Part shown: piece by piece, positions 1-64,000 of the stretch | How positions within the stretch are numbered: the stretch's first letter is position 1 | How the letters are laid out: each line of letters opens with the position of its first letter | Assembly (NCBI RefSeq): GCF_017308075.1 | Contig: NZ_JAFKFX010000025.1 | Location: 1-64,000, forward strand | Direction: 5' to 3' | Source of the DNA: Allobosea sp. | Lineage (GTDB): Bacteria; Pseudomonadota; Alphaproteobacteria; Rhizobiales; Beijerinckiaceae | DNA length: 64,000 bases | The notes under the pieces: generated by a model | What the model was told of the DNA's origin: nothing | Databases searched by the model: none | What the model saw: the letters and a program-made list of their open reading frames with translations, nothing else | Position numbers and translations under genes: made by a program

Positions 1-705
1 GACCGGCGGCTTCTTGCCCTTGCGCTTGGCCTCGATCAGCGCGAGCAGCGCCTCCTCGTAGTGATCCTCGAAGCCGCTCGGATCGAACTTCGCCTGCTTC
101 TTGTCGATGATGTGGGTGGCGAGATCGACCAGTTCCGGATCGAGCTTGCTCTCGTGCAGGCCGTCGAAGACCTCGTCCGGCTGGCGCACGGTCTTGTCGT
201 AGCGCAGCGTCGTCAGCAGCAGCCCCTTGTCGAAGGGCTCGATCATCGCCGGCCGCTCGCGGCGATAGAGCACGATGCGGGCGATGCCGGCCTTCTTCTG
301 CTTCGCCATCGCCTCGCGGATCACAGCGAAGGCCTCTTCTGAGACCTCGTCGGAGGGGCTGAGATAATAGGGCTGGTCGAAATAGATCTGCGGGATCGCA
401 GTGCGGTCGACGAACTGCACGATCGAGAGCGTGTGCGAGCTTTCGATCTGGACCGCGTCGATCTCGTCCTCCTCTATCAGTAGGTATTCGTCGCTGCCGA
501 TCTCGTAGCCCTTGACCTCGTCATCGGGATCGACCGGCTTGCCGCTGACACTGTCGACATATTGGCGGCGGACGGTGTTGCCGGTCTTGCGGTTGATCAC
601 ACGGAAAGAGACCTTCTCGCTACGGTCGGTCGCCGAGGTCAGCTCGACGGCGCAGGATACCAGCGAGAGCTTGAGATAGCCCTTCCAGGCGGGGCGCGGG
701 GCCAT
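1..705 (-). CDS. ku: Ku protein, non-homologous end joining (3' end outside window)
   Basis: Bacterial Ku binds DNA double-strand ends as a homodimer and recruits LigD for end joining. The 235 visible codons start MAPRPAWKGYLKLSLVSCAV, the usual opening of the Ku beta-barrel, and continue through the ring-forming core (YEIGSDEYLLIEEDEI, YYLSPSDE, LLTTLRYDKTVR). The C-terminal tail, often Lys-rich, lies beyond base 1. The start codon overlaps the stop of a small upstream gene (TGATG), so the two are probably co-translated. No ligD is visible; it may lie to the left. The position inside an accessory region suggests a horizontally acquired end-joining module. Confidence 0.93.
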   Translation of the reverse strand, partial: MAPRPAWKGYLKLSLVSCAVELTSATDRSEKVSFRVINRKTGNTVRRQYVDSVSGKPVDPDDEVKGYEIGSDEYLLIEEDEIDAVQIESSHTLSIVQFVDRTAIPQIYFDQPYYLSPSDEVSEEAFAVIREAMAKQKKAGIARIVLYRRERPAMIEPFDKGLLLTTLRYDKTVRQPDEVFDGLHESKLDPELVDLATHIIDKKQAKFDPSGFEDHYEEALLALIEAKRKGKKPPV

Positions 706-938
706 CACGCCGCCTCACGCCGGCGCGCGGGGCCTGCAGGCTGGGCGACGAGGAGTTCGGCCCGCGCAGCATCCTCATGGGTGACAAGTGGGACCGGGTC
801 AGTGAGAATGGCGGTCAACACGGCGGGGTCCAGTTGGCCGTTCCCAACGACCCATGCAAGAGCGTCTCGTGTCTCACGCTCCGCTCGCAATTGCGCCGCC
901 AAAGCCAGAATAAGACGGTCCTTCGCATCGATCCGCAT
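705..938 (-). CDS. 77-residue protein of unknown function coupled to Ku
   Basis: I do not recognise this family. The ATG at 938 is preceded by GGAG seven bases upstream, so I prefer it to longer in-frame starts. The product starts MRIDAKDRLILALAAQLRAE, is probably helical through residue 30, and ends in a Pro/Ala/Arg-rich tail. Its TGA overlaps the Ku ATG. Such overlap usually means co-expression, so a role around Ku or end joining is possible, but nothing in the sequence shows a catalytic motif. It could also be a leader gene that only couples translation. Confidence 0.6.
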   Translation of the reverse strand: MRIDAKDRLILALAAQLRAERETRDALAWVVGNGQLDPAVLTAILTDPVPLVTHEDAARAELLVAQPAGPARRREAA

Positions 939-1212
939 TGCGACACTCCGTGATTTGTCATCGCAACCGCTGAGACGAGGTTTATGTTCCTCCCGAGGCA
1001 AATGAGATGGCTGCCGGGCGACAAGGCGGCAGTGATTAACCCAACTCCGTTGACCTGCTGGCTTGGATAAGTGCCAATATTGCGAACTATGCGAGGCTGG
1101 TGGATAGGGGCTTGGCGGTGAAACGGTCGATCTTACGGCCGGCGAAAGTCATCATCCGAGATCGTCGGAACCTATCTCTCTCTTACGGGTAGTGCCGGCA
1201 GGAGGGTTGCCG

Positions 1213-1635
1213 ATGGCCTTCACGATCCGATCCCAGGACGACTACGAAACGGCAATCGCCCGAGTGCAGGAGCTTCGCAACCGAAGCCCCGCAACCGTCG
1301 CGGAAGAAAGCGAACTCCGTCATCTCCTATTAGCTGCCGACGATTGGGACCGCACCATGGGCGGTGAGGCCGCCGGCAAAAGAAGCATTGCAGACGCCCT
1401 AGCCCGCGAAACCGGGGCTGGTTTCGCTCTTTTGATGGCACAGCTGTTCCCGCAGCGGGATTGGGTCGCGGATCTCGCCAATTCGCTGGGGCAGAAGCGA
1501 AGCTACGTCGAACGACACTTGCAACATGACGTGATGCCGCCGCCTGATCTCGTCGGCGCCGCACAACGGCTCATGAATGCCAATCCACCGTCAGTCGGCG
1601 CCGCAACCAAGCAGGGCTTGAGCAGCCCCGATTGA
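1213..1635 (+). CDS. Hypothetical protein with HigA-antitoxin-like N-terminus
   Basis: The start is the ATG at 1213 because GGAGGG lies six bases upstream. The 140-residue product begins MAFTIRSQDDYETAIARVQE and continues with EESELRHLLLAADDWD. This recalls the N-terminal module of HigA-type antitoxins (I-x-[ST]-x-x-[DE]-Y, then E-L-x-x-L), but I cannot confirm a helix-turn-helix. The segment around residues 75-105 (DLANSLGQKRSYVERHLQ) could be one. No toxin gene is adjacent. A second, truncated protein of the same kind is at 28255-28491, so this is a small paralogous family of the island. Confidence 0.55.
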   Translation: MAFTIRSQDDYETAIARVQELRNRSPATVAEESELRHLLLAADDWDRTMGGEAAGKRSIADALARETGAGFALLMAQLFPQRDWVADLANSLGQKRSYVERHLQHDVMPPPDLVGAAQRLMNANPPSVGAATKQGLSSPD

Positions 1636-1669
1636 GAATCCTGGGCGGCTGCCGAAGCGCAAGAACGAT

Positions 1670-2060
1670 CTATCCGCCGCCGAAAAGAGTGCCGCCGCCT
1701 TCGGGCAGGAAGTCGGGGAGCCCATCCGTCTTTACACCGCGCGCCACAATATCGAACGAACCGTTCGGCAAAGGTGGCTGCAGCGACCTCGCCTGGTCCC
1801 ATGGCGCCGTCATCCAAGCCTGACATTCTTCTGGCCTCGTCAGGATCACCGGCATCGCCTTCGGGTGGATCGCGCCAACCTCAGCATTCGGCTCGGTCGT
1901 CAGAAAGGCATAGAGATCGATCGTTTCCGACCTCCTTTCCCTTGGCCCGAAGCTTGTCGGCGCGCTTCGACGCGGCGTCGAGCAAGGCCTTCTTCGAGGA
2001 CGGCATTCCCCAGCGCGTCACGGCGAGATCCCGGATGAATTCGAAGAGCAGATCCGAGCG
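1670..2060 (-). pseudogene. Decayed SRAP (YedK/HMCES-type) peptidase gene
   Basis: Two pieces of a SOS response-associated peptidase survive in different frames. The first (about 2057 to 1910) reads LAVTRWGMPSSKKALLDA followed by ADKLRAKGKEV. The second (about 1930 to 1670) reads IDLYAFLTTEPNAEVGAIHP, then MPVILTRPEECQAWM and LPNGSFDIVARG, the usual C-terminal SRAP block. The N-terminal Cys2 segment and the middle block with the N-I-R-N motif and substrate pocket are missing, and the frame shifts at the junction. SRAP proteins crosslink abasic sites in single-stranded DNA; this copy cannot. It is a deletion relic, not a working gene. Confidence 0.72.
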
Positions 2061-2248
2061 GCATGACGCTGGCGCTCTCTCGCTCTTACCCGGGCGACAC
2101 GCCGAATCGACGGGCGAGGGCTTTTGGCGTGTCAGCTGCGGCATGAGGCCAGAACCCGTTTGGGGCGGGTCGATCACGGTTCAGGACCCGTCGCCAGATA
2201 TCCGAACGGCGAGCCGTAGACGCCCACAATGAGCCAAGGTTGGAGCAC

Positions 2249-3271
2249 TCAGCGCGCCAAATCGACGAGGCTTACTTCGACTGTTACCGAGAGGCCTTCA
2301 GGGCGCCAGTCATAGGTCATGCTCGCACCTAGCTGGGACCGCGCAGCCCTTTCGACAAGTACGCTCCCGAATCCGTTTGGACCGGAGGGCGCGTTGACGA
2401 TCGCAGGACCTCCCTCTTCACGCCATAGAAGGCGCAGCTGCCCCGCCGCTGCCGCCACCACGACATAAACAGATCCTTCATCGATGGACAGGGCGCCGTA
2501 CTTCACAGCATTGGTCGCAAGCTCATGAAAGACCAGAGCCAACGCCGTCGCCGCATTAGAACCAACAAGGGCATCCTCCCCCTGGATCGAAACGCGTCGA
2601 CCCGATGCGCCCTGGTATGGTTCCAAAAGGCGCGCGAGTAGCAACTTTAACCCCCCATCTCCAATCTCTTTTCTAGAGACGAAAGCATGAGCGCGATGCA
2701 GGGATTGAAGCCGACTTTCGAGCTTCTCCGCGAATTCCTTGTTTGTGGGCTCGAACCTCGCTGCCATGCGAACGAGGCTGTTGACGACGGTAAAGATGTT
2801 GGCGATGCGGTGCGACAGTTCGCGGGAGACCAGCTCACGCTGCTCTTCAGCCCGCCGGCGAGCAGTAATGTCGATGTGAGCCCCGATCAGACGCAAGGGA
2901 GCCCCCGCGTCGTCCCGGACTATTTCTGCTTTCGCGAGAATCCAGCGTGTCTGTCCGTCGCTGGGCCGTATGATCCGATACTCCACCTCATACTCCGTTT
3001 CCGGCCCGTTTACTGTCGCAAGAAAGTGGCTCAGCACACGGTCACGGTCTTCCGGGTGAAGGCGGGCTACCCAGGCCTCATGGGACTCGTGGGTTGCGTC
3101 GGGCGGCAGGCCATGCACCACCAGATACTCTGGTGAGCGCACGTTCTTGAAATTGTTGCCCCGCAGATCGACCTCCATGCCGCCGATCTGGCCTATCCGC
3201 TGAATACGGGCGAATTCTGCTTCTCGCGCGCGCAGCCTGCTCTCTGCCGATTCGCTCGTGTCTTCTGCCAT
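2249..3271 (-). CDS. PAS-domain sensor histidine kinase, HWE/HisKA_2 family
   Basis: Soluble two-component sensor of 340 residues with no membrane segment. Residues 20-140 form a PAS_3-type domain with its PAC motif (EYRIIRPSDGQTRWI, LIGAHIDITARRRAEE). The phosphoacceptor is H154 in ELSHRIANIF, typical of HisKA_2 kinases, and the ATP-binding domain shows the N-box at 249-262 (HELATNAVKYGALS) and the G-box near GPNGFGS. Kinases of this type in alphaproteobacteria often feed the PhyR/EcfG general stress response, which would suit the stress cargo here. No response regulator is adjacent, and the PAS ligand cannot be read from sequence. Confidence 0.9.
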   Translation of the reverse strand: MAEDTSESAESRLRAREAEFARIQRIGQIGGMEVDLRGNNFKNVRSPEYLVVHGLPPDATHESHEAWVARLHPEDRDRVLSHFLATVNGPETEYEVEYRIIRPSDGQTRWILAKAEIVRDDAGAPLRLIGAHIDITARRRAEEQRELVSRELSHRIANIFTVVNSLVRMAARFEPTNKEFAEKLESRLQSLHRAHAFVSRKEIGDGGLKLLLARLLEPYQGASGRRVSIQGEDALVGSNAATALALVFHELATNAVKYGALSIDEGSVYVVVAAAAGQLRLLWREEGGPAIVNAPSGPNGFGSVLVERAARSQLGASMTYDWRPEGLSVTVEVSLVDLAR

Positions 3272-3497
3272 GTCACTCTGGTCCGCCGATAACCAAGCTT
3301 ACGCAGCCAAAGCCGTTCTCCGCAAAGTCATAAGACAGCGCCCCGCCAGGCGGCCCTACTCGCGGAATAATTCTAAGGCCAGCCCGGCGACCGAAGCTGA
3401 CCGTCTTTTCTGTCGTCCGCCTCGGAACAGAGGGGGGGCGTAATAGTTAGGCCAGCACGATGGAGCGCCTCGTTACGGGCGCGAAAGGAATAGCATC

Positions 3498-3746
3498 ATG
3501 GATACCGAAAACGGCTTCAAGACCATGTCCCAGCATGCGGACGCTGACGCTCCAGGCAAGACCCCTGCCCCCGGTTCATCAAGGCTGAAGCAGTTCGACG
3601 ATGATGACGAGCTCTCCGATGCCGGGAGAGCACGCGCCACGGAACTGCAACGCTTGATTATCGAAGAGATTCGAGATCGGCCGGTACGGGCGTTGGGGTG
3701 GGCCGCGACTGCCGGCTTTATTCTTGGCATCTGGGTGTCGAGATAG
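3498..3746 (+). CDS. ElaB/YqjD-like tail-anchored small protein
   Basis: An 82-residue protein with a good ribosome site (AGGAA, about eight bases before ATG). Residues 1-60 are polar and acidic. The C-terminus, EIRDRPVRALGWAATAGFILGIWVSR read in two parts, holds one hydrophobic helix with a G-x-x-x-G pattern ending in Arg, as in the DUF883/ElaB/YqjD proteins that anchor at the inner membrane and bind ribosomes in stationary phase. The protein is shorter than the roughly 100 residues usual for the family. The IS3 remnant starts just downstream. Confidence 0.65.
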   Translation: MDTENGFKTMSQHADADAPGKTPAPGSSRLKQFDDDDELSDAGRARATELQRLIIEEIRDRPVRALGWAATAGFILGIWVSR

Positions 3747-3780
3747 GTTATGGCGGGCTTGGCGGTCCTGGCTTCGGCAG

Positions 3781-4180
3781 GCATCAAGGCAGCGCTGGTT
3801 CGGACGCTCGGCACTGAACTCCCGGCCGAGCGTATTCGGGGCGATGGCCGATCGCTGGCCACCGTCTTTGGGCAGGCTGCGCCGACGCGGCCTGGCACGC
3901 AAAGCCTGGGCACGCATCAGCCGCTCGATGCGATGCAGGCCGCAATCGATGCCTTCCGCCAGCACGGTTCGCCAGACACGCCTGGCACCATAGGTCCGAT
4001 CCGAACCAAGGAAGCTTGCCCGGACCCTGGTGCCGATCTCCTCGTCGTCGCGTGCTCGACGGCTCGGTGACCGGTTGAGCCAGGCATGGAAGCCCGAGCG
4101 CGACACATCCAGCGTTTCGCAAAGCCATGCGACGCCTCCGAGACGAAGTAGCTCTTCTCGTCGGTGAAGCGCACTGCCAG
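3781..4180 (-). mobile_element. IS3-family transposase OrfB remnant
   Basis: A 5' fragment of an IS3-family OrfB lies on the minus strand. It reads RFTDEKSYFVSE, then after a two-base insertion near 4135 that shifts the frame, VAWLCETLDVSRSGFHAWL, then GSDRTYGARRVWRTVLAE (the HTH_21 region) and finally EFSAERPNQR just before the expected DDE core. The catalytic domain, OrfA and both terminal repeats are absent. It marks an old insertion at the end of the leftward accessory array and may have changed the C-terminus of the gene ending at 4227. Confidence 0.8.
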
Positions 4181-4226
4181 GGCGAGGAGATCCGACGCGC
4201 CTTGGAGGCCGTTCTCGGGAGTGACG

Positions 4227-5111
4227 CTAGGGTGCGGCCGGCCGAAAGTCCGAGCGCGTCCCTTGGGCTCGGGAGCGCCAGGAGATGTTACGGCGCAGGG
4301 CCGGCGGCGTCGTAACGTACCGGTAGACGATCGTCTCCGCGAGGCGGAGCAGCCGGTCGGCGTCGAACGACTTCGGGCGGAAGAAGTAGATCTCCTCGCC
4401 GGCCGAGCGCCGCAAGGCCTCGTTGAACCCGTACGCCGTACCGCGCGCGAGCTGGGCCGGGTCAATCCCGAGGTACTGGCAGTGGCGCTCACCATCCGGT
4501 GTCCTGAGCCAGCTGTTCAGGCGAGCGCTCTTCATCCTGAAGGCGAGCTGCTTGTCGAATTCGCGAGGGGTCATACCGGCCGGCAGACGGACGACGAGGC
4601 AGCGGTCCCCGACCGAGACGGGTGAGCCGGCGAGAGGCAGTCCGCGCGGGAGGATGTGCTGCATCATCCAGGTGTCGAACCCGAGATCGCTGCAGGGGTA
4701 GCCATCGGCGCTCGTAGTCAGGGCGGCGTAGTGGTCTTTGTTGAGCTCTTCCGATCGCATCCGAAGATCGGTCTGCGTCGTCGTCGACAGCTTATGGACC
4801 GCCGCCTTCAGGCGTCGCGCGAGCCCGACGAGGCCTGTGGCGGCGGCGTTGACATGGTCGAAGCCGCAGCCGGCGGCGTAGATCGCAATCCTGCCGCCGG
4901 CGACGTAGTGATGCTTGTAGGCCGGCTGCTCGAACGCATCGGCGGGAAGCATTGCCAGCTTCTTGCCGCCAACCGTCGGCCATTGCGTCGGGAGCCAGTG
5001 GGTGACGGCCCCGAGGCTGCCGTCCGGAAGCAGCCGGTCCATAGGCTGGCGGCGCGAGGAGGCGGTCGGCGCCGTGATGTTGCCGTCGGCGATCGTCGAA
5101 TCGATGGTCAT
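4227..5111 (-). CDS. Unrecognised accessory protein, last gene of the leftward array
   Basis: A 294-residue protein from the ATG at 5111, with AGGAAG about nine bases upstream. I do not recognise the family. Residues 20-65 hold a block, MDRLLPDGSLGAVTHWLPTQ then WPTVGGKKLAMLP, that recurs in a truncated plus-strand copy at 32327, so the family is present at least twice on this island. The middle segment (FDTWMMQHILPRGLPL, GDRCLVVRLPAGMTPREFD) looks like a globular alpha/beta fold. The last ~20 residues abut the IS3 remnant and may not be native. There is no signal peptide or membrane helix, so it is probably cytoplasmic. Confidence 0.7.
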   Translation of the reverse strand: MTIDSTIADGNITAPTASSRRQPMDRLLPDGSLGAVTHWLPTQWPTVGGKKLAMLPADAFEQPAYKHHYVAGGRIAIYAAGCGFDHVNAAATGLVGLARRLKAAVHKLSTTTQTDLRMRSEELNKDHYAALTTSADGYPCSDLGFDTWMMQHILPRGLPLAGSPVSVGDRCLVVRLPAGMTPREFDKQLAFRMKSARLNSWLRTPDGERHCQYLGIDPAQLARGTAYGFNEALRRSAGEEIYFFRPKSFDADRLLRLAETIVYRYVTTPPALRRNISWRSRAQGTRSDFRPAAP

Positions 5112-5191
5112 GAGCGTGATCTTCCTGTTTCGGTTCCTGGTCCATGGGGGTTGGTGCCCACGGCTCCCGACTTCCTCCTTCCTCGAACGAC

Positions 5192-5217
5192 AAAAGGCGG
5201 CGCGTTGCGGCGCCGCC
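5192..5217 (-). terminator. Rho-independent terminator after the 5368-6357 gene
   Basis: On the minus strand GGCGGCGC, a six-base loop and GCGCCGCC form a perfect 8-bp stem followed by TTTTG. It lies between the end of one array gene and the start of the next, so each may be its own transcription unit. Confidence 0.75.
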
Positions 5218-5367
5218 TGTTCCATGCAGAACGCTGTTCACGCTCGCTCCCCGTGATCCCGAACGGCGTTCAGAACACGGTTCGCAAAGTATCGCGGAGC
5301 GACCTCCTGCGACCAAAACACTGTTCAGAACAGCGTTCTGGTCGCATTTTGCGTGGCGAACGTTGTT

Positions 5368-6357
5368 CTAGACGATCTCGATCCAAGTCGGGATGCCGGT
5401 GGCCATGAGGTCCGGATTGACGAGCTTACCGAGCCAGCTGGCGTCCTCGAAGATCATCCTGACCGCCGCCTGCATGTGGAGGGGATCGCCGCGGCAGGCC
5501 CGATCGTCGATCGCCTTGACGACCCGCTTCTTGGCCTTCACCCCCTCAGATCCCCGAAAGACGGGCCAGATCGCGACCTGCGCGGCCGTCAGATAGGCCA
5601 TGATCTGCGCGCCCTCAGCCGCCCGGCGCAGCTCCATGGCAGTGTCGCCCGGCGTCTGCGCCAGAGCGAACAGCCGATCGGCCATCTTGATCAGGCGCTC
5701 GACACGCCCGGCGAGCTGGTTGAGATCTGGCGCGCGCGCGAGAACCACGGCCCAGTGTTGTGTGTTGGTGTCCACGAACACGGGCGGTCCCCCCTCCGGC
5801 GGAAGGACAGTGGTGAGATCGTAGTGCCGCATCGGCCAGTCGGCGAGGCCTCGGTCCTGCGCCGCGGGGACGGCCGGTCCAGCCGGGACCATGAGCTCAC
5901 CGACGTTGAAGGCTGCGCGCTTGACGCGGATGCGGGTTGCCGTCGCGGGGGCAAGCGCCGGAACGTGTCGGCCGTCCTGGTTGTCGCCGTAAGGTCCGAT
6001 GCACTCGGCCAGGGCCAACTTGGCCTCGACGACGTCGAGATTGTCCGAGGGCCAGATGGCGGTGAGCGCTGTGAACGAGAGGCCGATCAGGGTCAGGCCG
6101 GCGGCGGTGCCCGGAACGGCATCAAAGCCTGAGCCGTACCTAACACGCATCGCTTCGTCAGCCAGGCGTTTCGCCTCGCGCGCCGCGAGCTTGAGGTTGG
6201 GGACGGCGCTACGAAACGCAACGAGTTCGGCGATAGTGGGATCGTCGCTGACGAGTTCCATCACGATGCCGATCGGATCGAGATCAGTCCTGGCTTCCGG
6301 ATGGTCGAGGGCACCGCGCTCGTTCTGGACCGAGAGATCCTGCTTCTTGTCATTCAT
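5368..6357 (-). CDS. Unrecognised accessory protein of the leftward array
   Basis: A 329-residue protein with no domain that I recognise. It opens MNDKKQDLSVQNERGALDHP. Residues 45-75 (LVAFRSAVPNLKLAAREAKR) look helical, and a Gly/Ala stretch near residues 80-105 (GTAAGLTLIGLSFTALTAIW) is hydrophobic enough for one membrane or buried helix. The second half includes VFVDTNTQHWAVVLARAP and a helical C-terminus. Part of it resembles the neighbour at 6829-7725 (DP-x6-F-x3-[TV]P followed by a run of Ala/Arg helices), so the two could be distant paralogues. A terminator follows it and a hairpin precedes it. Confidence 0.7.
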   Translation of the reverse strand: MNDKKQDLSVQNERGALDHPEARTDLDPIGIVMELVSDDPTIAELVAFRSAVPNLKLAAREAKRLADEAMRVRYGSGFDAVPGTAAGLTLIGLSFTALTAIWPSDNLDVVEAKLALAECIGPYGDNQDGRHVPALAPATATRIRVKRAAFNVGELMVPAGPAVPAAQDRGLADWPMRHYDLTTVLPPEGGPPVFVDTNTQHWAVVLARAPDLNQLAGRVERLIKMADRLFALAQTPGDTAMELRRAAEGAQIMAYLTAAQVAIWPVFRGSEGVKAKKRVVKAIDDRACRGDPLHMQAAVRMIFEDASWLGKLVNPDLMATGIPTWIEIV

Positions 6358-6420
6358 AGGATTTTTTCCAAGGGGTTACAGCCACGCGGCTGCATCTCCC
6401 CGAAATTCCCGGAATCAAGA

Positions 6421-6449
6421 GAGGCGCCCGCTCGGGCGCCTCATTTTTT
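6421..6449 (+). terminator. GC-rich hairpin with T-run in the leader of the 5368-6357 gene
   Basis: GAGGCGCCCG, a two-base loop and CGGGCGCCTC make a perfect 10-bp stem followed by ATTTTTT on the plus strand. As a terminator it would stop rightward transcription, but no rightward gene precedes it. For the leftward gene it is a leader hairpin about 65 bases before the start, so a regulatory role is equally possible. Confidence 0.6.
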
Positions 6450-6828
6450 CGTCCTCACCGGCTCGACGACGCCAAGCCGTCACCACGGCGCTCCTACGGT
6501 TCTCTGAGCGATTTCGGCTTGAGAGGAGCGTGGGACGCCGTTGGCGTTCAGCCGCCAAGCACCCACCACGGGCTTGCCACGGTCCCTTGAGCTCATTCTG
6601 CGCAGGGAGGACCGTAGGAGCCGGTTCCTGTGTTTCCAACCCTGGAACAGGGAGGAGTTCGCCCTATTCGCGCTCTGGCCATCGGCCCGCCTCTCCGATC
6701 CTGCCGAGCGGGATCTTTTCGTTCCTGGCGACGCCAACGGCTCGCCACGGCCGTCCCTGCGCCACGGTGCTCGACGATGACCGTCGAACACCACGCCGGG
6801 ATGTCGGCGCTTTTCCTCGACAACCGCG
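6450..6828. other. Non-coding spacer of the leftward array
   Basis: No convincing gene is seen on either strand. Two loosely similar GC-rich segments begin with GACGCCAA at 6468 and 6730 and run about 23 bases. The spacer separates two array genes and presumably carries the promoter of the 5368-6357 gene. Confidence 0.5.
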
Positions 6829-7725
6829 TCAGGAACGATTGGACGCTAGCATCGATCGCAGGTGGTCTCCCATCGCCATGGCGAGTTCGAGTGTCGCGCG
6901 CGCCTGAGGCCTCGCTGTCATCTCGTCGCAAGCCCCCTGCAGGCGAGCCCGGGCGTCGTGTGCCTGCGGCGCAAGCGCGATCCGTGCGAGGATGATGAGC
7001 TGCTGCAGGATCGCACCCTCCTGCGCGGCAATCGTGGCCTCGTACTGGGCCGGGCCGAGGTCGTCGTCCCGCAGCGAGCGGGCGAAGCGCGTCGCCGCGC
7101 GAACATGGCGGAGGGCTTCGTCCATGAGGGCATCGGTGTCGATCCCTTGGGCGAGCCAGGCGTTGAGCGTGGCCTGCTCCTCGAGCGAATGAACCGTTCC
7201 CCGCCCCGGTTCTTCCGGGGCGCGTTCGCTGGTGGCGGCATAGGCGATAGCGTCATGGGCGACCTGGACGGGATCGACGCGTCGAAGTCCGAAGGCGATC
7301 TGCCCGAAGGAGCGCAGCGGATTGTCGTGCGGGCCGTCGAGCGTCCCCAGCACCGCGTAGCCCTGCTCACGCTTGGCGTGGCGGTCGACGGCGGTGCGGG
7401 CCGGCAGCAGCGCGACTGCAATGTTGGCGATGTTGTTGAGGATGACGACGCTGAAGAGCTGGCCGACATGCAACCTGAAGGTCGCCTCGTCGGTGTTCTG
7501 CACCATGGCGACGAAGCGCGCGGTTTCCTCGGCGTGATGCCTGGCGCGGACGGCGATCGCAGCGATCGAGGGCGTGTTCTTGAGGAAGGCGGCGTAGTCG
7601 GCGTCGCTGGGGTCCTGCAGGCGCAGGGCGGCAAGCTCGTCGACGACCGGACGCTCGGTGTGGTCGATGACGAGGCCGTGGAGGCTGGCGGCGCGTGCCG
7701 GCTGGCGGGGCTGATTGGCAGTCAT
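6829..7725 (-). CDS. Unrecognised accessory protein of the leftward array
   Basis: A 298-residue, Ala-rich, mostly helical protein starting at the ATG at 7725 (MTANQPRQPARAASLHGLVI). Longer in-frame starts run through an untranslated leader that contains a GC-rich hairpin and the element CCCCGGGGAACC, so I reject them. Residues 35-75 (DPSDADYAAFLKNTPSIAAI and following) resemble part of the next gene downstream. A central hydrophobic block (LFSVVILNNIANIAVALLPA) could be a buried or membrane helix. No catalytic motif is seen and I cannot assign a function. Confidence 0.72.
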   Translation of the reverse strand: MTANQPRQPARAASLHGLVIDHTERPVVDELAALRLQDPSDADYAAFLKNTPSIAAIAVRARHHAEETARFVAMVQNTDEATFRLHVGQLFSVVILNNIANIAVALLPARTAVDRHAKREQGYAVLGTLDGPHDNPLRSFGQIAFGLRRVDPVQVAHDAIAYAATSERAPEEPGRGTVHSLEEQATLNAWLAQGIDTDALMDEALRHVRAATRFARSLRDDDLGPAQYEATIAAQEGAILQQLIILARIALAPQAHDARARLQGACDEMTARPQARATLELAMAMGDHLRSMLASNRS

Positions 7726-7799
7726 GTTCAGGTCTTTCTTGTTGATCGGGTTGGCGAGGTTCCCCGGGGGTGCTTCCCCGTTCCTCTCGCTTCCTCCCC

Positions 7800-8933
7800 T
7801 CATTCCCTGGCCCTGTTCTTCTGGCCCGGCGCGATCGCCGCGCGCGGAGCCGGCGGCGACGTCATCTCTGTCAGGAAGCCCATCCGGCTCTTCTTGCCGC
7901 GATCGAGCCCGAGGACGCCCTGGGCCCGCGCGAGGTCGCCTCGGGTCACGTGTCGACGCGACGACATGCACGCGAAGCCGAAGGCGATTGGCCACAGTCG
8001 CGACAGTGCTCTCGGCGTCAGTGAGGCGAGTTCCTCGAAAAGAGCTTCGGGCGGGCTCTCGAACAGATTGCCGCTCGCCGCATTGGCCTCGGCGAAGAGC
8101 GATCTCTGGATCGCCAGCATCTGATCGGCCTCGAGGCTGATCTCGAAGGTGATGAGGCGGTCGACGATCGAGTTCGGCAAGGGCGATAGGTCATTGGCTG
8201 TCGCGATCCAGATGATCGCATCGGCACGCAGCGGAATCTCGAGAAACTCGTCCTGGAAAGCCCGGGCATTTTCCCGCTCCAGGAGGCTGTGCAGGACGTT
8301 GATCGGCGTCTCGGTCGGATTGATCGGGCTCGATTTTTCGATCTCGTCGATAACGATGACAGGCGAGGCGCTGTCGCTCTCGATCAGGAGCTGCGCGACC
8401 TTCCCCGGCCCGGCCGCGCGCCAGGCGGGCGCCAGTCCCGTGAACCAGGAGCCGCGGTCGCTGATGGTGTTCATGGGGATGGTCAGCGTCGGCACACTGA
8501 AGGCACCTGCCAGCCGGCGCGCGTAGAAGGTCTTTCCGACTCCGGGGGGACCCAGCAGCACACAGGGGTCGAGGCGCAGCGGCTGGCCGCCGGCCATCGC
8601 CAGCGTCGCCGCACGCAGGATCCAGGCTGTCACCTCGCTGAACTGCGGACAGGTGAGGTCGAGCGCGGCGATGCGGGCGATCAGCGCGGCGTCGGGCATG
8701 ATCAGGCTGCGACGGGCTCCCCGCTCATCCTCATGGAGGCGCAACCAGAGGGCACGTTGGCGAGCGGCCTGGGCGGAGTCGTCCTCGCCGTCTCCCATGG
8801 CCGAGCCACGGTCGGCATAGAGACGCTGGAGCAGATCGCGCGTGCTGAACAGGTCGAGGCCGATCGCCTCCGTCGGCGATGGAGGCAAGGGCGCCGGCGG
8901 CTTGCGGCGTGCGCGGCGGGGCGTTGTGGTCAT
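7800..8933 (-). CDS. AAA+ ATPase, Lon/MoxR-like
   Basis: A 377-residue cytoplasmic ATPase, started at the ATG at 8933. Residues 128-135 are a classical Walker A (GPPGVGKT) and 192-200 the Walker B (VIVIDEIEK). Sensor 1 follows (IIWIATANDLSPLP), then an arginine-finger-like NSIVDRLITFEI and a C-terminal helical lid. The core resembles the Lon ATPase module, but no Lon protease domain follows, so it probably acts with a partner. It lies within a run of unfamiliar genes and just downstream of an exonuclease I homologue, which hints at a role in DNA processing of the element; that is inference. Confidence 0.85.
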   Translation of the reverse strand: MTTTPRRARRKPPAPLPPSPTEAIGLDLFSTRDLLQRLYADRGSAMGDGEDDSAQAARQRALWLRLHEDERGARRSLIMPDAALIARIAALDLTCPQFSEVTAWILRAATLAMAGGQPLRLDPCVLLGPPGVGKTFYARRLAGAFSVPTLTIPMNTISDRGSWFTGLAPAWRAAGPGKVAQLLIESDSASPVIVIDEIEKSSPINPTETPINVLHSLLERENARAFQDEFLEIPLRADAIIWIATANDLSPLPNSIVDRLITFEISLEADQMLAIQRSLFAEANAASGNLFESPPEALFEELASLTPRALSRLWPIAFGFACMSSRRHVTRGDLARAQGVLGLDRGKKSRMGFLTEMTSPPAPRAAIAPGQKNRARE

Positions 8934-9002
8934 GGGATGTCCAGGCTTTCGAGTTCTCAGGGGTTCTGCGGCTGCAGTCCCGCTCGTCGGCCCGGCCATG
9001 AG

Positions 9003-9031
9003 AAAAGGGCGCTAGCCTTCCGGCCGCGCCC
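9003..9031 (-). terminator. Rho-independent terminator after the exonuclease gene
   Basis: On the minus strand GGGCGC and GCGCCC, 13 bases apart, form a stem followed by TTTTCT. It lies about 30 bases after the exonuclease stop codon. Confidence 0.65.
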
Positions 9032-9059
9032 TTCCATCCTTTATCTCTGGCGCCCGTGG

Positions 9060-10487
9060 TTACGATACAGCCGCGCCGATCGGCCTCAGCATCTCTCCTC
9101 CGCTCGGGCCAAGGGCATCGCGGCGGGCAGCGAGCCAGGTGCTGATCTCACGGAGCGCGCTGCGCTGATCCGGATCCGCAGTTGCCGACAGCTCGGCGCA
9201 GCGCGACAGGGCGCGAGGCAGCGTCAGCCAGGGCACCTCTTCTTCGGTGGTAAGCCGATGGCGCAGCCAGTCCTGGCCACGGTTCCCGGCATCGGGCGAG
9301 AGTGTCTCCGGTGCGTTCAGGAACACCTGCCGGATCGCCAGGCTGCGCAGGCGCGGATCGGCGATGTGCTGCGCGGCAAACCCGGCCCGGTGTTCCCAGG
9401 CGATCTCGTGCCAGCGCCGGCACGCTGCAGCATCGCGGTCGGAGACGAATCCGCCTGAATACAGCTGGCCGTCCGGCCAGGCGCAAGGCTCCCGATCGGC
9501 GTATTGGTCCTGCAGCGCCAGCGCGAGCTGGCGGGTGAAGGTTGGGTGCGCCCATAGTGCCCGGGCCCGTTCACGATACACTGCTTCGGGCTCGGGCTCG
9601 GCGAGCGCATGTACCGCTTGGTCCCAGGCAAACAACACAGGCTGCGCGTTGGTCTTGACCTGCCTGACGGGCGAGCGGCTGGACCGGATGCGCGCCAGGA
9701 GCTCGGGTGCGGAGAGGCCGATGAATCCGGCCGGGTCTTGGCCGAGGTCGATACAGACCCGCGCGGACGGGTTCGTTGGCGAGCCGATCATCGGGAGCAC
9801 CGGCGTCAGGCGCGAGGTGCCGCCCAGGATCAACGGCTCGCCCGGCTCCAGCAGCGCGAGCGGCCCGGATTTCTTGGCATGGCCGAGCATCGTCGCCATC
9901 GTCGACGGCGCCCGGTCGAGCAGAAGCGCGAACAGGTCGCGCGTCGCCCGCACGTCCGCCAACGCGTCATGGGCTTCATCTTCGGACAGGGCGATGCCAT
10001 TGGCGCGGCAGACGTCGCCGAGTTTGAGGACGGGCTTACCGGTTGCATCGCGGGGGATCGCGACCGCGTCCGGCTCAAGCATCACGACAGCGCGAAGCAT
10101 GGTCAGGACGTCGGCCCGACCATGGCCGGTCATGGCTCCTAGATACGGCGGCAGCAGGGTCTGGTAGAAGCTCTGCCGCAGGACCTCATCGTCGAAGCGG
10201 ATTGTGTTGTAGCCGATCAGCATCGCGGGCTTGCAGTCCGCGATGATCCTGGCGATCTGTGCCATCATCTCGATATGGCTCAGCGGCTGGTCATCGAGCA
10301 TCTCCGGCGTGACGCCGGTGATGAGGAGCGCGTCGGGCGACGGCACGACATGGATGGGCAGGCGGCAGCGCAGCGTCAGTTCGCGCTGCACCGCAAGCTT
10401 GGCATCGGCCTGCAAGAATGCCGCCTGCAGCGGGACGTCCCAGCAGGGTTCGAGGCCCGAGGTCTCGAGGTCGTAGAACAGGTACAT
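9060..10487 (-). CDS. Exodeoxyribonuclease I-like 3'-5' exonuclease
   Basis: A 475-residue homologue of ExoI/SbcB, which degrades single-stranded DNA from the 3' end. The DEDDh active site is visible: D6 and E8 in MYLFYDLETSG, the second Asp in IGYNTIRFDDEVLR, and the His-x4-Asp pair in DEAHDALADVRATRD. The ExoI-typical ITGVTPEML and a long C-terminal region with the usual LRHRL-type helices follow. It starts seven bases after the stop of the 10495-10932 gene, so the two form an operon. A mobile-element copy of ExoI probably protects or processes transferred single-stranded DNA. Confidence 0.88.
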   Translation of the reverse strand: MYLFYDLETSGLEPCWDVPLQAAFLQADAKLAVQRELTLRCRLPIHVVPSPDALLITGVTPEMLDDQPLSHIEMMAQIARIIADCKPAMLIGYNTIRFDDEVLRQSFYQTLLPPYLGAMTGHGRADVLTMLRAVVMLEPDAVAIPRDATGKPVLKLGDVCRANGIALSEDEAHDALADVRATRDLFALLLDRAPSTMATMLGHAKKSGPLALLEPGEPLILGGTSRLTPVLPMIGSPTNPSARVCIDLGQDPAGFIGLSAPELLARIRSSRSPVRQVKTNAQPVLFAWDQAVHALAEPEPEAVYRERARALWAHPTFTRQLALALQDQYADREPCAWPDGQLYSGGFVSDRDAAACRRWHEIAWEHRAGFAAQHIADPRLRSLAIRQVFLNAPETLSPDAGNRGQDWLRHRLTTEEEVPWLTLPRALSRCAELSATADPDQRSALREISTWLAARRDALGPSGGEMLRPIGAAVS

Positions 10488-10494
10488 GACGGCC

Positions 10495-10932
10495 TCACTG
10501 TGCCCGGCCAGGCGGGTGCGGCAAGGGCGTCAGCACGATGCCGAGCCGCTCGGCATCGTTCTTCATCGCGGCCTCGACCATGAAGATCGCGTTCGAGCGC
10601 GCACCTTCCCCATCCAGCTGCGCCATCGACTCAAAGACGTGGATCTTCAGCGCAAGGACCGCGCGAAGCTCGGTCGGGGCCTCGGCCAGCAGCAGCGCCA
10701 TTCGGCGAGCGGCGATCCTCGCGCCCTCGGCGAGCTGGCGGCCGTTGAGGCCGTAGTCAGCATGGAAGTGCTCCGGCGCCTCCTCCAGCAAAAAGGCGTC
10801 TGAGTGGCAGGCCTCCCAGCGCAGGAAGAGTTCGTCAGCGGTCTTTTGCGTTGCGTAAGCACGCGCATAGAGCCGCATCTGGTCGTCGTCGGGCAGGTTG
10901 CCGTGGCCGGCGGCAAAGGTCTCGTTCGTCAT
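10495..10932 (-). CDS. Unrecognised helical protein, first gene of the leftward array
   Basis: A 145-residue protein from the ATG at 10932 (MTNETFAAGHGNLPDDDQMR). It is predicted helical throughout, with a central block (AEGARIAARRMALLLAEAPT) and a C-terminal helix (NAIFMVEAAMKNDAERLGI) ending in a Pro-rich tail. I know no family for it. It is read just before the exonuclease gene with a seven-base gap, so it may be a cofactor or inhibitor of that enzyme. A hairpin precedes its start. Confidence 0.68.
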   Translation of the reverse strand: MTNETFAAGHGNLPDDDQMRLYARAYATQKTADELFLRWEACHSDAFLLEEAPEHFHADYGLNGRQLAEGARIAARRMALLLAEAPTELRAVLALKIHVFESMAQLDGEGARSNAIFMVEAAMKNDAERLGIVLTPLPHPPGRAQ

Positions 10933-11479
10933 ATTCAAATCCAAGGAGCGCGGGCCCGAGGACCCGCTCCAGGGATCTTCACTCTCGGGGGTGATCTCAA
11001 AGGAGATTCCGCCCTGCGCCCTTCTCAGCCCCTTTGGCCAATTCTTCCGAAGTTGGCCCATTCCTGACGTCGGGAGCGTCCGCTTTCCGGTAACCTGGTT
11101 GGCAGCCACGCCGCGGCCGGAGCTGGCCATTAGGCGAACTTGCGAAGTTCCGCTTGTAGTTGCCGCATAGGCGCGCCCGATGGGACGGGAGAATAGCCCA
11201 GAACGACGCACGCCTTGTCCTAGGTGACGCTCGCGTCGTAGCCGAATGGAATGACGAGGTCTGAGATCTCTTTGCCCGCCTTGAAGGCCGGACCGGGGGA
11301 TCGCCTAGGGCTCAAGAAGGGTCAGTGGCAAGCTGGAGCAGGAAGAAGATCCATTTGCGGGCATCGCCGGCATCTCGGGGCGGTTGGTGGACGGAAGCTG
11401 TTATCCAAGCGTGAACTGAGGCCTCGACCTAGATTGGGTAATGAGCCCATTATAGTAGGACGGTTTTGAAGAGGAAGGA
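10933..11479. other. Divergent intergenic region with leader hairpin
   Basis: A 547-base gap between the leftward array and the rightward ATPase module, without a supported gene. At 10945-10970 GGAGCGCGGG and CCCGCTCC form an imperfect hairpin 13 bases before the leftward start. On the right, TATAGT at 11451-11456 is a plausible -10 box, preceded by the short palindrome GGGTAATGAGCCC (11436-11448), which could be an operator for the ATPase module. Confidence 0.5.
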
Positions 11480-11713
11480 ATGTCAAACGATACCCAGCAA
11501 AAGGCGGAGCCTGCGCAAGAACAAGCGCCCCACGCCGGCGACGCAGCGCCCGTGGCTACCGTGGCGAGCGGCGTGCTGGGCGCGTTCTTCGACGAACTCG
11601 AAAAGACCGAAGACCTCAAAGACAAAGCCGGCAAGCTGCGCGCGCTCATTCTCGGCGAGGGGGTCATGGCAGAGCCCGCCATCCGCGCGATCCTTTTCCC
11701 GGATGCGACATGA
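11480..11713 (+). CDS. 77-residue partner protein of the SMC-like ATPase
   Basis: A small acidic protein with GAGGAAGGA just before the ATG. Residues 1-25 are polar and probably disordered. Residues 28-77 carry the recognisable part: VASGVLGAFFDELEKTEDLK, then KLRALILGEGVMAEPAIRAI and the ending FPDAT. Its stop overlaps the ATPase start (ATGA), so the two are translationally coupled and likely made in fixed ratio. I have the impression that similar small genes precede ATPases of this kind elsewhere, but cannot cite a family. A regulatory or specificity subunit is the simplest guess. Confidence 0.75.
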   Translation: MSNDTQQKAEPAQEQAPHAGDAAPVATVASGVLGAFFDELEKTEDLKDKAGKLRALILGEGVMAEPAIRAILFPDAT

Positions 11714-14226
11714 TCCGCATCGACAAGATCACCATCCGCAAGTTCCGCGGGATCATCGAGCTGGAGTTGGAGCCCAAGGGAGAGAACTTCGCGGCGTGCG
11801 GGCCGAACGGCACTGGCAAGAGCGGCATCGTCGACGCGATCGAATTCGCCCTAACCGGCAATCTCTCTCGCCTGTCCGGTCGCGGCACCAAGGAGCTGTC
11901 GGTCAAGCAGCATGGGCCGCACGTCGATTACGTTAAGAAGCCCGAGGAGGCGTGGGTCCGGCTCGACGTGAGCCTGCCGTCGCTAGGCAAGAAAGCGTCA
12001 ATCACTCGCACGGTTAAGGCGTCCACGGTGCCGACCATTGAGCCGGGCGACGCTGACGTCCTGGCCGCCTTCGCCGATGTCAAGCTCCATCCCGAATTCG
12101 TTTTGTCGCGGCGCGAGCTGATCCGCTACATCATCGCGGAGCCCGGGGACCGGTCAGACGAGGTTCAAGCGTTGCTGCGCCTCAGCGATGTCGAGAAGCT
12201 GCGCGGCGTACTCAATAAGATAAACAACGCCTGCGGCAAGGACGTGGCGCCGGCTGAGCGCGCCGTGCGGACGGCGACGCAGCCGCTGCTCGATGCCCTT
12301 GGGATCGAGAGTCTCAGCAGGACGGCCATGCTGGGCGCGGCCAACGCCAAACGCGCCCTGCTCGGCCTGATCCCGCTTGATGACGTTACGGCGACCACGG
12401 ACCTGGCGGACGGTCTCAAGGCCGAAGGCGACGGGGTGGTGCAGAAGGTTCCCAAGGCGCAGGCCGCCGCGGACTTGGCGACGCTACGCAGCGCTCTGAC
12501 AACCTTGGGCAGCGACGAGGTTAACGCCCGGCGAGCCAAGGTCGCCGATGCAACATTGGCGCTATCTGGCGACGCCGACGCCGCCAACGAGGTCAAGCGC
12601 GAGACGCTGCTGAAGACGGCGCTCGATCTTTACGATGACGAGCAATGCCCGGTTTGCGACACGCCACAGACGCCCGACCACTTCACGGCCCACCTGAAAG
12701 GCAAGCTCGATCATCTATCCGAGGTTGCCCAGCAGCGGAAGGCGATCGAGGCGGAGATCGCGCCTCTGCTCGACGTGATCACCGCTGCGGGATCGGCAAT
12801 CCGAACGATCCTCCCATATGGGGCGATGTTCGAGCCGAAGCTCGAACTCAAGGACTTGGCCGAGTTCAGAGTTCTCCTGGGCGGCCGATATCAGCAGCTC
12901 AGCAAGCTGCTGCCCCTTGAGGACACGCTTGCGATCGTCGAGACCGGGTTCGACACGGCGCCGCTCGCCGCGGACCTCGGTGCGGTCGAGGCCGCCATCA
13001 AGGCAGTGCCCGAACCAAACGCTGAGGTCGGGGCGCGGACGTTCCTGCTGAACTCCCAGGCGCGGTTGACGGCCTATCGGGAAGCGAAAGCGGCGCACGA
13101 GATCGCTAAAGCCAATGCCACGCTGGCGGCCCGGGTCTATGAGACCTACGGTGCCTCTACGACGGCGGCCCTGGAGGCGATCTACGCCGATGTCGAGAGC
13201 ACGTTCTCTGACCTCTACCGCGAGATCAACAAGCCTGATGAGGGCAAATTCACGGCCCAGTTGCTGCCCTCGCTCGGCAAGCTCGGCTTCAATGTGGACT
13301 TCTATGGGCGCGGCCAGTTCCCGCCCGGCGCCTTCCACAGCGAAGGCCACCAAGACGGTATGGGACTCTGCCTGTACCTGGCGCTGATGAGTCATCTGCT
13401 CGGCCCCAACTTCACGTTCGCGGTCCTCGACGATGTTTTGATGTCGGTCGACCGGGGGCATCGCCGGGAGGTGTGCGCGCTTCTCAAGAAGCGCTTTCCA
13501 AATACCCAGTTTATTCTGACCACCCACGACGAGGTGTGGCTGCGGCATATGAAGGCCGAGGGCCTGATCAAGGGAAAGAGCTTCGCTCACTTCAAGCACT
13601 GGAGCGTCGCGACGGGCCCGGCCGAGTGGACGGACGCCGGAATTTGGGAGGAGATCGACGCCCATCTAGCGCAGGGGGACGTCCAGCCGGCGGCGGCGGC
13701 GCTACGCCACCATCTCGAACACTTCGCCGGGGAGATGTGCCACCGGCTGCGCGGCGTCGTCGAATACCGGGGCGACGGCAACTTCGGCTTCGGTGACCTG
13801 ATCACCGGCGCCGCCAACGCCCTGACCGACGCCTACAAGAAGGCCAAGGCTTCAGCCAACTCGTGGAACAAGCAGGAGGTGGTGACCGCCATCGGAGAGC
13901 GGGCCTCCGCCTTCACCGCCGCAAGGGAGGCAGCCAAAGTGGACCAGTGGCAGCTAAACGCCGGCGTCCACTACAATCCCTGGGCCGACCTGACGCGCGA
14001 GGACTTTCAACACGTGGTCGACGCCTACAAGGCGTTCGCGGCGCATTTCGAATGCGCGAACTGCTTGGAGCTGCTTTGGGTCACACCGGAGTACAAGCCG
14101 AAGGAGCAGCTCTGCTGTGCTTGCGGCGACGCCAGCCTGAACCTGATCGTCAAGCCGGTCGGGGCGAAGCCCGCCACCGCACCCGCCTCCACAAAAGAAG
14201 AGGCGGTTGAGCCCGTCATCAAATGA
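11710..14226 (+). CDS. SMC/RecF-like ATPase with zinc-hook-like motif and C-terminal zinc ribbon
   Basis: An 838-residue ABC-class ATPase. Walker A is at residues 31-38 (GPNGTGKS). A CPVC motif at 313-316 sits between helical arms, as in a short zinc hook. The signature-like FHSEGHQDGMGLCLYLAL is near 541-558, Walker B is VLDDVLMSVD near 571 and the H-loop ILTTHDE near 602. The C-terminal part adds about 200 helical residues and a zinc-ribbon candidate (C782, C785, C802/C803, C805). SMC-like ATPases with this layout act on DNA ends or serve as sensors in anti-phage systems. No nuclease domain is visible, so the effector is unclear. Confidence 0.88.
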   Translation: MIRIDKITIRKFRGIIELELEPKGENFAACGPNGTGKSGIVDAIEFALTGNLSRLSGRGTKELSVKQHGPHVDYVKKPEEAWVRLDVSLPSLGKKASITRTVKASTVPTIEPGDADVLAAFADVKLHPEFVLSRRELIRYIIAEPGDRSDEVQALLRLSDVEKLRGVLNKINNACGKDVAPAERAVRTATQPLLDALGIESLSRTAMLGAANAKRALLGLIPLDDVTATTDLADGLKAEGDGVVQKVPKAQAAADLATLRSALTTLGSDEVNARRAKVADATLALSGDADAANEVKRETLLKTALDLYDDEQCPVCDTPQTPDHFTAHLKGKLDHLSEVAQQRKAIEAEIAPLLDVITAAGSAIRTILPYGAMFEPKLELKDLAEFRVLLGGRYQQLSKLLPLEDTLAIVETGFDTAPLAADLGAVEAAIKAVPEPNAEVGARTFLLNSQARLTAYREAKAAHEIAKANATLAARVYETYGASTTAALEAIYADVESTFSDLYREINKPDEGKFTAQLLPSLGKLGFNVDFYGRGQFPPGAFHSEGHQDGMGLCLYLALMSHLLGPNFTFAVLDDVLMSVDRGHRREVCALLKKRFPNTQFILTTHDEVWLRHMKAEGLIKGKSFAHFKHWSVATGPAEWTDAGIWEEIDAHLAQGDVQPAAAALRHHLEHFAGEMCHRLRGVVEYRGDGNFGFGDLITGAANALTDAYKKAKASANSWNKQEVVTAIGERASAFTAAREAAKVDQWQLNAGVHYNPWADLTREDFQHVVDAYKAFAAHFECANCLELLWVTPEYKPKEQLCCACGDASLNLIVKPVGAKPATAPASTKEEAVEPVIK

Positions 14227-14545
14227 TCTTGGAGCCGAGTTCAGGTCTGCTCCGCGCGCGGAAGAGCTTTAGATGCGATCATGTCGGCCTATGGCCACTT
14301 CGGGTCGCGGCTGGACGATCATCGACTGCTGCGCACCCCTTCAATTAGAAGCACCGCCCGGGTGAGTCTCTGGAGCGGCGATTGCAGCCCCCTCTTCCAA
14401 CTACACGCTGTTGAGACAACCGCGCATGCTCAAACAGAACGCATCGGCAAGGGATCTATGGAGACAGTTGCTGGAGCAGCTTTCCAGCGACCCCTACGCC
14501 ACGCCCAAGCCCCTGGGACGCCGCAAGATGAGCACACGCAGGCCT
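14227..14545. other. Intergenic stretch without a supported gene
   Basis: 319 bases after the ATPase. A 45-codon frame starts at 14426 (MLKQNASARDLWRQLLEQLS) without a ribosome site, running antisense into the end of the next gene; I do not call it. No terminator with a T-run is obvious. Confidence 0.4.
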
Positions 14546-14815
14546 TCACACCATAGAGTCTGACTGCCGGTTCTCCGCGACAACCCCGTCGCTGGTAGCT
14601 TTTTGCCGAAAGTGATCAATGGCACGCTCCACGAGATCCTGCTCGTCTAGCGCCACCGGCGCAAGGGAAGCGACGATGAACTTGAGCCTGGTTCGCTCGG
14701 CCTCCTCCGACCCCAGCATCACAATCTGCTCGTTCTGAACCCTTGCCCAGGCGGCTTCCCAAGCGGCCAACGCCCGAGCAATATCGACCGGGTCTCGCAA
14801 CGAACTGAAAGGCAT
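14546..14815 (-). CDS. MPFSSL-type small hypothetical protein, copy 1
   Basis: An 89-residue protein whose ATG at 14815 follows GGAGGAGG. It starts MPFSSLRDPVDIARALAAWE and contains FIVASLAPVALDEQDLVERA. A close relative is at 24418-24633, with the same MPFSSL-x-DP start, helix of Ala/Glu/Trp and V-A-S-L-x-P-x-A-x-[DE]-E-x-D-L motif. This copy has about a dozen extra C-terminal residues. Function unknown; both copies belong to the stress-gene region, so stress expression is a reasonable guess. Confidence 0.7.
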   Translation of the reverse strand: MPFSSLRDPVDIARALAAWEAAWARVQNEQIVMLGSEEAERTRLKFIVASLAPVALDEQDLVERAIDHFRQKATSDGVVAENRQSDSMV

Positions 14816-15098
14816 CCCACCCTCCTCCTTCACAGGGCACTGTTTGAGATTGCGGCCATAATAAGATGCCGGCTCCCCTCGTTTTCAAGAGGCCGTGCGG
14901 CTTACAGAGGCCAGCGTCTGGAGGCCCACCAAGACGTGGCGGCCACAGCCAACATCCCGCAAATGACCGCCAAGACAGTCCACACTTCGCACCCATGTTT
15001 CTGGAAAGATCACGGTGTCTACGCGACAGCCGCAGCGTAACTTCAACTGCGAAGGCAGAATGGCGGCGAAGGGTCGCAGACCGCGGAGCGCAGGGCGA

Positions 15099-15368
15099 TT
15101 ACTTGGCTGATCCGCCGTTCAAACCACGTGCCTTGATATCGGCGGCCGCCTCGCCTCGAAAGGTGACAGAGGCCTGATAGATGACCGTCCCCGAGGGATC
15201 TTGGACCGCAATCCGGAATTCGGCCTGAGCCGCCTCAGGCAGATCTGCAACCAGCTCGGCCAGCGCGCGGTGAGCGTCTCTCACTGCAACCGCGTCGCTC
15301 GGGTGTTCAATAGGGTCAGTCAGATCGACATGGTGCTCGTCGTTCACAGCAAACCGGTACAGCGGCAT
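15099..15368 (-). CDS. DUF6894-family small protein
   Basis: An 89-residue protein; the ATG at 15368 follows GGGAGG by five bases, which decides it over the GTG two codons upstream. It starts MPLYRFAVNDEHHVDLTDPI, the short beta-hairpin opening of DUF6894 proteins (M-P-x-[YF]-x-F, then D-x-x-G/E), with the usual D-A-x2-x-A-x2-A helix next and a C-terminal strand (GTVIYQASVTF). These are common in Hyphomicrobiales, often near stress genes; their function is not known. Confidence 0.72.
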   Translation of the reverse strand: MPLYRFAVNDEHHVDLTDPIEHPSDAVAVRDAHRALAELVADLPEAAQAEFRIAVQDPSGTVIYQASVTFRGEAAADIKARGLNGGSAK

Positions 15369-15432
15369 CGGCACCTCCCATCAACTCCGGGGAAAATGCC
15401 GATGGCCGTATCCGGTTCCTGCAGCTGGAAAC

Positions 15433-15472
15433 AAAAAAGGCCCGGCCCCGCGTGAGCGAGACCGGGCCTTTT
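15433..15472 (-). terminator. Bidirectional terminator between DUF6894 and DUF1236 genes
   Basis: AGGCCCGG at 15438-15445 pairs with CCGGGCCT at 15462-15469, flanked by AAAAAA on the left and TTTT on the right. On the minus strand the stem is followed by TTTTTT, 13-50 bases after the DUF1236 stop, so it ends that transcript. Confidence 0.8.
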
Positions 15473-15484
15473 GGCTTGCCCTGC

Positions 15485-15898
15485 TTACTCGATGACCTGG
15501 ACGATCTTGCGAGTCTTCGGCTCGACCAGGACCGTGCGGTTGTTGACGACGGTATAGCGGTAATCCTTCACGCCATACTCAGCCGGCACTTCACGGTAAG
15601 TGACGCCACGCTCGGGCAGCACGGCGCCGACCCGAACTTCTTCGCTGTATGTGTAGGATGGGACGCGCTGCTCGGTCACATAGGTTTTGAAGCGCGGAGT
15701 GTTGTCGCCGATGATGCCTCCGACAACGGCGCCCCCGACGCCGCCCACAACAGCGCCTACCGGGCCGCCGACAACCGCACCGCCAACTGCGCCAGCAGCT
15801 GCGCCGCCGGCCGCGCCACCCTGGGCTCCCGAGGGGTTCTGAGCGTAAGCCGCCATCGGAGCCAAGGCGATTGCGGCAGCAAGAATGATCTTCTTCAT
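15485..15898 (-). CDS. DUF1236 exported protein with glycine-zipper segment
   Basis: A 137-residue exported protein. The start MKKIILAAAIALAPMAAYAQ is a signal peptide with an A-x-A cleavage site near residue 19. Residues 25-68 are a run of Gly/Ala/Val with G-x3-G spacing (AGAVGGAVVGGPVGAVVGG), a glycine zipper that can insert in or bind the envelope. The C-terminal half matches DUF1236 (VRVGAVLPERGVTYREVP, YGVKDYRYTVVNNRTVLVEP). These periplasmic proteins are frequent and multicopy in Hyphomicrobiales; function unknown. It probably has its own promoter and terminator. Confidence 0.85.
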   Translation of the reverse strand: MKKIILAAAIALAPMAAYAQNPSGAQGGAAGGAAAGAVGGAVVGGPVGAVVGGVGGAVVGGIIGDNTPRFKTYVTEQRVPSYTYSEEVRVGAVLPERGVTYREVPAEYGVKDYRYTVVNNRTVLVEPKTRKIVQVIE

Positions 15899-16078
15899 GA
15901 CTTGAACTCCCGTTGCTCCCCAGTTGGCGCCACAACTTAGAATCAATGTAAAAGGTTCCACTTGGGATCGGTTGGCTTTGGGCTTTCCTTGCCAACAGCA
16001 ACTTGCGAGCGCATGCTGGGAGCATGGCATTCACCGGAGCTGCTGCGTTCGCGGCGTGAGGCGCGGTCGCGTCTCTTC

Positions 16079-16154
16079 GACCTTGTGGCGGAATGGAAAC
16101 GCGGGGGATTGCATATCCTCAGGTCCCTGGCTCGAGTCCAGGGCAAGGTCGCCA
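16079..16154 (+). tRNA. Divergent tRNA-Cys(GCA)-like gene with extended T stem
   Basis: A 76-base cloverleaf fits: acceptor GACCTTG/CAAGGTC (7 bp, perfect), TG, D arm with 3-bp stem GCG/CGC and loop GAATGGAAA, anticodon stem GGGGA/TCCTC with loop TTGCATA giving GCA (Cys), variable loop AGGT, T arm CCCTGG/CCAGGG with loop CTCGAGT, then G and an encoded CCA. The D arm resembles that of normal tRNA-Cys. Oddities are the 6-bp T stem, which makes a 13-bp acceptor/T stack, C in place of T54, and T at position 37. It could be an extra cysteine tRNA carried by the island, or a decayed or regulatory tRNA-like element. Confidence 0.55.
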
Positions 16155-16233
16155 GGGACGCACAATCGGCGCAGCGGAACTCTCTTGAGATACCCGCGTT
16201 GTCAGCCGCCCATTCCTTTGTCGAGTCCCGCCC

Positions 16234-16317
16234 ATGTCGCTTCCCGCATCGCTATGGCTGGGCACTCTTGCCCTCATCCTCGGGACTCTAGCGGTGCTGT
16301 CCTTCGGGGGCCCTTGA
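16234..16317 (+). CDS. Possible 27-residue single-helix membrane peptide
   Basis: The frame reads MSLPASLWLGTLALILGTLA, then VLSFGGP and a stop: one membrane helix and almost nothing else. No clear ribosome site precedes it. It is listed because two other peptides of this kind occur on the island (20222-20296 and 27580-27675). Confidence 0.3.
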   Translation: MSLPASLWLGTLALILGTLAVLSFGGP

Positions 16318-16518
16318 CGAAGCGGCGCCGAGCCACTCGGAGCCGCTTAGGCCGGCCTGCATTCGCGAGGGGCTCTCTAGGACGTCAGCAAGACGCTCGG
16401 CAGCCGCCGGCTGCCCCTTGAACCGACTGCCATTGCCCATAAATCTTCCGGCGCTGCAGCCCGGAGCTCCTGCCCTGCTGCGGCAATCGCATCCATGTTA
16501 CTACAGGAGGATACGACC

Positions 16519-16818
16519 TTGGCACTTCCGTCAGATCAATTCGAGCGTCCTGTCGTGGTGCTGACCCAGTTCGGCGTTCCCACCGCAGTTTCATCGGCGA
16601 TGGAGGCCTACATGTTCCTGACCGACTGGCCTGCTTCGCAGCGCGACGTTGTTTATTCGCTGGCACTGAAAGGCTGTCTGGCAGCCGTTCGTGGCGACAT
16701 CGAAACTGAGACAGCGCGAGGGCTCTTCGCTTCATGGGCGGAACGACGCGACATCCTCGCGCCCGACGTCGCAGCTTTCATCAGCAGCCGGCGCGGAAGC
16801 TCGCACGGCGCCCGCTAA
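16519..16818 (+). CDS. DUF982 family protein
   Basis: A 99-residue protein. I choose the TTG at 16519 because CAGGAGG lies eight bases before it; an in-frame ATG at 16495 has no such site. The sequence runs FERPVVVLTQFGVPTAVSS, FLTDWPASQRDVVYSLALKG and CLAAVRGDIETETARGLFAS, ending ILAPDVAAFI, which is the usual DUF982 layout (about 80-100 residues, F-x-x-P-V, then D-W-P, then A-x4-G). The function of DUF982 is not known; the genes are frequent in rhizobia. A broken copy is at 21494-21777. Confidence 0.8.
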   Translation: MALPSDQFERPVVVLTQFGVPTAVSSAMEAYMFLTDWPASQRDVVYSLALKGCLAAVRGDIETETARGLFASWAERRDILAPDVAAFISSRRGSSHGAR

Positions 16819-16970
16819 CGCAAAGGCCCGGCCCCGTCGTCAGGGACCGGGCGCACGGACTGGAACAATGCGGCTAAGCCCACGCCTTGAGGCCCACGAT
16901 GTCGTGGCCGGGCTGGATCCTGGCCACGCGCCGGTAACCAGGGTGAGCTTTCCAATTGCCTGTCTTTCGC

Positions 16971-18143
16971 TCACGGGGTGAGAACGACTTTGATGCAGCC
17001 GTCCTCCTTGTCGCGAAATGTCTTGTAGAGGCCCGGGCCGTCCTCCAGCCCGGCACGGTGCGTGATGACAAAGGAAGGGTCGATTTCGCCGGAGGTGATC
17101 TTCTCGAGCAGCGGCGCGAGGTAGCGGTGCGTATGCGTCTGACCAGTTTTGAGCGTCAGGCCCTTGTTCATGAAAGCGCCCATCGGCATCTTGTCGAGAT
17201 AACCGAAATAGACGCCGGGCATGGAGATCGTTCCGCCCTTTCGGCAGCACATCATTGCCTCCCGGAGCGCATGCGGACGATCGGTCGCGAGATAGGTTGC
17301 AGCCTTGATCTTGTCGACGATGGCATCGAATGATCCGCTGCCGTGCGCCTCGGCACCAACTGCTTCGATGCAGCGATCCGGACCACGCCCCGCCGTCATT
17401 TCCATAAGCCTGTCGTAGACCGGGCCGTCATCGGAGTTGACGATCTCAGCTCGCCCCTTAGAGGCAGCCAGGGCCAAGCGCTCAGGCACGTTGTCGATGG
17501 CGATGACTCGGCCTGCACCGAACATCCAGGCTGACTGGATCGCGAACTGGCCGACGGGCCCGCAGCCCCAGACGGCGACTGTGTCTCCCTCCTCGATTTC
17601 GGCATTCTCCGCCGCCATGTAGCCGGTCGGGAAGATATCCGAGAGAAAAAGCACCTGCTCATCAGGGATGCCTGTCGGGACCTTGATAGGACCGACATCG
17701 GCGTACGGCACTCGCAGGAACTCCGCCTGCCCACCTGGGAAGCCACCCAGCATGTGCGAGTAGCCGAACAGGCCGGCAGGTGACTGCCCCATCGCCTTCC
17801 TGGCTTCGTCGGCATTCGGGTTGGAGCGGTCACAGAGCGAGAACAGCTGCTTGCGACAAAAGAAGCAGTCACCGCAGGCGATATTGAAAGGCACGACCAC
17901 CCGATCGCCGACCTTGAGGTTGCGAACACCGCTTCCAATCTCGACGACCTCGCCCATGGTCTCATGACCCAGAACGTCCCCGGCTTCCATGCTCGGCGTA
18001 TAGCCATCGTAGACGTGAAGGTCGGACCCGCAGATCGCGCACGCGGTGACCTTGATCACCACGTCGCCGGCATCCTGGATCTGCGGATCAGGCACCGTTT
18101 CGCAGCGGATATCGCTCTTGCCGTGCCAGCAGAGGGCTTTCAT
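16971..18143 (-). CDS. Zinc-dependent alcohol/formaldehyde dehydrogenase
   Basis: A 390-residue MDR-family dehydrogenase that oxidises an alcohol or aldehyde with NAD. The catalytic zinc site shows C38 (CAICGSDLH) and H60-E61 (GHETMGE). The structural zinc has C90, C93, C96 and C104 ([15 protein letters not shown]). The Rossmann motif is [13 protein letters not shown]. The length and the insert after the structural zinc resemble glutathione-independent formaldehyde dehydrogenases. The ATG at 18143 has AGGAG upstream. It faces away from the YciE-like gene with about 180 bases between, so the two may share a divergent promoter region. Substrate uncertain. Confidence 0.88.
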
Positions 18144-18325
18144 GACGTTCTCCTGCGGATGGCCCCCGCCATGGTTCCGAACGTCACAAGCCGACAAGCG
18201 TTCCCAGGCTTTTAGGAGCTTCGGCGAGTTGCGATACAACGACCTCGAGCCAGCGACGAACTTGGGCTGGAACATGCCGCTGACACACCGGTTTCATCGG
18301 CACGGTCCACCATAGGAGACTGACG

Positions 18326-18832
18326 ATGGCGAACGACCCCAAGACCCTGAATGACCTCTTCCTCGATACGCTCAAGGACATCTATTACGCGGAGAAGCAG
18401 ATCCTGAAGGCCTTGCCGAAAATGGCTAAGGCAGCGACGGCGCCGGAACTGAAGCAGGCGTTCGAAAAGCACCGGGATGAGACAGAAATGCATGTCGAGC
18501 GCCTGGCCGATGTGTTCGAGATCGTCGGCAAGGCACCGCGCGGCAAAACCTGCGACGCCATCCTCGGTATCATCGAAGAGGGCAAGTCGATCATCGAGGA
18601 GTTCGAAGGCAGCCCCGCCCTCGACGCTGGCCTTCTCGCTTCGGCGCAGGCTGTGGAGCACTACGAGATTTCTCGTTACGGCACACTGAAGGCCTGGGCC
18701 CAGCAACTGGGAATGGCGAACGCCGCCAAACTTCTGGACCAGACGCTCACCGAGGAGATGAAGACGGACCAGACGCTGTCCCAGCTCGGCGAGAGCAAGA
18801 TCAACAAGCAGGCTCAGGCCAAGGCGGCCTGA
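18326..18832 (+). CDS. YciE/DUF892 ferritin-like protein
   Basis: A 168-residue four-helix protein of the DUF892 (YciE) family, in the ferritin superfamily and induced by osmotic or oxidative stress in enterobacteria. The start NDLFLDTLKDIYYAEKQILK and the repeated E-x-H pattern (KHRDETEMHVERL, AVEHYEISRYGTL) supply possible di-iron ligands. AGGAG precedes the ATG by seven bases. The C-terminal tail is Lys/Gln/Ala-rich. It is followed after 56 bases by the iron-permease-family gene, a pairing that fits an iron or stress role. Confidence 0.9.
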   Translation: MANDPKTLNDLFLDTLKDIYYAEKQILKALPKMAKAATAPELKQAFEKHRDETEMHVERLADVFEIVGKAPRGKTCDAILGIIEEGKSIIEEFEGSPALDAGLLASAQAVEHYEISRYGTLKAWAQQLGMANAAKLLDQTLTEEMKTDQTLSQLGESKINKQAQAKAA

Positions 18833-18888
18833 TTTACGGGTGGTTTCGGCGGCGCGTCGGAGCCACCCTTTCCCACTCCGAGGCAACC

Positions 18889-19317
18889 ATGCCCGACCAA
18901 TCAGACCCGATTTCCGATCTTGGAAATTCTTCCTTCTTCACCCGGCTTTCTCAAAACGTTGCGCGCTACTCGGGCAAGCCTGGCACCTTCTTTGCGGCGC
19001 TCGGAATCGTCGTCGCTTGGGCTCTTTCCGGCCCGTTCTTTGGCTTCAACGACACCTGGCAGCTTGTCATCAATACCTCGACCACAATCGTGACGTTCCT
19101 GATGGTGTTCGTGATCCAAAACAGCCAGAACCGCGACACTGCGGCGATGCAGATCAAACTCGACGAATTGCTTTCAAAGGTCGAAGGAGCTCGTGAGGAG
19201 CTCATGGATCTCGAAGAACTCGACGAAGAGAAGCTCGCGACAATCCGCGACGACTACGAGCGTCGAGCAAAGCGAGCGCGCAGCCAACCGGACTGCAACG
19301 TCCCGGGCGTTACCTGA
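18889..19317 (+). CDS. Low-affinity iron permease family protein (PF04120-like)
   Basis: A 142-residue inner-membrane protein. Residues 33-52 (TFFAALGIVVAWALSGPFFG) and 60-80 (VINTSTTIVTFLMVFVIQNS) are membrane helices. The following QNRDTAAMQIKLDELLSKVE is the signature of the bacterial low-affinity iron permease family. The C-terminal part is a charged cytoplasmic helix. The family name comes from a fungal relative; transport in bacteria is not shown, and many members are simply small membrane proteins. It is probably co-transcribed with the YciE-like gene. Confidence 0.85.
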   Translation: MPDQSDPISDLGNSSFFTRLSQNVARYSGKPGTFFAALGIVVAWALSGPFFGFNDTWQLVINTSTTIVTFLMVFVIQNSQNRDTAAMQIKLDELLSKVEGAREELMDLEELDEEKLATIRDDYERRAKRARSQPDCNVPGVT

Positions 19318-19416
19318 TCGAGTGACGGGGCCGCCGTACTGGCTCAATGTGACTTCAGTTGTCTTCTTCCCTGATCCGCTTTCGCGAGGCCAGGTTGCCG
19401 TTTTGGAAAAGAGCTT

Positions 19417-20022
19417 GTGGGCGACTGTCTTCCTGAACTGACAACACGTACTGTTCATTTGTGCGTCGACATGCAGAGGCTGTTCGGTCCGGAAGGACCG
19501 TGGCCCACGCCATGGATGGCTCGTGTGCTGCCGCAGTGTGTCGCCTTGGTGGAGCGCCATCCGCAAGCCACCATTTTCACACGGTTCATCACGCCTTCGA
19601 CCATGGACCACGCGGTCGGAGCCTGGCGCGATTTCTATGACCGCTGGCCACACACGACGCGTGATCGGCTCCAAGCGGACCTGCTAGAGCTCGTCCCAGA
19701 ACTGGCTCGGTACGCGCCGCCCGCCCATGTGTTCGACAAGCCCGTCTACTCGGCATTTGCAAGCCGTAGATTACTCGCTCATCTCCGTGACCGGTCGGCC
19801 GACACAGTCATTCTGTCAGGCGCCGAGACCGACGTTTGCGTGCTCTCGACAGCGTTAAGCGCGGTCGACCATGGTTTCAAAGTCGTGATCGCGACGGACG
19901 CTGTATGCAGCTACTCGGATGTGGGACACGACGCCCTGCTGGGACTCTTTCGCGCGCGCTTCAGCCAACAGATTGCGGTTGCCCCAACCAGCGAGATTTT
20001 GGATCGCTGGCGCGCTGTTTGA
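19417..20022 (+). CDS. Isochorismatase-like cysteine hydrolase
   Basis: A 201-residue cysteine hydrolase with a GTG start at 19417. The catalytic triad of the family is visible: D18 in HLCVDMQRLF, K108 in FDKPVYSAF and C141 in GAETDVCVLST. The cis-peptide region before the cysteine (LSGAETD) is normal. Members hydrolyse nicotinamide, ureidoacrylate or isochorismate; the substrate here cannot be read. The gene stands alone between the iron-permease-family gene and decayed phage genes. Confidence 0.87.
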   Translation: MGDCLPELTTRTVHLCVDMQRLFGPEGPWPTPWMARVLPQCVALVERHPQATIFTRFITPSTMDHAVGAWRDFYDRWPHTTRDRLQADLLELVPELARYAPPAHVFDKPVYSAFASRRLLAHLRDRSADTVILSGAETDVCVLSTALSAVDHGFKVVIATDAVCSYSDVGHDALLGLFRARFSQQIAVAPTSEILDRWRAV

Positions 20023-20221
20023 TCGCAGGCTCGACGACATGCATCGGCGGATGCTCCCAGCGACGGGTTCCTCCACTTGCGCGCCCTATGAGCTGGCGGG
20101 AACGCTCACTGGTCCCAATTGCGAGCCGCGGTGCCTCGTTGCCACGCGCCATCTACAAACGAGACAAAGCCCCGTCCCGCGTTAGCGAGACCGCCTAATT
20201 GGCGTGCTCATGCGACGGTTT

Positions 20222-20296
20222 TTAGTACGGCCAGCGCTTTGTAATAACGGCCAGACCGAAGAGAGCGATGCCGATGAGTAGCGCCCCAGTCTCCAC
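20222..20296 (-). CDS. Possible 24-residue membrane peptide
   Basis: A GTG at 20296 follows GGGAGG by three bases. The product reads METGALLIGIALFGLAVITK, then RWPY: one membrane helix with a basic C-terminus. Function unknown. The ribosome site makes it more convincing than a random short frame. Confidence 0.4.
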   Translation of the reverse strand: METGALLIGIALFGLAVITKRWPY

Positions 20297-20407
20297 ACCA
20301 TCCTCCCAAGATCCGGGAGAAAATTTACTGGCGGGCGCAAAGTTCCGCGCGACAGCGCCAACATCGAAACTCAGACAGCCCGCGAGGCGATGGCGGATGC
20401 GATCTCT

Positions 20408-20497
20408 TTATCCGGGCGGGTCCCAGAGCAGCCAGAGCACGACGGCGCCCAATGGCCCTGCATTGAGCAGAACCACCGGCAGGCCGGAAATATCCAC
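20408..20497 (-). pseudogene. Small hydrophobic phage-type gene, probably truncated
   Basis: A GTG start at 20497 with GAGGAG upstream, 12 bases after the stop of the holin-like gene, encodes 29 residues: VDISGLPVVLLNAGPLGAVV, then LWLLWDPPG. The membrane helix and position suggest the start of a phage lysis-cassette or membrane protein that has lost its cytoplasmic tail. Confidence 0.45.
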
Positions 20498-20508
20498 GGG
20501 CGCGCTCC

Positions 20509-20850
20509 TCAGCCGCGAGTGGCGCCGGCGGCAACGACACCGATCTTCGCAGCGAGCTTCTCGGCGATGGCGTCCGGATCGAGCCCGAAGCGCGCGACGG
20601 CATCGGGAACGGCCTGCTGCACGTAGGTGAAGCCTTCGGCGATCCGGGGCCGTCGACGGGCCGCCGGGCCGCCAGCGCGCCGGAGCCAAGGCGCCCGATC
20701 AGGAGGCCCGCCCCCCGCGTCAGCGCGGTCAGCAATGCCTCGCGATGCCGCGCCTCGATGTCGAGCCCGAGCTTTTCGCGGATCAGCTTGAACAGCCAGG
20801 CGGCGAACGCCGCGATAAAGATGCCGGCGATCCTACCGCTGTCAAAGGCT
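20509..20850 (-). pseudogene. Frameshifted phage holin-like gene
   Basis: Read leftward, one frame gives GRIAGIFIAAFAAWLFKLIR, then DIEARHREALLTALTRGAG; after a shift near 20650 the next frame gives RIAEGFTYVQQAVPDAVARF and ends AAKIGVVAAGATRG. One membrane helix followed by an amphipathic helix and the ending L-A-E-K-L-A-A-K-x-G is typical of small phage proteins encoded near lysis genes in alphaproteobacterial prophages. The frameshift and missing 5' end make it a relic. Exact family not confirmed. Confidence 0.5.
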
Positions 20851-20994
20851 TTGGATCATTGGTCGAAGCGGCCGATCGGGTGCGTATTTCGCCAAGGAGG
20901 CTGGTCGCGACCGCCTGATCATGTCCGGACAGGTGAAGATGACCTCACACCAAGCGAGCTTGACGACAGCCTTGCGTCACCTTCGCCGTTCGAA

Positions 20995-21020
20995 ATGCGG
21001 CGGTCTGAGATCCGCCGCAT
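20995..21020. repeat. Perfect inverted repeat after the hsp20 relic
   Basis: ATGCGGCGG and CCGCCGCAT, eight bases apart, form a 9-bp stem. It follows the hsp20 relic on the minus strand and may be its old terminator, although only TTT follows. Confidence 0.55.
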
Positions 21021-21039
21021 GGAGTGCCTCCTAGCCGCT

Positions 21040-21454
21040 TTCACCGCGATCTTCTTCACCTGCGACAACGCCTCCTGTGTTTTTGGCAGTGTCACGATCA
21101 GGACGCCGTTCTTGAATTCGGCGCTGGCCTTGTCCGTGTCGAGACCCCCGGCAGGGGGATCGAGCGATAGAACGAGCCGTAGGAGCGTTCCGATAGGTAA
21201 TAACCTCTGTTGCTCTCCTCGCGATTACTCCTCTTCTCGCCTTTGATGGTGAGGGTATTGTTGGTGAGCGAAACGTCGATCTCCTTCTGGTCAATGCCCG
21301 GAAGTTCAATCGAGATCTCCAGTGCGCTTTGCGTTTCGGCAACATCGGTTCTCGGACCATCAGGAGCCCAGTGCCGGAACGCCGCGAACGGCTGATCGAA
21401 CCGTTTCCAGAAGTCCTCAAAGATCCAGTTCACATCACGCTGGAGAGAAAACAC
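21040..21454 (-). pseudogene. Hsp20 small heat-shock protein, frameshifted
   Basis: The first 100 codons give a normal Hsp20: MFSLQRDVNWIFEDFWKRFD, then VAETQSALEISIELPGIDQK, DVSLTNNTLTIKGEKRSNRE and YGSFYRSIPLP, which is the N-terminal arm and most of the alpha-crystallin domain. Near 21150 two extra bases (TC) break the frame. The right continuation, DTDKASAEFKNGVLIVTLPK then VKKIAVKAA, is intact in another frame. Either a recent mutation or a sequencing error; without repair the protein loses the strand and I-x-V motif needed for oligomers. It sits just left of groESL and htpG, as part of a heat-shock cluster. Confidence 0.85.
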
Positions 21455-21493
21455 GGGGTTGTCCTCCTCCCGCTTCGCGACGTCGCTTCACGG

Positions 21494-21777
21494 ATGAAGC
21501 TCGATGAGTTTAAGCGGCCCATCATCGTGCTGACCGCCTTCGGGCGACCCACGGTGATCTCGTCCGCTGCGTCTTCTTGGCAGATTGGCCCGCGGGACGG
21601 CGTGATCCAGCCCACAGCTTTGCCATGAAGGCCTGTCAGGCGGCCGTGCGCGGCGACATCGAGGCGGAGACGGCACGCGGCGTTTTCGCCGCCTTTGCTT
21701 AGAAGCAGGATATCCTGGCTCCGGATATTGCACTCATTTCCTGCGGGCGCCGAGCGGGCCCGCAGAATTTCGCCTGA
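21494..21777 (+). pseudogene. DUF982 gene, broken
   Basis: A second DUF982 copy with clear damage. It starts MKLDEFKRPIIVLTAFGRPT; a deletion then shifts the frame before FLADWPAGRRDPAHSFAMKA, and CQAAVRGDIEAETARGVFAA runs to an in-frame TAG before QDILAPDIALI. The order of blocks matches the intact copy at 16519-16818. It is probably a decayed duplicate. Confidence 0.82.
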
Positions 21778-21814
21778 GTTCGATCAGGAAACAGCCCCGC
21801 GGGCTGCTTCCAAT

Positions 21815-22084
21815 TCAGTGCAGGTGGAATTCGCCATTGATCGCGCTGAGATCGGCTGGCCCGATCAGATCCTTGTGCGTCACGGTGATGCGAAAGAGCT
21901 TGCCGTCCAACTTGGCTTCCCAGAAGGCCAGGAACTTGTTGAGCTGCGGAAAGCGCGGCGCCAGGTCGTAGTCCTGCCAGACATATTCCTGCAGGATCGA
22001 AGGGTGGTCCGGCAGGCGATAGAGGATGCCGGCGGTGGTCAGGCCATAGCCCGCGATCTGACGGGCGAAATCAGTGGAAGCCAT
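21815..22084 (-). CDS. Usg family protein
   Basis: An 89-residue Usg-family protein (DFARQIAGYGLTTAGILYRL, then PDHPSILQEYVWQDYDLAPR and FPQLNKFLAFWEAKLDGKLF). The name comes from an old link to a tryptophan-pathway enzyme, but no activity is established; the genes are widespread in Hyphomicrobiales and often sit beside stress genes. Length and sequence look complete. AAAAGGA directly precedes the ATG. It is read away from groES, with about 260 bases of shared regulatory DNA between them. Confidence 0.82.
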   Translation of the reverse strand: MASTDFARQIAGYGLTTAGILYRLPDHPSILQEYVWQDYDLAPRFPQLNKFLAFWEAKLDGKLFRITVTHKDLIGPADLSAINGEFHLH

Positions 22085-22179
22085 TCCTTTTCAGCTCCGT
22101 GGTTGCGCTGCGCATGGCAGCGCAAATCCAATGCGCCCGCAAGTCGAAAAGTTCCTCTTAGCTGCAAGAATTCAAGGTG

Positions 22180-22206
22180 TTAGCACTCATACGAAAAAAG
22201 TGCTGC
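22180..22206 (+). promoter_or_regulatory. CIRCE element (HrcA operator) upstream of groES
   Basis: TTAGCACTC, nine bases, then AAGTGCTGC. The left arm matches the CIRCE consensus exactly and the right arm matches 7 of 9 positions of GAGTGCTAA. It lies 140 bases before groES, so the operon is probably repressed by HrcA outside heat shock. Confidence 0.85.
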
Positions 22207-22345
22207 CAGCCTCTTGAAGGCAAAAATGGGGCAACCTAGATCATCGCGCGGGCATGGCGCCTCAGGGGCGCGCGAACCTCGCCGCGAGACCCGCATAGGA
22301 CCGGCCCGCTTTGACATGTGACCGACATGGAAATTGGAGGAACTC

Positions 22346-22660
22346 ATGAAGTTTCGGCCACTGCATGACCGGGTCGTCGTGAAGCGCATCGACGCCGAGG
22401 AGAAGACCAAGGGCGGGATCATCATCCCCGACACCGCCAAGGAAAAGCCGCAGGAGGGCGAGGTCGTCGCCATCGGGCCCGGCGCCCGCGACGAGATCGG
22501 CAAGCTCGTGCCGCCCGACGTGAAGGTCGGCGACCGCGTGCTCTTCGGCAAATGGAGTGGCACCGAGGTCAAGATCGATGGCGAGGATCTCCTGATCATG
22601 AAGGAGTCCGACATCATGGGCGTCGTCGAGGCGACGGCAACTCTGAAGAAGGCGGCCTGA
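22346..22660 (+). CDS. groES: Co-chaperonin GroES
   Basis: The 104-residue lid of the GroEL chaperonin. The mobile loop ([20 protein letters not shown]) and the conserved [13 protein letters not shown] start are present. The ATG at 22346 has GGAGG seven bases upstream; a slightly earlier ATG is not preceded by a site. It is followed after 58 bases by groEL and controlled by the CIRCE upstream. Alphaproteobacteria often carry several groESL copies, so this island copy may be accessory. Confidence 0.97.
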
Positions 22661-22712
22661 CGGGGCCTTCATCCCATCTCATCAACCTGAAACCTCAAGT
22701 CTGAAGGAGTGA

Positions 22713-24344
<1,632 letters not shown>

Positions 24345-24350
24345 GCAAGG

Positions 24351-24377
24351 AGGGCGCCGCGGCTTCCGTGGCGCCCT
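24351..24377 (+). terminator. Stem-loop after groEL
   Basis: AGGGCGCC, 11 bases, GGCGCCCT: a perfect 8-bp stem seven bases after the groEL stop. No T-run follows, so it may be an RNA-stabilising or Rho-assisted end. Confidence 0.55.
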
Positions 24378-24417
24378 CTGCCAGCGCCGCGATCTCCTAG
24401 GCATCCCGAGGGAAGCC

Positions 24418-24633
24418 ATGCCCTTTTCGTCGCTGACCGATCCTATCGAGCTCGCCCGTGCAGAGGCCGCTCCTGAAAAGGCATGGGCGGAACTCAAGCC
24501 GTGGCGTCCGGAGGGCTCCGGCGAACAGGAGCGAAACAACTTCGCCTATATCGTGGCTTCACTGGTTCCACTGGCGTTCGACGAGGAGGATCTCGCACAG
24601 CGTGCAATCGATCGGTTTTGCGAGAAGGCCTAA
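24418..24633 (+). CDS. MPFSSL-type small hypothetical protein, copy 2
   Basis: A 71-residue relative of the protein at 14546-14815. It starts MPFSSLTDPIELARAEAAPE and contains YIVASLVPLAFDEEDLAQRA. GAGGGAA precedes the ATG. It lies between groEL and htpG, which supports a link to the heat-shock cluster, though nothing shows what it does. Probably helical and soluble. Confidence 0.72.
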   Translation: MPFSSLTDPIELARAEAAPEKAWAELKPWRPEGSGEQERNNFAYIVASLVPLAFDEEDLAQRAIDRFCEKA

Positions 24634-24694
24634 GCGAGGGGCCCGTGAAATCCCCCCAGATTTCCTCAATCGCATCAGATGTCCGACATGACCG

Positions 24695-24940
24695 ATGCCC
24701 GAAACTAATGACCTCTCGCCTTCCGACCGCTTCAAGGCCCTCATCACCAACGTCGAGAGCGCAACTTATGGCCTCAAGGATAATCTCCTGGCCGTCGTGA
24801 CACGGGATGGATCGGCAACCTGGCAGACGGTCGCCGCTCACATCGAAACCCAATTGTCCGGCGCGGGAGAGTTCGCGACCGCGCGGTTGAACGCCATACT
24901 CGCCTTGATCAGGACCCTATCTGGAAAATCCGAACGATGA
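24695..24940 (+). CDS. 81-residue hypothetical protein coupled to htpG
   Basis: Starts MPETNDLSPSDRFKALITNV; helical throughout with no recognisable motif. Its TGA overlaps the htpG ATG (ATGA), so the two are probably translated together. There is no strong ribosome site before its own start. It may be a small chaperone partner or simply a coupling leader gene; I cannot decide from sequence. Confidence 0.6.
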   Translation: MPETNDLSPSDRFKALITNVESATYGLKDNLLAVVTRDGSATWQTVAAHIETQLSGAGEFATARLNAILALIRTLSGKSER

Positions 24941-26817
24941 CGACCGCGACCGCCGAACATCGCAGCTTCGAAGCCGACGTCTCCCGCCTCCTCCACATGA
25001 TGGTGCACTCGGTCTATTCCGACCGGGACGTGTTTCTGCGCGAGCTGATCTCGAACGCCGCCGATGCCTGCGAGAAGCTGCGCTACGAAGCGATCGACCA
25101 TCCCGCGCTGCTCGGCGAAGAGCCCAAGCTCGCCATCACCATCGAGGCGGACGCCGAGGCGGGCCGGCTCGTCATCGCCGATAACGGCATCGGCATGAGC
25201 CGCGACGAGATGATCGAGGCGCTCGGCACCATCGCCCGTTCCGGCACACGCAGCTTCATGGAACGTGTCGCTACGGCCGAGGGCAAGGAAGGCGCCCAGC
25301 TCATCGGCCAGTTCGGTGTCGGCTTTTACTCTGCCTTCATGGTCGCCGGCGAGGTCGAGGTCGTCAGCCGCCGCACCGGTAGCGACGAGGCCTGGGCTTG
25401 GTCCTCGAACGGTAAGGGCGAGTTCACCGTGGCGCCGATCGCATTGGACGAGGCTCCCGCGCGCGGCACGCGGGTGACGCTCCATCTGATGAACGATGCC
25501 AAGACCTATGCCGAGCGTTGGACGCTGGAGCGCATCGTCAAGCAGCAGTCCGGCCATGTCCCCGTGCCGATCATGCTGGTCGAGAAGCCGGGAGCGGAGC
25601 CGGCCACGCTTGCCGACGGCGCCGCGCTCTGGACCAGGCCGAAGAGCGAGATTTCCAAGGATGAGTATGTCGATTTCTATCGCAGCGTCGCTGGGCAATA
25701 TGACGAGCCGGCCGCGACCATCCATTTCCATGCCGAGGGCCGGCACGAGTATAGCGCGCTCGCCTTCGTGCCGGGCGCACGCCCGTTCGATCTCTTCGAC
25801 GCCGAGCGCAAGGGGCGGATCAAGCTCTATGTGAAGCGCGTCTTCATCACCGACGAAGCCGAGTTGATGCCGCGCTATTTGCGCTTCGTCCGCGGCATCG
25901 TCGACACGGCCGACCTGCCCCTCAACGTCTCCCGTGAGATGATTCAGGACAGCCCGCTGCTCGGCGCGATCAAGAAAGGCGTCACCAACCGGGTGCTCTC
26001 CGATCTTACGAAGCTGTCAGAGCAGAATGCCGCGACGTTTTCCCTGGTCTGGGAGAATTTTGGCGCGGTCATCAAGGAAGGGCTCTACGAGGACTTCGAA
26101 CGCCGCGGGCAACTCCTCAATCTCTCCCGCTTCCGGACCACGGCTTCCGGCGAAGACTGGCGGAGCCTGAAGGACTATGTTGGCGCGCTGAAAGAGAACC
26201 AGACGGCGATCTACTATATCGTCGGCGACGATGCGGGCCGGATAGCGAACTCGCCGCAGCTCGAAGGCTTCCGGGCTCGCGGCATCGAGGTTCTGCTGCT
26301 GTCCGATCCGATCGACGGCTTCTGGGTCTCGGGCATGCCGGAATTCGAGGGCAAGCCGTTCAAGTCGGTGACGCAAGGCGCGGCTGATCTTGGCCTCGTT
26401 CCCTTGCTCGGTGGTGCGGCGTCGCCGTCAGCCGAGACGAGCCAGGAGGTCGGCGCTCTGCTCGCATCGATGAAGGTAGCTTTGGCTGGCGAGGTCGCGG
26501 ATGTCAGGACCTCGGATCGGCTCACCGAGAGTGCCGTCTGCCTCGTGGCGTCCGACAAGGGGCCGGATCGCCAGTTCGAGCGCTTGCTCAGCGCTGCCGG
26601 CCGCCTCGACAGTGCCGCCAAGCCGATCCTGGAGGTCAACCCGCGTCATGCGGTGGTCGCGGCTCTCGCCGCTGTCGAGGACGGCGCGCTACGCAGTGAC
26701 GTCGCACACCTTCTCTTGGACACCGCCCGCGTTTTGGACGGCGAACGCCCGACAGACGCAAATGCATTCGCCGAAAGGCTCAACCGGCTCGTAACGCGGA
26801 GCTTAGGCGACCGCTGA
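24937..26817 (+). CDS. htpG: Chaperone HtpG (Hsp90)
   Basis: A 626-residue Hsp90 that refolds proteins in an ATP-driven cycle. The N-terminal GHKL ATPase shows ELISNAADACEKLRY, then DNGIGMSRDEMIEALGTIAR and GQFGVGFYSAFMVA. The middle domain has YVKRVFITDE and LPLNVSREMIQ with the catalytic Arg, and a C-terminal dimer domain follows. No frame break. Expression probably goes together with the heat-shock cluster; no separate CIRCE was seen. Confidence 0.97.
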   Translation: MTTATAEHRSFEADVSRLLHMMVHSVYSDRDVFLRELISNAADACEKLRYEAIDHPALLGEEPKLAITIEADAEAGRLVIADNGIGMSRDEMIEALGTIARSGTRSFMERVATAEGKEGAQLIGQFGVGFYSAFMVAGEVEVVSRRTGSDEAWAWSSNGKGEFTVAPIALDEAPARGTRVTLHLMNDAKTYAERWTLERIVKQQSGHVPVPIMLVEKPGAEPATLADGAALWTRPKSEISKDEYVDFYRSVAGQYDEPAATIHFHAEGRHEYSALAFVPGARPFDLFDAERKGRIKLYVKRVFITDEAELMPRYLRFVRGIVDTADLPLNVSREMIQDSPLLGAIKKGVTNRVLSDLTKLSEQNAATFSLVWENFGAVIKEGLYEDFERRGQLLNLSRFRTTASGEDWRSLKDYVGALKENQTAIYYIVGDDAGRIANSPQLEGFRARGIEVLLLSDPIDGFWVSGMPEFEGKPFKSVTQGAADLGLVPLLGGAASPSAETSQEVGALLASMKVALAGEVADVRTSDRLTESAVCLVASDKGPDRQFERLLSAAGRLDSAAKPILEVNPRHAVVAALAAVEDGALRSDVAHLLLDTARVLDGERPTDANAFAERLNRLVTRSLGDR

Positions 26818-26969
26818 GCGACGAGCCCTGGGAGCATGTGGGCGGTGCGGTTGCTGTGATGTCCCCGCTCACGCTTTGGATTCAATATCGGTAGGAGCCC
26901 CTCTGTTTGGCCTCAAGGTCGGCTTTCGGGCGTGGGGCGAATGTCCGCAGCTGGCGCGACGCAGCCGTC

Positions 26970-27311
26970 AGCCCCACCTGCTCCGCATCGCGCCGGACTG
27001 GAGACGAAGAGCGCGCTATCATTGCCGTCCTCCATGACGTGATCGAAGATAGTGACGTAACGGCAGAGGATCTCCGGCGGGAAGGCTTCTCGGAACCGAT
27101 CGTGGACGCGATTAAAGCTTTGACGCGCCCGGAGGGCGAAGCCTCCCAAGACTTCATCTTCAGGGCCGCGGCAAACGAACTGGCCCGGCCGGTGAAGATC
27201 GCCGATCTCCGAGACAATCTGGATAGGACGCGGCTCGCTGTGTTGCCGGCGGGCAAGCGAGACAATCTTCTCGCGAAATATGACGGCGCACTGAGCCTGC
27301 TGGATCGATGA
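26970..27311 (+). pseudogene. Truncated HD-domain (RelA/SpoT-like) hydrolase
   Basis: From about base 26995 the frame reads DEERAIIAVLHDVIEDSDVT, then EPIVDAIKALTRPEGEASQD and RPVKIADLRDNLDRTRLAVL, which is the second half of a small (p)ppGpp-hydrolase-like HD domain, including the HD pair (LHDVIED) and the KIADLRDN helix. The N-terminal part with the first metal His (usually in an H-P-L-R-V segment) is scrambled: sequences like HLLRIAPDW appear in another frame. The gene is therefore probably inactive. Confidence 0.6.
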
Positions 27312-27373
27312 TACGTCATCGTCGCACGGCGATGGTGTTGCCTCAAAAACCGGCCTGGGGCTGAATTGCAGCC

Positions 27374-27583
27374 ATGTCAGAAAAGCCAACTATCGAGATA
27401 CCAGTCATCAGCGTCTCCGAGGTGGTTGTGAGCGCCGATCCTGCAGAGGGGCCCATGATCAGCCTCGCAACGGAAGCAGATGCCGATCTCCGGCTGGTGC
27501 TGTCGCAGTCCGCTCTCGCTCAACTTGAGGTGATGCTTGCCCGCGCCGCTCAGGAGCAGGCCAAACACCAGCCCCGACAGTGA
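27374..27583 (+). CDS. Small hypothetical protein
   Basis: A 69-residue acidic protein (MSEKPTIEIPVISVSEVVVS, ending EVMLARAAQEQAKHQPRQ). Strand-rich first half, helical second half. No known family. Its stop overlaps a GTG that could start a membrane peptide. No good ribosome site precedes it, so the confidence is moderate. Confidence 0.45.
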   Translation: MSEKPTIEIPVISVSEVVVSADPAEGPMISLATEADADLRLVLSQSALAQLEVMLARAAQEQAKHQPRQ

Positions 27584-27675
27584 TCCGCCCCAACACCTTT
27601 ACGCTGCTGACTTTGATCTGCGCGCTCGTCGCAGTCCGCGCTTGGGGGTGGTTGTCTGGGGCTTGGCGGCAATAG
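27580..27675 (+). CDS. Possible 31-residue membrane peptide
   Basis: A GTG overlapping the previous stop (GTGA) opens a frame reading MIRPNTFTLLTLICALVAVR, then AWGWLSGAWRQ. One membrane helix. The overlap suggests coupling; no independent ribosome site. Confidence 0.33.
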   Translation: MIRPNTFTLLTLICALVAVRAWGWLSGAWRQ

Positions 27676-27790
27676 CCCGCAGCTCCGGGCCGGCATGGGT
27701 AAGGAGTTTACGGCGCCGATCAAGGATCAGTTTTCTAGAGGAACCGCTTCTGGCCTTTGGGGTTCATCCCACCAACAAGGGCCAAACTCT

Positions 27791-27997
27791 ATGTCTGGGC
27801 GACTTACCATCTTTAGATCGGGCGAGGGCTGGGCCGCGCGGGACGCGACCGGGGCCAAGTATGGGCACTCGCCTAATCTCTTCCAGACCATCGAGGCAGC
27901 GGAGCGATTGGCAAAGCGGATCGGCGCCCAAGTTTTACTGAGCCGCGAAGCGCAGAACCATCTGCTTTCTCATCCGAGGAAGAAGCCAACTGGCTGA
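27791..27997 (+). CDS. Small hypothetical protein, DUF2188-like
   Basis: A 68-residue protein starting MSGRLTIFRSGEGWAARDAT, with FQTIEAAERLAKRIGAQVLL after it. The pattern of a short strand, G-W-x2-[RK], then a helix of Ala/Arg recalls DUF2188 proteins, which are about this size. I am not certain. A longer start at 27695 exists, but the segment before 27791 looks non-coding. Confidence 0.4.
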   Translation: MSGRLTIFRSGEGWAARDATGAKYGHSPNLFQTIEAAERLAKRIGAQVLLSREAQNHLLSHPRKKPTG

Positions 27998-28254
27998 ACG
28001 TGCTGCCTGACGGAGATTGGAGCGGTGGAACGGTGCTGCCCCGCCGCCAAATCGGTGGGCACCCGATTGTCGCCTGCTTCACCCGCGTTGATCGGCATGT
28101 TGGTTCTAGACACAGAGCCGGGCCAGCGCCCTTCCGAGGTAGCCCGGCTGATTTCATCGTTCGGGCTATCCGGAGTGCAGTTCCTTTCGGCAAAGTAACT
28201 AGGGGGGTGGGCGTTGTCGGAGCGGCGGACTGATCGCTGCAGCCGGGGTTCTAC

Positions 28255-28491
28255 ATGCCGATCAACATTGAGATTCGAACGACCGAAGAGCGCGAAACCG
28301 CCGGCCGGCTTATCGAGCGGTTGATGGGCGCGATCGAGGACAGTCCAGAAGAGAGCAAACTCAAGATGTTGCTCGCAGCGTGCGAAGCTTGGGACGCTAA
28401 ATGCAAGCGGGCGCTCCTATGCCAGCCCAATCCGTTCTGTGCTCTGGAGGAAAGCCAGGCCATCACGGTGTGTTTCGGCGTGCAAGTTTGA
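28255..28491 (+). CDS. HigA-like small protein, 3' end altered by an IS21 end
   Basis: Starts MPINIEIRTTEERETAGRLI and contains EESKLKMLLAACEAWDAK. This aligns with the protein at 1213-1635 (I-x-I/T-R-[ST], ETA, EES-[EK]-L, LLxA, WD), so the two are relatives. The last residues (AITVCFGVQV) are encoded by the IS21 terminal repeat, which means the natural C-terminus was cut by the insertion. The surviving 65 residues may not be functional. Confidence 0.5.
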   Translation: MPINIEIRTTEERETAGRLIERLMGAIEDSPEESKLKMLLAACEAWDAKCKRALLCQPNPFCALEESQAITVCFGVQV

Positions 28492-28960
28492 CCCCATGAG
28501 GCGGGGGATCGGCGTCCAACTTTGACCCCCTTGAGCCGGTTTCGGTGAGACTGCCCGTCCTGGTTTCGGATGGGCGGGCGGGGGATGAAGGGCGTGGATA
28601 CGATTGCGCGGATCCGGCGCGAGTTTTCGATCCGTGGGAAGACGATCAAGGAGATCGCCCACAAGCCGCGGTGCTCACCCAACATGCCCGCTCGCAAGCT
28701 CCTGCGCTCGATTCAAGAGGGAGCCCGCGACATGGCAAGGGACATCGCCCAGACCGACGCCTATGTCGTCTCACGGCGCGAGCGGAAGAAGGTCGAGATG
28801 CTCTTCGCCCACCTCAAGCGCATCCTGAATCTCGATCGGCTTGGTTACGCGGTCCAAACGGCGCCAGAGACGAGTTCCACCTCGCCGCAGTAGCCCAGAA
28901 CCTCAGGAAGCTCGCCAACCTCCTCCCGAATGGACCTCAGATCAGGGCCGCGTGACAGGC
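28476..28960 (+). mobile_element. IS21 left end fused to an IS1182-type transposase tail
   Basis: Two direct 20-base repeats (28476-28495 and 28510-28529, sharing CGGCGT, CAA and TTTGACCCC) are the multiple end repeats of an IS21-type element. From 28585 the frame reads like the start of IstA (VDTIARIRREFSIRGKTIKE), then passes in-frame into the C-terminus of an IS1182-type DDE transposase (TDAYVVSRRERKKVEMLFAH) and, after a shift near 28846, RDEFHLAAVAQNLRKLANLL. It is a composite of two insertion remnants, with no complete transposase. Confidence 0.75.
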
Positions 28961-29180
28961 GAAGACGCTCGCCAGCAAATCGCCGCCCGTGATCGCCTCG
29001 CCCGCAGACCGACTTTTTCAACGGTATCGGCGCTGCACAGCCTGAGCGCTCCTACGGATGTGTGACTTGCTGAACGCGAAAGCAGACTCCACCTAAACCA
29101 GGACAAAAATTGGGGTCGCAGGTCACAGGCTGCGCAGATGCCGCCTGATCCAGCCCCTCCGCAACCACCGCGCCGCCACG
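28961..29180. other. Spacer after the insertion remnant
   Basis: No gene is seen. The segment around 29010-29030 (CCGACTTTTTCAAC) looks like the outer end of the IS1182-type element. Confidence 0.35.
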
Positions 29181-29214
29181 AAAACAGGGCCGGCCTCCGA
29201 AGTCGGCCGGCCCT
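29181..29214 (-). terminator. Terminator after the antirepressor-like genes
   Basis: On the minus strand AGGGCCGGC and GCCGGCCCT form a 9-bp stem followed by GTTTTCG, about 50 bases after the stop at 29267. Confidence 0.7.
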
Positions 29215-29266
29215 GGGTATAGGCGGCGCAAGCGGCGCAAGGCGGATCAGGGTTCCTGCGCCGCGC

Positions 29267-29647
29267 TCACCATGTGAAGGTCTCGAAGACCGAGACCCCC
29301 ATCTCGTCCTGGATTCGCTTCATGTCCCAGATGAGGTCCACCAGAGCGTCCTTCGTCTGAGGTGTCCGGCACTCCATGATGACGTAGTAGACGTGCGCCT
29401 GCGTCAGCCAGTACGATCTTGACTTGCGAACTCTGCGGCGACCGATCCTGATGGTGGCGTCGATGGCTTGCGGCGCGTCAACTCCCGCCATGTTCTCAAG
29501 GTGATGGCCGATCCACCGATCAAGCTGGCGCGGGCGTTCGAATCCGATCTCCGTCGCCAATTGGAGGGACGTCACGCACAGGCGCCCACCCAACGGCCGG
29601 AAGTCCAGCCGGTCGAAGATCAGGGTATGGTCGGGGCGCCTAAGCAT
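29267..29647 (-). CDS. Phage antirepressor-like protein, copy A
   Basis: A 126-residue protein, started at the ATG at 29647. TSLQLATEIGFERPRQLDRW recalls the DNA-binding half of phage antirepressors (a helix reading I-G-[YF]-x-x-P/S), and SYWLTQAHVYYVIMECRTPQ followed by TKDALVDLIWDMKRIQDEMG matches their second module (x-Y-x-L-T-x-x-[QH]-x2-Y-[VF]-x3-S/C-x-T). The start overlaps the end of copy B by eight bases, so both are in one operon. A role in switching the element's own repressor is possible. Confidence 0.6.
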   Translation of the reverse strand: MLRRPDHTLIFDRLDFRPLGGRLCVTSLQLATEIGFERPRQLDRWIGHHLENMAGVDAPQAIDATIRIGRRRVRKSRSYWLTQAHVYYVIMECRTPQTKDALVDLIWDMKRIQDEMGVSVFETFTW

Positions 29648-29965
29648 CGCTGGCACACCCCCCGGCCACCAGGCGCCAAGGCCACTGGCCCAGCCCTGGC
29701 TCCGGCATCGCCATCTGGCGAGCCAGATAAACCCCACGGTCGATCACGTCTGCCAGCGCTTGGTTGGTCGCGTCGGTGTGAGCCTTGAAGACGACATAGA
29801 CGACCTCGGCCGGGGTGAGCCAGTACATCAGCCCCGGCCGCACCTTCGTCGCCCCCAGACGCACGATGAGACTGCCGCGATGGGGCTGAAGCCCCATCGC
29901 GGCCATGGCGGGCCGCCGCGTATCGATCCAACGCTCCAGGCGCCACGGCGCGCAGGGAGAGCCGT
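29640..29965 (-). pseudogene. Phage antirepressor-like protein, copy B, 5' end lost
   Basis: Similar to copy A: WRLERWIDTRRPAMAAMGLQ, then LMYWLTPAEVVYVVFKAHTD and ATNQALADVIDRGVYLARQM. Only the part from the R-x-L-x-R-W-I helix onward aligns; the expected N-terminal block is absent and the upstream frame looks non-coding. It is probably a truncated duplicate, although a start at the ATG encoded by MAAMGLQ could give a short protein. Confidence 0.5.
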
Positions 29966-30557
29966 GACGGTCCGTTCGCGTGCTCGGAGCAGGAGGACGG
30001 AGCAACAGCTGCGACCGAGATTCCACCCGAACCAGGGCAGCCGAATAGGCCAATAATCGACCTGTCTCATATCTGGCCGACAGGAACGCGCTCCCTCGCT
30101 GTTCTGTCGCGAGAACAAGCTCAGAGGACCGTGGTAGGTCCGGGGTGATCGCGCGGGCTCGTCGCACCCCGGGAGTCCCACGGGTCGCCCCCATATCGCA
30201 GTCAGGAGCTTCTCGCGGGATGGGCGCAGGAAAATTTGAATGAGACCTTTTTCTTGATTTCGCCGTCCGCAGCGTCCGCAGCGTCCGGCAAGGACCCGCT
30301 GGGCAATATCGCCTGATTTGAACGGCTCGGATCACGAAGTCAGCTCTCCTCGAGCGAGTGCCGGCATCGGCGGCCCATTCCAGCAACGGCTGACCTTTCG
30401 CAGCCTTTTCGAAGCTTGAGCGACCTCCGCCTCCGAAGCTCGTTCGATAGATTCAAGCAGGGGTGATTGCGGACGCTACCTGGGCCAGCAGTGAAATCAC
30501 CGTCCGGGATCGTCCGAACGAGGCTGAGAATGGCTGACCCACGATTTTTGCCAGAAG
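29966..30557. other. Non-coding region between ATPase and antirepressor-like genes
   Basis: About 590 bases with no supported gene. It holds the long imperfect inverted repeat at 30129-30184 and, at 30270-30293, a short tandem repeat of GTCCGCAGC (two full units and a partial third). The content suggests regulatory or origin-like DNA of the old element. Confidence 0.45.
30129..30184. repeat. Long imperfect inverted repeat
   Basis: The arms 30129-30147 and 30165-30183 match at 15 of 19 positions (best at CCGTGG and CCGGGGTG) around a 17-base loop. It lies upstream of the antirepressor-like genes. It could be an operator, an origin or an oriT-like site; no nick motif was recognised. Confidence 0.5.
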
Positions 30558-32168
30558 CTAAAACAAATGGAGCGTGCGCCGCCGGTCTTTGGTTTTGGCT
30601 CGGTGAAACGCGACGTTGATCTTCTTGGCGATGAGGATCGGCTTGATCCGCTTCACATGGCTTGAGATCTGGGCGAGACCGGTGGGAACGGGAAGGCGCG
30701 AACCCGAGGCTTTCAGGCGTCGGGCGATTTCGGCTTGGAGCTCCTGCATCGTTCCGCTCCAGCAGTTTTTATTCTCGTCCCACAGTTCGAGGATGGTCAG
30801 CAGGATCGGATCCAGCTCGGCAAGTTCGTCCGCCGCAGTCTGCCTATTTTTGTCATAGGCGTTCATGAAGCTTCCAGGCCCGCCGAAAAGATCCTCGATC
30901 GCGATACCGAGCATCGCGAATTCAGCCATGCGCGGCAGGGGGCCCGGGCTCCATTCACCGAACTCCTCGCTCAAGAACTTGCGACGCGCAAAAGCGAGAA
31001 GATCCAGCAGGGCCTCCGTCAATCTTGGTGCAAGAGCAGAAAAGGCCTTGTTGACGGATGCGGTATCGCGGCGGCCACCCTCAGGAAACGCAGTCGTGTT
31101 GATGACCAGGGCACGATCGGCGAGATCAGGTCTTAGGATAAGATCCCCGATTCCATTTAGGATGACCGGAGCTTTGAACTCGAGATAAACCTCGTCGGCG
31201 TCGGTCCTCGCCCGCCGCATCGCGAAAACTCCGCCCGTCGAAATCTTGCACAGATTGTCGCTCATCGGCGCCGAGATGCGCGAGACATTGTCGAAAGCAA
31301 GGAGACGGGCGTTGCTGGCCGAGACAAATAAGTCCTTCTCCGAAGAGGGCAGCGATCTCAAAGGCGCGCTGCTTGGATCGACCAACTCATGGGTCAGTCG
31401 GACAAGCGTCGATTTTGCAGAGCCTTGATCACCACATACGGTCAGGACTGGATAGGGACCATCCGGAGTGAGCGCGCATACGCACCACGTCATGAGAAGC
31501 TGAAAATCATCAGCGGTATCAAGGTTCAGAAGCGCCTTGAAAGCCTTGAACGCTTCTCGATGCTTAGCCTGACAAGCGACATCTAGCTCGTTCGTATTGC
31601 CATTGACCGCACCCTGGCTGCGAATCTTGGGAAAGGGGCGCATCGCGCGGCTTCTGGCAAAATGCACCGGTGCTCGCGTGGCATGGTTCCATAAACCCTG
31701 ACTGATGACGATGACGTCGCGCGCTTCGTTGCCGAGGTCGATAAACCAGTCTTTTCCGTCTGAACCGACACGGCGAAAAATGCGCTTCTCCGGTTCATCG
31801 GCTGCATGATCACCGATTTCATTGATCGCCGTCCGCAATGCATGAGGCGATGGATGGCGCTTGTGCTCGCGCAGGAATTCTCGGCGTACCCATGCCCTGA
31901 ACCCACGCGACGCGACCGCGAAGGCTTGGCGACCTGCGCCGATGGGAACGGAGGCAAAGCCCTCTCCCTGCCAGGAAAACAACTCAATGAAGGCACCCGT
32001 CGGTGACAAGATCTTGCGAAGGAGATCGAGGTCGGATGGCGGTGGATCGTCCTTTTTTCTCACCGCTGCTGCCCCCGGCTGGTCGCCACGTCGCCCGCCG
32101 CACACGCGGCGGCCTGCTGTATCGTGAGAGCACCCAAGAATCCGTTTATCGTGTCCGCACTCGCTCAT
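30558..32168 (-). CDS. Phage/element P-loop ATPase, probable replication helicase
   Basis: A 536-residue protein with a P-loop at residues 246-254 (GDQGSAKST), a following strand and Walker-B-like ARLLAFDNVSR, and FEFKAP-like (YLEFKAPVILNGIGDLILRP) and DRALVINTTAF segments that are typical of ATPases fused to or working beside primases in phages and integrative elements. The N-terminal 200 residues are less conserved. The ATG at 32168 is preferred over a start 14 codons upstream. It probably handled replication of the element before decay. Confidence 0.78.
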   Translation of the reverse strand: MSECGHDKRILGCSHDTAGRRVCGGRRGDQPGAAAVRKKDDPPPSDLDLLRKILSPTGAFIELFSWQGEGFASVPIGAGRQAFAVASRGFRAWVRREFLREHKRHPSPHALRTAINEIGDHAADEPEKRIFRRVGSDGKDWFIDLGNEARDVIVISQGLWNHATRAPVHFARSRAMRPFPKIRSQGAVNGNTNELDVACQAKHREAFKAFKALLNLDTADDFQLLMTWCVCALTPDGPYPVLTVCGDQGSAKSTLVRLTHELVDPSSAPLRSLPSSEKDLFVSASNARLLAFDNVSRISAPMSDNLCKISTGGVFAMRRARTDADEVYLEFKAPVILNGIGDLILRPDLADRALVINTTAFPEGGRRDTASVNKAFSALAPRLTEALLDLLAFARRKFLSEEFGEWSPGPLPRMAEFAMLGIAIEDLFGGPGSFMNAYDKNRQTAADELAELDPILLTILELWDENKNCWSGTMQELQAEIARRLKASGSRLPVPTGLAQISSHVKRIKPILIAKKINVAFHRAKTKDRRRTLHLF

Positions 32169-32326
32169 GACGCACGCGCGACCCGCTCGGCCTTGCCTGC
32201 CATCCTGCATCGCCGGTGCGATGGCAGCCCAGCATGCTCAAGGCAGCTCTGCGCTGATCGAAGTCGCCACGGAGAAGAAGGAAACGGGAATGCCCCGGGG
32301 GAACCCTGCACGAAAAGGACCAAATC

Positions 32327-32512
32327 ATGACGACTATCGACAAGCGGCCCTCCAAAAGGCCGATCGGCAGCGCGCTCCTGCCGGAAGGGTCGGCTGGCGC
32401 CGTCGGGCGCTGGTTTCCAACGCAGTGGCCGCGCATTTGCGGCGAAAACCTTCTCCCATTGCAGGATGATGCGTTCCTGACGGCGCCGTTCCGCTCGCGC
32501 TACCAGCCGGGC
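32327..32512 (+). pseudogene. Truncated copy of the 4227-5111 protein family
   Basis: The first 62 codons (MTTIDKRPSKRPIGSALLPE, then WFPTQWPRICGENLLPLQDD) align with the start of the protein encoded at 4227-5111 (LLPDGS-x-GAV-x2-W-x-PTQWP). After about 32512 the similarity stops and the frame runs antisense through the integrase. The leader contains CCCCGGGGGAACC, like the leader of the 6829-7725 gene. It is a remnant that ties the integrase end to the 4-11 kb array. Confidence 0.65.
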
Positions 32513-32674
32513 CTGCGGACGCCTGATCAGGATCATCGAGGTCATCATCCACCGACATGTCACGCTCGGTCCGCCGGCCCGAAATGTGAGTTGGGTGTCG
32601 CGCGGGCAGGGAATCAAGAAGGAAGGGTCCTTCTAGCCGACGCATACGTGCGGAATGTCGGCGCGGCGCTAGCG

Positions 32675-34597
32675 CTATCGTCGAGCCGACGAAACGCCGA
32701 CGGTTGCCATGGCCCTGAGGGCCTTCTCGACCTTCGGGCCATAATCGAGGGCCTGAACCGCGGAATTGAGCGTTGGCAAATCGAAGCCGGCTCCATACCC
32801 GCTCGTCGTGTCGGAGACATCGTGGCCAAGCACCTCCTGCATGACCGCGTAGAGCGGTTTGGCCTGGTTGCGGAACTGATCGGTGACGCGGTGGCGAAAG
32901 CTATGAAAGGTCTTGTTTTCCTCAGCCGGCACGAACTTTCGCGCGTAGCGTCCCCACCATTTGCTGAACCCGTGCGTGATCTTCCCACGATACGGCGTCA
33001 GCAAGGGAAAGAGCCGAACCGCTCCTGCCTTCCGTTGCGCAGCGACGTATGTCGGCAACCCGAGGTCAATCAGACGCTGGTGGATCGGGACCTTGCGCCG
33101 CGACGACTTGGTCTTCCGGCGCGTCTCCTGGCCGGGCGTATCGTCGATCGTCTCCATGTCGCAGTAATGAATTCCGTCTTCGCAGCGGATATCCGCCGTC
33201 CGCAGCTGACCGATCTCTTCCAGACGCGCGCCACTGTACATCGAAATCAGCGGCAGCCACTTCTGCGCCTCGCCTCCGCCTGCGGAATAGCGCGTCCCCT
33301 TGGAAAAGACGGGCGAGGCCAGAAGCTTTTCAAGATCCTGGTCGGTATACGGTTGGCGTTTGACAACCTCGCCTTCCTTGAGCTTGAACTTCGTCCCAGC
33401 ACAGGGATTGCTCGGGATTTCGTCGTGATTCAGCGCGATGGCAAGGATCGCTGAAATCGCTCCGATCGCCTTGTCGTTGATCGTGCTCCGCGACAGAAGC
33501 TTCGCCCGGTTCTTCGCCGCCCATTCCTGGATGACTGCGACACTGGCCTCCCGGAGGTCGGCCGGTACATTCCGCGGGAAGAGGCTCAACCCGTCGCGAT
33601 AGGCAAGGACTTGCTTCTTCGTGATCGAGCGGATCGGCAGGTTGCCGTTGATGGCGATGAAACGCTCGACATAGACACCGTATTCCTCTGCTGTCTTGTC
33701 GGCCGGCTTCTGCTGGAGCTTCCAGGCCTCGTAGGCATCCCGCAACTTCGAACCTTCGTCGGGGTCGGATAGCTTCAGCGGCTCGACCGGAACCGGCGTC
33801 TGGACGGGCTTTCCATTCAGTCGCGCAAGCACGTCCCGATGGGCTTCCATCCCTGCTCTCAAGAGGGCAAGAACAAGCCGTCGGCGATCGGGATGCACGC
33901 GGGGAATGATCACGCCGTTTTCGGCGAGAACGGCATCGACCTCGTTCTCTCCGACAGCATCGTCGAGCATCTGCCTGATCGCGCGAGCGCTGGCCTCCGA
34001 ATGCCCATCGGCGGTCAGCGAGGCGAGCCTCGGAACAAGAGAAGAGCTGTCGTAGTCGAAGGCCTTCATGTCCTCCAAGCCGCGCGTTAGCGCTCCGAGT
34101 TCGCGCTCATGCGCTTCTCGCCGCGCCGCCCGGATGGCGCCCGGATCGGACTTCGACCAGCCAGCCTCCTCCAGGACGATCTCCGTCTCGTCGGCGAGCG
34201 TGTCGTCACTCAACGCCTCGTCATCATCGCGGCTCAGAATCTGCTGGTAGTAGCGCTTCGCCATCGTTTCGATATCCGACGGGGACAAGCCAGTGACCGC
34301 GCGCGGCGTTTCGGGACGCTTCGATCGGACCAGCCGAAGGCGCGCGACTTCGATGATGTCCTCGACTTGCGGGTGAACATCGAACCAACGCTTGCGCGCG
34401 AGGGCGATGTCACGCGTGCCTAGTGCGATCTTGATGGTGGCACGTCCACCAACCGCGCGTCGCTCGCCCGTCCATGGCAATGCGACCTCTCCCGCTGCAG
34501 CAGCCCGAAGCGCAGGCGGGATGTTGCGGAAATAGGTGAAACCGCCTTCAGCGCGTTCGACGAGAAACGGATTTCCGTTGGCGTTGATGCGGCCCAT
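32675..34597 (-). CDS. Tyrosine site-specific integrase
   Basis: A 640-residue phage-type integrase, long for the family because of an extended N-terminal region (DUF6538-like start, MGRINANGNPFLVERAEGGF). The SAM-like core-binding domain covers about residues 285-400. The catalytic set is complete: R458 (SGARLEEI), H565 and R568 (HSFRHRV), H592 (LGHDV) and nucleophile Y601 (SGYGAGF). The ATG at 34597 has GGAGG upstream. It is read away from a tRNA-Glu gene whose 3' end is 119 bases away, the usual arrangement for an element integrated in a tRNA gene. Confidence 0.95.
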   Translation of the reverse strand: MGRINANGNPFLVERAEGGFTYFRNIPPALRAAAAGEVALPWTGERRAVGGRATIKIALGTRDIALARKRWFDVHPQVEDIIEVARLRLVRSKRPETPRAVTGLSPSDIETMAKRYYQQILSRDDDEALSDDTLADETEIVLEEAGWSKSDPGAIRAARREAHERELGALTRGLEDMKAFDYDSSSLVPRLASLTADGHSEASARAIRQMLDDAVGENEVDAVLAENGVIIPRVHPDRRRLVLALLRAGMEAHRDVLARLNGKPVQTPVPVEPLKLSDPDEGSKLRDAYEAWKLQQKPADKTAEEYGVYVERFIAINGNLPIRSITKKQVLAYRDGLSLFPRNVPADLREASVAVIQEWAAKNRAKLLSRSTINDKAIGAISAILAIALNHDEIPSNPCAGTKFKLKEGEVVKRQPYTDQDLEKLLASPVFSKGTRYSAGGGEAQKWLPLISMYSGARLEEIGQLRTADIRCEDGIHYCDMETIDDTPGQETRRKTKSSRRKVPIHQRLIDLGLPTYVAAQRKAGAVRLFPLLTPYRGKITHGFSKWWGRYARKFVPAEENKTFHSFRHRVTDQFRNQAKPLYAVMQEVLGHDVSDTTSGYGAGFDLPTLNSAVQALDYGPKVEKALRAMATVGVSSARR

Positions 34598-34715
34598 CCG
34601 GCACCTCCAGAGCGCCGGATTCTAACCAGGATTCTTACCAGAATTCCTACCAGCCGTCGCAGCGAGGCTAAACCTCGCATAAAAACGCTGAAAAATCAAG
34701 GATTTCCGGCGAAAA

Positions 34716-34791
34716 TGGCGCTCCCTAGGGGACTCGAACCCCTGTTTTCGCCGTGAGAGGGCGACGTCCTAGACCGCTAGACGAAGGGAGC
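34716..34791 (-). tRNA. tRNA-Glu (anticodon CTC), probable integration site
   Basis: On the minus strand acceptor GCTCCCT/AGGGAGC, D arm GTCTAGCGGTCTAGGAC, anticodon arm TCGCC-CTCTCAC-GGCGA with CTC (Glu), T arm AGGGGTTCGAGTCCCCT, discriminator G and encoded CCA. All stems pair. The 3' half faces the integrase, as for elements that use the tRNA 3' end as att site. Confidence 0.97.
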
Positions 34792-34807
34792 AGCGCGGCA
34801 GGCCGTC

Positions 34808-34836
34808 CGTATAGTCGGGCCTTGCCCGCACTGCAA
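34808..34836 (-). promoter_or_regulatory. Sigma-70-type promoter of tRNA-Glu
   Basis: On the minus strand TTGCAG, 17 bases, TATACG, ending 16 bases before the tRNA 5' end. Spacing and boxes are as expected for a strong alphaproteobacterial stable-RNA promoter. Confidence 0.7.
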
Positions 34837-35237
34837 GCCTTTCCTGCACCGCGATGACAAAAGCTTCACACAGGCGCGGGGTGGCCGGTTCGGCTTCATC
34901 CCACCCGTCCGCGCGTCGGCGCCCTGCCCTGCCGGACCAGCAGGGTCAAAATGCCCGCTTCGCCGGCATTTCGTGATGGTTCCAGCCTTGCGAAGCGCTC
35001 CTGCCCGGACCGGAACGCCCCGCATTCCCCAGTGTCCCGGCATCGTGTCGAGGCTCGTGCTGCGGATCGTATCCGGGGACCGAAAGCCTATGCTGGCCCC
35101 CGAGCCACCGGCGCGAAGCCTGTCTGGGCCAACAAGGCGCCGGTTCGGAGGGCGAATCGCCCAGTGCGGCGGAAAGCATCCGCGCGGGCGGGGCCGGCAA
35201 GCGCCAGCCCCGCAGAAGGGCGGCGACGAGACAGTCC
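34837..35237. other. Gap between tRNA-Glu and the reductase gene
   Basis: About 400 bases in which I see no gene with a ribosome site and no strong terminator. Short frames here have poor codon use. Confidence 0.45.
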
Positions 35238-36371
35238 TCAGACGGCCGATGCGGCATCCGGGCCGGCGAGCGCCGGATAGTCGGTGTAGCCCCGGGCATC
35301 GCCACCATAGAAGGTCGCCGTATCCGGCGTGTTCAGCGGCGCGTCGCGGCGCAGGCGCTCCGGCAGGTCGGGATTGGCGATGAAGAGCCGGCCGAAGGCG
35401 ACGAGATCGGCCTCGCCCTTCTCGACCGCCTCGATGGCGAGCGCGCGGGTGAAGCCGTTATTGGCAATGTAGGCGCCGCGGAAAGCCTTGCGCAGCGCCT
35501 GATAGTCGAAGGGCAGATAGTCGCGGGCCTCGCGCGTCGCGCCCTCGACGACATGGATGAAGCCGATGCCGCGCTTGTCGAGCTCGTCGACGAGATAGCC
35601 GAACAGCGCCTGCGGATGCTGGTCGCGGGCATCGTTGGCCGGGCTGACCGGCGAGATCCGGATCCCGACGCGCCCCTTCGGGAAGACCTGGGCGACGGCG
35701 TCGACCACCTCCAGCGTCAGCCGGGCGCGGTTCTCGATCGAGCCGCCATAGGCGTCGTCGCGCTTGTTGGAGCCGTCACGCAGGAACTGGTCGAGCAGAT
35801 AGCCATGGGCGCCGTGCAGCTCGATGCCGTCGAAGCCGGCGGCCTTGGCGTTCTCAGCCGCCCGGACGAAGTCGGCGACGATGCCGGGGATCTCGTCGAG
35901 CGCGAGCGCCCGCGGTTCCGAAACCTTGGTGAAGCCGCTCTCGATATAGGTCTTGGTGTTGGCCCGCAGGGCAGACGGCGCGACCGGCGCCTGGTTGCCG
36001 GGTTGCAGCACGCTGTGGCTGACCCGGCCGACATGCCAGAGCTGGGCGAAGATCACGCCGCCCTGCGCATGGACGGCGTCGGTCACCGCCTTCCAGCCGG
36101 CGATATGCGCGTCGCGATAGATGCCCGGCGTCCAGATATAGCCCTGACCCTGCTGCGAGATCTGCGTCGCCTCGGTGATGATCAGCCCAGCACCGGCGCG
36201 CTGGCGGTAATACTCGACATTCAGCGCATTCGGCGCATCATTATGCTTGCTGGCGCGATTGCGGGTGAGCGGCGCCATCACGACGCGGTTCTTCAGCGTG
36301 AGATCGCCAAGCTGGAAGGGCGTGAACAGCTTCGCAGAGGAAGCGCTGACGGAAGCGCCGGAATGACTCAT
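35238..36371 (-). CDS. Old yellow enzyme, NADPH-dependent alkene reductase
   Basis: A 377-residue flavin reductase of the NemA/OYE group that reduces activated C=C bonds or nitroesters. FMN-binding and core motifs are present (TPFQLGDLTLKNRVVMAPLT; ELHGAHGYLLDQFLRDGSNK, then RDDAYGGSIENRARL; AFGRLFIANPDLPERL). Active-site His/Asn are expected in the segment after FDGIELHGAHG. The start MSHSGASVSASSAKLF at 36371 was chosen because longer frames run into the divergent comF promoter. It is the first core gene right of the tRNA-Glu. Confidence 0.9.
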   Translation of the reverse strand: MSHSGASVSASSAKLFTPFQLGDLTLKNRVVMAPLTRNRASKHNDAPNALNVEYYRQRAGAGLIITEATQISQQGQGYIWTPGIYRDAHIAGWKAVTDAVHAQGGVIFAQLWHVGRVSHSVLQPGNQAPVAPSALRANTKTYIESGFTKVSEPRALALDEIPGIVADFVRAAENAKAAGFDGIELHGAHGYLLDQFLRDGSNKRDDAYGGSIENRARLTLEVVDAVAQVFPKGRVGIRISPVSPANDARDQHPQALFGYLVDELDKRGIGFIHVVEGATREARDYLPFDYQALRKAFRGAYIANNGFTRALAIEAVEKGEADLVAFGRLFIANPDLPERLRRDAPLNTPDTATFYGGDARGYTDYPALAGPDAASAV

Positions 36372-36550
36372 CTTGGCGGTCCTTGTCGGGAGGCGGCCGG
36401 TCGGCCGGAGGGAGGGGAGACGGCGTGCCGGCCTTGCGGGCCGGGCCGCGCCTTCGATTCTGAGATAGGGTCCGCCCGGCGAATTGACATGCCCGGAGAG
36501 GCTCGCACGGCAAAAAGCCAAAATCCATTCGCCGCGGAGGCATTGCGGGG

Positions 36551-37351
36551 ATGAGCCTTCCGCAGAAGCTGCAAAAGACGATGGCAATCGCCTCCGGCGG
36601 AGCGCTCCGCAGCGGCAGGCGCTGGCTCGGCGCCGGGCTGAAGGGACTGGTCGAGCTGATCTATCCACCATCCTGCATCGCCTGCCGGGCAGCAACGGAC
36701 CAGGCCCAGGGGCTCTGCGCCGCCTGCTGGTCGGGGATCGGCTTCATCGAGCGGCCCTTTTGCGAGCGCCTCGGCACGCCCTTCGAGGTCGACCTCGGCG
36801 CCGGGCTGGTCTCGCCCGCCGCGATCGCCGATCCGCCGGTTTTCGCCAGGGCCCGCGCCGCCTGCCGCTTCGACGGCACGGCGCGCGAGCTGGTGCACCG
36901 GCTGAAATATGGCGACAGGCTTGAACTCGCTCTGATGCTCGGCAGGATGATGGCGCAGGCCGGCCATGAGCTGACCGCGGAATGCGACCTCGTCGTGCCG
37001 GTGCCGCTGCATCGCTTCCGCCTCTGGACGCGCCGCTTCAACCAGGCTTCCGCGCTGGCGCAGGTGGTGGCGCGGCAGTCCGGCCTGCCCTGCGAGCACC
37101 AGGCGCTCGCCCGCGTCAAGCGGACGAAGCAGCAGGTCGGGCTGACGCGGGCGCAGCGCGGCGAGAACCTGCAGGGCGCCTTCAAGGTGCCGCCGGCGAT
37201 GCGCCCGCGTCTCGAAGGCAGGCGCGTCCTGCTGGTGGACGACGTGCTGACCACCGGTGCGACCGCCAATGCCGCCGCCCGCGCTTTGCTGCGCGGCGGG
37301 GCGACGGCCGTCGACATGCTGAGCTTCGCCCGGGTCGTGACGGAAAGCTGA
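36551..37351 (+). CDS. ComF family phosphoribosyltransferase-like protein
   Basis: A 266-residue ComF-type protein. The N-terminal zinc-like part has PPSCIACRAAT and GLCAACW, and the C-terminal PRTase fold shows the PRPP loop VLLVDDVLTTGATANAAARA. Related proteins take part in DNA uptake or restart of DNA replication in other bacteria; the role in alphaproteobacteria is not established. It is divergent from the reductase and followed 46 bases later by the glutaredoxin. Confidence 0.92.
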   Translation: MSLPQKLQKTMAIASGGALRSGRRWLGAGLKGLVELIYPPSCIACRAATDQAQGLCAACWSGIGFIERPFCERLGTPFEVDLGAGLVSPAAIADPPVFARARAACRFDGTARELVHRLKYGDRLELALMLGRMMAQAGHELTAECDLVVPVPLHRFRLWTRRFNQASALAQVVARQSGLPCEHQALARVKRTKQQVGLTRAQRGENLQGAFKVPPAMRPRLEGRRVLLVDDVLTTGATANAAARALLRGGATAVDMLSFARVVTES

Positions 37352-37397
37352 GCCGGCCCTATATACGAAGGCTGGAGACAGCGACCGGACCCGAGCG

Positions 37398-37655
37398 ATG
37401 CCGCAAGTCACGATCTACACCACGAGCTGGTGCCCCTATTGCCATGCCGCCAAGGCCCTGCTGACCAAGAAGGGCGTCGCCTTCGAGGAGATCGGCGTCG
37501 ACGGCAAGCCGGAGCTGCGCCAGGCGATGACAGCCAAGGCCGGCGGGCGGACCTCGGTGCCGCAGATCTTCATCGGCGAAAGCCATGTCGGCGGTTCCGA
37601 CGATCTTCACGCCCTCGAGGCGCAGGGCAAGCTCGACGCCCTGCTCGCCGCCTGA
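37398..37655 (+). CDS. grxC: Glutaredoxin 3
   Basis: An 85-residue dithiol glutaredoxin that reduces disulfides with glutathione. The CPYC active site is at the start (TTSWCPYCHAAKALLTKKGV), followed by the TSVPQIFIG cis-Pro segment and GGSDDLHAL glutathione-binding loop. Start at ATG 37398. It is tightly packed between comF and the amidohydrolase, 12 bases from the latter, so the three or four genes form an operon. Confidence 0.95.
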   Translation: MPQVTIYTTSWCPYCHAAKALLTKKGVAFEEIGVDGKPELRQAMTAKAGGRTSVPQIFIGESHVGGSDDLHALEAQGKLDALLAA

Positions 37656-37667
37656 ACGGAGAGAGCC

Positions 37668-38531
37668 ATGTCCGGCACGCGCTTCATCGCCGCCTGCGTC
37701 CAGATGCGTTCGAGTCGCGATCCGCTGCGCAACCGCGACGATGCGGTGCGGATGATCGGCGAGGCCGTCGCCCAGGGCGCGCAGTTCGTCCAGACCCCCG
37801 AGGTCACCAATCTCTGCGAGCGCGACACCAAGCGCCTGCGCGAGACCTGTCAGGCCGAGGACACCCATGACGTCCTCGCCGGGCTGCGCGAGACCGCGCG
37901 CGACCGCAAGATCTGGCTGCAGATCGGCTCGCTCTCGGTCAAGGCCGGCGAGAAGATCGCCAACCGCGCCTATATGATCGACCCCGAGGGCAACATCGCC
38001 GCGCGCTACGACAAGATCCATCTCTTCGACGTCGATCTGCCCAATGGTGAGACCTGGCGCGAGTCGAACACCTTCAGCGGCGGCGCCGAGGCGGCCCTGG
38101 TCGAGACGCCTTGGGGGCTGGTCGGCATGTCGATCTGCTACGATGTCCGCTTCCCCTATCTCTACCGGGCGCAAGCGGAGGCCGGCGCCTTCATGCTGAC
38201 CGCGCCTGCCTGCTTCACCCGCCAGACCGGCGAGGCGCATTGGCAGGTGCTGCAGCGCGCGCGGGCGATCGAGAACGGCGCCTTCATGGTCTCGGCCGCG
38301 CAGGGCGGCGTGCATGAGGATGGCCGCGAGAGCTATGGCCATTCGATCATCGTCGATCCCTGGGGCCGGGTCCTGGCTGAGGCCGGCAACGAGCCGGGCG
38401 TGATCCTCGCCAAGATCGACCTCGCCGAGGTCGCCAATGCCCGCACCCGGATTCCGAGCCTGCGGCATACGCGGCCCTTCACGGTCGAGACCTGGCAGGC
38501 CGAGCGCCCGCAGCGCGACGCGGCCGAATGA
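37668..38531 (+). CDS. Carbon-nitrogen hydrolase (nitrilase superfamily, Nit-type)
   Basis: A 287-residue amidase of the Nit1/Nit2 branch, which removes side products such as deaminated glutathione or omega-amides. The catalytic triad is visible: Glu in FVQTPEVTNL, Lys in YDKIHLFDV and Cys in GMSICYDVRFP. The C-terminus ends TRIPSLRHTRPF, common in this branch. Part of a compact operon with grxC upstream and the DUF1178 gene downstream. Confidence 0.92.
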   Translation: MSGTRFIAACVQMRSSRDPLRNRDDAVRMIGEAVAQGAQFVQTPEVTNLCERDTKRLRETCQAEDTHDVLAGLRETARDRKIWLQIGSLSVKAGEKIANRAYMIDPEGNIAARYDKIHLFDVDLPNGETWRESNTFSGGAEAALVETPWGLVGMSICYDVRFPYLYRAQAEAGAFMLTAPACFTRQTGEAHWQVLQRARAIENGAFMVSAAQGGVHEDGRESYGHSIIVDPWGRVLAEAGNEPGVILAKIDLAEVANARTRIPSLRHTRPFTVETWQAERPQRDAAE

Positions 38532-38639
38532 TGCGGCCCCGCGGGCTTGGCGCCGGAGGCGGCAGGCCCCATTTTAACTGATTGAGCCCTTGAGACGCTT
38601 CGGCACGCCGCGCATTGTGGCGCCCCGACCAGAGAAGAC

Positions 38640-39131
38640 ATGATCCGCTACGCTCTCATCTGCGATAATGGCCACGGCTTCGAGAGCTGGTTCGCCAGCT
38701 CCTCCGGTTTCGACGAACAGGCCAGGCGCGGCCTCGTCGCCTGCCCGTTCTGCGACAGCATCAAGATCGAGCGCGGCGTCATGGCTCCGGCGGTCGCGCG
38801 CACGGATCGCGGCCCGCGCCCGTCCGAGCAGGCCGAACCGGCGGAAACGCCCGCCGCCGAAGCTCCAGCGCCGGCGACACCCGCGCCCGTCGCGCTGATG
38901 GGCGAGAAGGAAGTCGCCTTCCGCGCCATGCTAACCGCCCTGCACGATCATGTCGCCAAGAACGCCGAGCATGTCGGGTCGCGCTTCGCCGAGGAGGCGC
39001 TGAAGATCCATCACGGCGAGAGCGAGGGCCGCGCCATCTATGGCGAGGCAACGGCCGAGGATGCGAAGATGCTGAACGAGGAAGGCGTCGACTTCCTGCC
39101 GCTGCCCAAGCTGCCGGGCGCGAGGAACTAG
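38640..39131 (+). CDS. DUF1178 family protein
   Basis: A 163-residue protein of a family found across alpha- and betaproteobacteria. It starts MIRYALICDNGHGFESWFAS, with CPFCDS soon after; the Cys pair suggests a metal site. A Pro/Ala-rich linker (about residues 55-85) leads to a conserved helical C-terminus (FAEEALKIHHGESEGRAIYG, then EEGVDFLPLP). Function unknown. Position behind the nitrilase-like gene is conserved in many relatives as far as I recall. Confidence 0.9.
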   Translation: MIRYALICDNGHGFESWFASSSGFDEQARRGLVACPFCDSIKIERGVMAPAVARTDRGPRPSEQAEPAETPAAEAPAPATPAPVALMGEKEVAFRAMLTALHDHVAKNAEHVGSRFAEEALKIHHGESEGRAIYGEATAEDAKMLNEEGVDFLPLPKLPGARN

Positions 39132-39146
39132 AGGCAGCCCTTCCCG

Positions 39147-39244
39147 CGTCATGGTCGGGCTTGTCCCGACCATCCACGCCTTTGCCCACTGGGTGCGCGA
39201 AGCGTTCGAGACGTGGATGCTCGCCACAAGGGCGAGCATGACGG
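39147..39244. repeat. Dispersed palindromic repeat, copy 1
   Basis: Begins CGTCATGGTCGGGCTTGTCC and ends GGATGCTCGCCACAAGGGCG plus AGCATGACGG. The two arms fold into hairpins (GTCGGG/CCCGAC and TGCTCGCC/GGCGAGCA) with a variable middle. A second copy is at 43682-43774. It looks like a mobile or BIME-like intergenic repeat. Confidence 0.8.
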
Positions 39245-39298
39245 GCCTCGCCAACAGGGATCAGCCTGGCACGCATTGTGACTTGCAATCGCTCGATC

Positions 39299-39314
39299 GC
39301 GGGCATATACCCGC
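39299..39314. promoter_or_regulatory. Operator-like palindrome before the MarR gene
   Basis: GCGGGCATATACCCGC ends four bases before the MarR start. A near-identical palindrome lies before the MFS gene at 39733, so both are likely binding sites of the MarR protein. Confidence 0.7.
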
Positions 39315-39318
39315 ACCC

Positions 39319-39717
39319 ATGTCCTCGCCCTGCATCTGCACGACCCTGCGCTCGGCCTCGCGGCGGATGATCGCCTTCTATGACGAGGCGATCGCGCCGG
39401 TCGGGGTCAACATCGCGCAGTTCAGCCTGATGCGCTCGATCGCCCGCATCGAGCCGGCGACGCTGACCGAGCTCGGCCACCGGGTCGACCTCGACCGTTC
39501 GACCGTCGGCCGCAATGTCCGCGTGCTCGAGAAGATGGGCCTCGTCGCGCTCGGACGTGGCGAAGACCAACGCGAGGCGATCGTTCAGCTCTCCGATGCC
39601 GGTCGACAGGTCCTGACCGACGGAGCCCCACTCTGGGATGGCGCCCAGAAGGCCCTCGACGACCGCCTCGGGGCCGATTTCATGAAGCAGCTGCGCTCCG
39701 CCCTCGATTCACTCTGA
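39319..39717 (+). CDS. MarR family transcriptional regulator
   Basis: A 132-residue winged-helix repressor. The recognition helix region is LTELGHRVDLDRSTVGRNVR and the wing VALGRGEDQREAIVQLS. The start at 39319 (MSSPCICTTLRSASRRMIAF) is chosen since it lies directly behind the operator-like palindrome. It precedes an MFS transporter by 45 bases on the same strand, with a second palindrome in the gap. The simplest reading is autoregulation plus control of the transporter, relieved by a small-molecule ligand. Confidence 0.9.
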   Translation: MSSPCICTTLRSASRRMIAFYDEAIAPVGVNIAQFSLMRSIARIEPATLTELGHRVDLDRSTVGRNVRVLEKMGLVALGRGEDQREAIVQLSDAGRQVLTDGAPLWDGAQKALDDRLGADFMKQLRSALDSL

Positions 39718-39732
39718 TTCCTTCACGCAAAT

Positions 39733-39748
39733 ACGGGTATCTACCCGC
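39733..39748. promoter_or_regulatory. Operator-like palindrome before the MFS gene
   Basis: ACGGGTATCTACCCGC, 14 bases before the transporter start, matches the one at 39299 in the CGGG-x-AT-x-TACCCGC core. Confidence 0.7.
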
Positions 39749-39762
39749 GACAGGAAGCCGCC

Positions 39763-41079
39763 ATGCAACCGGACTTCGCCGCCCCACCTGCCCCTTCAGG
39801 CCTCGCCGGCGCCCTCGCCCGCCATGGCATCCATTACGGCTGGATCGTCGCCGCCGTGACCTTCCTGACCATGCTGGTGACGGCGGGCGCGGTCGGCGCG
39901 CCCGGCGTGCTGATCGGGCCGCTGCAGAAGGAGTTCGGCTGGGCGACCTCCGAAATCTCCTCAGCGCTGGCGATCCGGCTCGCGCTGTTCGGCCTGATGG
40001 GCCCCTTCGCCGCCGCCTTCATGAACCGCTTCGGCCTGCGCCCGGTCGTCGCCGTCGCGCTCGCCTTGATCGCCGCGAGCATCCTCGGCTCCTTCGCCAT
40101 GACCGAGCTCTGGCAGCTGATGCTGCTCTGGGGCGTCGTGCTCGGCTTCGGCACCGGCATGACAGCCATGGTGCTCGGCGCCACCGTCGCGACGCGCTGG
40201 TTCTCGCACCGGCGCGGCCTCGTCGTCGGCCTGTTGACCGCGAGCACCGCGACCGGCCAGCTCGTCTTTCTGCCTCTGCTCGCCTGGCTGACCGATCAGG
40301 TCGGCTGGCGCTCCGCCATGCTGCTGGTACTCGGTCTGATCGTCGTCGCGGCGCTCGCCGTTCTCGCCCTGATGCGCGACCGGCCGGTCGATGTCGGGCT
40401 CGCGCCCTATGGCGAGACGAAGATCGTCCCACCTCCCTCAACCCCCGCGAGCTTCGGCGCGATGCTCGTCTCGCCGCTCGTCGCACTGCGCGAGGCGGCA
40501 CGGACCCGCACTTTCTGGGTGCTGTTCGGCACCTTCTTCGTCTGCGGCGCCAGCACCAACGGGCTGGTGCAGACCCATTTCATCGCGCTCTGCGGCGATT
40601 ACGGCATGGCCGCGGTGACGGCGGCGGGCGTGCTCGCCGTGATCGGCATTTTCGATTTCCTCGGCACGGTCGGCTCGGGCTGGCTCTCCGATCGCTATGA
40701 CAGCCGCTGGCTGCTGTTCTGGTACTACGGGCTGCGCGGGCTCTCGCTGCTCTACCTGCCCTTCACCGGCTTCTCGTTCTACGGCCTCGCTCTGTTCGCC
40801 GTCTTTTACGGGCTCGACTGGGTTGCGACCGTGCCGCCGACGGTGAAGCTCGCCGCCGACCGCTTCGGCGAGAAGGCGAACCTCGTCTTCGGCTGGATCT
40901 TCGCCGGCCACCAGCTCGGCGCCGCCTTCGCCGCCTATGGCGCCGGCTTCAGCCGCACCGCCTATGACAGCTATCTGCCGGCCTTCTTCATCGCCGGCGC
41001 GCTCTGCCTCTTCGCCGCCGCCTTCTGCATCACCATGCGCGGCGGCAAGGCCAGCGCGCTGGTGGCGAAGCCGGCCTGA
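39763..41079 (+). CDS. MFS transporter, probably controlled by the adjacent MarR
   Basis: A 438-residue 12-helix permease with the usual loop after helix 2 (FMNRFGLRPV) and a large middle loop near residues 215-245. The start MQPDFAAPPAPSGLAGALAR is cytoplasmic; helix 1 begins at YGWIVAAVTFLTMLV. It resembles monocarboxylate/oxalate-type MFS proteins with the GIHYGWIV opening. The MarR gene and the two palindromes suggest export or import of a regulated, possibly toxic, compound. Substrate unknown. Confidence 0.9.
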   Translation: MQPDFAAPPAPSGLAGALARHGIHYGWIVAAVTFLTMLVTAGAVGAPGVLIGPLQKEFGWATSEISSALAIRLALFGLMGPFAAAFMNRFGLRPVVAVALALIAASILGSFAMTELWQLMLLWGVVLGFGTGMTAMVLGATVATRWFSHRRGLVVGLLTASTATGQLVFLPLLAWLTDQVGWRSAMLLVLGLIVVAALAVLALMRDRPVDVGLAPYGETKIVPPPSTPASFGAMLVSPLVALREAARTRTFWVLFGTFFVCGASTNGLVQTHFIALCGDYGMAAVTAAGVLAVIGIFDFLGTVGSGWLSDRYDSRWLLFWYYGLRGLSLLYLPFTGFSFYGLALFAVFYGLDWVATVPPTVKLAADRFGEKANLVFGWIFAGHQLGAAFAAYGAGFSRTAYDSYLPAFFIAGALCLFAAAFCITMRGGKASALVAKPA

Positions 41080-41094
41080 GACAAGGCGAACCGG

Positions 41095-42333
41095 TCAGGC
41101 CGCCCGGTTCGGCCGCGCTTCGAGCTGGCGCCTTGTCGCCCGCGCCAGCCGGCGCACGCCCTCGCCCAGCACATCCGGCGCCGAGCGGGTGAAGTTCACC
41201 CGCATCGCGCTCTTCAGGGCGCCATCGGGATCGAAGACGCTCGATGGCACGAAGGCGACCTTCTCCTGGAGCGCATGGGCATAGAGCGCGTCGGTGTCGA
41301 TCTCCGGCGTCTTCGCCCGCATCCAGACGAACATGCCACCGGGCGGCACCTCCCATTCGAACCAGTCGGAGAGATGCTCGCTGGCAGCGGCGCAGAGCGC
41401 GTCGCGCCGCTCGCGATAGGTCGCGACGATCCTGGGCACATGCTGCGCCTCGAAATCGCTCTCGATCATTTCGAGCGCCAGCGCCTGCGTCAGCAGACTG
41501 GAGGCGATGTCGGTCGACTGCTTGACCAGCGCCAGCGCCGCGATCAGCGAGGCCTCGGCGACGATCCAGCCGACACGCATTCCCGGTGCCAGGCTCTTCG
41601 AGAGCGTACCGAGATAGATCACCGGCCCGTCATAGGCGCCGTTCGGCTGGCGCTGCGCATGATGGGCGAGGATGCCGGGCCCGGCCGGCCCGTCGAACTG
41701 CAGCGGCAGATAGGGGTCGTCCTCGACCAGCCAGGTCCCGGCCTCGATCACCTTGTCGAGCAGCCCGGCCCGCTGTTCCTGCGAGACGAGCACGCCGGTC
41801 GGGTTCGAATAATTCGGCACGGCATAGACGAATTTGGCCTGCCGCAGCGCCACGTCATGGCCCGGCGCCTGCAGGCTCCAGTCGAGCTTCTCATAGCGCG
41901 GCGCACGCGGCCGCCAGGCGTCGAGCGCCCCGAGATAGGTCGGGAATTGCGAGACGATCAGCTCGCCGGGGTCGACCAGGAGCTTGCCGACGAGATCGAG
42001 CCCCTGCATCGCGCCGGTGGTAAGCAGCACGTTTTCCGGGCCGAAGCAGCGCCCGCTCGCCGCCGAAACCCGTTCCGCCACCGCCGCCCGCAGCGCCGGC
42101 AGCCCCTCGATCGGGCCGTATTCCAGGATCGCCGAGCCCCAGCGCGTCAGCGTCCGCTCCTGCGCGGCCGCCATCGCCTCAACCGGATAAAGCTCCGCCG
42201 CCGGCAGCCCGCCGGCGAGGCTGACGAAATCAGCCTGCCCGCCGATCGCCATGAACTGCTGGGTGATGCTGTTGCCGGTCGATAGCCAGCTGGCGAGGGC
42301 AGGACGGCCGGCACGCGGTTGGGATTGGGACAT
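41095..42333 (-). CDS. PLP-dependent aminotransferase, class I/II (LysN/MocR-like core)
   Basis: A 412-residue fold-type I aminotransferase. The PLP lysine lies in YLGTLSKSLAPGMRVGW; the phosphate-binding TTGAMQGLDLVGKLL and the Tyr/Asn positions (YAVPNYSNPTGVLV) fit 2-aminoadipate or branched-chain aminotransferases. There is no DNA-binding domain, so it is not a MocR regulator. It is read toward the MFS gene, and tail-to-tail with it (15 bases apart). Substrate uncertain. Confidence 0.9.
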   Translation of the reverse strand: MSQSQPRAGRPALASWLSTGNSITQQFMAIGGQADFVSLAGGLPAAELYPVEAMAAAQERTLTRWGSAILEYGPIEGLPALRAAVAERVSAASGRCFGPENVLLTTGAMQGLDLVGKLLVDPGELIVSQFPTYLGALDAWRPRAPRYEKLDWSLQAPGHDVALRQAKFVYAVPNYSNPTGVLVSQEQRAGLLDKVIEAGTWLVEDDPYLPLQFDGPAGPGILAHHAQRQPNGAYDGPVIYLGTLSKSLAPGMRVGWIVAEASLIAALALVKQSTDIASSLLTQALALEMIESDFEAQHVPRIVATYRERRDALCAAASEHLSDWFEWEVPPGGMFVWMRAKTPEIDTDALYAHALQEKVAFVPSSVFDPDGALKSAMRVNFTRSAPDVLGEGVRRLARATRRQLEARPNRAA

Positions 42334-42497
42334 GCTTCTCACTGCGACTGCGGATAGCGGGCTGCGGATGATCGAGGCGACCCTACAGAGCCGCCCGCTC
42401 CCGGGAAACCACCCCGGGCGCATGGCGCCGCCCCGGCCCGGCAGTGGCCAGCGGCGGCGGGCCGGGGCATAAGCGCGGAAAAGGGGAGCAGAAGACC

Positions 42498-43661
42498 ATG
42501 CGCATCGTCGACGTCCGCGAGATCACGCAACCGATCGCCTCGCCGATCCGCAATGCCTATATCGACTTCTCGAAGATGACGACGAGCCTCGTCGCCGTCG
42601 TCACCGACGTCGTCCGCGACGGAAGTCGCGTCGTCGGCTACGGCTTCAACTCGAATGGCCGCTACGGCCAGGGCGGGCTGATCCGCGAACGCTTCGCACC
42701 CCGCCTGCTGGAAGCCGAGGCGAAGAGCCTCATCAACGATGCCGGCGACAATCTCGATCCCGATCGCTGCTGGGCGGCGATGATGAAGAACGAGAAGCCG
42801 GGCGGCCATGGCGAGCGCTCGGTCGCCGTCGGCACGCTCGACATGGCGATCTGGGACGCCACCGCCAAGATCGCCGGCAAGCCGCTCTTCCGCCTGCTCG
42901 CCGAGCGTCATGGCCGGCAGGCCGATCCAAAAGTCTTCGTCTACGCCGCCGGCGGCTACTACTATCCCGGCAAGGACGACGATGCTCTGCGCGCCGAGAT
43001 GCGCTCCTATCTCGACCGCGGCTATCGCGTCGTGAAGATGAAGATCGGCGGCGCCCCGCTGGCCGAGGACCGTCGCCGCATCGAGGCGGTGCTGGCCGAG
43101 ATCGGTGGGGATGCGCAGCTCGCCGTCGACGCCAATGGCCGCTTCGACCTCGAGACCGCGATCGCCTATGCCAAGGCGCTGCGCGACTATCCGCTGTTCT
43201 GGTACGAGGAGGCGGGCGACCCGCTCGACTACGCCCTCCAGGCTGCCCTCGCCGAATTCTATCCCGGCCCGATGGCGACCGGCGAGAACCTGTTCAGCCA
43301 TCAGGACGCGCGCAACCTCCTGCGCCATGGCGGCATGCGGCCGGATCGCGACTGGCTGCAATTCGACTGCGCCCTCTCCTACGGGCTCTGCGAATACCAG
43401 CGCACCCTCGCCGCGCTGAAGGTCGCCGGCTGGGGCTGGGACCGCTGCATCCCGCATGGCGGCCACCAGATGTCGCTCAACATCGCCGCTGGCCTCGGAC
43501 TGGGCGGCAATGAGAGCTATCCCGACCTGTTCCAGCCTTATGGCGGCTTCCCTGACACGGTTCGGGTCGAAAACAGCTTCATCACCATGCCGGACCTGCC
43601 GGGCATCGGCTTCGAGGGCAAGTCCGACCTGATCAAGGTGATGCGCGAACTGGCGGAGTAG
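42498..43661 (+). CDS. tarD: D-tartrate dehydratase-like enolase-superfamily enzyme
   Basis: A 387-residue enolase-superfamily protein that matches my recollection of the Bradyrhizobium D-tartrate dehydratase along the chain: REITQPIASPIRNAYIDFSK, NSNGRYGQGGLIRERF, VFVYAAGGYYYPGK, VVKMKIGG with the catalytic Lys, LAVDANGRFD and WYEEAGDP metal ligands, and CIPHGGHQMSLN with the catalytic His. It converts D-tartrate to oxaloacetate by loss of water. Start at 42498, with GGGGAGCAG before it. It stands as a single gene, divergent from the aminotransferase. Confidence 0.87.
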   Translation: MRIVDVREITQPIASPIRNAYIDFSKMTTSLVAVVTDVVRDGSRVVGYGFNSNGRYGQGGLIRERFAPRLLEAEAKSLINDAGDNLDPDRCWAAMMKNEKPGGHGERSVAVGTLDMAIWDATAKIAGKPLFRLLAERHGRQADPKVFVYAAGGYYYPGKDDDALRAEMRSYLDRGYRVVKMKIGGAPLAEDRRRIEAVLAEIGGDAQLAVDANGRFDLETAIAYAKALRDYPLFWYEEAGDPLDYALQAALAEFYPGPMATGENLFSHQDARNLLRHGGMRPDRDWLQFDCALSYGLCEYQRTLAALKVAGWGWDRCIPHGGHQMSLNIAAGLGLGGNESYPDLFQPYGGFPDTVRVENSFITMPDLPGIGFEGKSDLIKVMRELAE

Positions 43662-43681
43662 CATTCCGCGCCGCTTTCCAT

Positions 43682-43774
43682 CGTCATGGTCGGGCTTGTC
43701 CCGACCATCCACATCTTCGGCAATCGAAGACGACGCTCAAGACGTGGATGCTCGCCACAAGGGCGAGCATGACG
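43682..43774. repeat. Dispersed palindromic repeat, copy 2
   Basis: Same ends as the copy at 39147-39244 (CGTCATGGTCGGGCTTGTCC and GTGGATGCTCGCCACAAGGG, then AGCATGACGG); the middle of about 30 bases differs. It lies between the tartrate dehydratase and ecm genes. Confidence 0.8.
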
Positions 43775-43928
43775 GAGAGGCAACGACCCAGCTCATCCCG
43801 AGCGATAGCCCTGCTCCGCCCTCATCCCAAGGTCTGAGGCGACCTTTCGCCCCCACTGGCGTTATCTTCGTTGCAGTGCAACAATCAGTTTGCACGAGCT
43901 CAAGAAGACGGCACGGCAGGGAGCGGCC

Positions 43929-45932
43929 ATGAACGCGATCGATCCTCTCGGCAAGCAGACCCAGCGCGACAAGCCTTTGTCGCGTGATAAACCCTGGATC
44001 TTCCGGACCTATGCCGGCCACTCCGACGCCGCCGAATCCAACAGGCTCTACCGGACCAATCTCGCCAAGGGCCAGACCGGGCTTTCCGTCGCCTTCGACC
44101 TGCCGACCCAGACCGGCTACGACCCAGACCATGTCCTCTCGCGCGGCGAGGTCGGCAAGGTCGGCGTGCCCGTGACGCATCTCGGCGACATGCGGACCCT
44201 GTTCCAGGACATTCCGCTGGCGCAGATGAACACCTCGATGACGATCAACGCGACGGCGGCCTGGCTGCTCTCGCTCTATATCGCCGTCGCCGACGAGCAG
44301 GGCGCCCCGCGCCCGGCCCTGCAGGGCACGACCCAGAACGACCTCGTCAAGGAATACCTCTCGCGCGGGACCTATGTCTTCCCGCCGCGCCCCTCCATGG
44401 CGCTGACCACCGACATCGTCGTGTTCACGGCCCGCGAACTGCCGAAATGGAACCCGACCAATGTCTGTTCCTACCATCTGCAGGAAGCCGGTGCCTCGCC
44501 GGTGCAGGAACTCTCCTTCGCGCTCGCGACCGCGATCGCCCTGCTCGACTCGATCAAGGCCCGGCCGGAGGTCTCGGCGGAGGAATTCGGCAGCGTCGTC
44601 GGGCGCATCTCCTTCTTCGTCAATGCCGGCATGCGCTTCGTCACCGAGCTCTGCAAGATGCGCAGCTTCGTCGAGCTCTGGGACGAGATCACCCTCGGCC
44701 GCTATGGCGTCACCGAGGAGCAGCATCGCCGCTTCCGCTATGGCGTGCAGGTCAATTCGCTCGGGCTGACCGAGCCGCAAGCCGAGAACAATGTCTACCG
44801 CATCCTGATCGAAATGCTGGCGGTGACGCTCTCCAAGAAGGCCCGCGCCCGCGCCGTGCAGCTGCCGGCCTGGAACGAGGCGCTCGGCCTGCCGCGCCCC
44901 TTCGACCAGCAATGGTCGCTGCGCATGCAGCAGGTGCTGGCCTATGAGACCGACCTGCTCGAATTCGGCGACATCTTCGACGGCTCGACCGTGATCGACA
45001 GCAAGGTCGCCGAGCTCAAGGCGGCGGCGCTCGAGGAACTGGCGAAAATCGACGCCATGGGCGGGGCCCTGGCCGCGATCGAGACCGGCTATATGAAGCA
45101 GGCGCTGGTCGAGAACGGCGCGCGCCGGATCGAGGCGATCGAGCGCGGCGAGCAGATCGTCGTCGGCGTCAACAAGTTCACCAATAGCGAGCCCTCGCCG
45201 CTCTCGGCCGGCGAAGGCAATGTCGTGACCGTCCCGGATTCGGTCGAGATCGAGGCCGTCGGTCGGCTGAAGGCCTGGCGCTCGGCCCGCGACGCCAGGG
45301 CGGCGGAGGCCGCGCTCGCCGAACTGGCGAGCGCCGCCAAGGAGGCCCGCAACGTCATGCCGGCCTCGATCGCCTGCGCCAAGGCCGGCGTCACCACCGG
45401 CGAATGGGCCCAGACCCTGCGCGAGATTTTCGGCGAGTACCGCGCCCCGACCGGCGTCGATACGACCAAGCTCGGCGACGATGCCGGGCTCGCCACGGTC
45501 AAGGCCGCCGTCGCCCGCGCGACCGAAAAGCTCGGCCGCACGCCGCGCTTCCTGGTCGGCAAGCCCGGGCTCGACGGCCATTCGAACGGGGCCGAGCAGA
45601 TCGCGGTCAGGGCGCGCGATGCCGGCATGCAGGTCAGTTATGGCGGAATTCGCCAGACTCCCGAGGAGATCGTGACCCAGGCGAAGGAAACCGAGGCAGA
45701 TATCATCGGCCTTTCCATTCTTTCGGGTTCGCATCTGCCGCTGGTGCGCGACGTCACCGCGCGCCTGCGCGTCGCCGGCATGGAGGTGCCGGTCGTGGTC
45801 GGTGGCATCATCCCGCCCGATGACGAGAACGCCCTGCGCAATATGGGGGTCGCGGCGGTCTACACGCCCAAGGACTTCGCCCTCGATGGCATCATCGCCG
45901 ATGTCGCCGGGCTCGCGGCGAAGGAGCGCTGA
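43929..45932 (+). CDS. ecm: Ethylmalonyl-CoA mutase (B12-dependent)
   Basis: A 667-residue coenzyme-B12 mutase that turns ethylmalonyl-CoA into methylsuccinyl-CoA in the ethylmalonyl-CoA pathway of acetate assimilation (also annotated meaA). The mutase barrel has GQTGLSVAFDLPTQTGYDPD and the substrate region MNTSMTINATAAWLLSLYIA. The C-terminal cobalamin domain shows the D-x-H-x2-G motif at 549-554 (LDGHSNG), GLSILSGSH and VVVGGIIP. Length and order match Ecm rather than methylmalonyl-CoA mutase large subunit. Start at 43929. It implies that the organism lacks or supplements the glyoxylate shunt. Confidence 0.93.
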   Translation: MNAIDPLGKQTQRDKPLSRDKPWIFRTYAGHSDAAESNRLYRTNLAKGQTGLSVAFDLPTQTGYDPDHVLSRGEVGKVGVPVTHLGDMRTLFQDIPLAQMNTSMTINATAAWLLSLYIAVADEQGAPRPALQGTTQNDLVKEYLSRGTYVFPPRPSMALTTDIVVFTARELPKWNPTNVCSYHLQEAGASPVQELSFALATAIALLDSIKARPEVSAEEFGSVVGRISFFVNAGMRFVTELCKMRSFVELWDEITLGRYGVTEEQHRRFRYGVQVNSLGLTEPQAENNVYRILIEMLAVTLSKKARARAVQLPAWNEALGLPRPFDQQWSLRMQQVLAYETDLLEFGDIFDGSTVIDSKVAELKAAALEELAKIDAMGGALAAIETGYMKQALVENGARRIEAIERGEQIVVGVNKFTNSEPSPLSAGEGNVVTVPDSVEIEAVGRLKAWRSARDARAAEAALAELASAAKEARNVMPASIACAKAGVTTGEWAQTLREIFGEYRAPTGVDTTKLGDDAGLATVKAAVARATEKLGRTPRFLVGKPGLDGHSNGAEQIAVRARDAGMQVSYGGIRQTPEEIVTQAKETEADIIGLSILSGSHLPLVRDVTARLRVAGMEVPVVVGGIIPPDDENALRNMGVAAVYTPKDFALDGIIADVAGLAAKER

Positions 45933-45955
45933 CGCCGGCCGCGTCCCCCGGCCGG

Positions 45956-46735
45956 CTACCTCGCCCCTTTCAGCAGCCCCTGCTCGGCTGCGGGATCGAG
46001 CGGGCCTTCCGCGCCGCGATCGAGCAGGAAAGCCTCGGCCAGCGCGCCGCCGCTCGCCGGCTTGTATCCCGCCGTCTCGGGTGGGGTCGCCGCGACGAAC
46101 TCGGTCCGCCAGCCCTGCCCGTCCCGGCAGTCGATCCCGTTCCAGCCCGGCGCGCCCTGCCCGGCGCCGGAGACCGTGTATTCCCGGCAGAGCCGGCCAT
46201 CGGCGAGCTTGTGCGAGGCGATGATCCGCAGGTTTCCTGCGGGCAAGACGAGCGCGCCGCCGCTCGCCACGGTGTCGAGCGCCGCGCTGAGCGCAACCCG
46301 GTCGAGACCAGCGACCGCGATGCCAGGTTCGGCGCCCGGCCCGCCGCGCCCGGCGAGATAGCCAGCCACTCCGCCCGCCACGAGCAGGAAGCTCGCCGCC
46401 AGCGGCAGGCGCCAGGCCGCGCGAGGGACGGCGGGACGCGGCGCTGCTGGCTGCTTTTCCGGGGCGCCGCCAGCGATCACCGTCAGCTGCGGCTGAACGG
46501 GCGCGGGGCGGGCATCGGCGGCGGCGATCGCGGCCAGGAGCCGCTCCGGCACAGCCTCCTGCTTCGCCTCGCCCTCGGCTTCGAGCAGGAAGCGCGTCTC
46601 GGCCAGGACGGCGAAGCGCTCGGCCAATTCGGGATCGGCCGTGACCAAAGCATGCAGACGGTCTGCCTCGCCGGCGGCGAGTTCGCCATCGGCGAGGGCG
46701 ATCAGCATCTCGTCGGAAACCACGGGCTTCGTCAT
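45956..46735 (-). CDS. Anti-sigma factor, membrane anchored
   Basis: A 259-residue protein with a cytoplasmic N-terminal helical domain (SDEMLIALADGELAAGEADR), an Ala/Pro linker, one membrane helix near residues 107-130 (AWRLPLAASFLLVAGGVAGY) and a periplasmic domain that includes CREYTVSGAG and CRDGQGW. No zinc Cys/His set is evident, so it is not a ZAS-type anti-sigma. It overlaps the sigma gene by four bases (ATGA), the standard arrangement for an anti-sigma and its target. The signal it senses is unknown. Confidence 0.85.
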   Translation of the reverse strand: MTKPVVSDEMLIALADGELAAGEADRLHALVTADPELAERFAVLAETRFLLEAEGEAKQEAVPERLLAAIAAADARPAPVQPQLTVIAGGAPEKQPAAPRPAVPRAAWRLPLAASFLLVAGGVAGYLAGRGGPGAEPGIAVAGLDRVALSAALDTVASGGALVLPAGNLRIIASHKLADGRLCREYTVSGAGQGAPGWNGIDCRDGQGWRTEFVAATPPETAGYKPASGGALAEAFLLDRGAEGPLDPAAEQGLLKGAR

Positions 46736-47289
46736 TTCGCTTCCATTCCCAGTCTTGCCGCGAGCCCCTGCCGCGCCCGCGACAGGCGGCTCATTACCGT
46801 TCCGATCGGGATCGCCAGCCGTTCCGAGGCGTCGCGATAGCTGCAGCCCTCGACGCAGATCAGCATCAGCAGCCGGCGATGCTCCTCCGGCATCTGCGCC
46901 AGCGCCTGCTGGACGGAATCGACCGTCAACGCGACCTCGTTCACCTGCCGGCCATCTTCGCCCGGCAGATCGAGATGGGCATCGATCTCCTCGGTGCGCC
47001 CCTCGCGCTGGCGCTTGCGCAGCGCATCGATCCAGAGATTCCGGGCGATGCTGAACAGCCAGGCATCGAGCCTAGTCCCCTCCTGAAACTGCGCCTGCGC
47101 CTTCAGCGCCCGCTCGCAGCTCGCCTGCGCGAGATCGTCGGCCTCGCTGGCCGAGCGCGTCAGCGTCATCGCATAGCGCCGCAGCCGCGGCAGCAGCGCG
47201 ACCAGCTCTGTCGCGAAGGGCGAGAGCCCGCCGACTCCTCCCGGCGGCGGCTGTCCGCTCGCATTCTGGCCTGATAGCCTGTCAGACAT
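46732..47289 (-). CDS. ECF RNA polymerase sigma factor
   Basis: A 185-residue extracytoplasmic-function sigma. Region 2 reads LPRLRRYAMTLTRSASEADD, then LAQASCERALKAQAQF and RLDAWLFSIARNLWID; region 4 shows LPEEHR-like MPEEHRRLLMLICVEGCSYR and GTVMSRLSRARQGL. It is preceded by the subtilase gene (25 bases) and overlaps the anti-sigma gene, so sigma, anti-sigma and protease are likely expressed together. It probably responds to an envelope signal. Confidence 0.94.
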   Translation of the reverse strand: MSDRLSGQNASGQPPPGGVGGLSPFATELVALLPRLRRYAMTLTRSASEADDLAQASCERALKAQAQFQEGTRLDAWLFSIARNLWIDALRKRQREGRTEEIDAHLDLPGEDGRQVNEVALTVDSVQQALAQMPEEHRRLLMLICVEGCSYRDASERLAIPIGTVMSRLSRARQGLAARLGMEAK

Positions 47290-47314
47290 CTGTGTCTCTC
47301 GGTATTGCTCGAAG

Positions 47315-48694
47315 CTATTGCGGGCAGGACAGGCTGCCCCAGCCGAAGACGGGGTCGCGGCCGGGCGCGCCGAGGTCCCTGGCCTCGGCCGAGAGCGCGG
47401 CGAGCAGTGCCTGCGGCAGCGCCTTCTCGTCCTGCATCCGGCGATGCGCGAAGGCGAGCGTCACCAGCGGCGCGGCATAGGAGGTACCCGAGCGCGGCGG
47501 GCCGGGCCGCATCGCCTTGTCGGGGAACTGGACGCGCACGCCCGGTGCCGCGAAGGCGAGATGCGCGCCACGATTGGCGCGCGCATAGATCTTGCCGTCG
47601 CGGTCGATCGCGGTCACCGCCACCGCCCAGGGATAGGCCGCCGGATAGCGCGGCTCGGTGCCCGGCCCGTCATTGCCGGCGGCCGCGACGAGCACCGCGC
47701 CGCGCTCGTGCATCAGGGCGCCGAGACGCTCGAGCAACAGGTTCGCCGGCCCGGCGAGGCTGAGGTTGACGACCGGCACCTGCCGCCCGGCCAGCAAATC
47801 GAGCGCCGCGACGAGGTCGAAACTGTCGGCATTGGCGCTGCCGCCACGCCGGTGGAAAGCGTCGACCGCGATGATGCGTGCCCCCTCGCCGCCGGTGCCT
47901 CGCGTCAGCAGGATCGCGACATCGGTTCCGTGCCCGTCGCCGGCCGGCTTGTAACCCGGCTCGCGCACGCTCTCGGCCTCGATCGCCCGGCCGGCAAGCG
48001 CCGGATGCGCGAGGTCGACGCCCGTATCGACCATGCCGATGGTGCCGCGCGCGACGCAGCTCCCGGCAATGCGGGCCTCAGGCGCCAGCAGCGAGAAGCA
48101 GCGATTTTCCGGGCATGGCGCCGCGACGCCGCGATAGAGATGGTTGAGATCGACCAGGGCCGCCGGAAACAGCGTGCGCACCCGCTCCAGTGCCCGCGCC
48201 GTCGAGAGACGCCGCGGCACGCGCATGCGCACCGTCAGATTGCCGACGAGGCCGAGACTGCGCTGCGCGACCAGGCGAAACCCTTCCTCGCGCAGCCGGG
48301 CGATATCGGCCTCGTTCAATCCCGCCGCGACGATCTCGCGCGGCACAGCCTGGAGCACCTGACGCTGCGTATTCCGCTGCGTCCGGCGCTGCGCGCCTTG
48401 CCCGATCTCGAACAAGCCGAACAGGTTGAAGGAACGGATATGGCGCCCGCTGCTGCTGCGCTCCGAGCTGCCGCCTCCACTGCCGCCTCCGGGACCGCCG
48501 GCTCCGCTGCCGCCCGTTCCTCCTCCGCCTCCGCCGCCGTCATCGCCACCGCCATCATCGTCGGCGAGAGCGGCAGCGAAACGGCCGGAGGCGTCGGGCA
48601 GGCTGCAAAAGGGCATCAGTGCCAACCCGAAGCCGAGCGTCAGGGCCCGCGCGAGCCGCGTCAGGCCGGCGGAGGAAGGACGGCAATGCGTCAT
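47315..48694 (-). CDS. Exported S8 (subtilisin-family) peptidase
   Basis: A 459-residue subtilase. A hydrophobic signal segment spans residues 10-28 (LTRLARALTLGFGLALMPFC). A Gly/Ser-rich linker follows (about 47-75), then a pro-domain-like part and the catalytic triad: Asp in GMVDTGVDLAHP, His in GDGHGTDVA and Ser in RSGTSYAAPLV. It sits between glycerate kinase, whose stop overlaps its start, and the sigma factor. Envelope or periplasmic quality control is a fair guess. Confidence 0.92.
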   Translation of the reverse strand: MTHCRPSSAGLTRLARALTLGFGLALMPFCSLPDASGRFAAALADDDGGGDDGGGGGGGTGGSGAGGPGGGSGGGSSERSSSGRHIRSFNLFGLFEIGQGAQRRTQRNTQRQVLQAVPREIVAAGLNEADIARLREEGFRLVAQRSLGLVGNLTVRMRVPRRLSTARALERVRTLFPAALVDLNHLYRGVAAPCPENRCFSLLAPEARIAGSCVARGTIGMVDTGVDLAHPALAGRAIEAESVREPGYKPAGDGHGTDVAILLTRGTGGEGARIIAVDAFHRRGGSANADSFDLVAALDLLAGRQVPVVNLSLAGPANLLLERLGALMHERGAVLVAAAGNDGPGTEPRYPAAYPWAVAVTAIDRDGKIYARANRGAHLAFAAPGVRVQFPDKAMRPGPPRSGTSYAAPLVTLAFAHRRMQDEKALPQALLAALSAEARDLGAPGRDPVFGWGSLSCPQ

Positions 48695-49866
48695 GCCGCC
48701 GTCCTCTCGCCGCGCAGGCGGATGCCGACGCCGATCATGCGCACCGCATCCTCGGCGGCACGGCGCAGCAGCTTTTCGGTTTCGGCGATCGCCTCCTCCA
48801 GCGTGCAGGGACGCTTCAGGATGCTGGCGAAGGCGTCGATGCCATGCTCGAAATTGATCCGCACCTTGCCCCGTCCGATCGTGCCGGCGAGCGCCACCAC
48901 CGGAATGCCCAGGGCCTTGGCGCGCCGCGCCACCTCGGCCGGGATCTTGCCGAAAGGTGTCTGTTCGTCGAGGCAACCCTCGGCGGTGATCACGAGGTCG
49001 GCCTGGCCCAGCAGGTCGTCGAAAGCCAGATATTGCATGACGATATTGTAACGTGGGTGCAGCCTCGCGCCCAGCAGCCCCTGCAGGCCGGCGCCGAGCC
49101 CGCCCGAAGCGCCGCCGCCGGGCGCGCAGGACAGATCCTGCCCGGTCGCCTCGCGCAGACAGGCGGCATAGGTCTCGAGCGCGGCCTCCAGGACGACGAC
49201 CTGCTCCGGCGTCGCCCCCTTCTGCGGCGCGAAGACGCGCGCCACGCCTTTCGGGCCGAGCAGGATGTTGTGCCAGTTCACCGCGGCATCGATCCTGACG
49301 TGGTCGAGACGCGGGTCGCGCCCGGAAAGATCGATGCGGGCGAGGTCGGCGAGCGCACCACCGCCCCAGGCGATCTGCTGTCCCTTCACGTCGAGCAGGC
49401 GGATACCGAGGGCTTCGGCCATGCCGGCCCCGCCATCATTGATTCCGCTGTCGCCGCAGCCGATCAGGATGCGTTCCGCACCGGCATCGAGCGCGGCGAG
49501 GATCAGCTCGCCGACGCCATAGCTCGTTGTCAGCATCGGGTTGCGCTGGTCGCGCGGGACCAAAGCGAGGCCGGCGGCAGCAGCCATCTCGATCACCGCG
49601 GTCTTCGGGCCGGGGCGGCCGAGGAAGCCGAAGCGGGCGGCGACCGGCTGGCCGACCGGCCCGGTCACGGTCAGCTCATGGAGCTGACCGCCGGTGGCGG
49701 CGACCAGTGCCCGGGTGAAGCCTTCACCGCCATCGACCAGCGGCGCCAGCAGCGTCCGCGCGTCCGGCATGGCGGCATGGACGCCCGAGGCGATGGCGGC
49801 GGCGACGTCGCTGGCGTCCAGGCTCTCCTTGAAACCCGAAGGGGCGATCAGGATGTTGAGCGTCAT
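48691..49866 (-). CDS. glxK: Glycerate kinase, type II (GlxK)
   Basis: A 391-residue class-II glycerate kinase, converting D-glycerate to 2-phosphoglycerate. It starts MTLNILIAPSGFKESLDASD, and contains PLVDGGEGFTRALVAATGG, GVGELILAALDAGAERILIG, CGDSGINDGG and GGASGGLGAGLQGLLGARLH, all typical. Its last codon overlaps the subtilase start (ATGA). The SLC13 permease lies 102 bases upstream, which could supply a substrate such as glycerate or a dicarboxylate. Confidence 0.93.
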   Translation of the reverse strand: MTLNILIAPSGFKESLDASDVAAAIASGVHAAMPDARTLLAPLVDGGEGFTRALVAATGGQLHELTVTGPVGQPVAARFGFLGRPGPKTAVIEMAAAAGLALVPRDQRNPMLTTSYGVGELILAALDAGAERILIGCGDSGINDGGAGMAEALGIRLLDVKGQQIAWGGGALADLARIDLSGRDPRLDHVRIDAAVNWHNILLGPKGVARVFAPQKGATPEQVVVLEAALETYAACLREATGQDLSCAPGGGASGGLGAGLQGLLGARLHPRYNIVMQYLAFDDLLGQADLVITAEGCLDEQTPFGKIPAEVARRAKALGIPVVALAGTIGRGKVRINFEHGIDAFASILKRPCTLEEAIAETEKLLRRAAEDAVRMIGVGIRLRGERTAA

Positions 49867-49968
49867 CGGATGATCCTCACAGTGCCACGAGGCCTTGCGC
49901 CTCTGCTCCGTAAACGATGCCGCTCCGGGCTTATTCCGATGCCGGCTCATTATTTTTTCTGGCGAGTC

Positions 49969-51438
49969 TCAGCGCAGAGCCAGGCCGAAAAGCGGCCAGA
50001 ACCAGAGCGAGAAGCCCATCAGGAGGGCGAACATCACCGGCAGCAGCGCCAGCGAAAGAAGCATCAGGTCGCGTGCCGAATAGGTCGGTTTTTCGAGATC
50101 GGCATAGAGCGCGACCGGCTTGGCGCTGACCGCCAGGGTCTGGCAGAAGCCGGTCCCCATCACGATCAGCACGATCAGCGCTCCGGCATCATAGCCATGC
50201 GCGACCAGCGGCAGGGCCAACAGCGGGATCAGGATCGTAGCCCGCGCGCTGCGCGAGGTGATCAGGAGATGCGAAAGCAGCGCGACCGCAGCGACCAGGG
50301 CGGCGACCGCCGGGACCGAGCCCAGAGCCCCCGCCGGCAGGGCCGCGAGCAGGAGCTCCATCAGCGATTTCGCCGCGCCGGTCGCGATCAGCGCACTGCC
50401 CATCAGCGTGGTCGCGGCGAGGAACAGGATCAGCTGCCATTCCACCGTCTTCGCCGCCTGCTTCATAGAGACCGGAGCGAACGGCTTCAGCGTCACCGCG
50501 ACGGCGCCGAGCAGGGTGACGATCGCGGCATCGAGGCCATGCAGGCCCTGCGTGCTCCAGCCGAGAACGACGAAGCCAATGACGGCGCCGACATAGAGCT
50601 GCTGGCGCGAGAGCGGTCCGGTCTCGGGCGCCGGCAAGGACAGGCCCCGTCGCCGCTCGGCCGGTTCGAGGAACAGCCACAGGATGATCGCCATGGCTAC
50701 GAGGCTGGCGAGCACCGCCAGCGGCAGCGCCATCGCCATCCAGCCGAGATAGCCATAGCCGGCGCCGCCGCTGCGCAGGATCATCTCGACCGCGATCAGA
50801 TGCGCCCCCGCGCCGATCAGCGAACCGCCGGCCGAAAGCAGGATCACCGTCGGGAACAGCAGAGCGAGCGCCCGGTTGATCCTGGCATCGTCGATCGCCG
50901 CGGCGAGGGCGAGATAGACCGGCAGCAGCAGCGCAGCCCGGCCCGAGGTAGAGGGCACCACGAAGGCGGTGGCGACGATTACCCCAGTCACGGCGAGGAA
51001 GAGAGCCCTGACTGTGCGGACACGGGCCAGGGCCGAGAGCGCCAGCCGCTCGGCCAGCCCGCAGGCGCGCAGCGCCGCGGCGATGATGAAGGCACCGATC
51101 AGGAGCCAGATCAGCTCGCTGCCGAGCGCGCCATGCAGTTGCTGAGCCGGGACGGTGCGCGTGGCGACCAGCGCCGCCGCCGCGGCGAGCGCGATCAGCG
51201 TGTCGTCGAGCCCCGTCAGGCACCAGGCGACCGTCGCGAGGCCGAACACGATGAGCGCGATCCTTGCCTCGGCCGCGAAGGGCAGGCAGAGCCAGATCGC
51301 CGCGCCGAGCGATACGGCGAGCCCGAGCGGCAGGATCCCGGCGCGGACCGCCGGCCGCATCGTCAGGGCAGGAAGGGTGAAGGACCGTGGTGCGCCGACG
51401 CGCTCCCCGGTCAAGGTCGGGGTCGGGACAATGCTCAT
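49969..51438 (-). CDS. SLC13 family divalent anion/sodium symporter-like permease
   Basis: A 489-residue membrane protein with 11-12 hydrophobic helices (LIWLLIGAFIIAAALRACGL, VTGVIVATAFVVPSTSGRAA, GWSTQGLHGLDAAIVTLLGA among them). The SNT-like P-S-T-S-G-R-A and later S-L-I-G-A-G-A-H motifs are those of DASS/SLC13 carboxylate or sulfate carriers. I start it at the ATG at 51438; a TTG three codons earlier is possible. Orientation and spacing put it first in a likely operon with glycerate kinase. Substrate not certain. Confidence 0.88.
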   Translation of the reverse strand: MSIVPTPTLTGERVGAPRSFTLPALTMRPAVRAGILPLGLAVSLGAAIWLCLPFAAEARIALIVFGLATVAWCLTGLDDTLIALAAAAALVATRTVPAQQLHGALGSELIWLLIGAFIIAAALRACGLAERLALSALARVRTVRALFLAVTGVIVATAFVVPSTSGRAALLLPVYLALAAAIDDARINRALALLFPTVILLSAGGSLIGAGAHLIAVEMILRSGGAGYGYLGWMAMALPLAVLASLVAMAIILWLFLEPAERRRGLSLPAPETGPLSRQQLYVGAVIGFVVLGWSTQGLHGLDAAIVTLLGAVAVTLKPFAPVSMKQAAKTVEWQLILFLAATTLMGSALIATGAAKSLMELLLAALPAGALGSVPAVAALVAAVALLSHLLITSRSARATILIPLLALPLVAHGYDAGALIVLIVMGTGFCQTLAVSAKPVALYADLEKPTYSARDLMLLSLALLPVMFALLMGFSLWFWPLFGLALR

Positions 51439-51500
51439 GCCCCGCAAACGACGGCGCCGCCCTGCTTATTCCCCGATGCTGCAAAGAATCTATGCCGGGC

Positions 51501-52118
51501 TCAGACCAGCCCCTGCGCCTTCAGCGTCTGATAGGCCTTGAGGATTTCCTGCAGCGTGCCCTCGCGCGAGCGGTCGCCGGCATTCGCATCCGGGTGGAAG
51601 CGCTTCACCAGTTCCTTGTAGCGCGCCTTGATCGCCGCCTTGTCGGCGCTGTCGTCGAGGCCGAGCGTATCGAGCGCCTTGCGCGCCAGGATGCCGACCC
51701 GCGATTCCGGCTTGCTCGCCTCCTGGCCGGAGCGCGCCCCGAAGATGTTGAAGCCGTCCTGCACCTCGGGCCCGGCAGCGCCGCCGGCGACCCGGCCGCG
51801 CTGCGCCATCCGCGCCGCCTTCGAATTGACGCCGAGCTTCCAGGTCGGCCGGTGGCCGATCTCTTCCTGCTTGGCATAGGCGGCGAGCGCCTCGTCGTTC
51901 ATCCCGGCGAAGTAGTTGTAGGTCGCGTTGTAGGCCTTCACATGGTCGAGGCAGAACTGGAAGAACTTGCCTTCCTTGCCGCGCCCCATCGGCGCCCGGA
52001 ACTCGCCGCTCTTGGCACAGCCAGGATGATCGCAGCGGCGCGCAGGGCTTTCCTCGACCGCTTCCGCCTCGGAAGCGCCGATCCTGATGCGGTCGAAAAG
52101 GCGTGAGTTGAAGTTCAT
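51501..52118 (-). CDS. DnaJ-domain protein (J-domain at C-terminus)
   Basis: A 205-residue protein. The N-terminal half (MNFNSRLFDRIRIGASEAEA, then CDHPGCAKSGEFRAP and FCLDHVKAYNATYNYFAGMN) has Cys/His pairs that could bind zinc. The C-terminal J-domain reads LDTLGLDDSADKAAIKARYK, then ELVKRFHPDANAGDR, with H-P-D that stimulates DnaK. This order, J-domain last, is usual for the small alphaproteobacterial DnaJ-family proteins. It is divergent from bolA. Confidence 0.9.
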   Translation of the reverse strand: MNFNSRLFDRIRIGASEAEAVEESPARRCDHPGCAKSGEFRAPMGRGKEGKFFQFCLDHVKAYNATYNYFAGMNDEALAAYAKQEEIGHRPTWKLGVNSKAARMAQRGRVAGGAAGPEVQDGFNIFGARSGQEASKPESRVGILARKALDTLGLDDSADKAAIKARYKELVKRFHPDANAGDRSREGTLQEILKAYQTLKAQGLV

Positions 52119-52200
52119 GCTGGACGGGTTATGGGACCGGAAGGCGAAAGCGACAAGGGCATCGCAGCAGCGATATCTGCCGCGCGACAAGGGCATGATC

Positions 52201-52473
52201 ATGACCGCAATGGCTGAACGGATTAAGACCAAACTGGAGCGGGCGCTAGCGCCCCTGCGGCTCGCAGTGCTCGACGAATCGCACCAGCATCACGGCCATG
52301 CCGGCTGGCGCGAAGGCGGACAAACCCATTTCAGGGTGGATATCGTCTCGCCGGCCTTCGCCGGCAAGAGCCGGCTCGAGCGCCACCGTCTGATCAACGC
52401 CGCCCTCGCCGAGGAACTGGCCGGCGGCGTGCATGCGCTGGCGATCGTCGCACGCGCCCCCGAGGAAGGCTGA
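52201..52473 (+). CDS. bolA: BolA family protein
   Basis: A 90-residue BolA, which pairs with monothiol glutaredoxins over an Fe-S cluster. The invariant His region is SHQHHGHAGWREGGQTHFRV and the helix-turn FAGKSRLERHRLINAALAEE. Three in-frame ATGs (52195, 52201, 52210) are possible; I give the middle one, and none has a strong ribosome site. It is read divergently from the DnaJ-domain gene, an arrangement common in Hyphomicrobiales. Confidence 0.9.
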   Translation: MTAMAERIKTKLERALAPLRLAVLDESHQHHGHAGWREGGQTHFRVDIVSPAFAGKSRLERHRLINAALAEELAGGVHALAIVARAPEEG

Positions 52474-52482
52474 GGCGCGGCT

Positions 52483-53676
52483 CTACGCTGCCTTCCGCTC
52501 CGGCGTCAGCAGATAGATCGCCGTCGAGGCGAGCAGCAGCGCCGCGAAGACCCAGTGCAGATTGGCGAAGGCGGTCGCCGCGTCGTGGCCGGTGCCACGC
52601 TGCATCGCGATGAACCAGCCCGAGCCGAACTGGACCATCGCCGCCCCGGCGATGAACAGGAAATTGACGAAGGTCATGCCGCGCCCGACCAGATGCTCGG
52701 GGAAGAATATCCGCGCATGCGCCATCAGGATCGCATAGGTGAAGCCGGTCCCGCCGACGATCGCGAACAACAGCACGGAGCCCGGCATCGAGCGCTCGCC
52801 GAGCAAGGCGAGCAAGGCGAAACCCACCCCGGTCGCGGCCGTGCCCCAGGCGACCAGCGGCTTGCTGCGGCCGGTGCGCTTCTGAAGGGCGCCATAGACG
52901 AAAGCGCCGACGACCATCGTCGTTGCCATGCCGAGCGTCGCATGGCCGGCCATGACCGCGTCGAGCCCGTGAACCTGCGTCATATAGGGCGCGATCCACA
53001 GGCCCCGCGCCGTCGCGATGATGGCGTAGCCGACCAGGGTGATCGGGGCCAGCAGCCAGAGCGGGCCGATGCTGACGATGCTCTTCAGCCCCTGCAGCAG
53101 CCCTTCCTGCCTGCCCGAGGCGTCGGTCGCCACCGGCGGATCGCGGACCAGCACCGCCGCCAGCACGGTCGCCAGCAGGAACATCGCGGCGAAACCCAGC
53201 ATGGTCGCACGCCAGCCGAAGCTCTGCGCCGCCAGGGCCAATGGCGCCGCGCCGACGAGATTGCCGAGCGAACCCAGTCCGATGAACACCGAGGACAGCA
53301 CGCCGAAGCGCGCGACATCCTGCGTGCGGGCGAAGAGATAGAGCGCCGACATGAAGATCGGCGAGCAGCCTATGCCGACCAGCCCCATGGCGAAGACCGC
53401 GACCCAGGCGTTCTCGGATGTGGCGAACAGAAAGGCGCCGGCCGTGCCGATCGCCATCGCCGTGCCGACCGTGCGGCGCGGGCCGAGCCGGTCCAGCGCC
53501 CAGCCGACGGGGAACTGGGCGGCGGCGAAGGTGATGAACCAGGCCGCGCCCAGCGTGCCGAACTCGGCCGGGCCGATCTTGAGATCGGCCATGACCGGCC
53601 CGGCAATGACGCTCAGGAAAGAGCGGTAGAAGATCGAGAGGATATAGGCCGGCAGCAGCGCGAAGAAGATCGTCAC
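52483..53676 (-). CDS. MFS transporter
   Basis: A 397-residue major-facilitator permease with 12 helices. The loop motif ALDRLGPRRTVG after helix 2 and the second-half equivalent YGALQKRTGRSKPLV are clear. It starts MTIFFALLPAYILSIFYRSF with almost no cytoplasmic leader. It is read toward bolA (9 bases apart, tail to tail). The substrate cannot be told; cyanate/nitrate or metabolite carriers of this length are alternatives. Confidence 0.88.
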   Translation of the reverse strand: MTIFFALLPAYILSIFYRSFLSVIAGPVMADLKIGPAEFGTLGAAWFITFAAAQFPVGWALDRLGPRRTVGTAMAIGTAGAFLFATSENAWVAVFAMGLVGIGCSPIFMSALYLFARTQDVARFGVLSSVFIGLGSLGNLVGAAPLALAAQSFGWRATMLGFAAMFLLATVLAAVLVRDPPVATDASGRQEGLLQGLKSIVSIGPLWLLAPITLVGYAIIATARGLWIAPYMTQVHGLDAVMAGHATLGMATTMVVGAFVYGALQKRTGRSKPLVAWGTAATGVGFALLALLGERSMPGSVLLFAIVGGTGFTYAILMAHARIFFPEHLVGRGMTFVNFLFIAGAAMVQFGSGWFIAMQRGTGHDAATAFANLHWVFAALLLASTAIYLLTPERKAA

Positions 53677-53734
53677 CGGGAACCCTCACACCGGGCCAGA
53701 GCGGCCTCGGCCGGCTGCGGAATTCCCGGGGCTC

Positions 53735-54904
53735 TCACTTGAGCCGCTCGAGCACGGAGACGTAGTTCGCCACCGCGGCCCCGCCCATGTTGAAGATGCC
53801 ACCGAGGCGGGCATCCTTGACCTGCATGCCTTCCGGCGCCTCGCCGACGAGTTGCATCGCCGAGAGTACATGCATCGAGACGCCGGTCGCGCCGATCGGA
53901 TGCCCCTTGGCCTTGAGACCGCCCGAGACGTTGACCGGCAGCTTGCCGTCTTTCTGGGTCCAGCCCTCCTTGATCGCCCGGGCGCCGTCGCCCTCCCTGG
54001 TCAGGCCCATCGCCTCATATTCGAGCAGCTCGGCGATGGTGAAGCAGTCATGGGTCTCGACGAAGGAGAGATCGTCGAGCGCGACGCCGGCATTGGCGAG
54101 CGCCTGCTGCCAGGCGCGCGCGCCGGCCTCGAACTTCAGGATGTCGCGGCGCGACAGCGGCAGGAAGTCCTGGACATGGGCCATGCCACGGAAGCCGACG
54201 GCGCGACGCATCGTCTTCGCGGTCTCCTCATCCGCCAGCACCAGCGCAGCGGCGCCGTCCGAGACCAGCGAGCAGTCGGTGCGCTTCAGCGGCCCGGCGA
54301 CGAAGGGGTTCTTCTCGCTTTCCTCGCGGCAGAAGGCATAGCCGAGATCCTTGCGCATCTGGGCGTAGGGATTGTCGACGCCGTTCTTGTGGTTCTTCGC
54401 CGCGATCATGGCGAGCGCGTCGGACTGGTCGCCATGGCGCTGGAAATAGGCTCCTGCGATCTTGCCGAAGACGCCGGCGAAGCCGCCCTGGGTGTCGCCT
54501 TCCTGCGGCAGATAGGAGGCCTTGAGCAGGTTCTTGCCGATTTCAGGCCCCGGCGTCGTCGTCATCTGCTCGACGCCGACGACGAGCACGATCTTGGCGG
54601 CGCCCGCCTTGATGGCACGCACGCCCTGATGCACCGCGGCCGAGCCGGTGGCGCAGGCATTCTCGACCCGCGTCGCCGGCTTGAAGCGCAGCGCCGGATC
54701 GGCCTGCAGCACGAGGGAAGCGGTGAAGTCCTGGGCCGAGAAGCCGGCGTTGAAATGGCCGAGCACGATCTCGTCGACCTGATCGGCGGTGATGCCGGCA
54801 TCGACCAGCGCATCGGTCGCGACCCTGACGATCAGGCTCTCGATGGTCTCGGCATCCTGCTTGCCGAAGGGCGTGTGGGCCCAGCCAACGATTGCAGCGC
54901 TCAT
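53735..54904 (-). CDS. Thiolase family (SCP-x type) acetyl-CoA acetyltransferase
   Basis: A 389-residue thiolase. The acyl-binding Cys is C84 in VENACATGSAAVHQGV, the HDCF motif is in FVETHDCFTIAELLEYEAMG, and the C-terminal GHPIGATGVSMHVL carries the catalytic His. The HDCF pattern places it in the SCP2-type thiolases involved in side-chain or branched acyl-CoA cleavage, not a biosynthetic PhaA. Single gene; no partner hydratase nearby. Confidence 0.9.
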   Translation of the reverse strand: MSAAIVGWAHTPFGKQDAETIESLIVRVATDALVDAGITADQVDEIVLGHFNAGFSAQDFTASLVLQADPALRFKPATRVENACATGSAAVHQGVRAIKAGAAKIVLVVGVEQMTTTPGPEIGKNLLKASYLPQEGDTQGGFAGVFGKIAGAYFQRHGDQSDALAMIAAKNHKNGVDNPYAQMRKDLGYAFCREESEKNPFVAGPLKRTDCSLVSDGAAALVLADEETAKTMRRAVGFRGMAHVQDFLPLSRRDILKFEAGARAWQQALANAGVALDDLSFVETHDCFTIAELLEYEAMGLTREGDGARAIKEGWTQKDGKLPVNVSGGLKAKGHPIGATGVSMHVLSAMQLVGEAPEGMQVKDARLGGIFNMGGAAVANYVSVLERLK

Positions 54905-55062
54905 GACGTCATCTCCCGAATGATGTGCAGTTACACCTTATCTGCCTTCGGGCGCGCGCCGCCACAAGCGGCATGGGTGCATTTCTGCCGTGCGTGGAAA
55001 GGTCACCGAAAGCGAACGCCAGTCAAGCGCAGCCGCGGCGCGCTATCGCATCGGACCGAAAA

Positions 55063-55986
55063 CTAGCCGACCGAGAGTGCCAGCAGCACGCCGACGCCGA
55101 CGACGATCATCGTCATGCCCAAAAGCTCCCGCCGCGACGTACCCTCGGAGAAGATCCGGCGCGAGGCGATCTGCGCCAGCGGCACCTCGACCAGGCCGAG
55201 CGTGCGGACATTGGCGGCGCTGGTCAGCGAGAAGCCGATGAACCAGAACTGCGAGGCGGCGGCGCCGAGGAAGCCGGCGGCGAGCGAAGGCTTCCAGTTC
55301 TCGAGCGAGCGTCGCAACGCGGCCCTGTTGGCCACCGCCATGTAGCTGACGAGGATCACCGAGGAGAACGCCAGCCCCCAGGCCAGGGTGGTGGTGGCGC
55401 GCAGCACGAAATTACCGTCTGGCAGGGCGAGGATACCGCCACGGAAACCGATCGCCGACAGCGCGAAGGAGGCGCCTGCGGCGATGCCGAGCACGGACGG
55501 GCGCAGGCCCGCGGCGCTGAGCTTCTCGCCCGGCTTCCACGACATCACGACGACGCCGGCGGTGGCAACGACGATGGCGGCGAATTTCGGCCAGCTCAAC
55601 GCATCGCCGAGCAGGAGCGCCCCGAACAGCGCGACCTGCACCGGCTCGGTCTTGGTATAGGCCGTCGTCACCGAGAAGGAGCGCTCGCGCATCGCCGCCA
55701 GCATCAGCCCGGTCGCCAGGATCTGGGCCACCGAGCCCCAAAGGGTAAAGCCGAGCGAGCGCAGATCCGGCGGCGGCGGCAGGCGGCCGCTCGCCAGGCA
55801 GACCAGGACGAGGAAGATCAGCGCGAAAGGCAGGCCGAACACGAAGCGCACCTGCGTGGCGCCGACCACGCCGATCGCGTCGGTCAAGGAGCGCTGGGTC
55901 AGGTTGCGGGCAGTCTGGAGCAGCGAGGCGGCGAGCGTCGCCGGTATCCACAAAAGGGCGAAGCTCACGCGGAAGTCCCGAAACAA
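55063..55986 (-). CDS. EamA/DMT family permease
   Basis: A 307-residue membrane protein with ten predicted helices arranged as two EamA repeats, second repeat near LAAGFLGAAASQFWFIGFSL. It starts MFRDFRVSFALLWIPATLAA. Members export amino acids or metabolites; the substrate here is unknown. It is read away from the D,D-carboxypeptidase gene, with about 170 bases between. Confidence 0.85.
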   Translation of the reverse strand: MFRDFRVSFALLWIPATLAASLLQTARNLTQRSLTDAIGVVGATQVRFVFGLPFALIFLVLVCLASGRLPPPPDLRSLGFTLWGSVAQILATGLMLAAMRERSFSVTTAYTKTEPVQVALFGALLLGDALSWPKFAAIVVATAGVVVMSWKPGEKLSAAGLRPSVLGIAAGASFALSAIGFRGGILALPDGNFVLRATTTLAWGLAFSSVILVSYMAVANRAALRRSLENWKPSLAAGFLGAAASQFWFIGFSLTSAANVRTLGLVEVPLAQIASRRIFSEGTSRRELLGMTMIVVGVGVLLALSVG

Positions 55987-56156
55987 AAGCGATTTGCCCG
56001 CTTGTGGACCGGTTGACGGCGCTAGGCAAATCGCTCTGCGAAGGGTAGGTATGCAGGATCGGCGAGGCCGGAAATCGCCCGCCGTCTCGAAAATGCCTCA
56101 AGCGTCGCGTTGAAGCCCCTCGACTACACGTCAAGACAGGTTCAAGACCTCAGCCG

Positions 56157-57719
56157 ATGAACGCATTTCGCTTCGCCGCCGGCGCGACCCTCGCCAGCTT
56201 CCTCGCCGCAGCCATGCCCGCCCAGGCCGGCACGAGCCTAGTGATCGACGCCTCGAGCGGCGCCGTGCTCTCGAGCGAGAATGCGAGCCAGGCCTGGCAC
56301 CCGGCCTCGACTACGAAGATGATGACGCTCTATGTCGCGCTCAAGGCGGTCCGCGACGGAAAGATCGGGCTCGAGACCGCGATCCCGGCTTCGAAGCGGG
56401 CCGCCAGCCAGCCGCGTGTCAAGGTCTATATCCGCGCCGGCCAGGAGGTGACGCTCGACAACGCCATCCGCATCATGATGGTGAAGTCGGCCAACGACAT
56501 CGCCTATGTCATCGCCGAAGGCGTCGGCGGCGATGTCGAGAGTTTCGTCGCAATGATGAATGCCGAGGCCCGGCGCCTTGGCATGCGCGACACCAATTTC
56601 GTCAATCCCAATGGCTGGCACCACCCCGACCAGCAGAGCAGCGCCCGCGACCTCGCCGTGCTGGCCATGGCGCTGATGAGCGAATTCGGCGACTATTCCG
56701 ACTACTGGAACACCGGCGCCGTCCAGCTCGGCAAGCAGGTGCTGAAGAACACCAATGGCCTTGTCGGCCGCTATCATGGCATCAACGGCTTCAAGACCGG
56801 CTTCGTCTGCGCCTCCGGCTTCAACGTGGTCGCGACCGCGACCCGCGGCGGGCGCACGCTGATCGCCGTGGTGATGGGCGCCCATTCCGGCGCCGAGCGC
56901 ACCATCAAGGCGGCGCAGCTGCTCGATGACGGCTTCGGCAAATGGGGCGGGCTCGGCACCACGGTCGCCAGCCTTCCCTCCGGCACTGGCGGACGCGCCT
57001 ACAGCGTCTGCGACGCCGTGCGCCGCGGCGGCGGCGCGCTCGGCGACGACGTCGATTCCAGCGGCCCGATCACCGTCTCCGCCGCCCCTGGTGTCGGCGG
57101 CAACAGCGACGGCACCTCCGACCGCTTCGCCGTCGGCGTGCCGCAATCCGGCGTCGGCGGCGCGGTCCTGACGCGCTCGCCCTCCGGCCGCATCACGCTC
57201 GGCCAGCGCGCCCCGCTCGCCACCGTCCCGGTCGCCTTCGGCCGCACCCCCGGCTCGGCCTCCGCTCCGCTCGCTGCCAATGTCGTCGCCAAGCCCGACA
57301 CCCAGGTCGCGCGCGAAACCATCCAGCCGGGCGCACCGGTCGCGGCCGGGCTGGTCGGCTCCGGCCGCACCGCCTCCGCCAATGGCGCCATTCCGGCGCG
57401 CTCCTCCGCCTTCGCCGCCACGGCGCCGGGCGACGAGGTCCAGCCGCCCTCCAACGCTTTCGGCTCCGGCCCGCTGCGCCTGCAGGGCGCCGTCCAGCCG
57501 GGCGCCGCGACCCCGGCGAGCCTGCGTCCCGGCGCCGCCGCCGGCATCAAGCCGGCAGCACGCAACGCCGCCAAGGCTGCGCCGGCCAAGCCCTTGCTGA
57601 CCAAGCCGGCCAGCAAGCCGAAGGCTGCGCCAGCCAAGCCCAAGCCGAGCACGGCGCTGGTCAAGCCTCCCCCGCGCCCGGCCAAGCCGGCAGCCTCCGC
57701 CGCCAAGCCCGACGCCTGA
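56157..57719 (+). CDS. D-alanyl-D-alanine carboxypeptidase with long basic tail
   Basis: A 520-residue exported penicillin-binding protein that trims stem peptides of peptidoglycan. A signal peptide ends near AQA (residues 20-23). Catalytic motifs: S-x-x-K in PASTTKMM, S-x-N in VKSANDIAYVIAE and K-T-G in GFKTGFVCAS. The last 200 residues are low complexity, rich in Ala, Pro and Lys, and lack a membrane anchor; the tail is longer than in DacA/DacF. It may bind cell wall or DNA-like polyanions electrostatically. Start MNAFRFAAGATLASFLAAAM. Confidence 0.92.
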   Translation: MNAFRFAAGATLASFLAAAMPAQAGTSLVIDASSGAVLSSENASQAWHPASTTKMMTLYVALKAVRDGKIGLETAIPASKRAASQPRVKVYIRAGQEVTLDNAIRIMMVKSANDIAYVIAEGVGGDVESFVAMMNAEARRLGMRDTNFVNPNGWHHPDQQSSARDLAVLAMALMSEFGDYSDYWNTGAVQLGKQVLKNTNGLVGRYHGINGFKTGFVCASGFNVVATATRGGRTLIAVVMGAHSGAERTIKAAQLLDDGFGKWGGLGTTVASLPSGTGGRAYSVCDAVRRGGGALGDDVDSSGPITVSAAPGVGGNSDGTSDRFAVGVPQSGVGGAVLTRSPSGRITLGQRAPLATVPVAFGRTPGSASAPLAANVVAKPDTQVARETIQPGAPVAAGLVGSGRTASANGAIPARSSAFAATAPGDEVQPPSNAFGSGPLRLQGAVQPGAATPASLRPGAAAGIKPAARNAAKAAPAKPLLTKPASKPKAAPAKPKPSTALVKPPPRPAKPAASAAKPDA

Positions 57720-57736
57720 AACCTGCCGGAGACGCC

Positions 57737-58657
57737 GTGCGCACCGACGACGACGTCTCCAATAGCCAACGCGGCATCGCGCTGGCGCTCGCCTCCGCCG
57801 CGGCCTTCGGTACCAACATCGTCAGCGCCCAGATCGCCGGCATTGCCGGGCTGAGCGGCCCGCTCCTGGTCTTCTACCGCGTCTTCGTGATGCTGGCCCT
57901 GGTCGGCGGCGTCATCCTGCTCTGGCGCTCCCGGCTTTCCGTGCCGCGCCGCTGCTGGCCGGCCCTCATCCTGTTCGGCCTCTCGACCGGGCTCGTCGGC
58001 AGCGCCTATCTCTCCTCGGTCGCCTTCCTGCCGGTCACCGTCGCCGCCGTGGTGTTCTACACCTTCCCGGTGCTGGTCGTGCTGGCCGAGCCGCTGCTGA
58101 CCCGGACGCGACCGCGCCTGGAACGCATCGTCGTCGTTCTCGTCGCCTTTCTCGGCGTCGCCATGGTCGTCGGGCCCGACTGGCATGGGCTCGATCCGCG
58201 CGGCCTCGCACTCGCGCTGCTCGCCAGCGTCGCTGCGGCGGTGCAGTTCTTCGCCGCCGGCGCGCTCGGCGAGACCGGGACGCTGCCAAAGCTGTTCTGG
58301 TCGCATCTGATGATCCTGCCGGTGACCTTCCTGATCCTGCTGCTCACCGGCGGCATGCAGCCGCCGGGCGCCCTCGCCCTGGCGCCGATTGCGGTGCTCG
58401 TCACGATCGGCGGCTATCTCGTCGGCTTCCTCTGGCAGGTCCTGGCCCTGGCGCGGGTCGCGCCCGGCCCGGCGGCGCTCGCCTTCTGCGCCGAGCCGGT
58501 CTTCGCCGTGGTCATTGCCGCCGCGGTGCTCGGCGAGCGCGTCGGCATGCTGCAATATGCCGGCGGAGGCCTTGTCGTCGCCGCGATCATGGTCAATGTA
58601 ATATTAGAACAAAAGCGGGTGCGAGCCTCGAAGCTGGCGCTCGCGCCTCCGACCTGA
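57737..58657 (+). CDS. EamA/DMT family permease, second copy
   Basis: A 306-residue, ten-helix permease with a GTG start at 57737, placed by GGAG seven bases upstream. The C-terminal repeat contains RVAPGPAALAFCAEPVFAVV, typical of EamA repeats. It follows the carboxypeptidase by only 17 bases and may be co-transcribed with it. Not closely similar to the permease at 55063 as far as can be read. Substrate unknown. Confidence 0.85.
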   Translation: MRTDDDVSNSQRGIALALASAAAFGTNIVSAQIAGIAGLSGPLLVFYRVFVMLALVGGVILLWRSRLSVPRRCWPALILFGLSTGLVGSAYLSSVAFLPVTVAAVVFYTFPVLVVLAEPLLTRTRPRLERIVVVLVAFLGVAMVVGPDWHGLDPRGLALALLASVAAAVQFFAAGALGETGTLPKLFWSHLMILPVTFLILLLTGGMQPPGALALAPIAVLVTIGGYLVGFLWQVLALARVAPGPAALAFCAEPVFAVVIAAAVLGERVGMLQYAGGGLVVAAIMVNVILEQKRVRASKLALAPPT

Positions 58658-58683
58658 ATCATCCGCCAGAACGATCGTCCATC

Positions 58684-59781
58684 ATGTCTGCAATGCCGCC
58701 TCCACCCATCCCGCTGACCTTGCTCACCGGCTTTCTCGGCGCCGGCAAGACGACGCTGCTCAACCGCCTGCTCAAGGACGAGGCGCTGGCCGACACGCTG
58801 GTTCTGGTCAATGAGTTCGGCGAGATCGGCCTCGACCACCTCCTGATCGAAGGCGCCGAGGACAACATGGTCCTGCTCGCCTCCGGTTGCCTATGCTGCA
58901 CCATCCGCGACGATCTGATCGTGACGCTGGAGGATCTGCTGCGCCGGCGCGACAATCACCGGATCGCCCCGTTCCGGCGCATCGTGATCGAGACGACCGG
59001 GCTCGCCGACCCCGCGCCCATCCTCAACGTCCTGATCAACCACCGCTATCTCGCCATGCGCTTCCGGCTCGACGGTGTCGTCACCGTGGTCGATGCGGTC
59101 AATGGCTCGGCCACGCTCGATGCCCATGCCGAGGCGCTGCGCCAGGTGATCGCCGCCGACCGGATCGTCCTGACCAAGACCGAAATCGCCCCCGATCCCG
59201 AAGCCGTCGCCGCTCTGCGCCGCCGTCTCGGCGAACTCAATCCCGGTGCCGCGATCCTGCCCGCCGACGCTCCGGCGCAGGCGCTGGTCGGTGCCGGGCT
59301 CTACGATCTCGCCGACCGGCCCGGCGAGTTGCGCCGCTGGCTCGCCGCCGAGACGCTCGAAGCTAGCCACGATCACCACCATGACCAAGACGGTCACGGG
59401 CATCATCACCACCACGACGTCAACCGCCACGACGCCAGCATCCGCGCCTTCGTCCTGACCGCGGAGGAGCCGATCCGACGCGCGACCTTCGAACTGTTCT
59501 GGACCCTGCTGCGCTCGACCCATGGCCCCAGGCTGCTGCGCCTCAAGGGCCTGGTCGCGCTGGCCGAGGAACCGGAGGCTCCGCTTCTGGTCCACGCCGT
59601 CCAGCAGATCCTGCACCCACCGATCCAGCTTTCGGCCTGGCCCGATTCCGACCGGCGCTCGCGCCTCGTCCTGATCACCCGCGACCTCGACGAGGCGGTG
59701 GTCGCCCGGCTCTGGAGCGCCTTTCTCGGCCGTGCCGCGCCGGCGGAAGTGGGCAGCCACGCCCGTCATCATCACGGCTGA
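58684..59781 (+). CDS. CobW/COG0523 metal-chaperone GTPase
   Basis: A 365-residue G3E GTPase. The P-loop is GFLGAGKTT (residues 16-24), the switch region has NEFGEIGLDH, the metal site CLCC lies in SGCLCCTIRDD and the guanine-binding motif is LTKTE. Residues 229-250 are a His-rich linker (HDHHHDQDGHGHHHHH and following) that would bind zinc or nickel. COG0523 members insert or move metals to enzymes. The start follows the permease by 26 bases. Whether it is zinc-regulated is not shown. Confidence 0.92.
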   Translation: MSAMPPPPIPLTLLTGFLGAGKTTLLNRLLKDEALADTLVLVNEFGEIGLDHLLIEGAEDNMVLLASGCLCCTIRDDLIVTLEDLLRRRDNHRIAPFRRIVIETTGLADPAPILNVLINHRYLAMRFRLDGVVTVVDAVNGSATLDAHAEALRQVIAADRIVLTKTEIAPDPEAVAALRRRLGELNPGAAILPADAPAQALVGAGLYDLADRPGELRRWLAAETLEASHDHHHDQDGHGHHHHHDVNRHDASIRAFVLTAEEPIRRATFELFWTLLRSTHGPRLLRLKGLVALAEEPEAPLLVHAVQQILHPPIQLSAWPDSDRRSRLVLITRDLDEAVVARLWSAFLGRAAPAEVGSHARHHHG

Positions 59782-59899
59782 ACCGGGCGCATCTGGCCCG
59801 CTTCTTGATCCCTGCCAACCAGCCTGCCGCTCTCGCTGTCGCGACGTGCCATTCCGGTACGGAACAGTATCGATCCGGCCTGGCTCCGGAGGCAGGACC

Positions 59900-61030
59900 A
59901 TGCCGAACCTCTTCGCCCTGAACACACCGGCCGATGGCCGTCGGCCAGCTGCGCGGGCCGGCACCAGCCATGCCGCCAAGGCAGGCGGCACGCTTCATAT
60001 CGAGCGCCGCCAGCTTTCTGCCTGCGCCGCGATCGAAGCCGAATGGGCTGCCCTGGCCGCCCGCGCCATCGAACCCAACCCCTTCTACGAGCCCGGCTTC
60101 GCGCTGCCGGCGGCACAGCATCTCGTCAGCTTCCGCAATGTCGGCGTGCTGCTGGTCCGGCAGGGCAGATCGGGCGGCACCGGTCGCCTGCTCGGCTTCA
60201 TCCCACTTCAGCCCAGCCGCCGTCTGTTCGGCAGCGATGTCCTGACCGGCTGGAACGACGCCCGGCTCGGCAGCGCCGCCCCCCTGATCGACCGCGATGA
60301 GCTCGTCCCGGTGGTCGAGGCCGTGCTCGGCATGCGCGGCAGCTGGGGCAGCACCACCTCGAGCGGCCTTCTGCTGCAAGGCATCGATCGCGATGGCGAT
60401 CTCGCCCAGGCCATCCTGAGGCAGGCGCCCGCAATGGGTTGGGGAGCGAGCCTGGGCGCCGGCACCACGCCGCCAGCGCCTCCGGCCGAAGGCGGTCCCG
60501 ATCTTTCGGCGCTGCGGCATGGGCTCTCCCGCCACGGCGAGCTCGCTCTGGTCGACTCGGCCTCGCGGCAGGAACTGCGCGACGTCGTCGAGATGCTGCT
60601 GGCGCTGGAGGCTTCCGGCCCGCGCGCCCGGGCCGGCGCCGCGACCCTGCAGGACATTCGCGAGACCGCCTTCCTGCGCGCCATGACCCGCAATCTCGCC
60701 CGCAGCCGGCAATGCCGCGCCAGCCTGCTGACGCTGGACGGCCAGCCGATCGCCGGGGCGATCCTGCTCGGCAGGGGCAACCGCCGCTGGCTCTACGCCA
60801 GCGCCCAGGACGAACGCTTCGCCAGCTTCGCGCCCTTGGCGCAGCTTCTCGCGCAATTGCGGCGGCGCAGCCATCTCCATGAGCTGTTCGGCGAGATCGC
60901 CGGCCAGCACGCGGTCACCGACCGGCTGGCGCTCGCCGAAATGCGGCTGCGGCCGGGAGCACGCGGCAGCCTCGCGCCGGAACGTCCCGGCGCGCTCAGC
61001 CGGGCTCGTCGCGCAGCAGCCGCCGGATGA
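59900..61030 (+). CDS. GNAT-type acyltransferase (CelD/BioF2-like)
   Basis: A 376-residue protein of the Acetyltransf_6 (CelD/BioF2-like) group. It starts MPNLFALNTPADGRRPAARA. The first ~35 residues are polar. EWAALAARAIEPNPFYEPGF is the conserved opening of the family, and RASLLTLDGQPIAGAILLGR with the following strand fits the acyl-CoA-binding core. Related proteins take part in exopolysaccharide or carbohydrate synthesis; substrate unknown. Its 3' end overlaps the acyl-CoA synthetase gene by 35 bases, tail to tail. Confidence 0.75.
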   Translation: MPNLFALNTPADGRRPAARAGTSHAAKAGGTLHIERRQLSACAAIEAEWAALAARAIEPNPFYEPGFALPAAQHLVSFRNVGVLLVRQGRSGGTGRLLGFIPLQPSRRLFGSDVLTGWNDARLGSAAPLIDRDELVPVVEAVLGMRGSWGSTTSSGLLLQGIDRDGDLAQAILRQAPAMGWGASLGAGTTPPAPPAEGGPDLSALRHGLSRHGELALVDSASRQELRDVVEMLLALEASGPRARAGAATLQDIRETAFLRAMTRNLARSRQCRASLLTLDGQPIAGAILLGRGNRRWLYASAQDERFASFAPLAQLLAQLRRRSHLHELFGEIAGQHAVTDRLALAEMRLRPGARGSLAPERPGALSRARRAAAAG

Positions 61031-62615
61031 TCTTGCCGGTGGTGGTCATCGGCAGTTCGGTCCGGAACTCGATCTCGCGCGGATATTCATGCGCCGCCAG
61101 GCGCTGGCGCACGAAACCCTGAATCTCCGAAACCAGTGTTTCCGAGGGCTCCTGGCCGGCGGCCAGCACGACGAAGGCCTTGACGATCTCGGTGCGCAGC
61201 GCGTCCGGCTTGCCGACCACCGCCGCCAGCGACACCGCCGGATGGCGCAGCAGGCAATCCTCGATCTCGCCGGGCCCAATCCGGTACCCTGAGGAGGTGA
61301 TCACGTCGTCATCGCGGCCGACGAAGCGGAAATAGCCTTCCGCATCGCAGAGCCCCTGGTCACCAGTGGTCATCCAGTCGCCGATGAACTTGGCCGCCGT
61401 CGCCTCCGGCTTGTTCCAGTAGCGCAGGAACATCACGGGATCCGGCCGCCGCACCGCGATCCGCCCCTCCTCTTCAGGCTCGCAGAGGCTGCCATCGGCG
61501 CGGATCACCGCGACCTCGTGGCCCGGCACGGCCTTGCCGATGCAGCCGGGCTTGATCACGCCGAGCGCCGCGCTGGAGGCGAGCACGAGATTGCACTCGG
61601 TCTGGCCGTAGAACTCGTTGATGGTCAGGCCGAGCTTCTCGCGGCCCCAGGCCAGAGTCTCGGCACCGAGCGATTCGCCACCCGAGGCGACGGTGCGCAG
61701 CCTGAGATCGTAGCGCCCGCGCGGATTCTCGACCGAGCGCAGCATGCGCAGCGCCGTCGGCGGGATGAAGCTGTTGCGCACCCCGAAATCCGCCATCAGC
61801 CGGAAAGCCTCTTCCGGATCGAACTTCGCCGCCGGCCGCGCCAGGATCGGCACGCCATGGTGCAGGGCCGGCATCAGGCAATTGAGCAGGCCGCCGGCCC
61901 AGGCCCAGTCGGCCGGCGTCCAGATCAGATCGCCCGGCTGCGGCAGGAACTCGTGCGGCATCTCCACCCCCGGCAGATGCGCCGGCATCACCCGGTGGCC
62001 GTGCAGCGCGCCCTTGGCGTTGCCGGTCGTGCCGGAGGTGTAGATCATCAGCGCCGGATCGTCGCGCGCGGTGTCGACCGGGGTGAAGTCCGGGCTTTCG
62101 CATTCCAGCGCCTTCTCAAGCCCTTCTGCCTGGCCATCGGCGCCGTCGCTGGTGAGGATCAGCTCGAGTTCCGGCAGCGGCTCCTCGATCTGCGCCAGCT
62201 TGGCAAGGCCCGCCGCATTGGTCACCAGCACCTTGGCGCCGCAATCAGTCAGCCGGTAGGACAGCGCATCGGCGCCGAACAGCGCCGCCAGCGGCACGGC
62301 AATGGCGCCGAGCTTGTAGGCGGCGAGATGGACGATCGGCACATGCCGTCCCTGCGGCAGCAGGATCGCGACACGGTCACCGCTGCCGACGCCGCGCCGG
62401 CGCAGCGCATTGGCGAGGCGGTTAGACTGGGCCCGCAATTCGCCATAGCTCACCGGCGTGACCGACCAGTCCGGATTGAGCTCGATGATCGCCGTCTTGT
62501 CGGGCTGGGCCGCGGCCCAGCGGTCGCAGCAATCGACGCCGATATTGTAGCGCTCCGGAATCTGCCAGCGGAAGGCGGCGCGCAGGCGCTCGTAATCGCG
62601 GATATCGGGAAGCAT
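60996..62615 (-). CDS. AMP-binding acyl-CoA synthetase (acetyl-CoA synthetase-like)
   Basis: A 539-residue adenylate-forming enzyme that activates a carboxylic acid and joins it to CoA. The signature is IYTSGTTGNAKGALHGH, with later NEFYGQTECNLVLA, AVRRPDPVMFLRYWNKPEAT and DDDVITSSGYRIGPGEIE; the C-terminal catalytic Lys is in PMTTTGKIIRR. Length and the start MLPDIRDYERLRAAFRWQIP fit the acetyl- or medium-chain-type synthetases. The substrate is not readable. It stands alone, upstream of the ABC importer genes on the same strand. Confidence 0.92.
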   Translation of the reverse strand: MLPDIRDYERLRAAFRWQIPERYNIGVDCCDRWAAAQPDKTAIIELNPDWSVTPVSYGELRAQSNRLANALRRRGVGSGDRVAILLPQGRHVPIVHLAAYKLGAIAVPLAALFGADALSYRLTDCGAKVLVTNAAGLAKLAQIEEPLPELELILTSDGADGQAEGLEKALECESPDFTPVDTARDDPALMIYTSGTTGNAKGALHGHRVMPAHLPGVEMPHEFLPQPGDLIWTPADWAWAGGLLNCLMPALHHGVPILARPAAKFDPEEAFRLMADFGVRNSFIPPTALRMLRSVENPRGRYDLRLRTVASGGESLGAETLAWGREKLGLTINEFYGQTECNLVLASSAALGVIKPGCIGKAVPGHEVAVIRADGSLCEPEEEGRIAVRRPDPVMFLRYWNKPEATAAKFIGDWMTTGDQGLCDAEGYFRFVGRDDDVITSSGYRIGPGEIEDCLLRHPAVSLAAVVGKPDALRTEIVKAFVVLAAGQEPSETLVSEIQGFVRQRLAAHEYPREIEFRTELPMTTTGKIIRRLLRDEPG

Positions 62616-62707
62616 CGGCAGACCCTCGGCTAGAGGGCGCGCACGATAGGCAGGCGACGGAGCGCTGTCACCATGGCCCAGTGTCGACCATCGTCTTCAC
62701 GCTCCGC

Positions 62708-63478
62708 TCAGCCCCGTGCCATCTGCGAGCGCTTGGCCCAGCCGGTCATCCGGTTCTCGACGAAATCGACGACCGCGACCAGGAAGATGCCGAGCACGGC
62801 CAGCACGATCAGCGCCGCAAACACCAGAGGCACGTTGAAATCGGCGGAGGCGCGGGTGATCAAATTGCCGATGCCGAGATTGGAAGCGTTCTGCTCGCCG
62901 ATCACCGAGCCGACATAGGCGAGCGTGATCGAGACCTTCAGAGCCCCGAAGAAATACGGCAGCGAGCGGGGGATGCCGACCTTGGTCATGATATCGAACC
63001 GGCTCGCGCCGAGCGCCTTCAGCACGTCCTCGGTCTCCGGCTCGATCGTCGCGAGGCCGGTCGCGACATTGACCACGATCGGGAAGAACGAGATCACGAA
63101 GGCGGTCAGCACCGGCGGCAGCCAGCCGACGCCGAACCAGAGCACGAGGATCGGCACAACCGCGACCTTGGGGATGGCATTGAAGCCGACCAGCAGCGGG
63201 TTGAGCCCGGCCTGGAGCAGGCGCGACGAACCGACCAGCAGCCCGACCGCGAGCCCGAACAGTATCGAGAGCCCAAAGCCGGCCGTGGTCATCCAGAGCG
63301 TGTGGAAGGCGTTGGTGTAGAGCGGCTTCTGGTACTGCACCAGCGCGGCCCAGATCGCCGAGGGCGGCGGCAGCACGAAGGCCGAGATCGAAAGCGCCCG
63401 GCAGGCCGCTTCCCACAGCGCGAAGAAGCCGAGCGTGAACAGATAGGGCGCGAGCCTGAGCCAGATCGAGCGCTTCAT
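62708..63478 (-). CDS. ABC importer permease (SsuC/TauC type)
   Basis: A 256-residue inner-membrane subunit with six predicted helices. The EAA loop reads ATIEPETEDVLKALGASRFD, then IMTKVGIPRSLPYF. These permeases import sulfonates, taurine, thiamin precursors or similar. The stop of the ATPase gene overlaps its start (ATGA), so they form an operon. No substrate-binding protein is in the window; it may lie to the right. Confidence 0.92.
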   Translation of the reverse strand: MKRSIWLRLAPYLFTLGFFALWEAACRALSISAFVLPPPSAIWAALVQYQKPLYTNAFHTLWMTTAGFGLSILFGLAVGLLVGSSRLLQAGLNPLLVGFNAIPKVAVVPILVLWFGVGWLPPVLTAFVISFFPIVVNVATGLATIEPETEDVLKALGASRFDIMTKVGIPRSLPYFFGALKVSITLAYVGSVIGEQNASNLGIGNLITRASADFNVPLVFAALIVLAVLGIFLVAVVDFVENRMTGWAKRSQMARG

Positions 63479-64000
63479 GCCGCCGCCCTCGCCTCGCGGA
63501 TATGGCCGCGCAGCTCGTGGACGATCTCGGCGAATTCCGGCGTGTAGGTGATTTCGAGGTCGCGCGGACGGGCGAAGCCGATCTCGCGCTCGGCGATGAT
63601 CCTGCCCGGCCGCGCCGACATGCAGAACACCCGATCGGCCAGGAACACCGCCTCGCGCAGATCATGCGTGACGAGGATCACCGTGACGGCGCGCTCGGCC
63701 TGCAGATCGCGGATCACGCACCAGAGCTCCTCGCGCGTGAAAGCGTCGAGCGCGCCGAAGGGCTCGTCGAGCATCAGCAGCTTCGGCTCGTGGATCAGCG
63801 AGCGGCAGAGCGAGGCGCGCTGCTGCATGCCGCCGGAGAGCTCCCAGGGGTATTTAGCGCCCATGCCCTTGAGGCCGACCTTCTCCAGCAGCCCTTCGGC
63901 CCGCGCGACATACTCGTCCTTGTTGGCACGCAGGCGCTGGCGATGCGGCTGCACCACTTCGAGTGGCAACAGGAGGTTGTCGAGCGTCGTACGCCAGGGC
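63475..64000 (-). CDS. ABC importer ATPase (SsuB/TauB type), 5' end outside window
   Basis: The visible 175 codons hold the C-terminal two thirds of an ABC ATPase: signature motif YPWELSGGMQQRASLCRSL, Walker B KLLMLDEPFGALDAFT and the H-loop VILVTHDLREAVFLADR. The Walker A part and start codon lie beyond base 64000. The frame runs unbroken to the edge. It overlaps the permease start and must power it. Confidence 0.93.
   Translation of the reverse strand, partial: PWRTTLDNLLLPLEVVQPHRQRLRANKDEYVARAEGLLEKVGLKGMGAKYPWELSGGMQQRASLCRSLIHEPKLLMLDEPFGALDAFTREELWCVIRDLQAERAVTVILVTHDLREAVFLADRVFCMSARPGRIIAEREIGFARPRDLEITYTPEFAEIVHELRGHIREARAAA

Follow-up and report, generated by a model that had tools for sequence, protein, structure and literature searches.

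A conserved gene pair of a Rad50-type zinc-hook ATPase and a small partner protein in Allobosea, probably an unlisted immune module

The locus and its gene pair

The window, the whole stretch of DNA analysed here, comprises 64,000 nucleotides of an Allobosea sp. contig. In it the open reading frame (ORF) listing gives a 77-residue ORF joined through an ATGA overlap to an 838-residue Rad50-type ATPase ORF, the layout described in an earlier sequence-only reading of this DNA. The ATPase motifs named in that reading (Walker A, CPVC, HSEGHQDG, Walker B, H-loop and zinc ribbon) can all be seen, and the 13-row alignments with relatives show no variation at most of their residues. The features, with residue numbers referring to the ATPase, are as follows.

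11480..11713, + strand: small partner gene, 77 residues; ORF with counterparts in 42 of the 44 intact relatives (the window among them)
11710..14226, + strand: ATPase of the Rad50/SMC type, 838 residues, with a helical domain and a zinc ribbon in its C-terminal part
11800..11823, + strand: Walker A GPNGTGKS, residues 31-38; invariant in the 13-row alignment A4 except residue 35
12646..12657, + strand: CPVC zinc-hook motif, residues 313-316; C313, P314 and C316 invariant in alignments A4 and A1
13336..13359, + strand: signature-like motif HSEGHQDG, residues 543-550; S544, E545 and D549 invariant in A1
13417..13434, + strand: Walker B, ending in D574-D575 (Asp-Asp, not Asp-Glu); both invariant
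13525..13527, + strand: H-loop/switch histidine H606, within T605-H606-D607; invariant
13627..14049, + strand: C-terminal domain (CTD), residues 640-780, proposed RloC-like HEPN ribonuclease domain; helical bundle in the AlphaFold model
13705..13719, + strand: R666-x3-E670; unchanged in all 13 A4 rows and aligned with the RloC R-x3-E by hhalign
13957..13977, + strand: N750-x3-H754-x-N756; unchanged in all 13 A4 rows
14053..14124, + strand: zinc ribbon C782-x2-C785 ... C803-x-C805; invariant in alignments A3 and A4

Residues H543, G546, H547 and Q548 of the signature-like motif are likewise invariant in A4, and the AlphaFold model places CPVC between two long helices (residues 289-307 and 322-373). 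Both SMC_N (53.5 bits) and AAA_23 (41.5 bits) match the ATPase above their Pfam cut-offs and, together with the conserved motifs, bear out the assignment of this protein to the SMC/Rad50-like ATPases. In NCBIfam all matches, RecF and Rad50 among them, fall far below threshold.

Is the small gene a genuine partner of the ATPase? Counting the window, 42 of the 44 intact relatives have an ORF of 53-81 codons that runs up to the start of the ATPase, which upholds the earlier proposal of a two-gene unit. The overlap is four bases in 29 of these 42; in the rest it is longer (8-26 bases), or the two ORFs are separated by 3 or 15 bases. The other two relatives, L042 and L127, have no separate small ORF and carry an N-terminal extension on the ATPase. 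This count takes the near-identical rows L033 and L034 as two and leaves out the split or partial copies L012/L014, L027, L041 and L044/L045 (L136), the short L129, and L086, which is cut by the end of its locus. As a control, such a small ORF was found at 0 of 15 scorable RloC loci (15 of 20 scored, the Walker A pattern having missed five).

The small ORF is under purifying selection in the close clade, with dN/dS of 0.10-0.49 in the computable cases, where synonymous sites are often near saturation. Mirror-tree comparison of small-gene and ATPase distance matrices gave r=0.849 over 34 pairs, against a highest value of 0.267 in 5000 permutations, and r=0.694 when limited to distant pairs. Because common descent feeds this correlation, r shows joint inheritance rather than contact. 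The small gene and the ATPase are a real, conserved and jointly inherited pair.

The 77-residue protein has a net charge of -6 and appears helical by inspection only; net charge is negative in 29 of 34 small proteins. Searches of Pfam, PADLOC and NCBIfam at E 0.1 give no match to it, and the small proteins of 13 relatives have none in PADLOC. Assignment to a Pfam family was rejected, since the matches are scattered and weak, each to one or two of 13 members. By hhalign, the core small proteins match the haloarchaeal ones at 90.9% and those of L013/L024 at 52.5%; homology to those of the Bacteroidota relatives was not shown (0.2%).

Distribution, mobility and surroundings

Relatives of the pair were found by tblastn on 31 plasmid records, and a scan of genome contigs added at least 13 full-length relatives and at least two partial or distant ones; the distribution is thus a lower bound. 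The ATPase occurs in five of 385 genomes of the class and in three of 41 related genomes, its own included, one congener copy being split in two pieces. The 44 intact relatives cover seven bacterial phyla and the haloarchaea (Alphaproteobacteria, Nitrospirota, Myxococcota, Verrucomicrobiota, Actinomycetota, Chloroflexota, Bacteroidota and Halobacteria). In the ATPase tree, whose deep forks are long-branched and uncertain, a Nitrospirota sequence clusters with two alphaproteobacterial ones (100/100), and Verrucomicrobia and Anaeromyxobacter sequences cluster with six others from Alphaproteobacteria (100/100). The pair is sporadic, horizontally mobile and often plasmid-borne.

What company does the pair keep? 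By product name, defence-type genes neighbour at least nine of 23 annotated plasmid loci (a raw count, in which one locus, L027, is a split copy). In Halorhabdus the pair is flanked by the pglX and pglZ genes of a BREX-5 locus, and in genome G355 it adjoins a HEPN_Toprim_N/trypsin-like gene pair with a CBASS-type cyclase within 3 kb. One locus has AbiE and an abortive-infection gene within 4 kb, one an adjoining restriction endonuclease gene, one DarT, RES and TIR genes nearby, and another DUF499/DUF1156 genes. At L002 the neighbours include ImuA, a DNA polymerase Y family gene and an SOS peptidase. SbcD/YhaN- or SbcCD-like genes lie near five of 42 loci, a set with flanks of at most 7 kb, some much shorter, that includes L027 and L133-L136 and excludes L010, L011, L013, L043 and L062.

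Within the window, the pair had been described as standing apart from a leftward gene array, and the congener locus L131 agrees: 5.8 kb of the array is present there at 72% DNA identity (window 5365-11086), and the pair was not matched in the 13 kb examined. We therefore rejected the pair as part of that array. The leftward array occurs elsewhere in the genus. To the right, the stress-gene block stands in outline, with DUF892, an iron-permease family protein, isochorismatase and Hsp20. A tRNA-Cys was discarded as the insertion site, as L136, L131, L133 and L134 have no tRNA. At L135 a tRNA-Met lies beside the pair. A phage or viral origin was likewise dismissed, with no phage match and none confirmed in IMG/VR.

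Relation to known systems and the C-terminal domain

Profile searches of Pfam, PADLOC and NCBIfam confirm that the pair cannot be placed in Lamassu, Wadjet, PARIS or OLD, and it is distinct from the systems tested. The kleisin, KITE and TOPRIM subunits of Wadjet JetABCD have no match among the window genes scanned, nor has HNH, and a TOPRIM nuclease of the PARIS, OLD or Gabija kind was matched neither in the two proteins nor in the window neighbours scanned. Septu PtuA, PARIS AriA and Gabija GajA give weaker PADLOC matches to the ABC head of the ATPase, the best matched stretches being short and at the Walker motifs; unlike them, the ATPase has a hook. A match to the MADS mad3 model was set aside as unspecific, since that model matches in 190 of 190 genomes; the mad3-model loci read presumably encode the ABC protein UvrA. 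No description of the pair was found among the full-text literature matches listed, in a search outside which many journals lie, and it is not mentioned in the excerpted text of a BREX survey (PMC12839542).

Does the module carry a nuclease? The sequence-only reading saw none, probably wrongly: the roughly 140 residues before the zinc ribbon carry R-x3-E ... N-x3-H of the RloC type. RloC has the pattern Arg-X3-Glu-X36-52-His, often with Ser before His, and in the Geobacillus kaustophilus protein R692, E696 and H737 are each required for anticodon-nuclease activity, which is higher in a zinc-hook mutant (PMC2610378, excerpted text). The RloC C-terminal domain has been classed as HEPN, whose canonical motif is Rx4-6H (PMC3710099, excerpted text). 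Among the 24 AAA_13 (RloC) loci compared here (L099-L122; L123 and L124 lie outside the set), 20 carry R-x3-E ... S-H, 12 of these with N at H-4.

Like RloC, the window protein is an ABC ATPase of the Rad50-like kind with a coiled-coil insert that carries a CXXC hook, and with a C-terminal helical domain bearing R-x3-E and a later His, and its 838 residues are close to the 804 of G. kaustophilus RloC (PMC2610378, excerpted text). Unlike RloC, it has the separate small partner gene counted above, a zinc ribbon added C-terminally, the signature HSEGHQD and no Pfam AAA_13 match; a sub-threshold AAA_13 match occurs only in the distant relative L127. The E-H spacing is 83, against 36-52 in the RloC pattern and 36-51 in the 20 RloC loci, with 63-74 in six distant relatives. 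The residue before H754 is V, I or L and never S in 13 of 13 core rows.

Aligned by hhalign with 21 RloC/AAA_13 proteins (L106, L112 and L116 excluded), the 13-row family matches at 98.6% (E 8.1e-16, score 139.7). The 372 matched columns begin at the hook and end shortly after R666-x3-E670, which falls in register with the RloC R-x3-E. The same family scores 81.2 with LmuB, 68.6 with RecF and 64.4 with SMC, over its first ~90 residues only. Over the ATPase head, the match of six distant relatives to RloC is stronger (99.6%, E 1.6e-24, score 212), against scores of 105 with LmuB and 92 with SMC. Eight four-sequence RloC samples gave the family scores of 44-97, no clear gain over the 81 of LmuB; one such subsample aligns N750-x3-H754 with N-x2-S-H. 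The single ATPases L042 and L086 match the family at 113.9 and 108.0 in their N-terminal part, above LmuB. For the CTD alone (L106, L111, L112 and L116 excluded), the core family matches RloC at 2.3% with a score of 19.7, above 150 of 150 column shuffles and below two RloC stretches outside the CTD (20.8 and 21.3). The CTDs of three distant relatives match RloC at 62% and those of six at 1.7%, and distant-relative and core-family CTDs match each other at 96.6-96.7%. These alignments suggest, and do not prove, a link of the family to RloC.

The CTD is predicted to be a helical bundle (AlphaFold, pLDDT 86.2) followed by the zinc ribbon. No Pfam family was matched in residues 640-780, and Foldseek matches are non-significant, HEPN 2hsb being the most probable of the 50 listed (probability 0.41, E 1.9); against viral models there is no significant match. 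H754 is kept in all 16 A1 rows that have a CTD. R-x3-E followed by (S)H recurs in the distant relatives L013, L024, L126, L127 and L128, and L062 has R-x3-D ... SH. The Bacteroidota relatives L025 and L026 lack R666 and have RNEVGAHFN, the canonical HEPN Rx4-6H form, in which RNEVGAH carries the Arg that the core rows lack. In haloarchaeal L022 and L023 the pair is kept and the ATPase ends before the CTD, so an RNase cannot be universal in the family. Judged by its motifs, the CTD is a candidate RloC-like HEPN ribonuclease domain.

A candidate immune module and its alternatives

What might such a pair do? It is probably an unlisted, self-contained immune module. More specifically, we favour, at a probability of about 0.5, a stand-alone, horizontally moving two-gene module that combines a Rad50-type ATPase bearing an RloC-like RNase with a dedicated small subunit. 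The large protein would dimerise through its zinc hook and heads, which may sense a DNA state linked to infection or plasmids, such as DNA ends, an unusual structure or a restriction system that has been disabled. By analogy with RloC, the CTD would be an endoribonuclease under control of the hook, with tRNA its most likely target, restrained until the heads engage; the trigger would free the RNase and translation would stop, as in abortive infection. The small protein, which is mostly acidic and presumably co-translated with the ATPase, could be a dedicated subunit of it that, as gene order hints, silences or licenses the ATPase. It would take the place filled in RloC by RloC itself and in PrrC by the restriction enzyme.

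Two other readings, each of which we consider unlikely, start from the ATPase core. In one, the pair would be a reduced Lamassu-type sensor, LmuB with an LmuC-like protein, whose effector is the C-terminal domain or is supplied in trans. Lamassu also combines a small zinc-hook SMC-like ATPase (LmuB) with a small protein (LmuC) that is absent from some Lamassu (PMC10586767, excerpted text). LmuB is the best PADLOC match of the ATPase, at 60.8 bits over the head-hook-head length, its model matches 13 of 13 rows (best E 1.3e-29), and Lamassu LmuACB ranks fourth in Foldseek of the full model. L062, counted here as a distant relative of the family, is itself a weak LmuB locus at 89.7 bits, and L022 and L023, which lack the CTD, suit a sensor whose effector is separate. 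Against this reading, of the eight LmuB loci in 190 genomes of the class the four strongest score 340-452 bits, 5.6- to 7.4-fold above the window protein (the four weaker, 86-128), and neither LmuA nor LmuC has a PADLOC match among the pair and the five leftward genes scanned; the low LmuB score and the lack of an LmuA match there led us to reject Lamassu membership proper. The ATPase further differs from LmuB in having its own C-terminal domain and an Asp-Asp Walker B, where a Glu-to-Gln form has been described in LmuB. The hhalign match to four LmuB sequences is limited to 34 columns in the Walker A region, and the small protein, like those of the 13 relatives, differs from LmuC in being unmatched in PADLOC. 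The other such reading, about as improbable, is a plasmid- or island-borne DNA-repair or DNA-maintenance complex like Rad50/SbcC, with the small protein as regulator and a CTD that binds DNA or protein and is no RNase. Rad50/SMC chains dominate the structure and sequence matches of the ATPase, which shares the head, coiled-coil and hook fold of Rad50/SbcC and SMC, and the SbcD/YhaN- or SbcCD-like neighbours, like the ImuA, polymerase and SOS peptidase genes of L002, are consistent with repair. The protein is shorter than those, though, with the CTD and zinc ribbon added; Mre11/SbcD, kleisin and KITE are unmatched among the window genes scanned; and the sporadic distribution, the invariance of R-x3-E and N-x3-H, the copy inside BREX-5 and the one close to a CBASS-type cyclase all argue against it.

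Still less probable is a plasmid addiction pair of toxin-antitoxin type, in which a small upstream antitoxin would hold a large ATP-gated HEPN toxin and selection would act for plasmid stability and not immunity. The gene order, with the small gene first and a four-base overlap, the prevailing negative charge of the small proteins and the 31 plasmid records fit such a pair. An 838-residue zinc-hook ATPase is unusual as a plain toxin, however, some copies sit on contigs that exceed the size of most plasmids (L039, for example, on 3.6 Mb), and no listed pair was matched in Pfam, PADLOC or NCBIfam.

The two-gene immune module with an RloC-like RNase thus remains our preferred reading. Rather more tentatively, the pair may represent an unnamed bacterial and haloarchaeal family of two-component immune ribonucleases, RloC-like zinc-hook ATPase-HEPN enzymes reliant on a dedicated small regulator translated along with them, in some members fused N-terminally (L127, possibly Streptomyces L042); others would lack the RNase domain, their sensor serving other effectors. 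If right, a widespread module, unnamed in the PADLOC models used, would join the antiviral inventory, and Rad50-type sensing would be linked to tRNA or RNA cleavage through a separable subunit. It would also open a route to asking how such ATPases are silenced, with a regulator of 53-81 residues that can be removed or mutated alone, and the relatives that lack the RNase domain would demonstrate that effectors can be swapped on the sensor.

Variation in gene and domain content

Two haloarchaeal plasmid loci, L022 (Halomontanus) and L023 (Natrinema), keep both the small gene and the ATPase. Their ATPase stops directly after the second ATPase half and carries neither the helical domain nor the zinc ribbon. 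Other relatives consist of a single gene, in which an N-terminal extension of roughly 60-95 residues takes the small gene's place:

L127, 3051-5795, single-gene ATPase relative with N-terminal extension
L042, 7818-10274, single-gene ATPase relative with N-terminal extension

These are possible natural fusions of the small gene and the ATPase. The small gene is missing from the gene table of the Hymenobacter monticola plasmid (L130) and was found in its DNA, upstream of 4001.

The pair and the leftward array within the genus

A copy of the ATPase gene also occurs in another genome of the same genus (G403), and the window carries an array to the left of the pair:

L136, 5758-8182, split ATPase gene copy, apparently broken
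Window, 5368-11211, leftward, array with counterparts in loci L131 and L132

The glycine-zipper/DUF1236 gene of the window (15485-16030) has a partial homologue close to the split copy, so the pair may occupy a similar neighbourhood in two congeners. The array encodes an exonuclease I-like protein (PADLOC RTasSbcB, 264 bits) and a Lon-like AAA ATPase; three of its ORFs had no match in a Pfam search. Related stretches recur in the genus, with several copies in some genomes.

Defence-type and SbcCD-type neighbours

At L133 (genome G355), the pair adjoins a HEPN_Toprim_N gene and, after it, a gene for a trypsin-like protease, an arrangement recalling the nuclease-protease pairs of PMC12799240; a CBASS-type cyclase lies within 3 kb. 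Five of 42 loci (L003, L029, L031, with a partial YhaN match only, L128 and L136) have SbcD/YhaN-like or SbcCD-like genes no more than 7 kb from the pair, in a set whose flanks reach up to 7 kb, some being much shorter, and which takes in L027 and L133-L136 and leaves out L010, L011, L013, L043 and L062. It is as if two Rad50-type machines were co-travelling.
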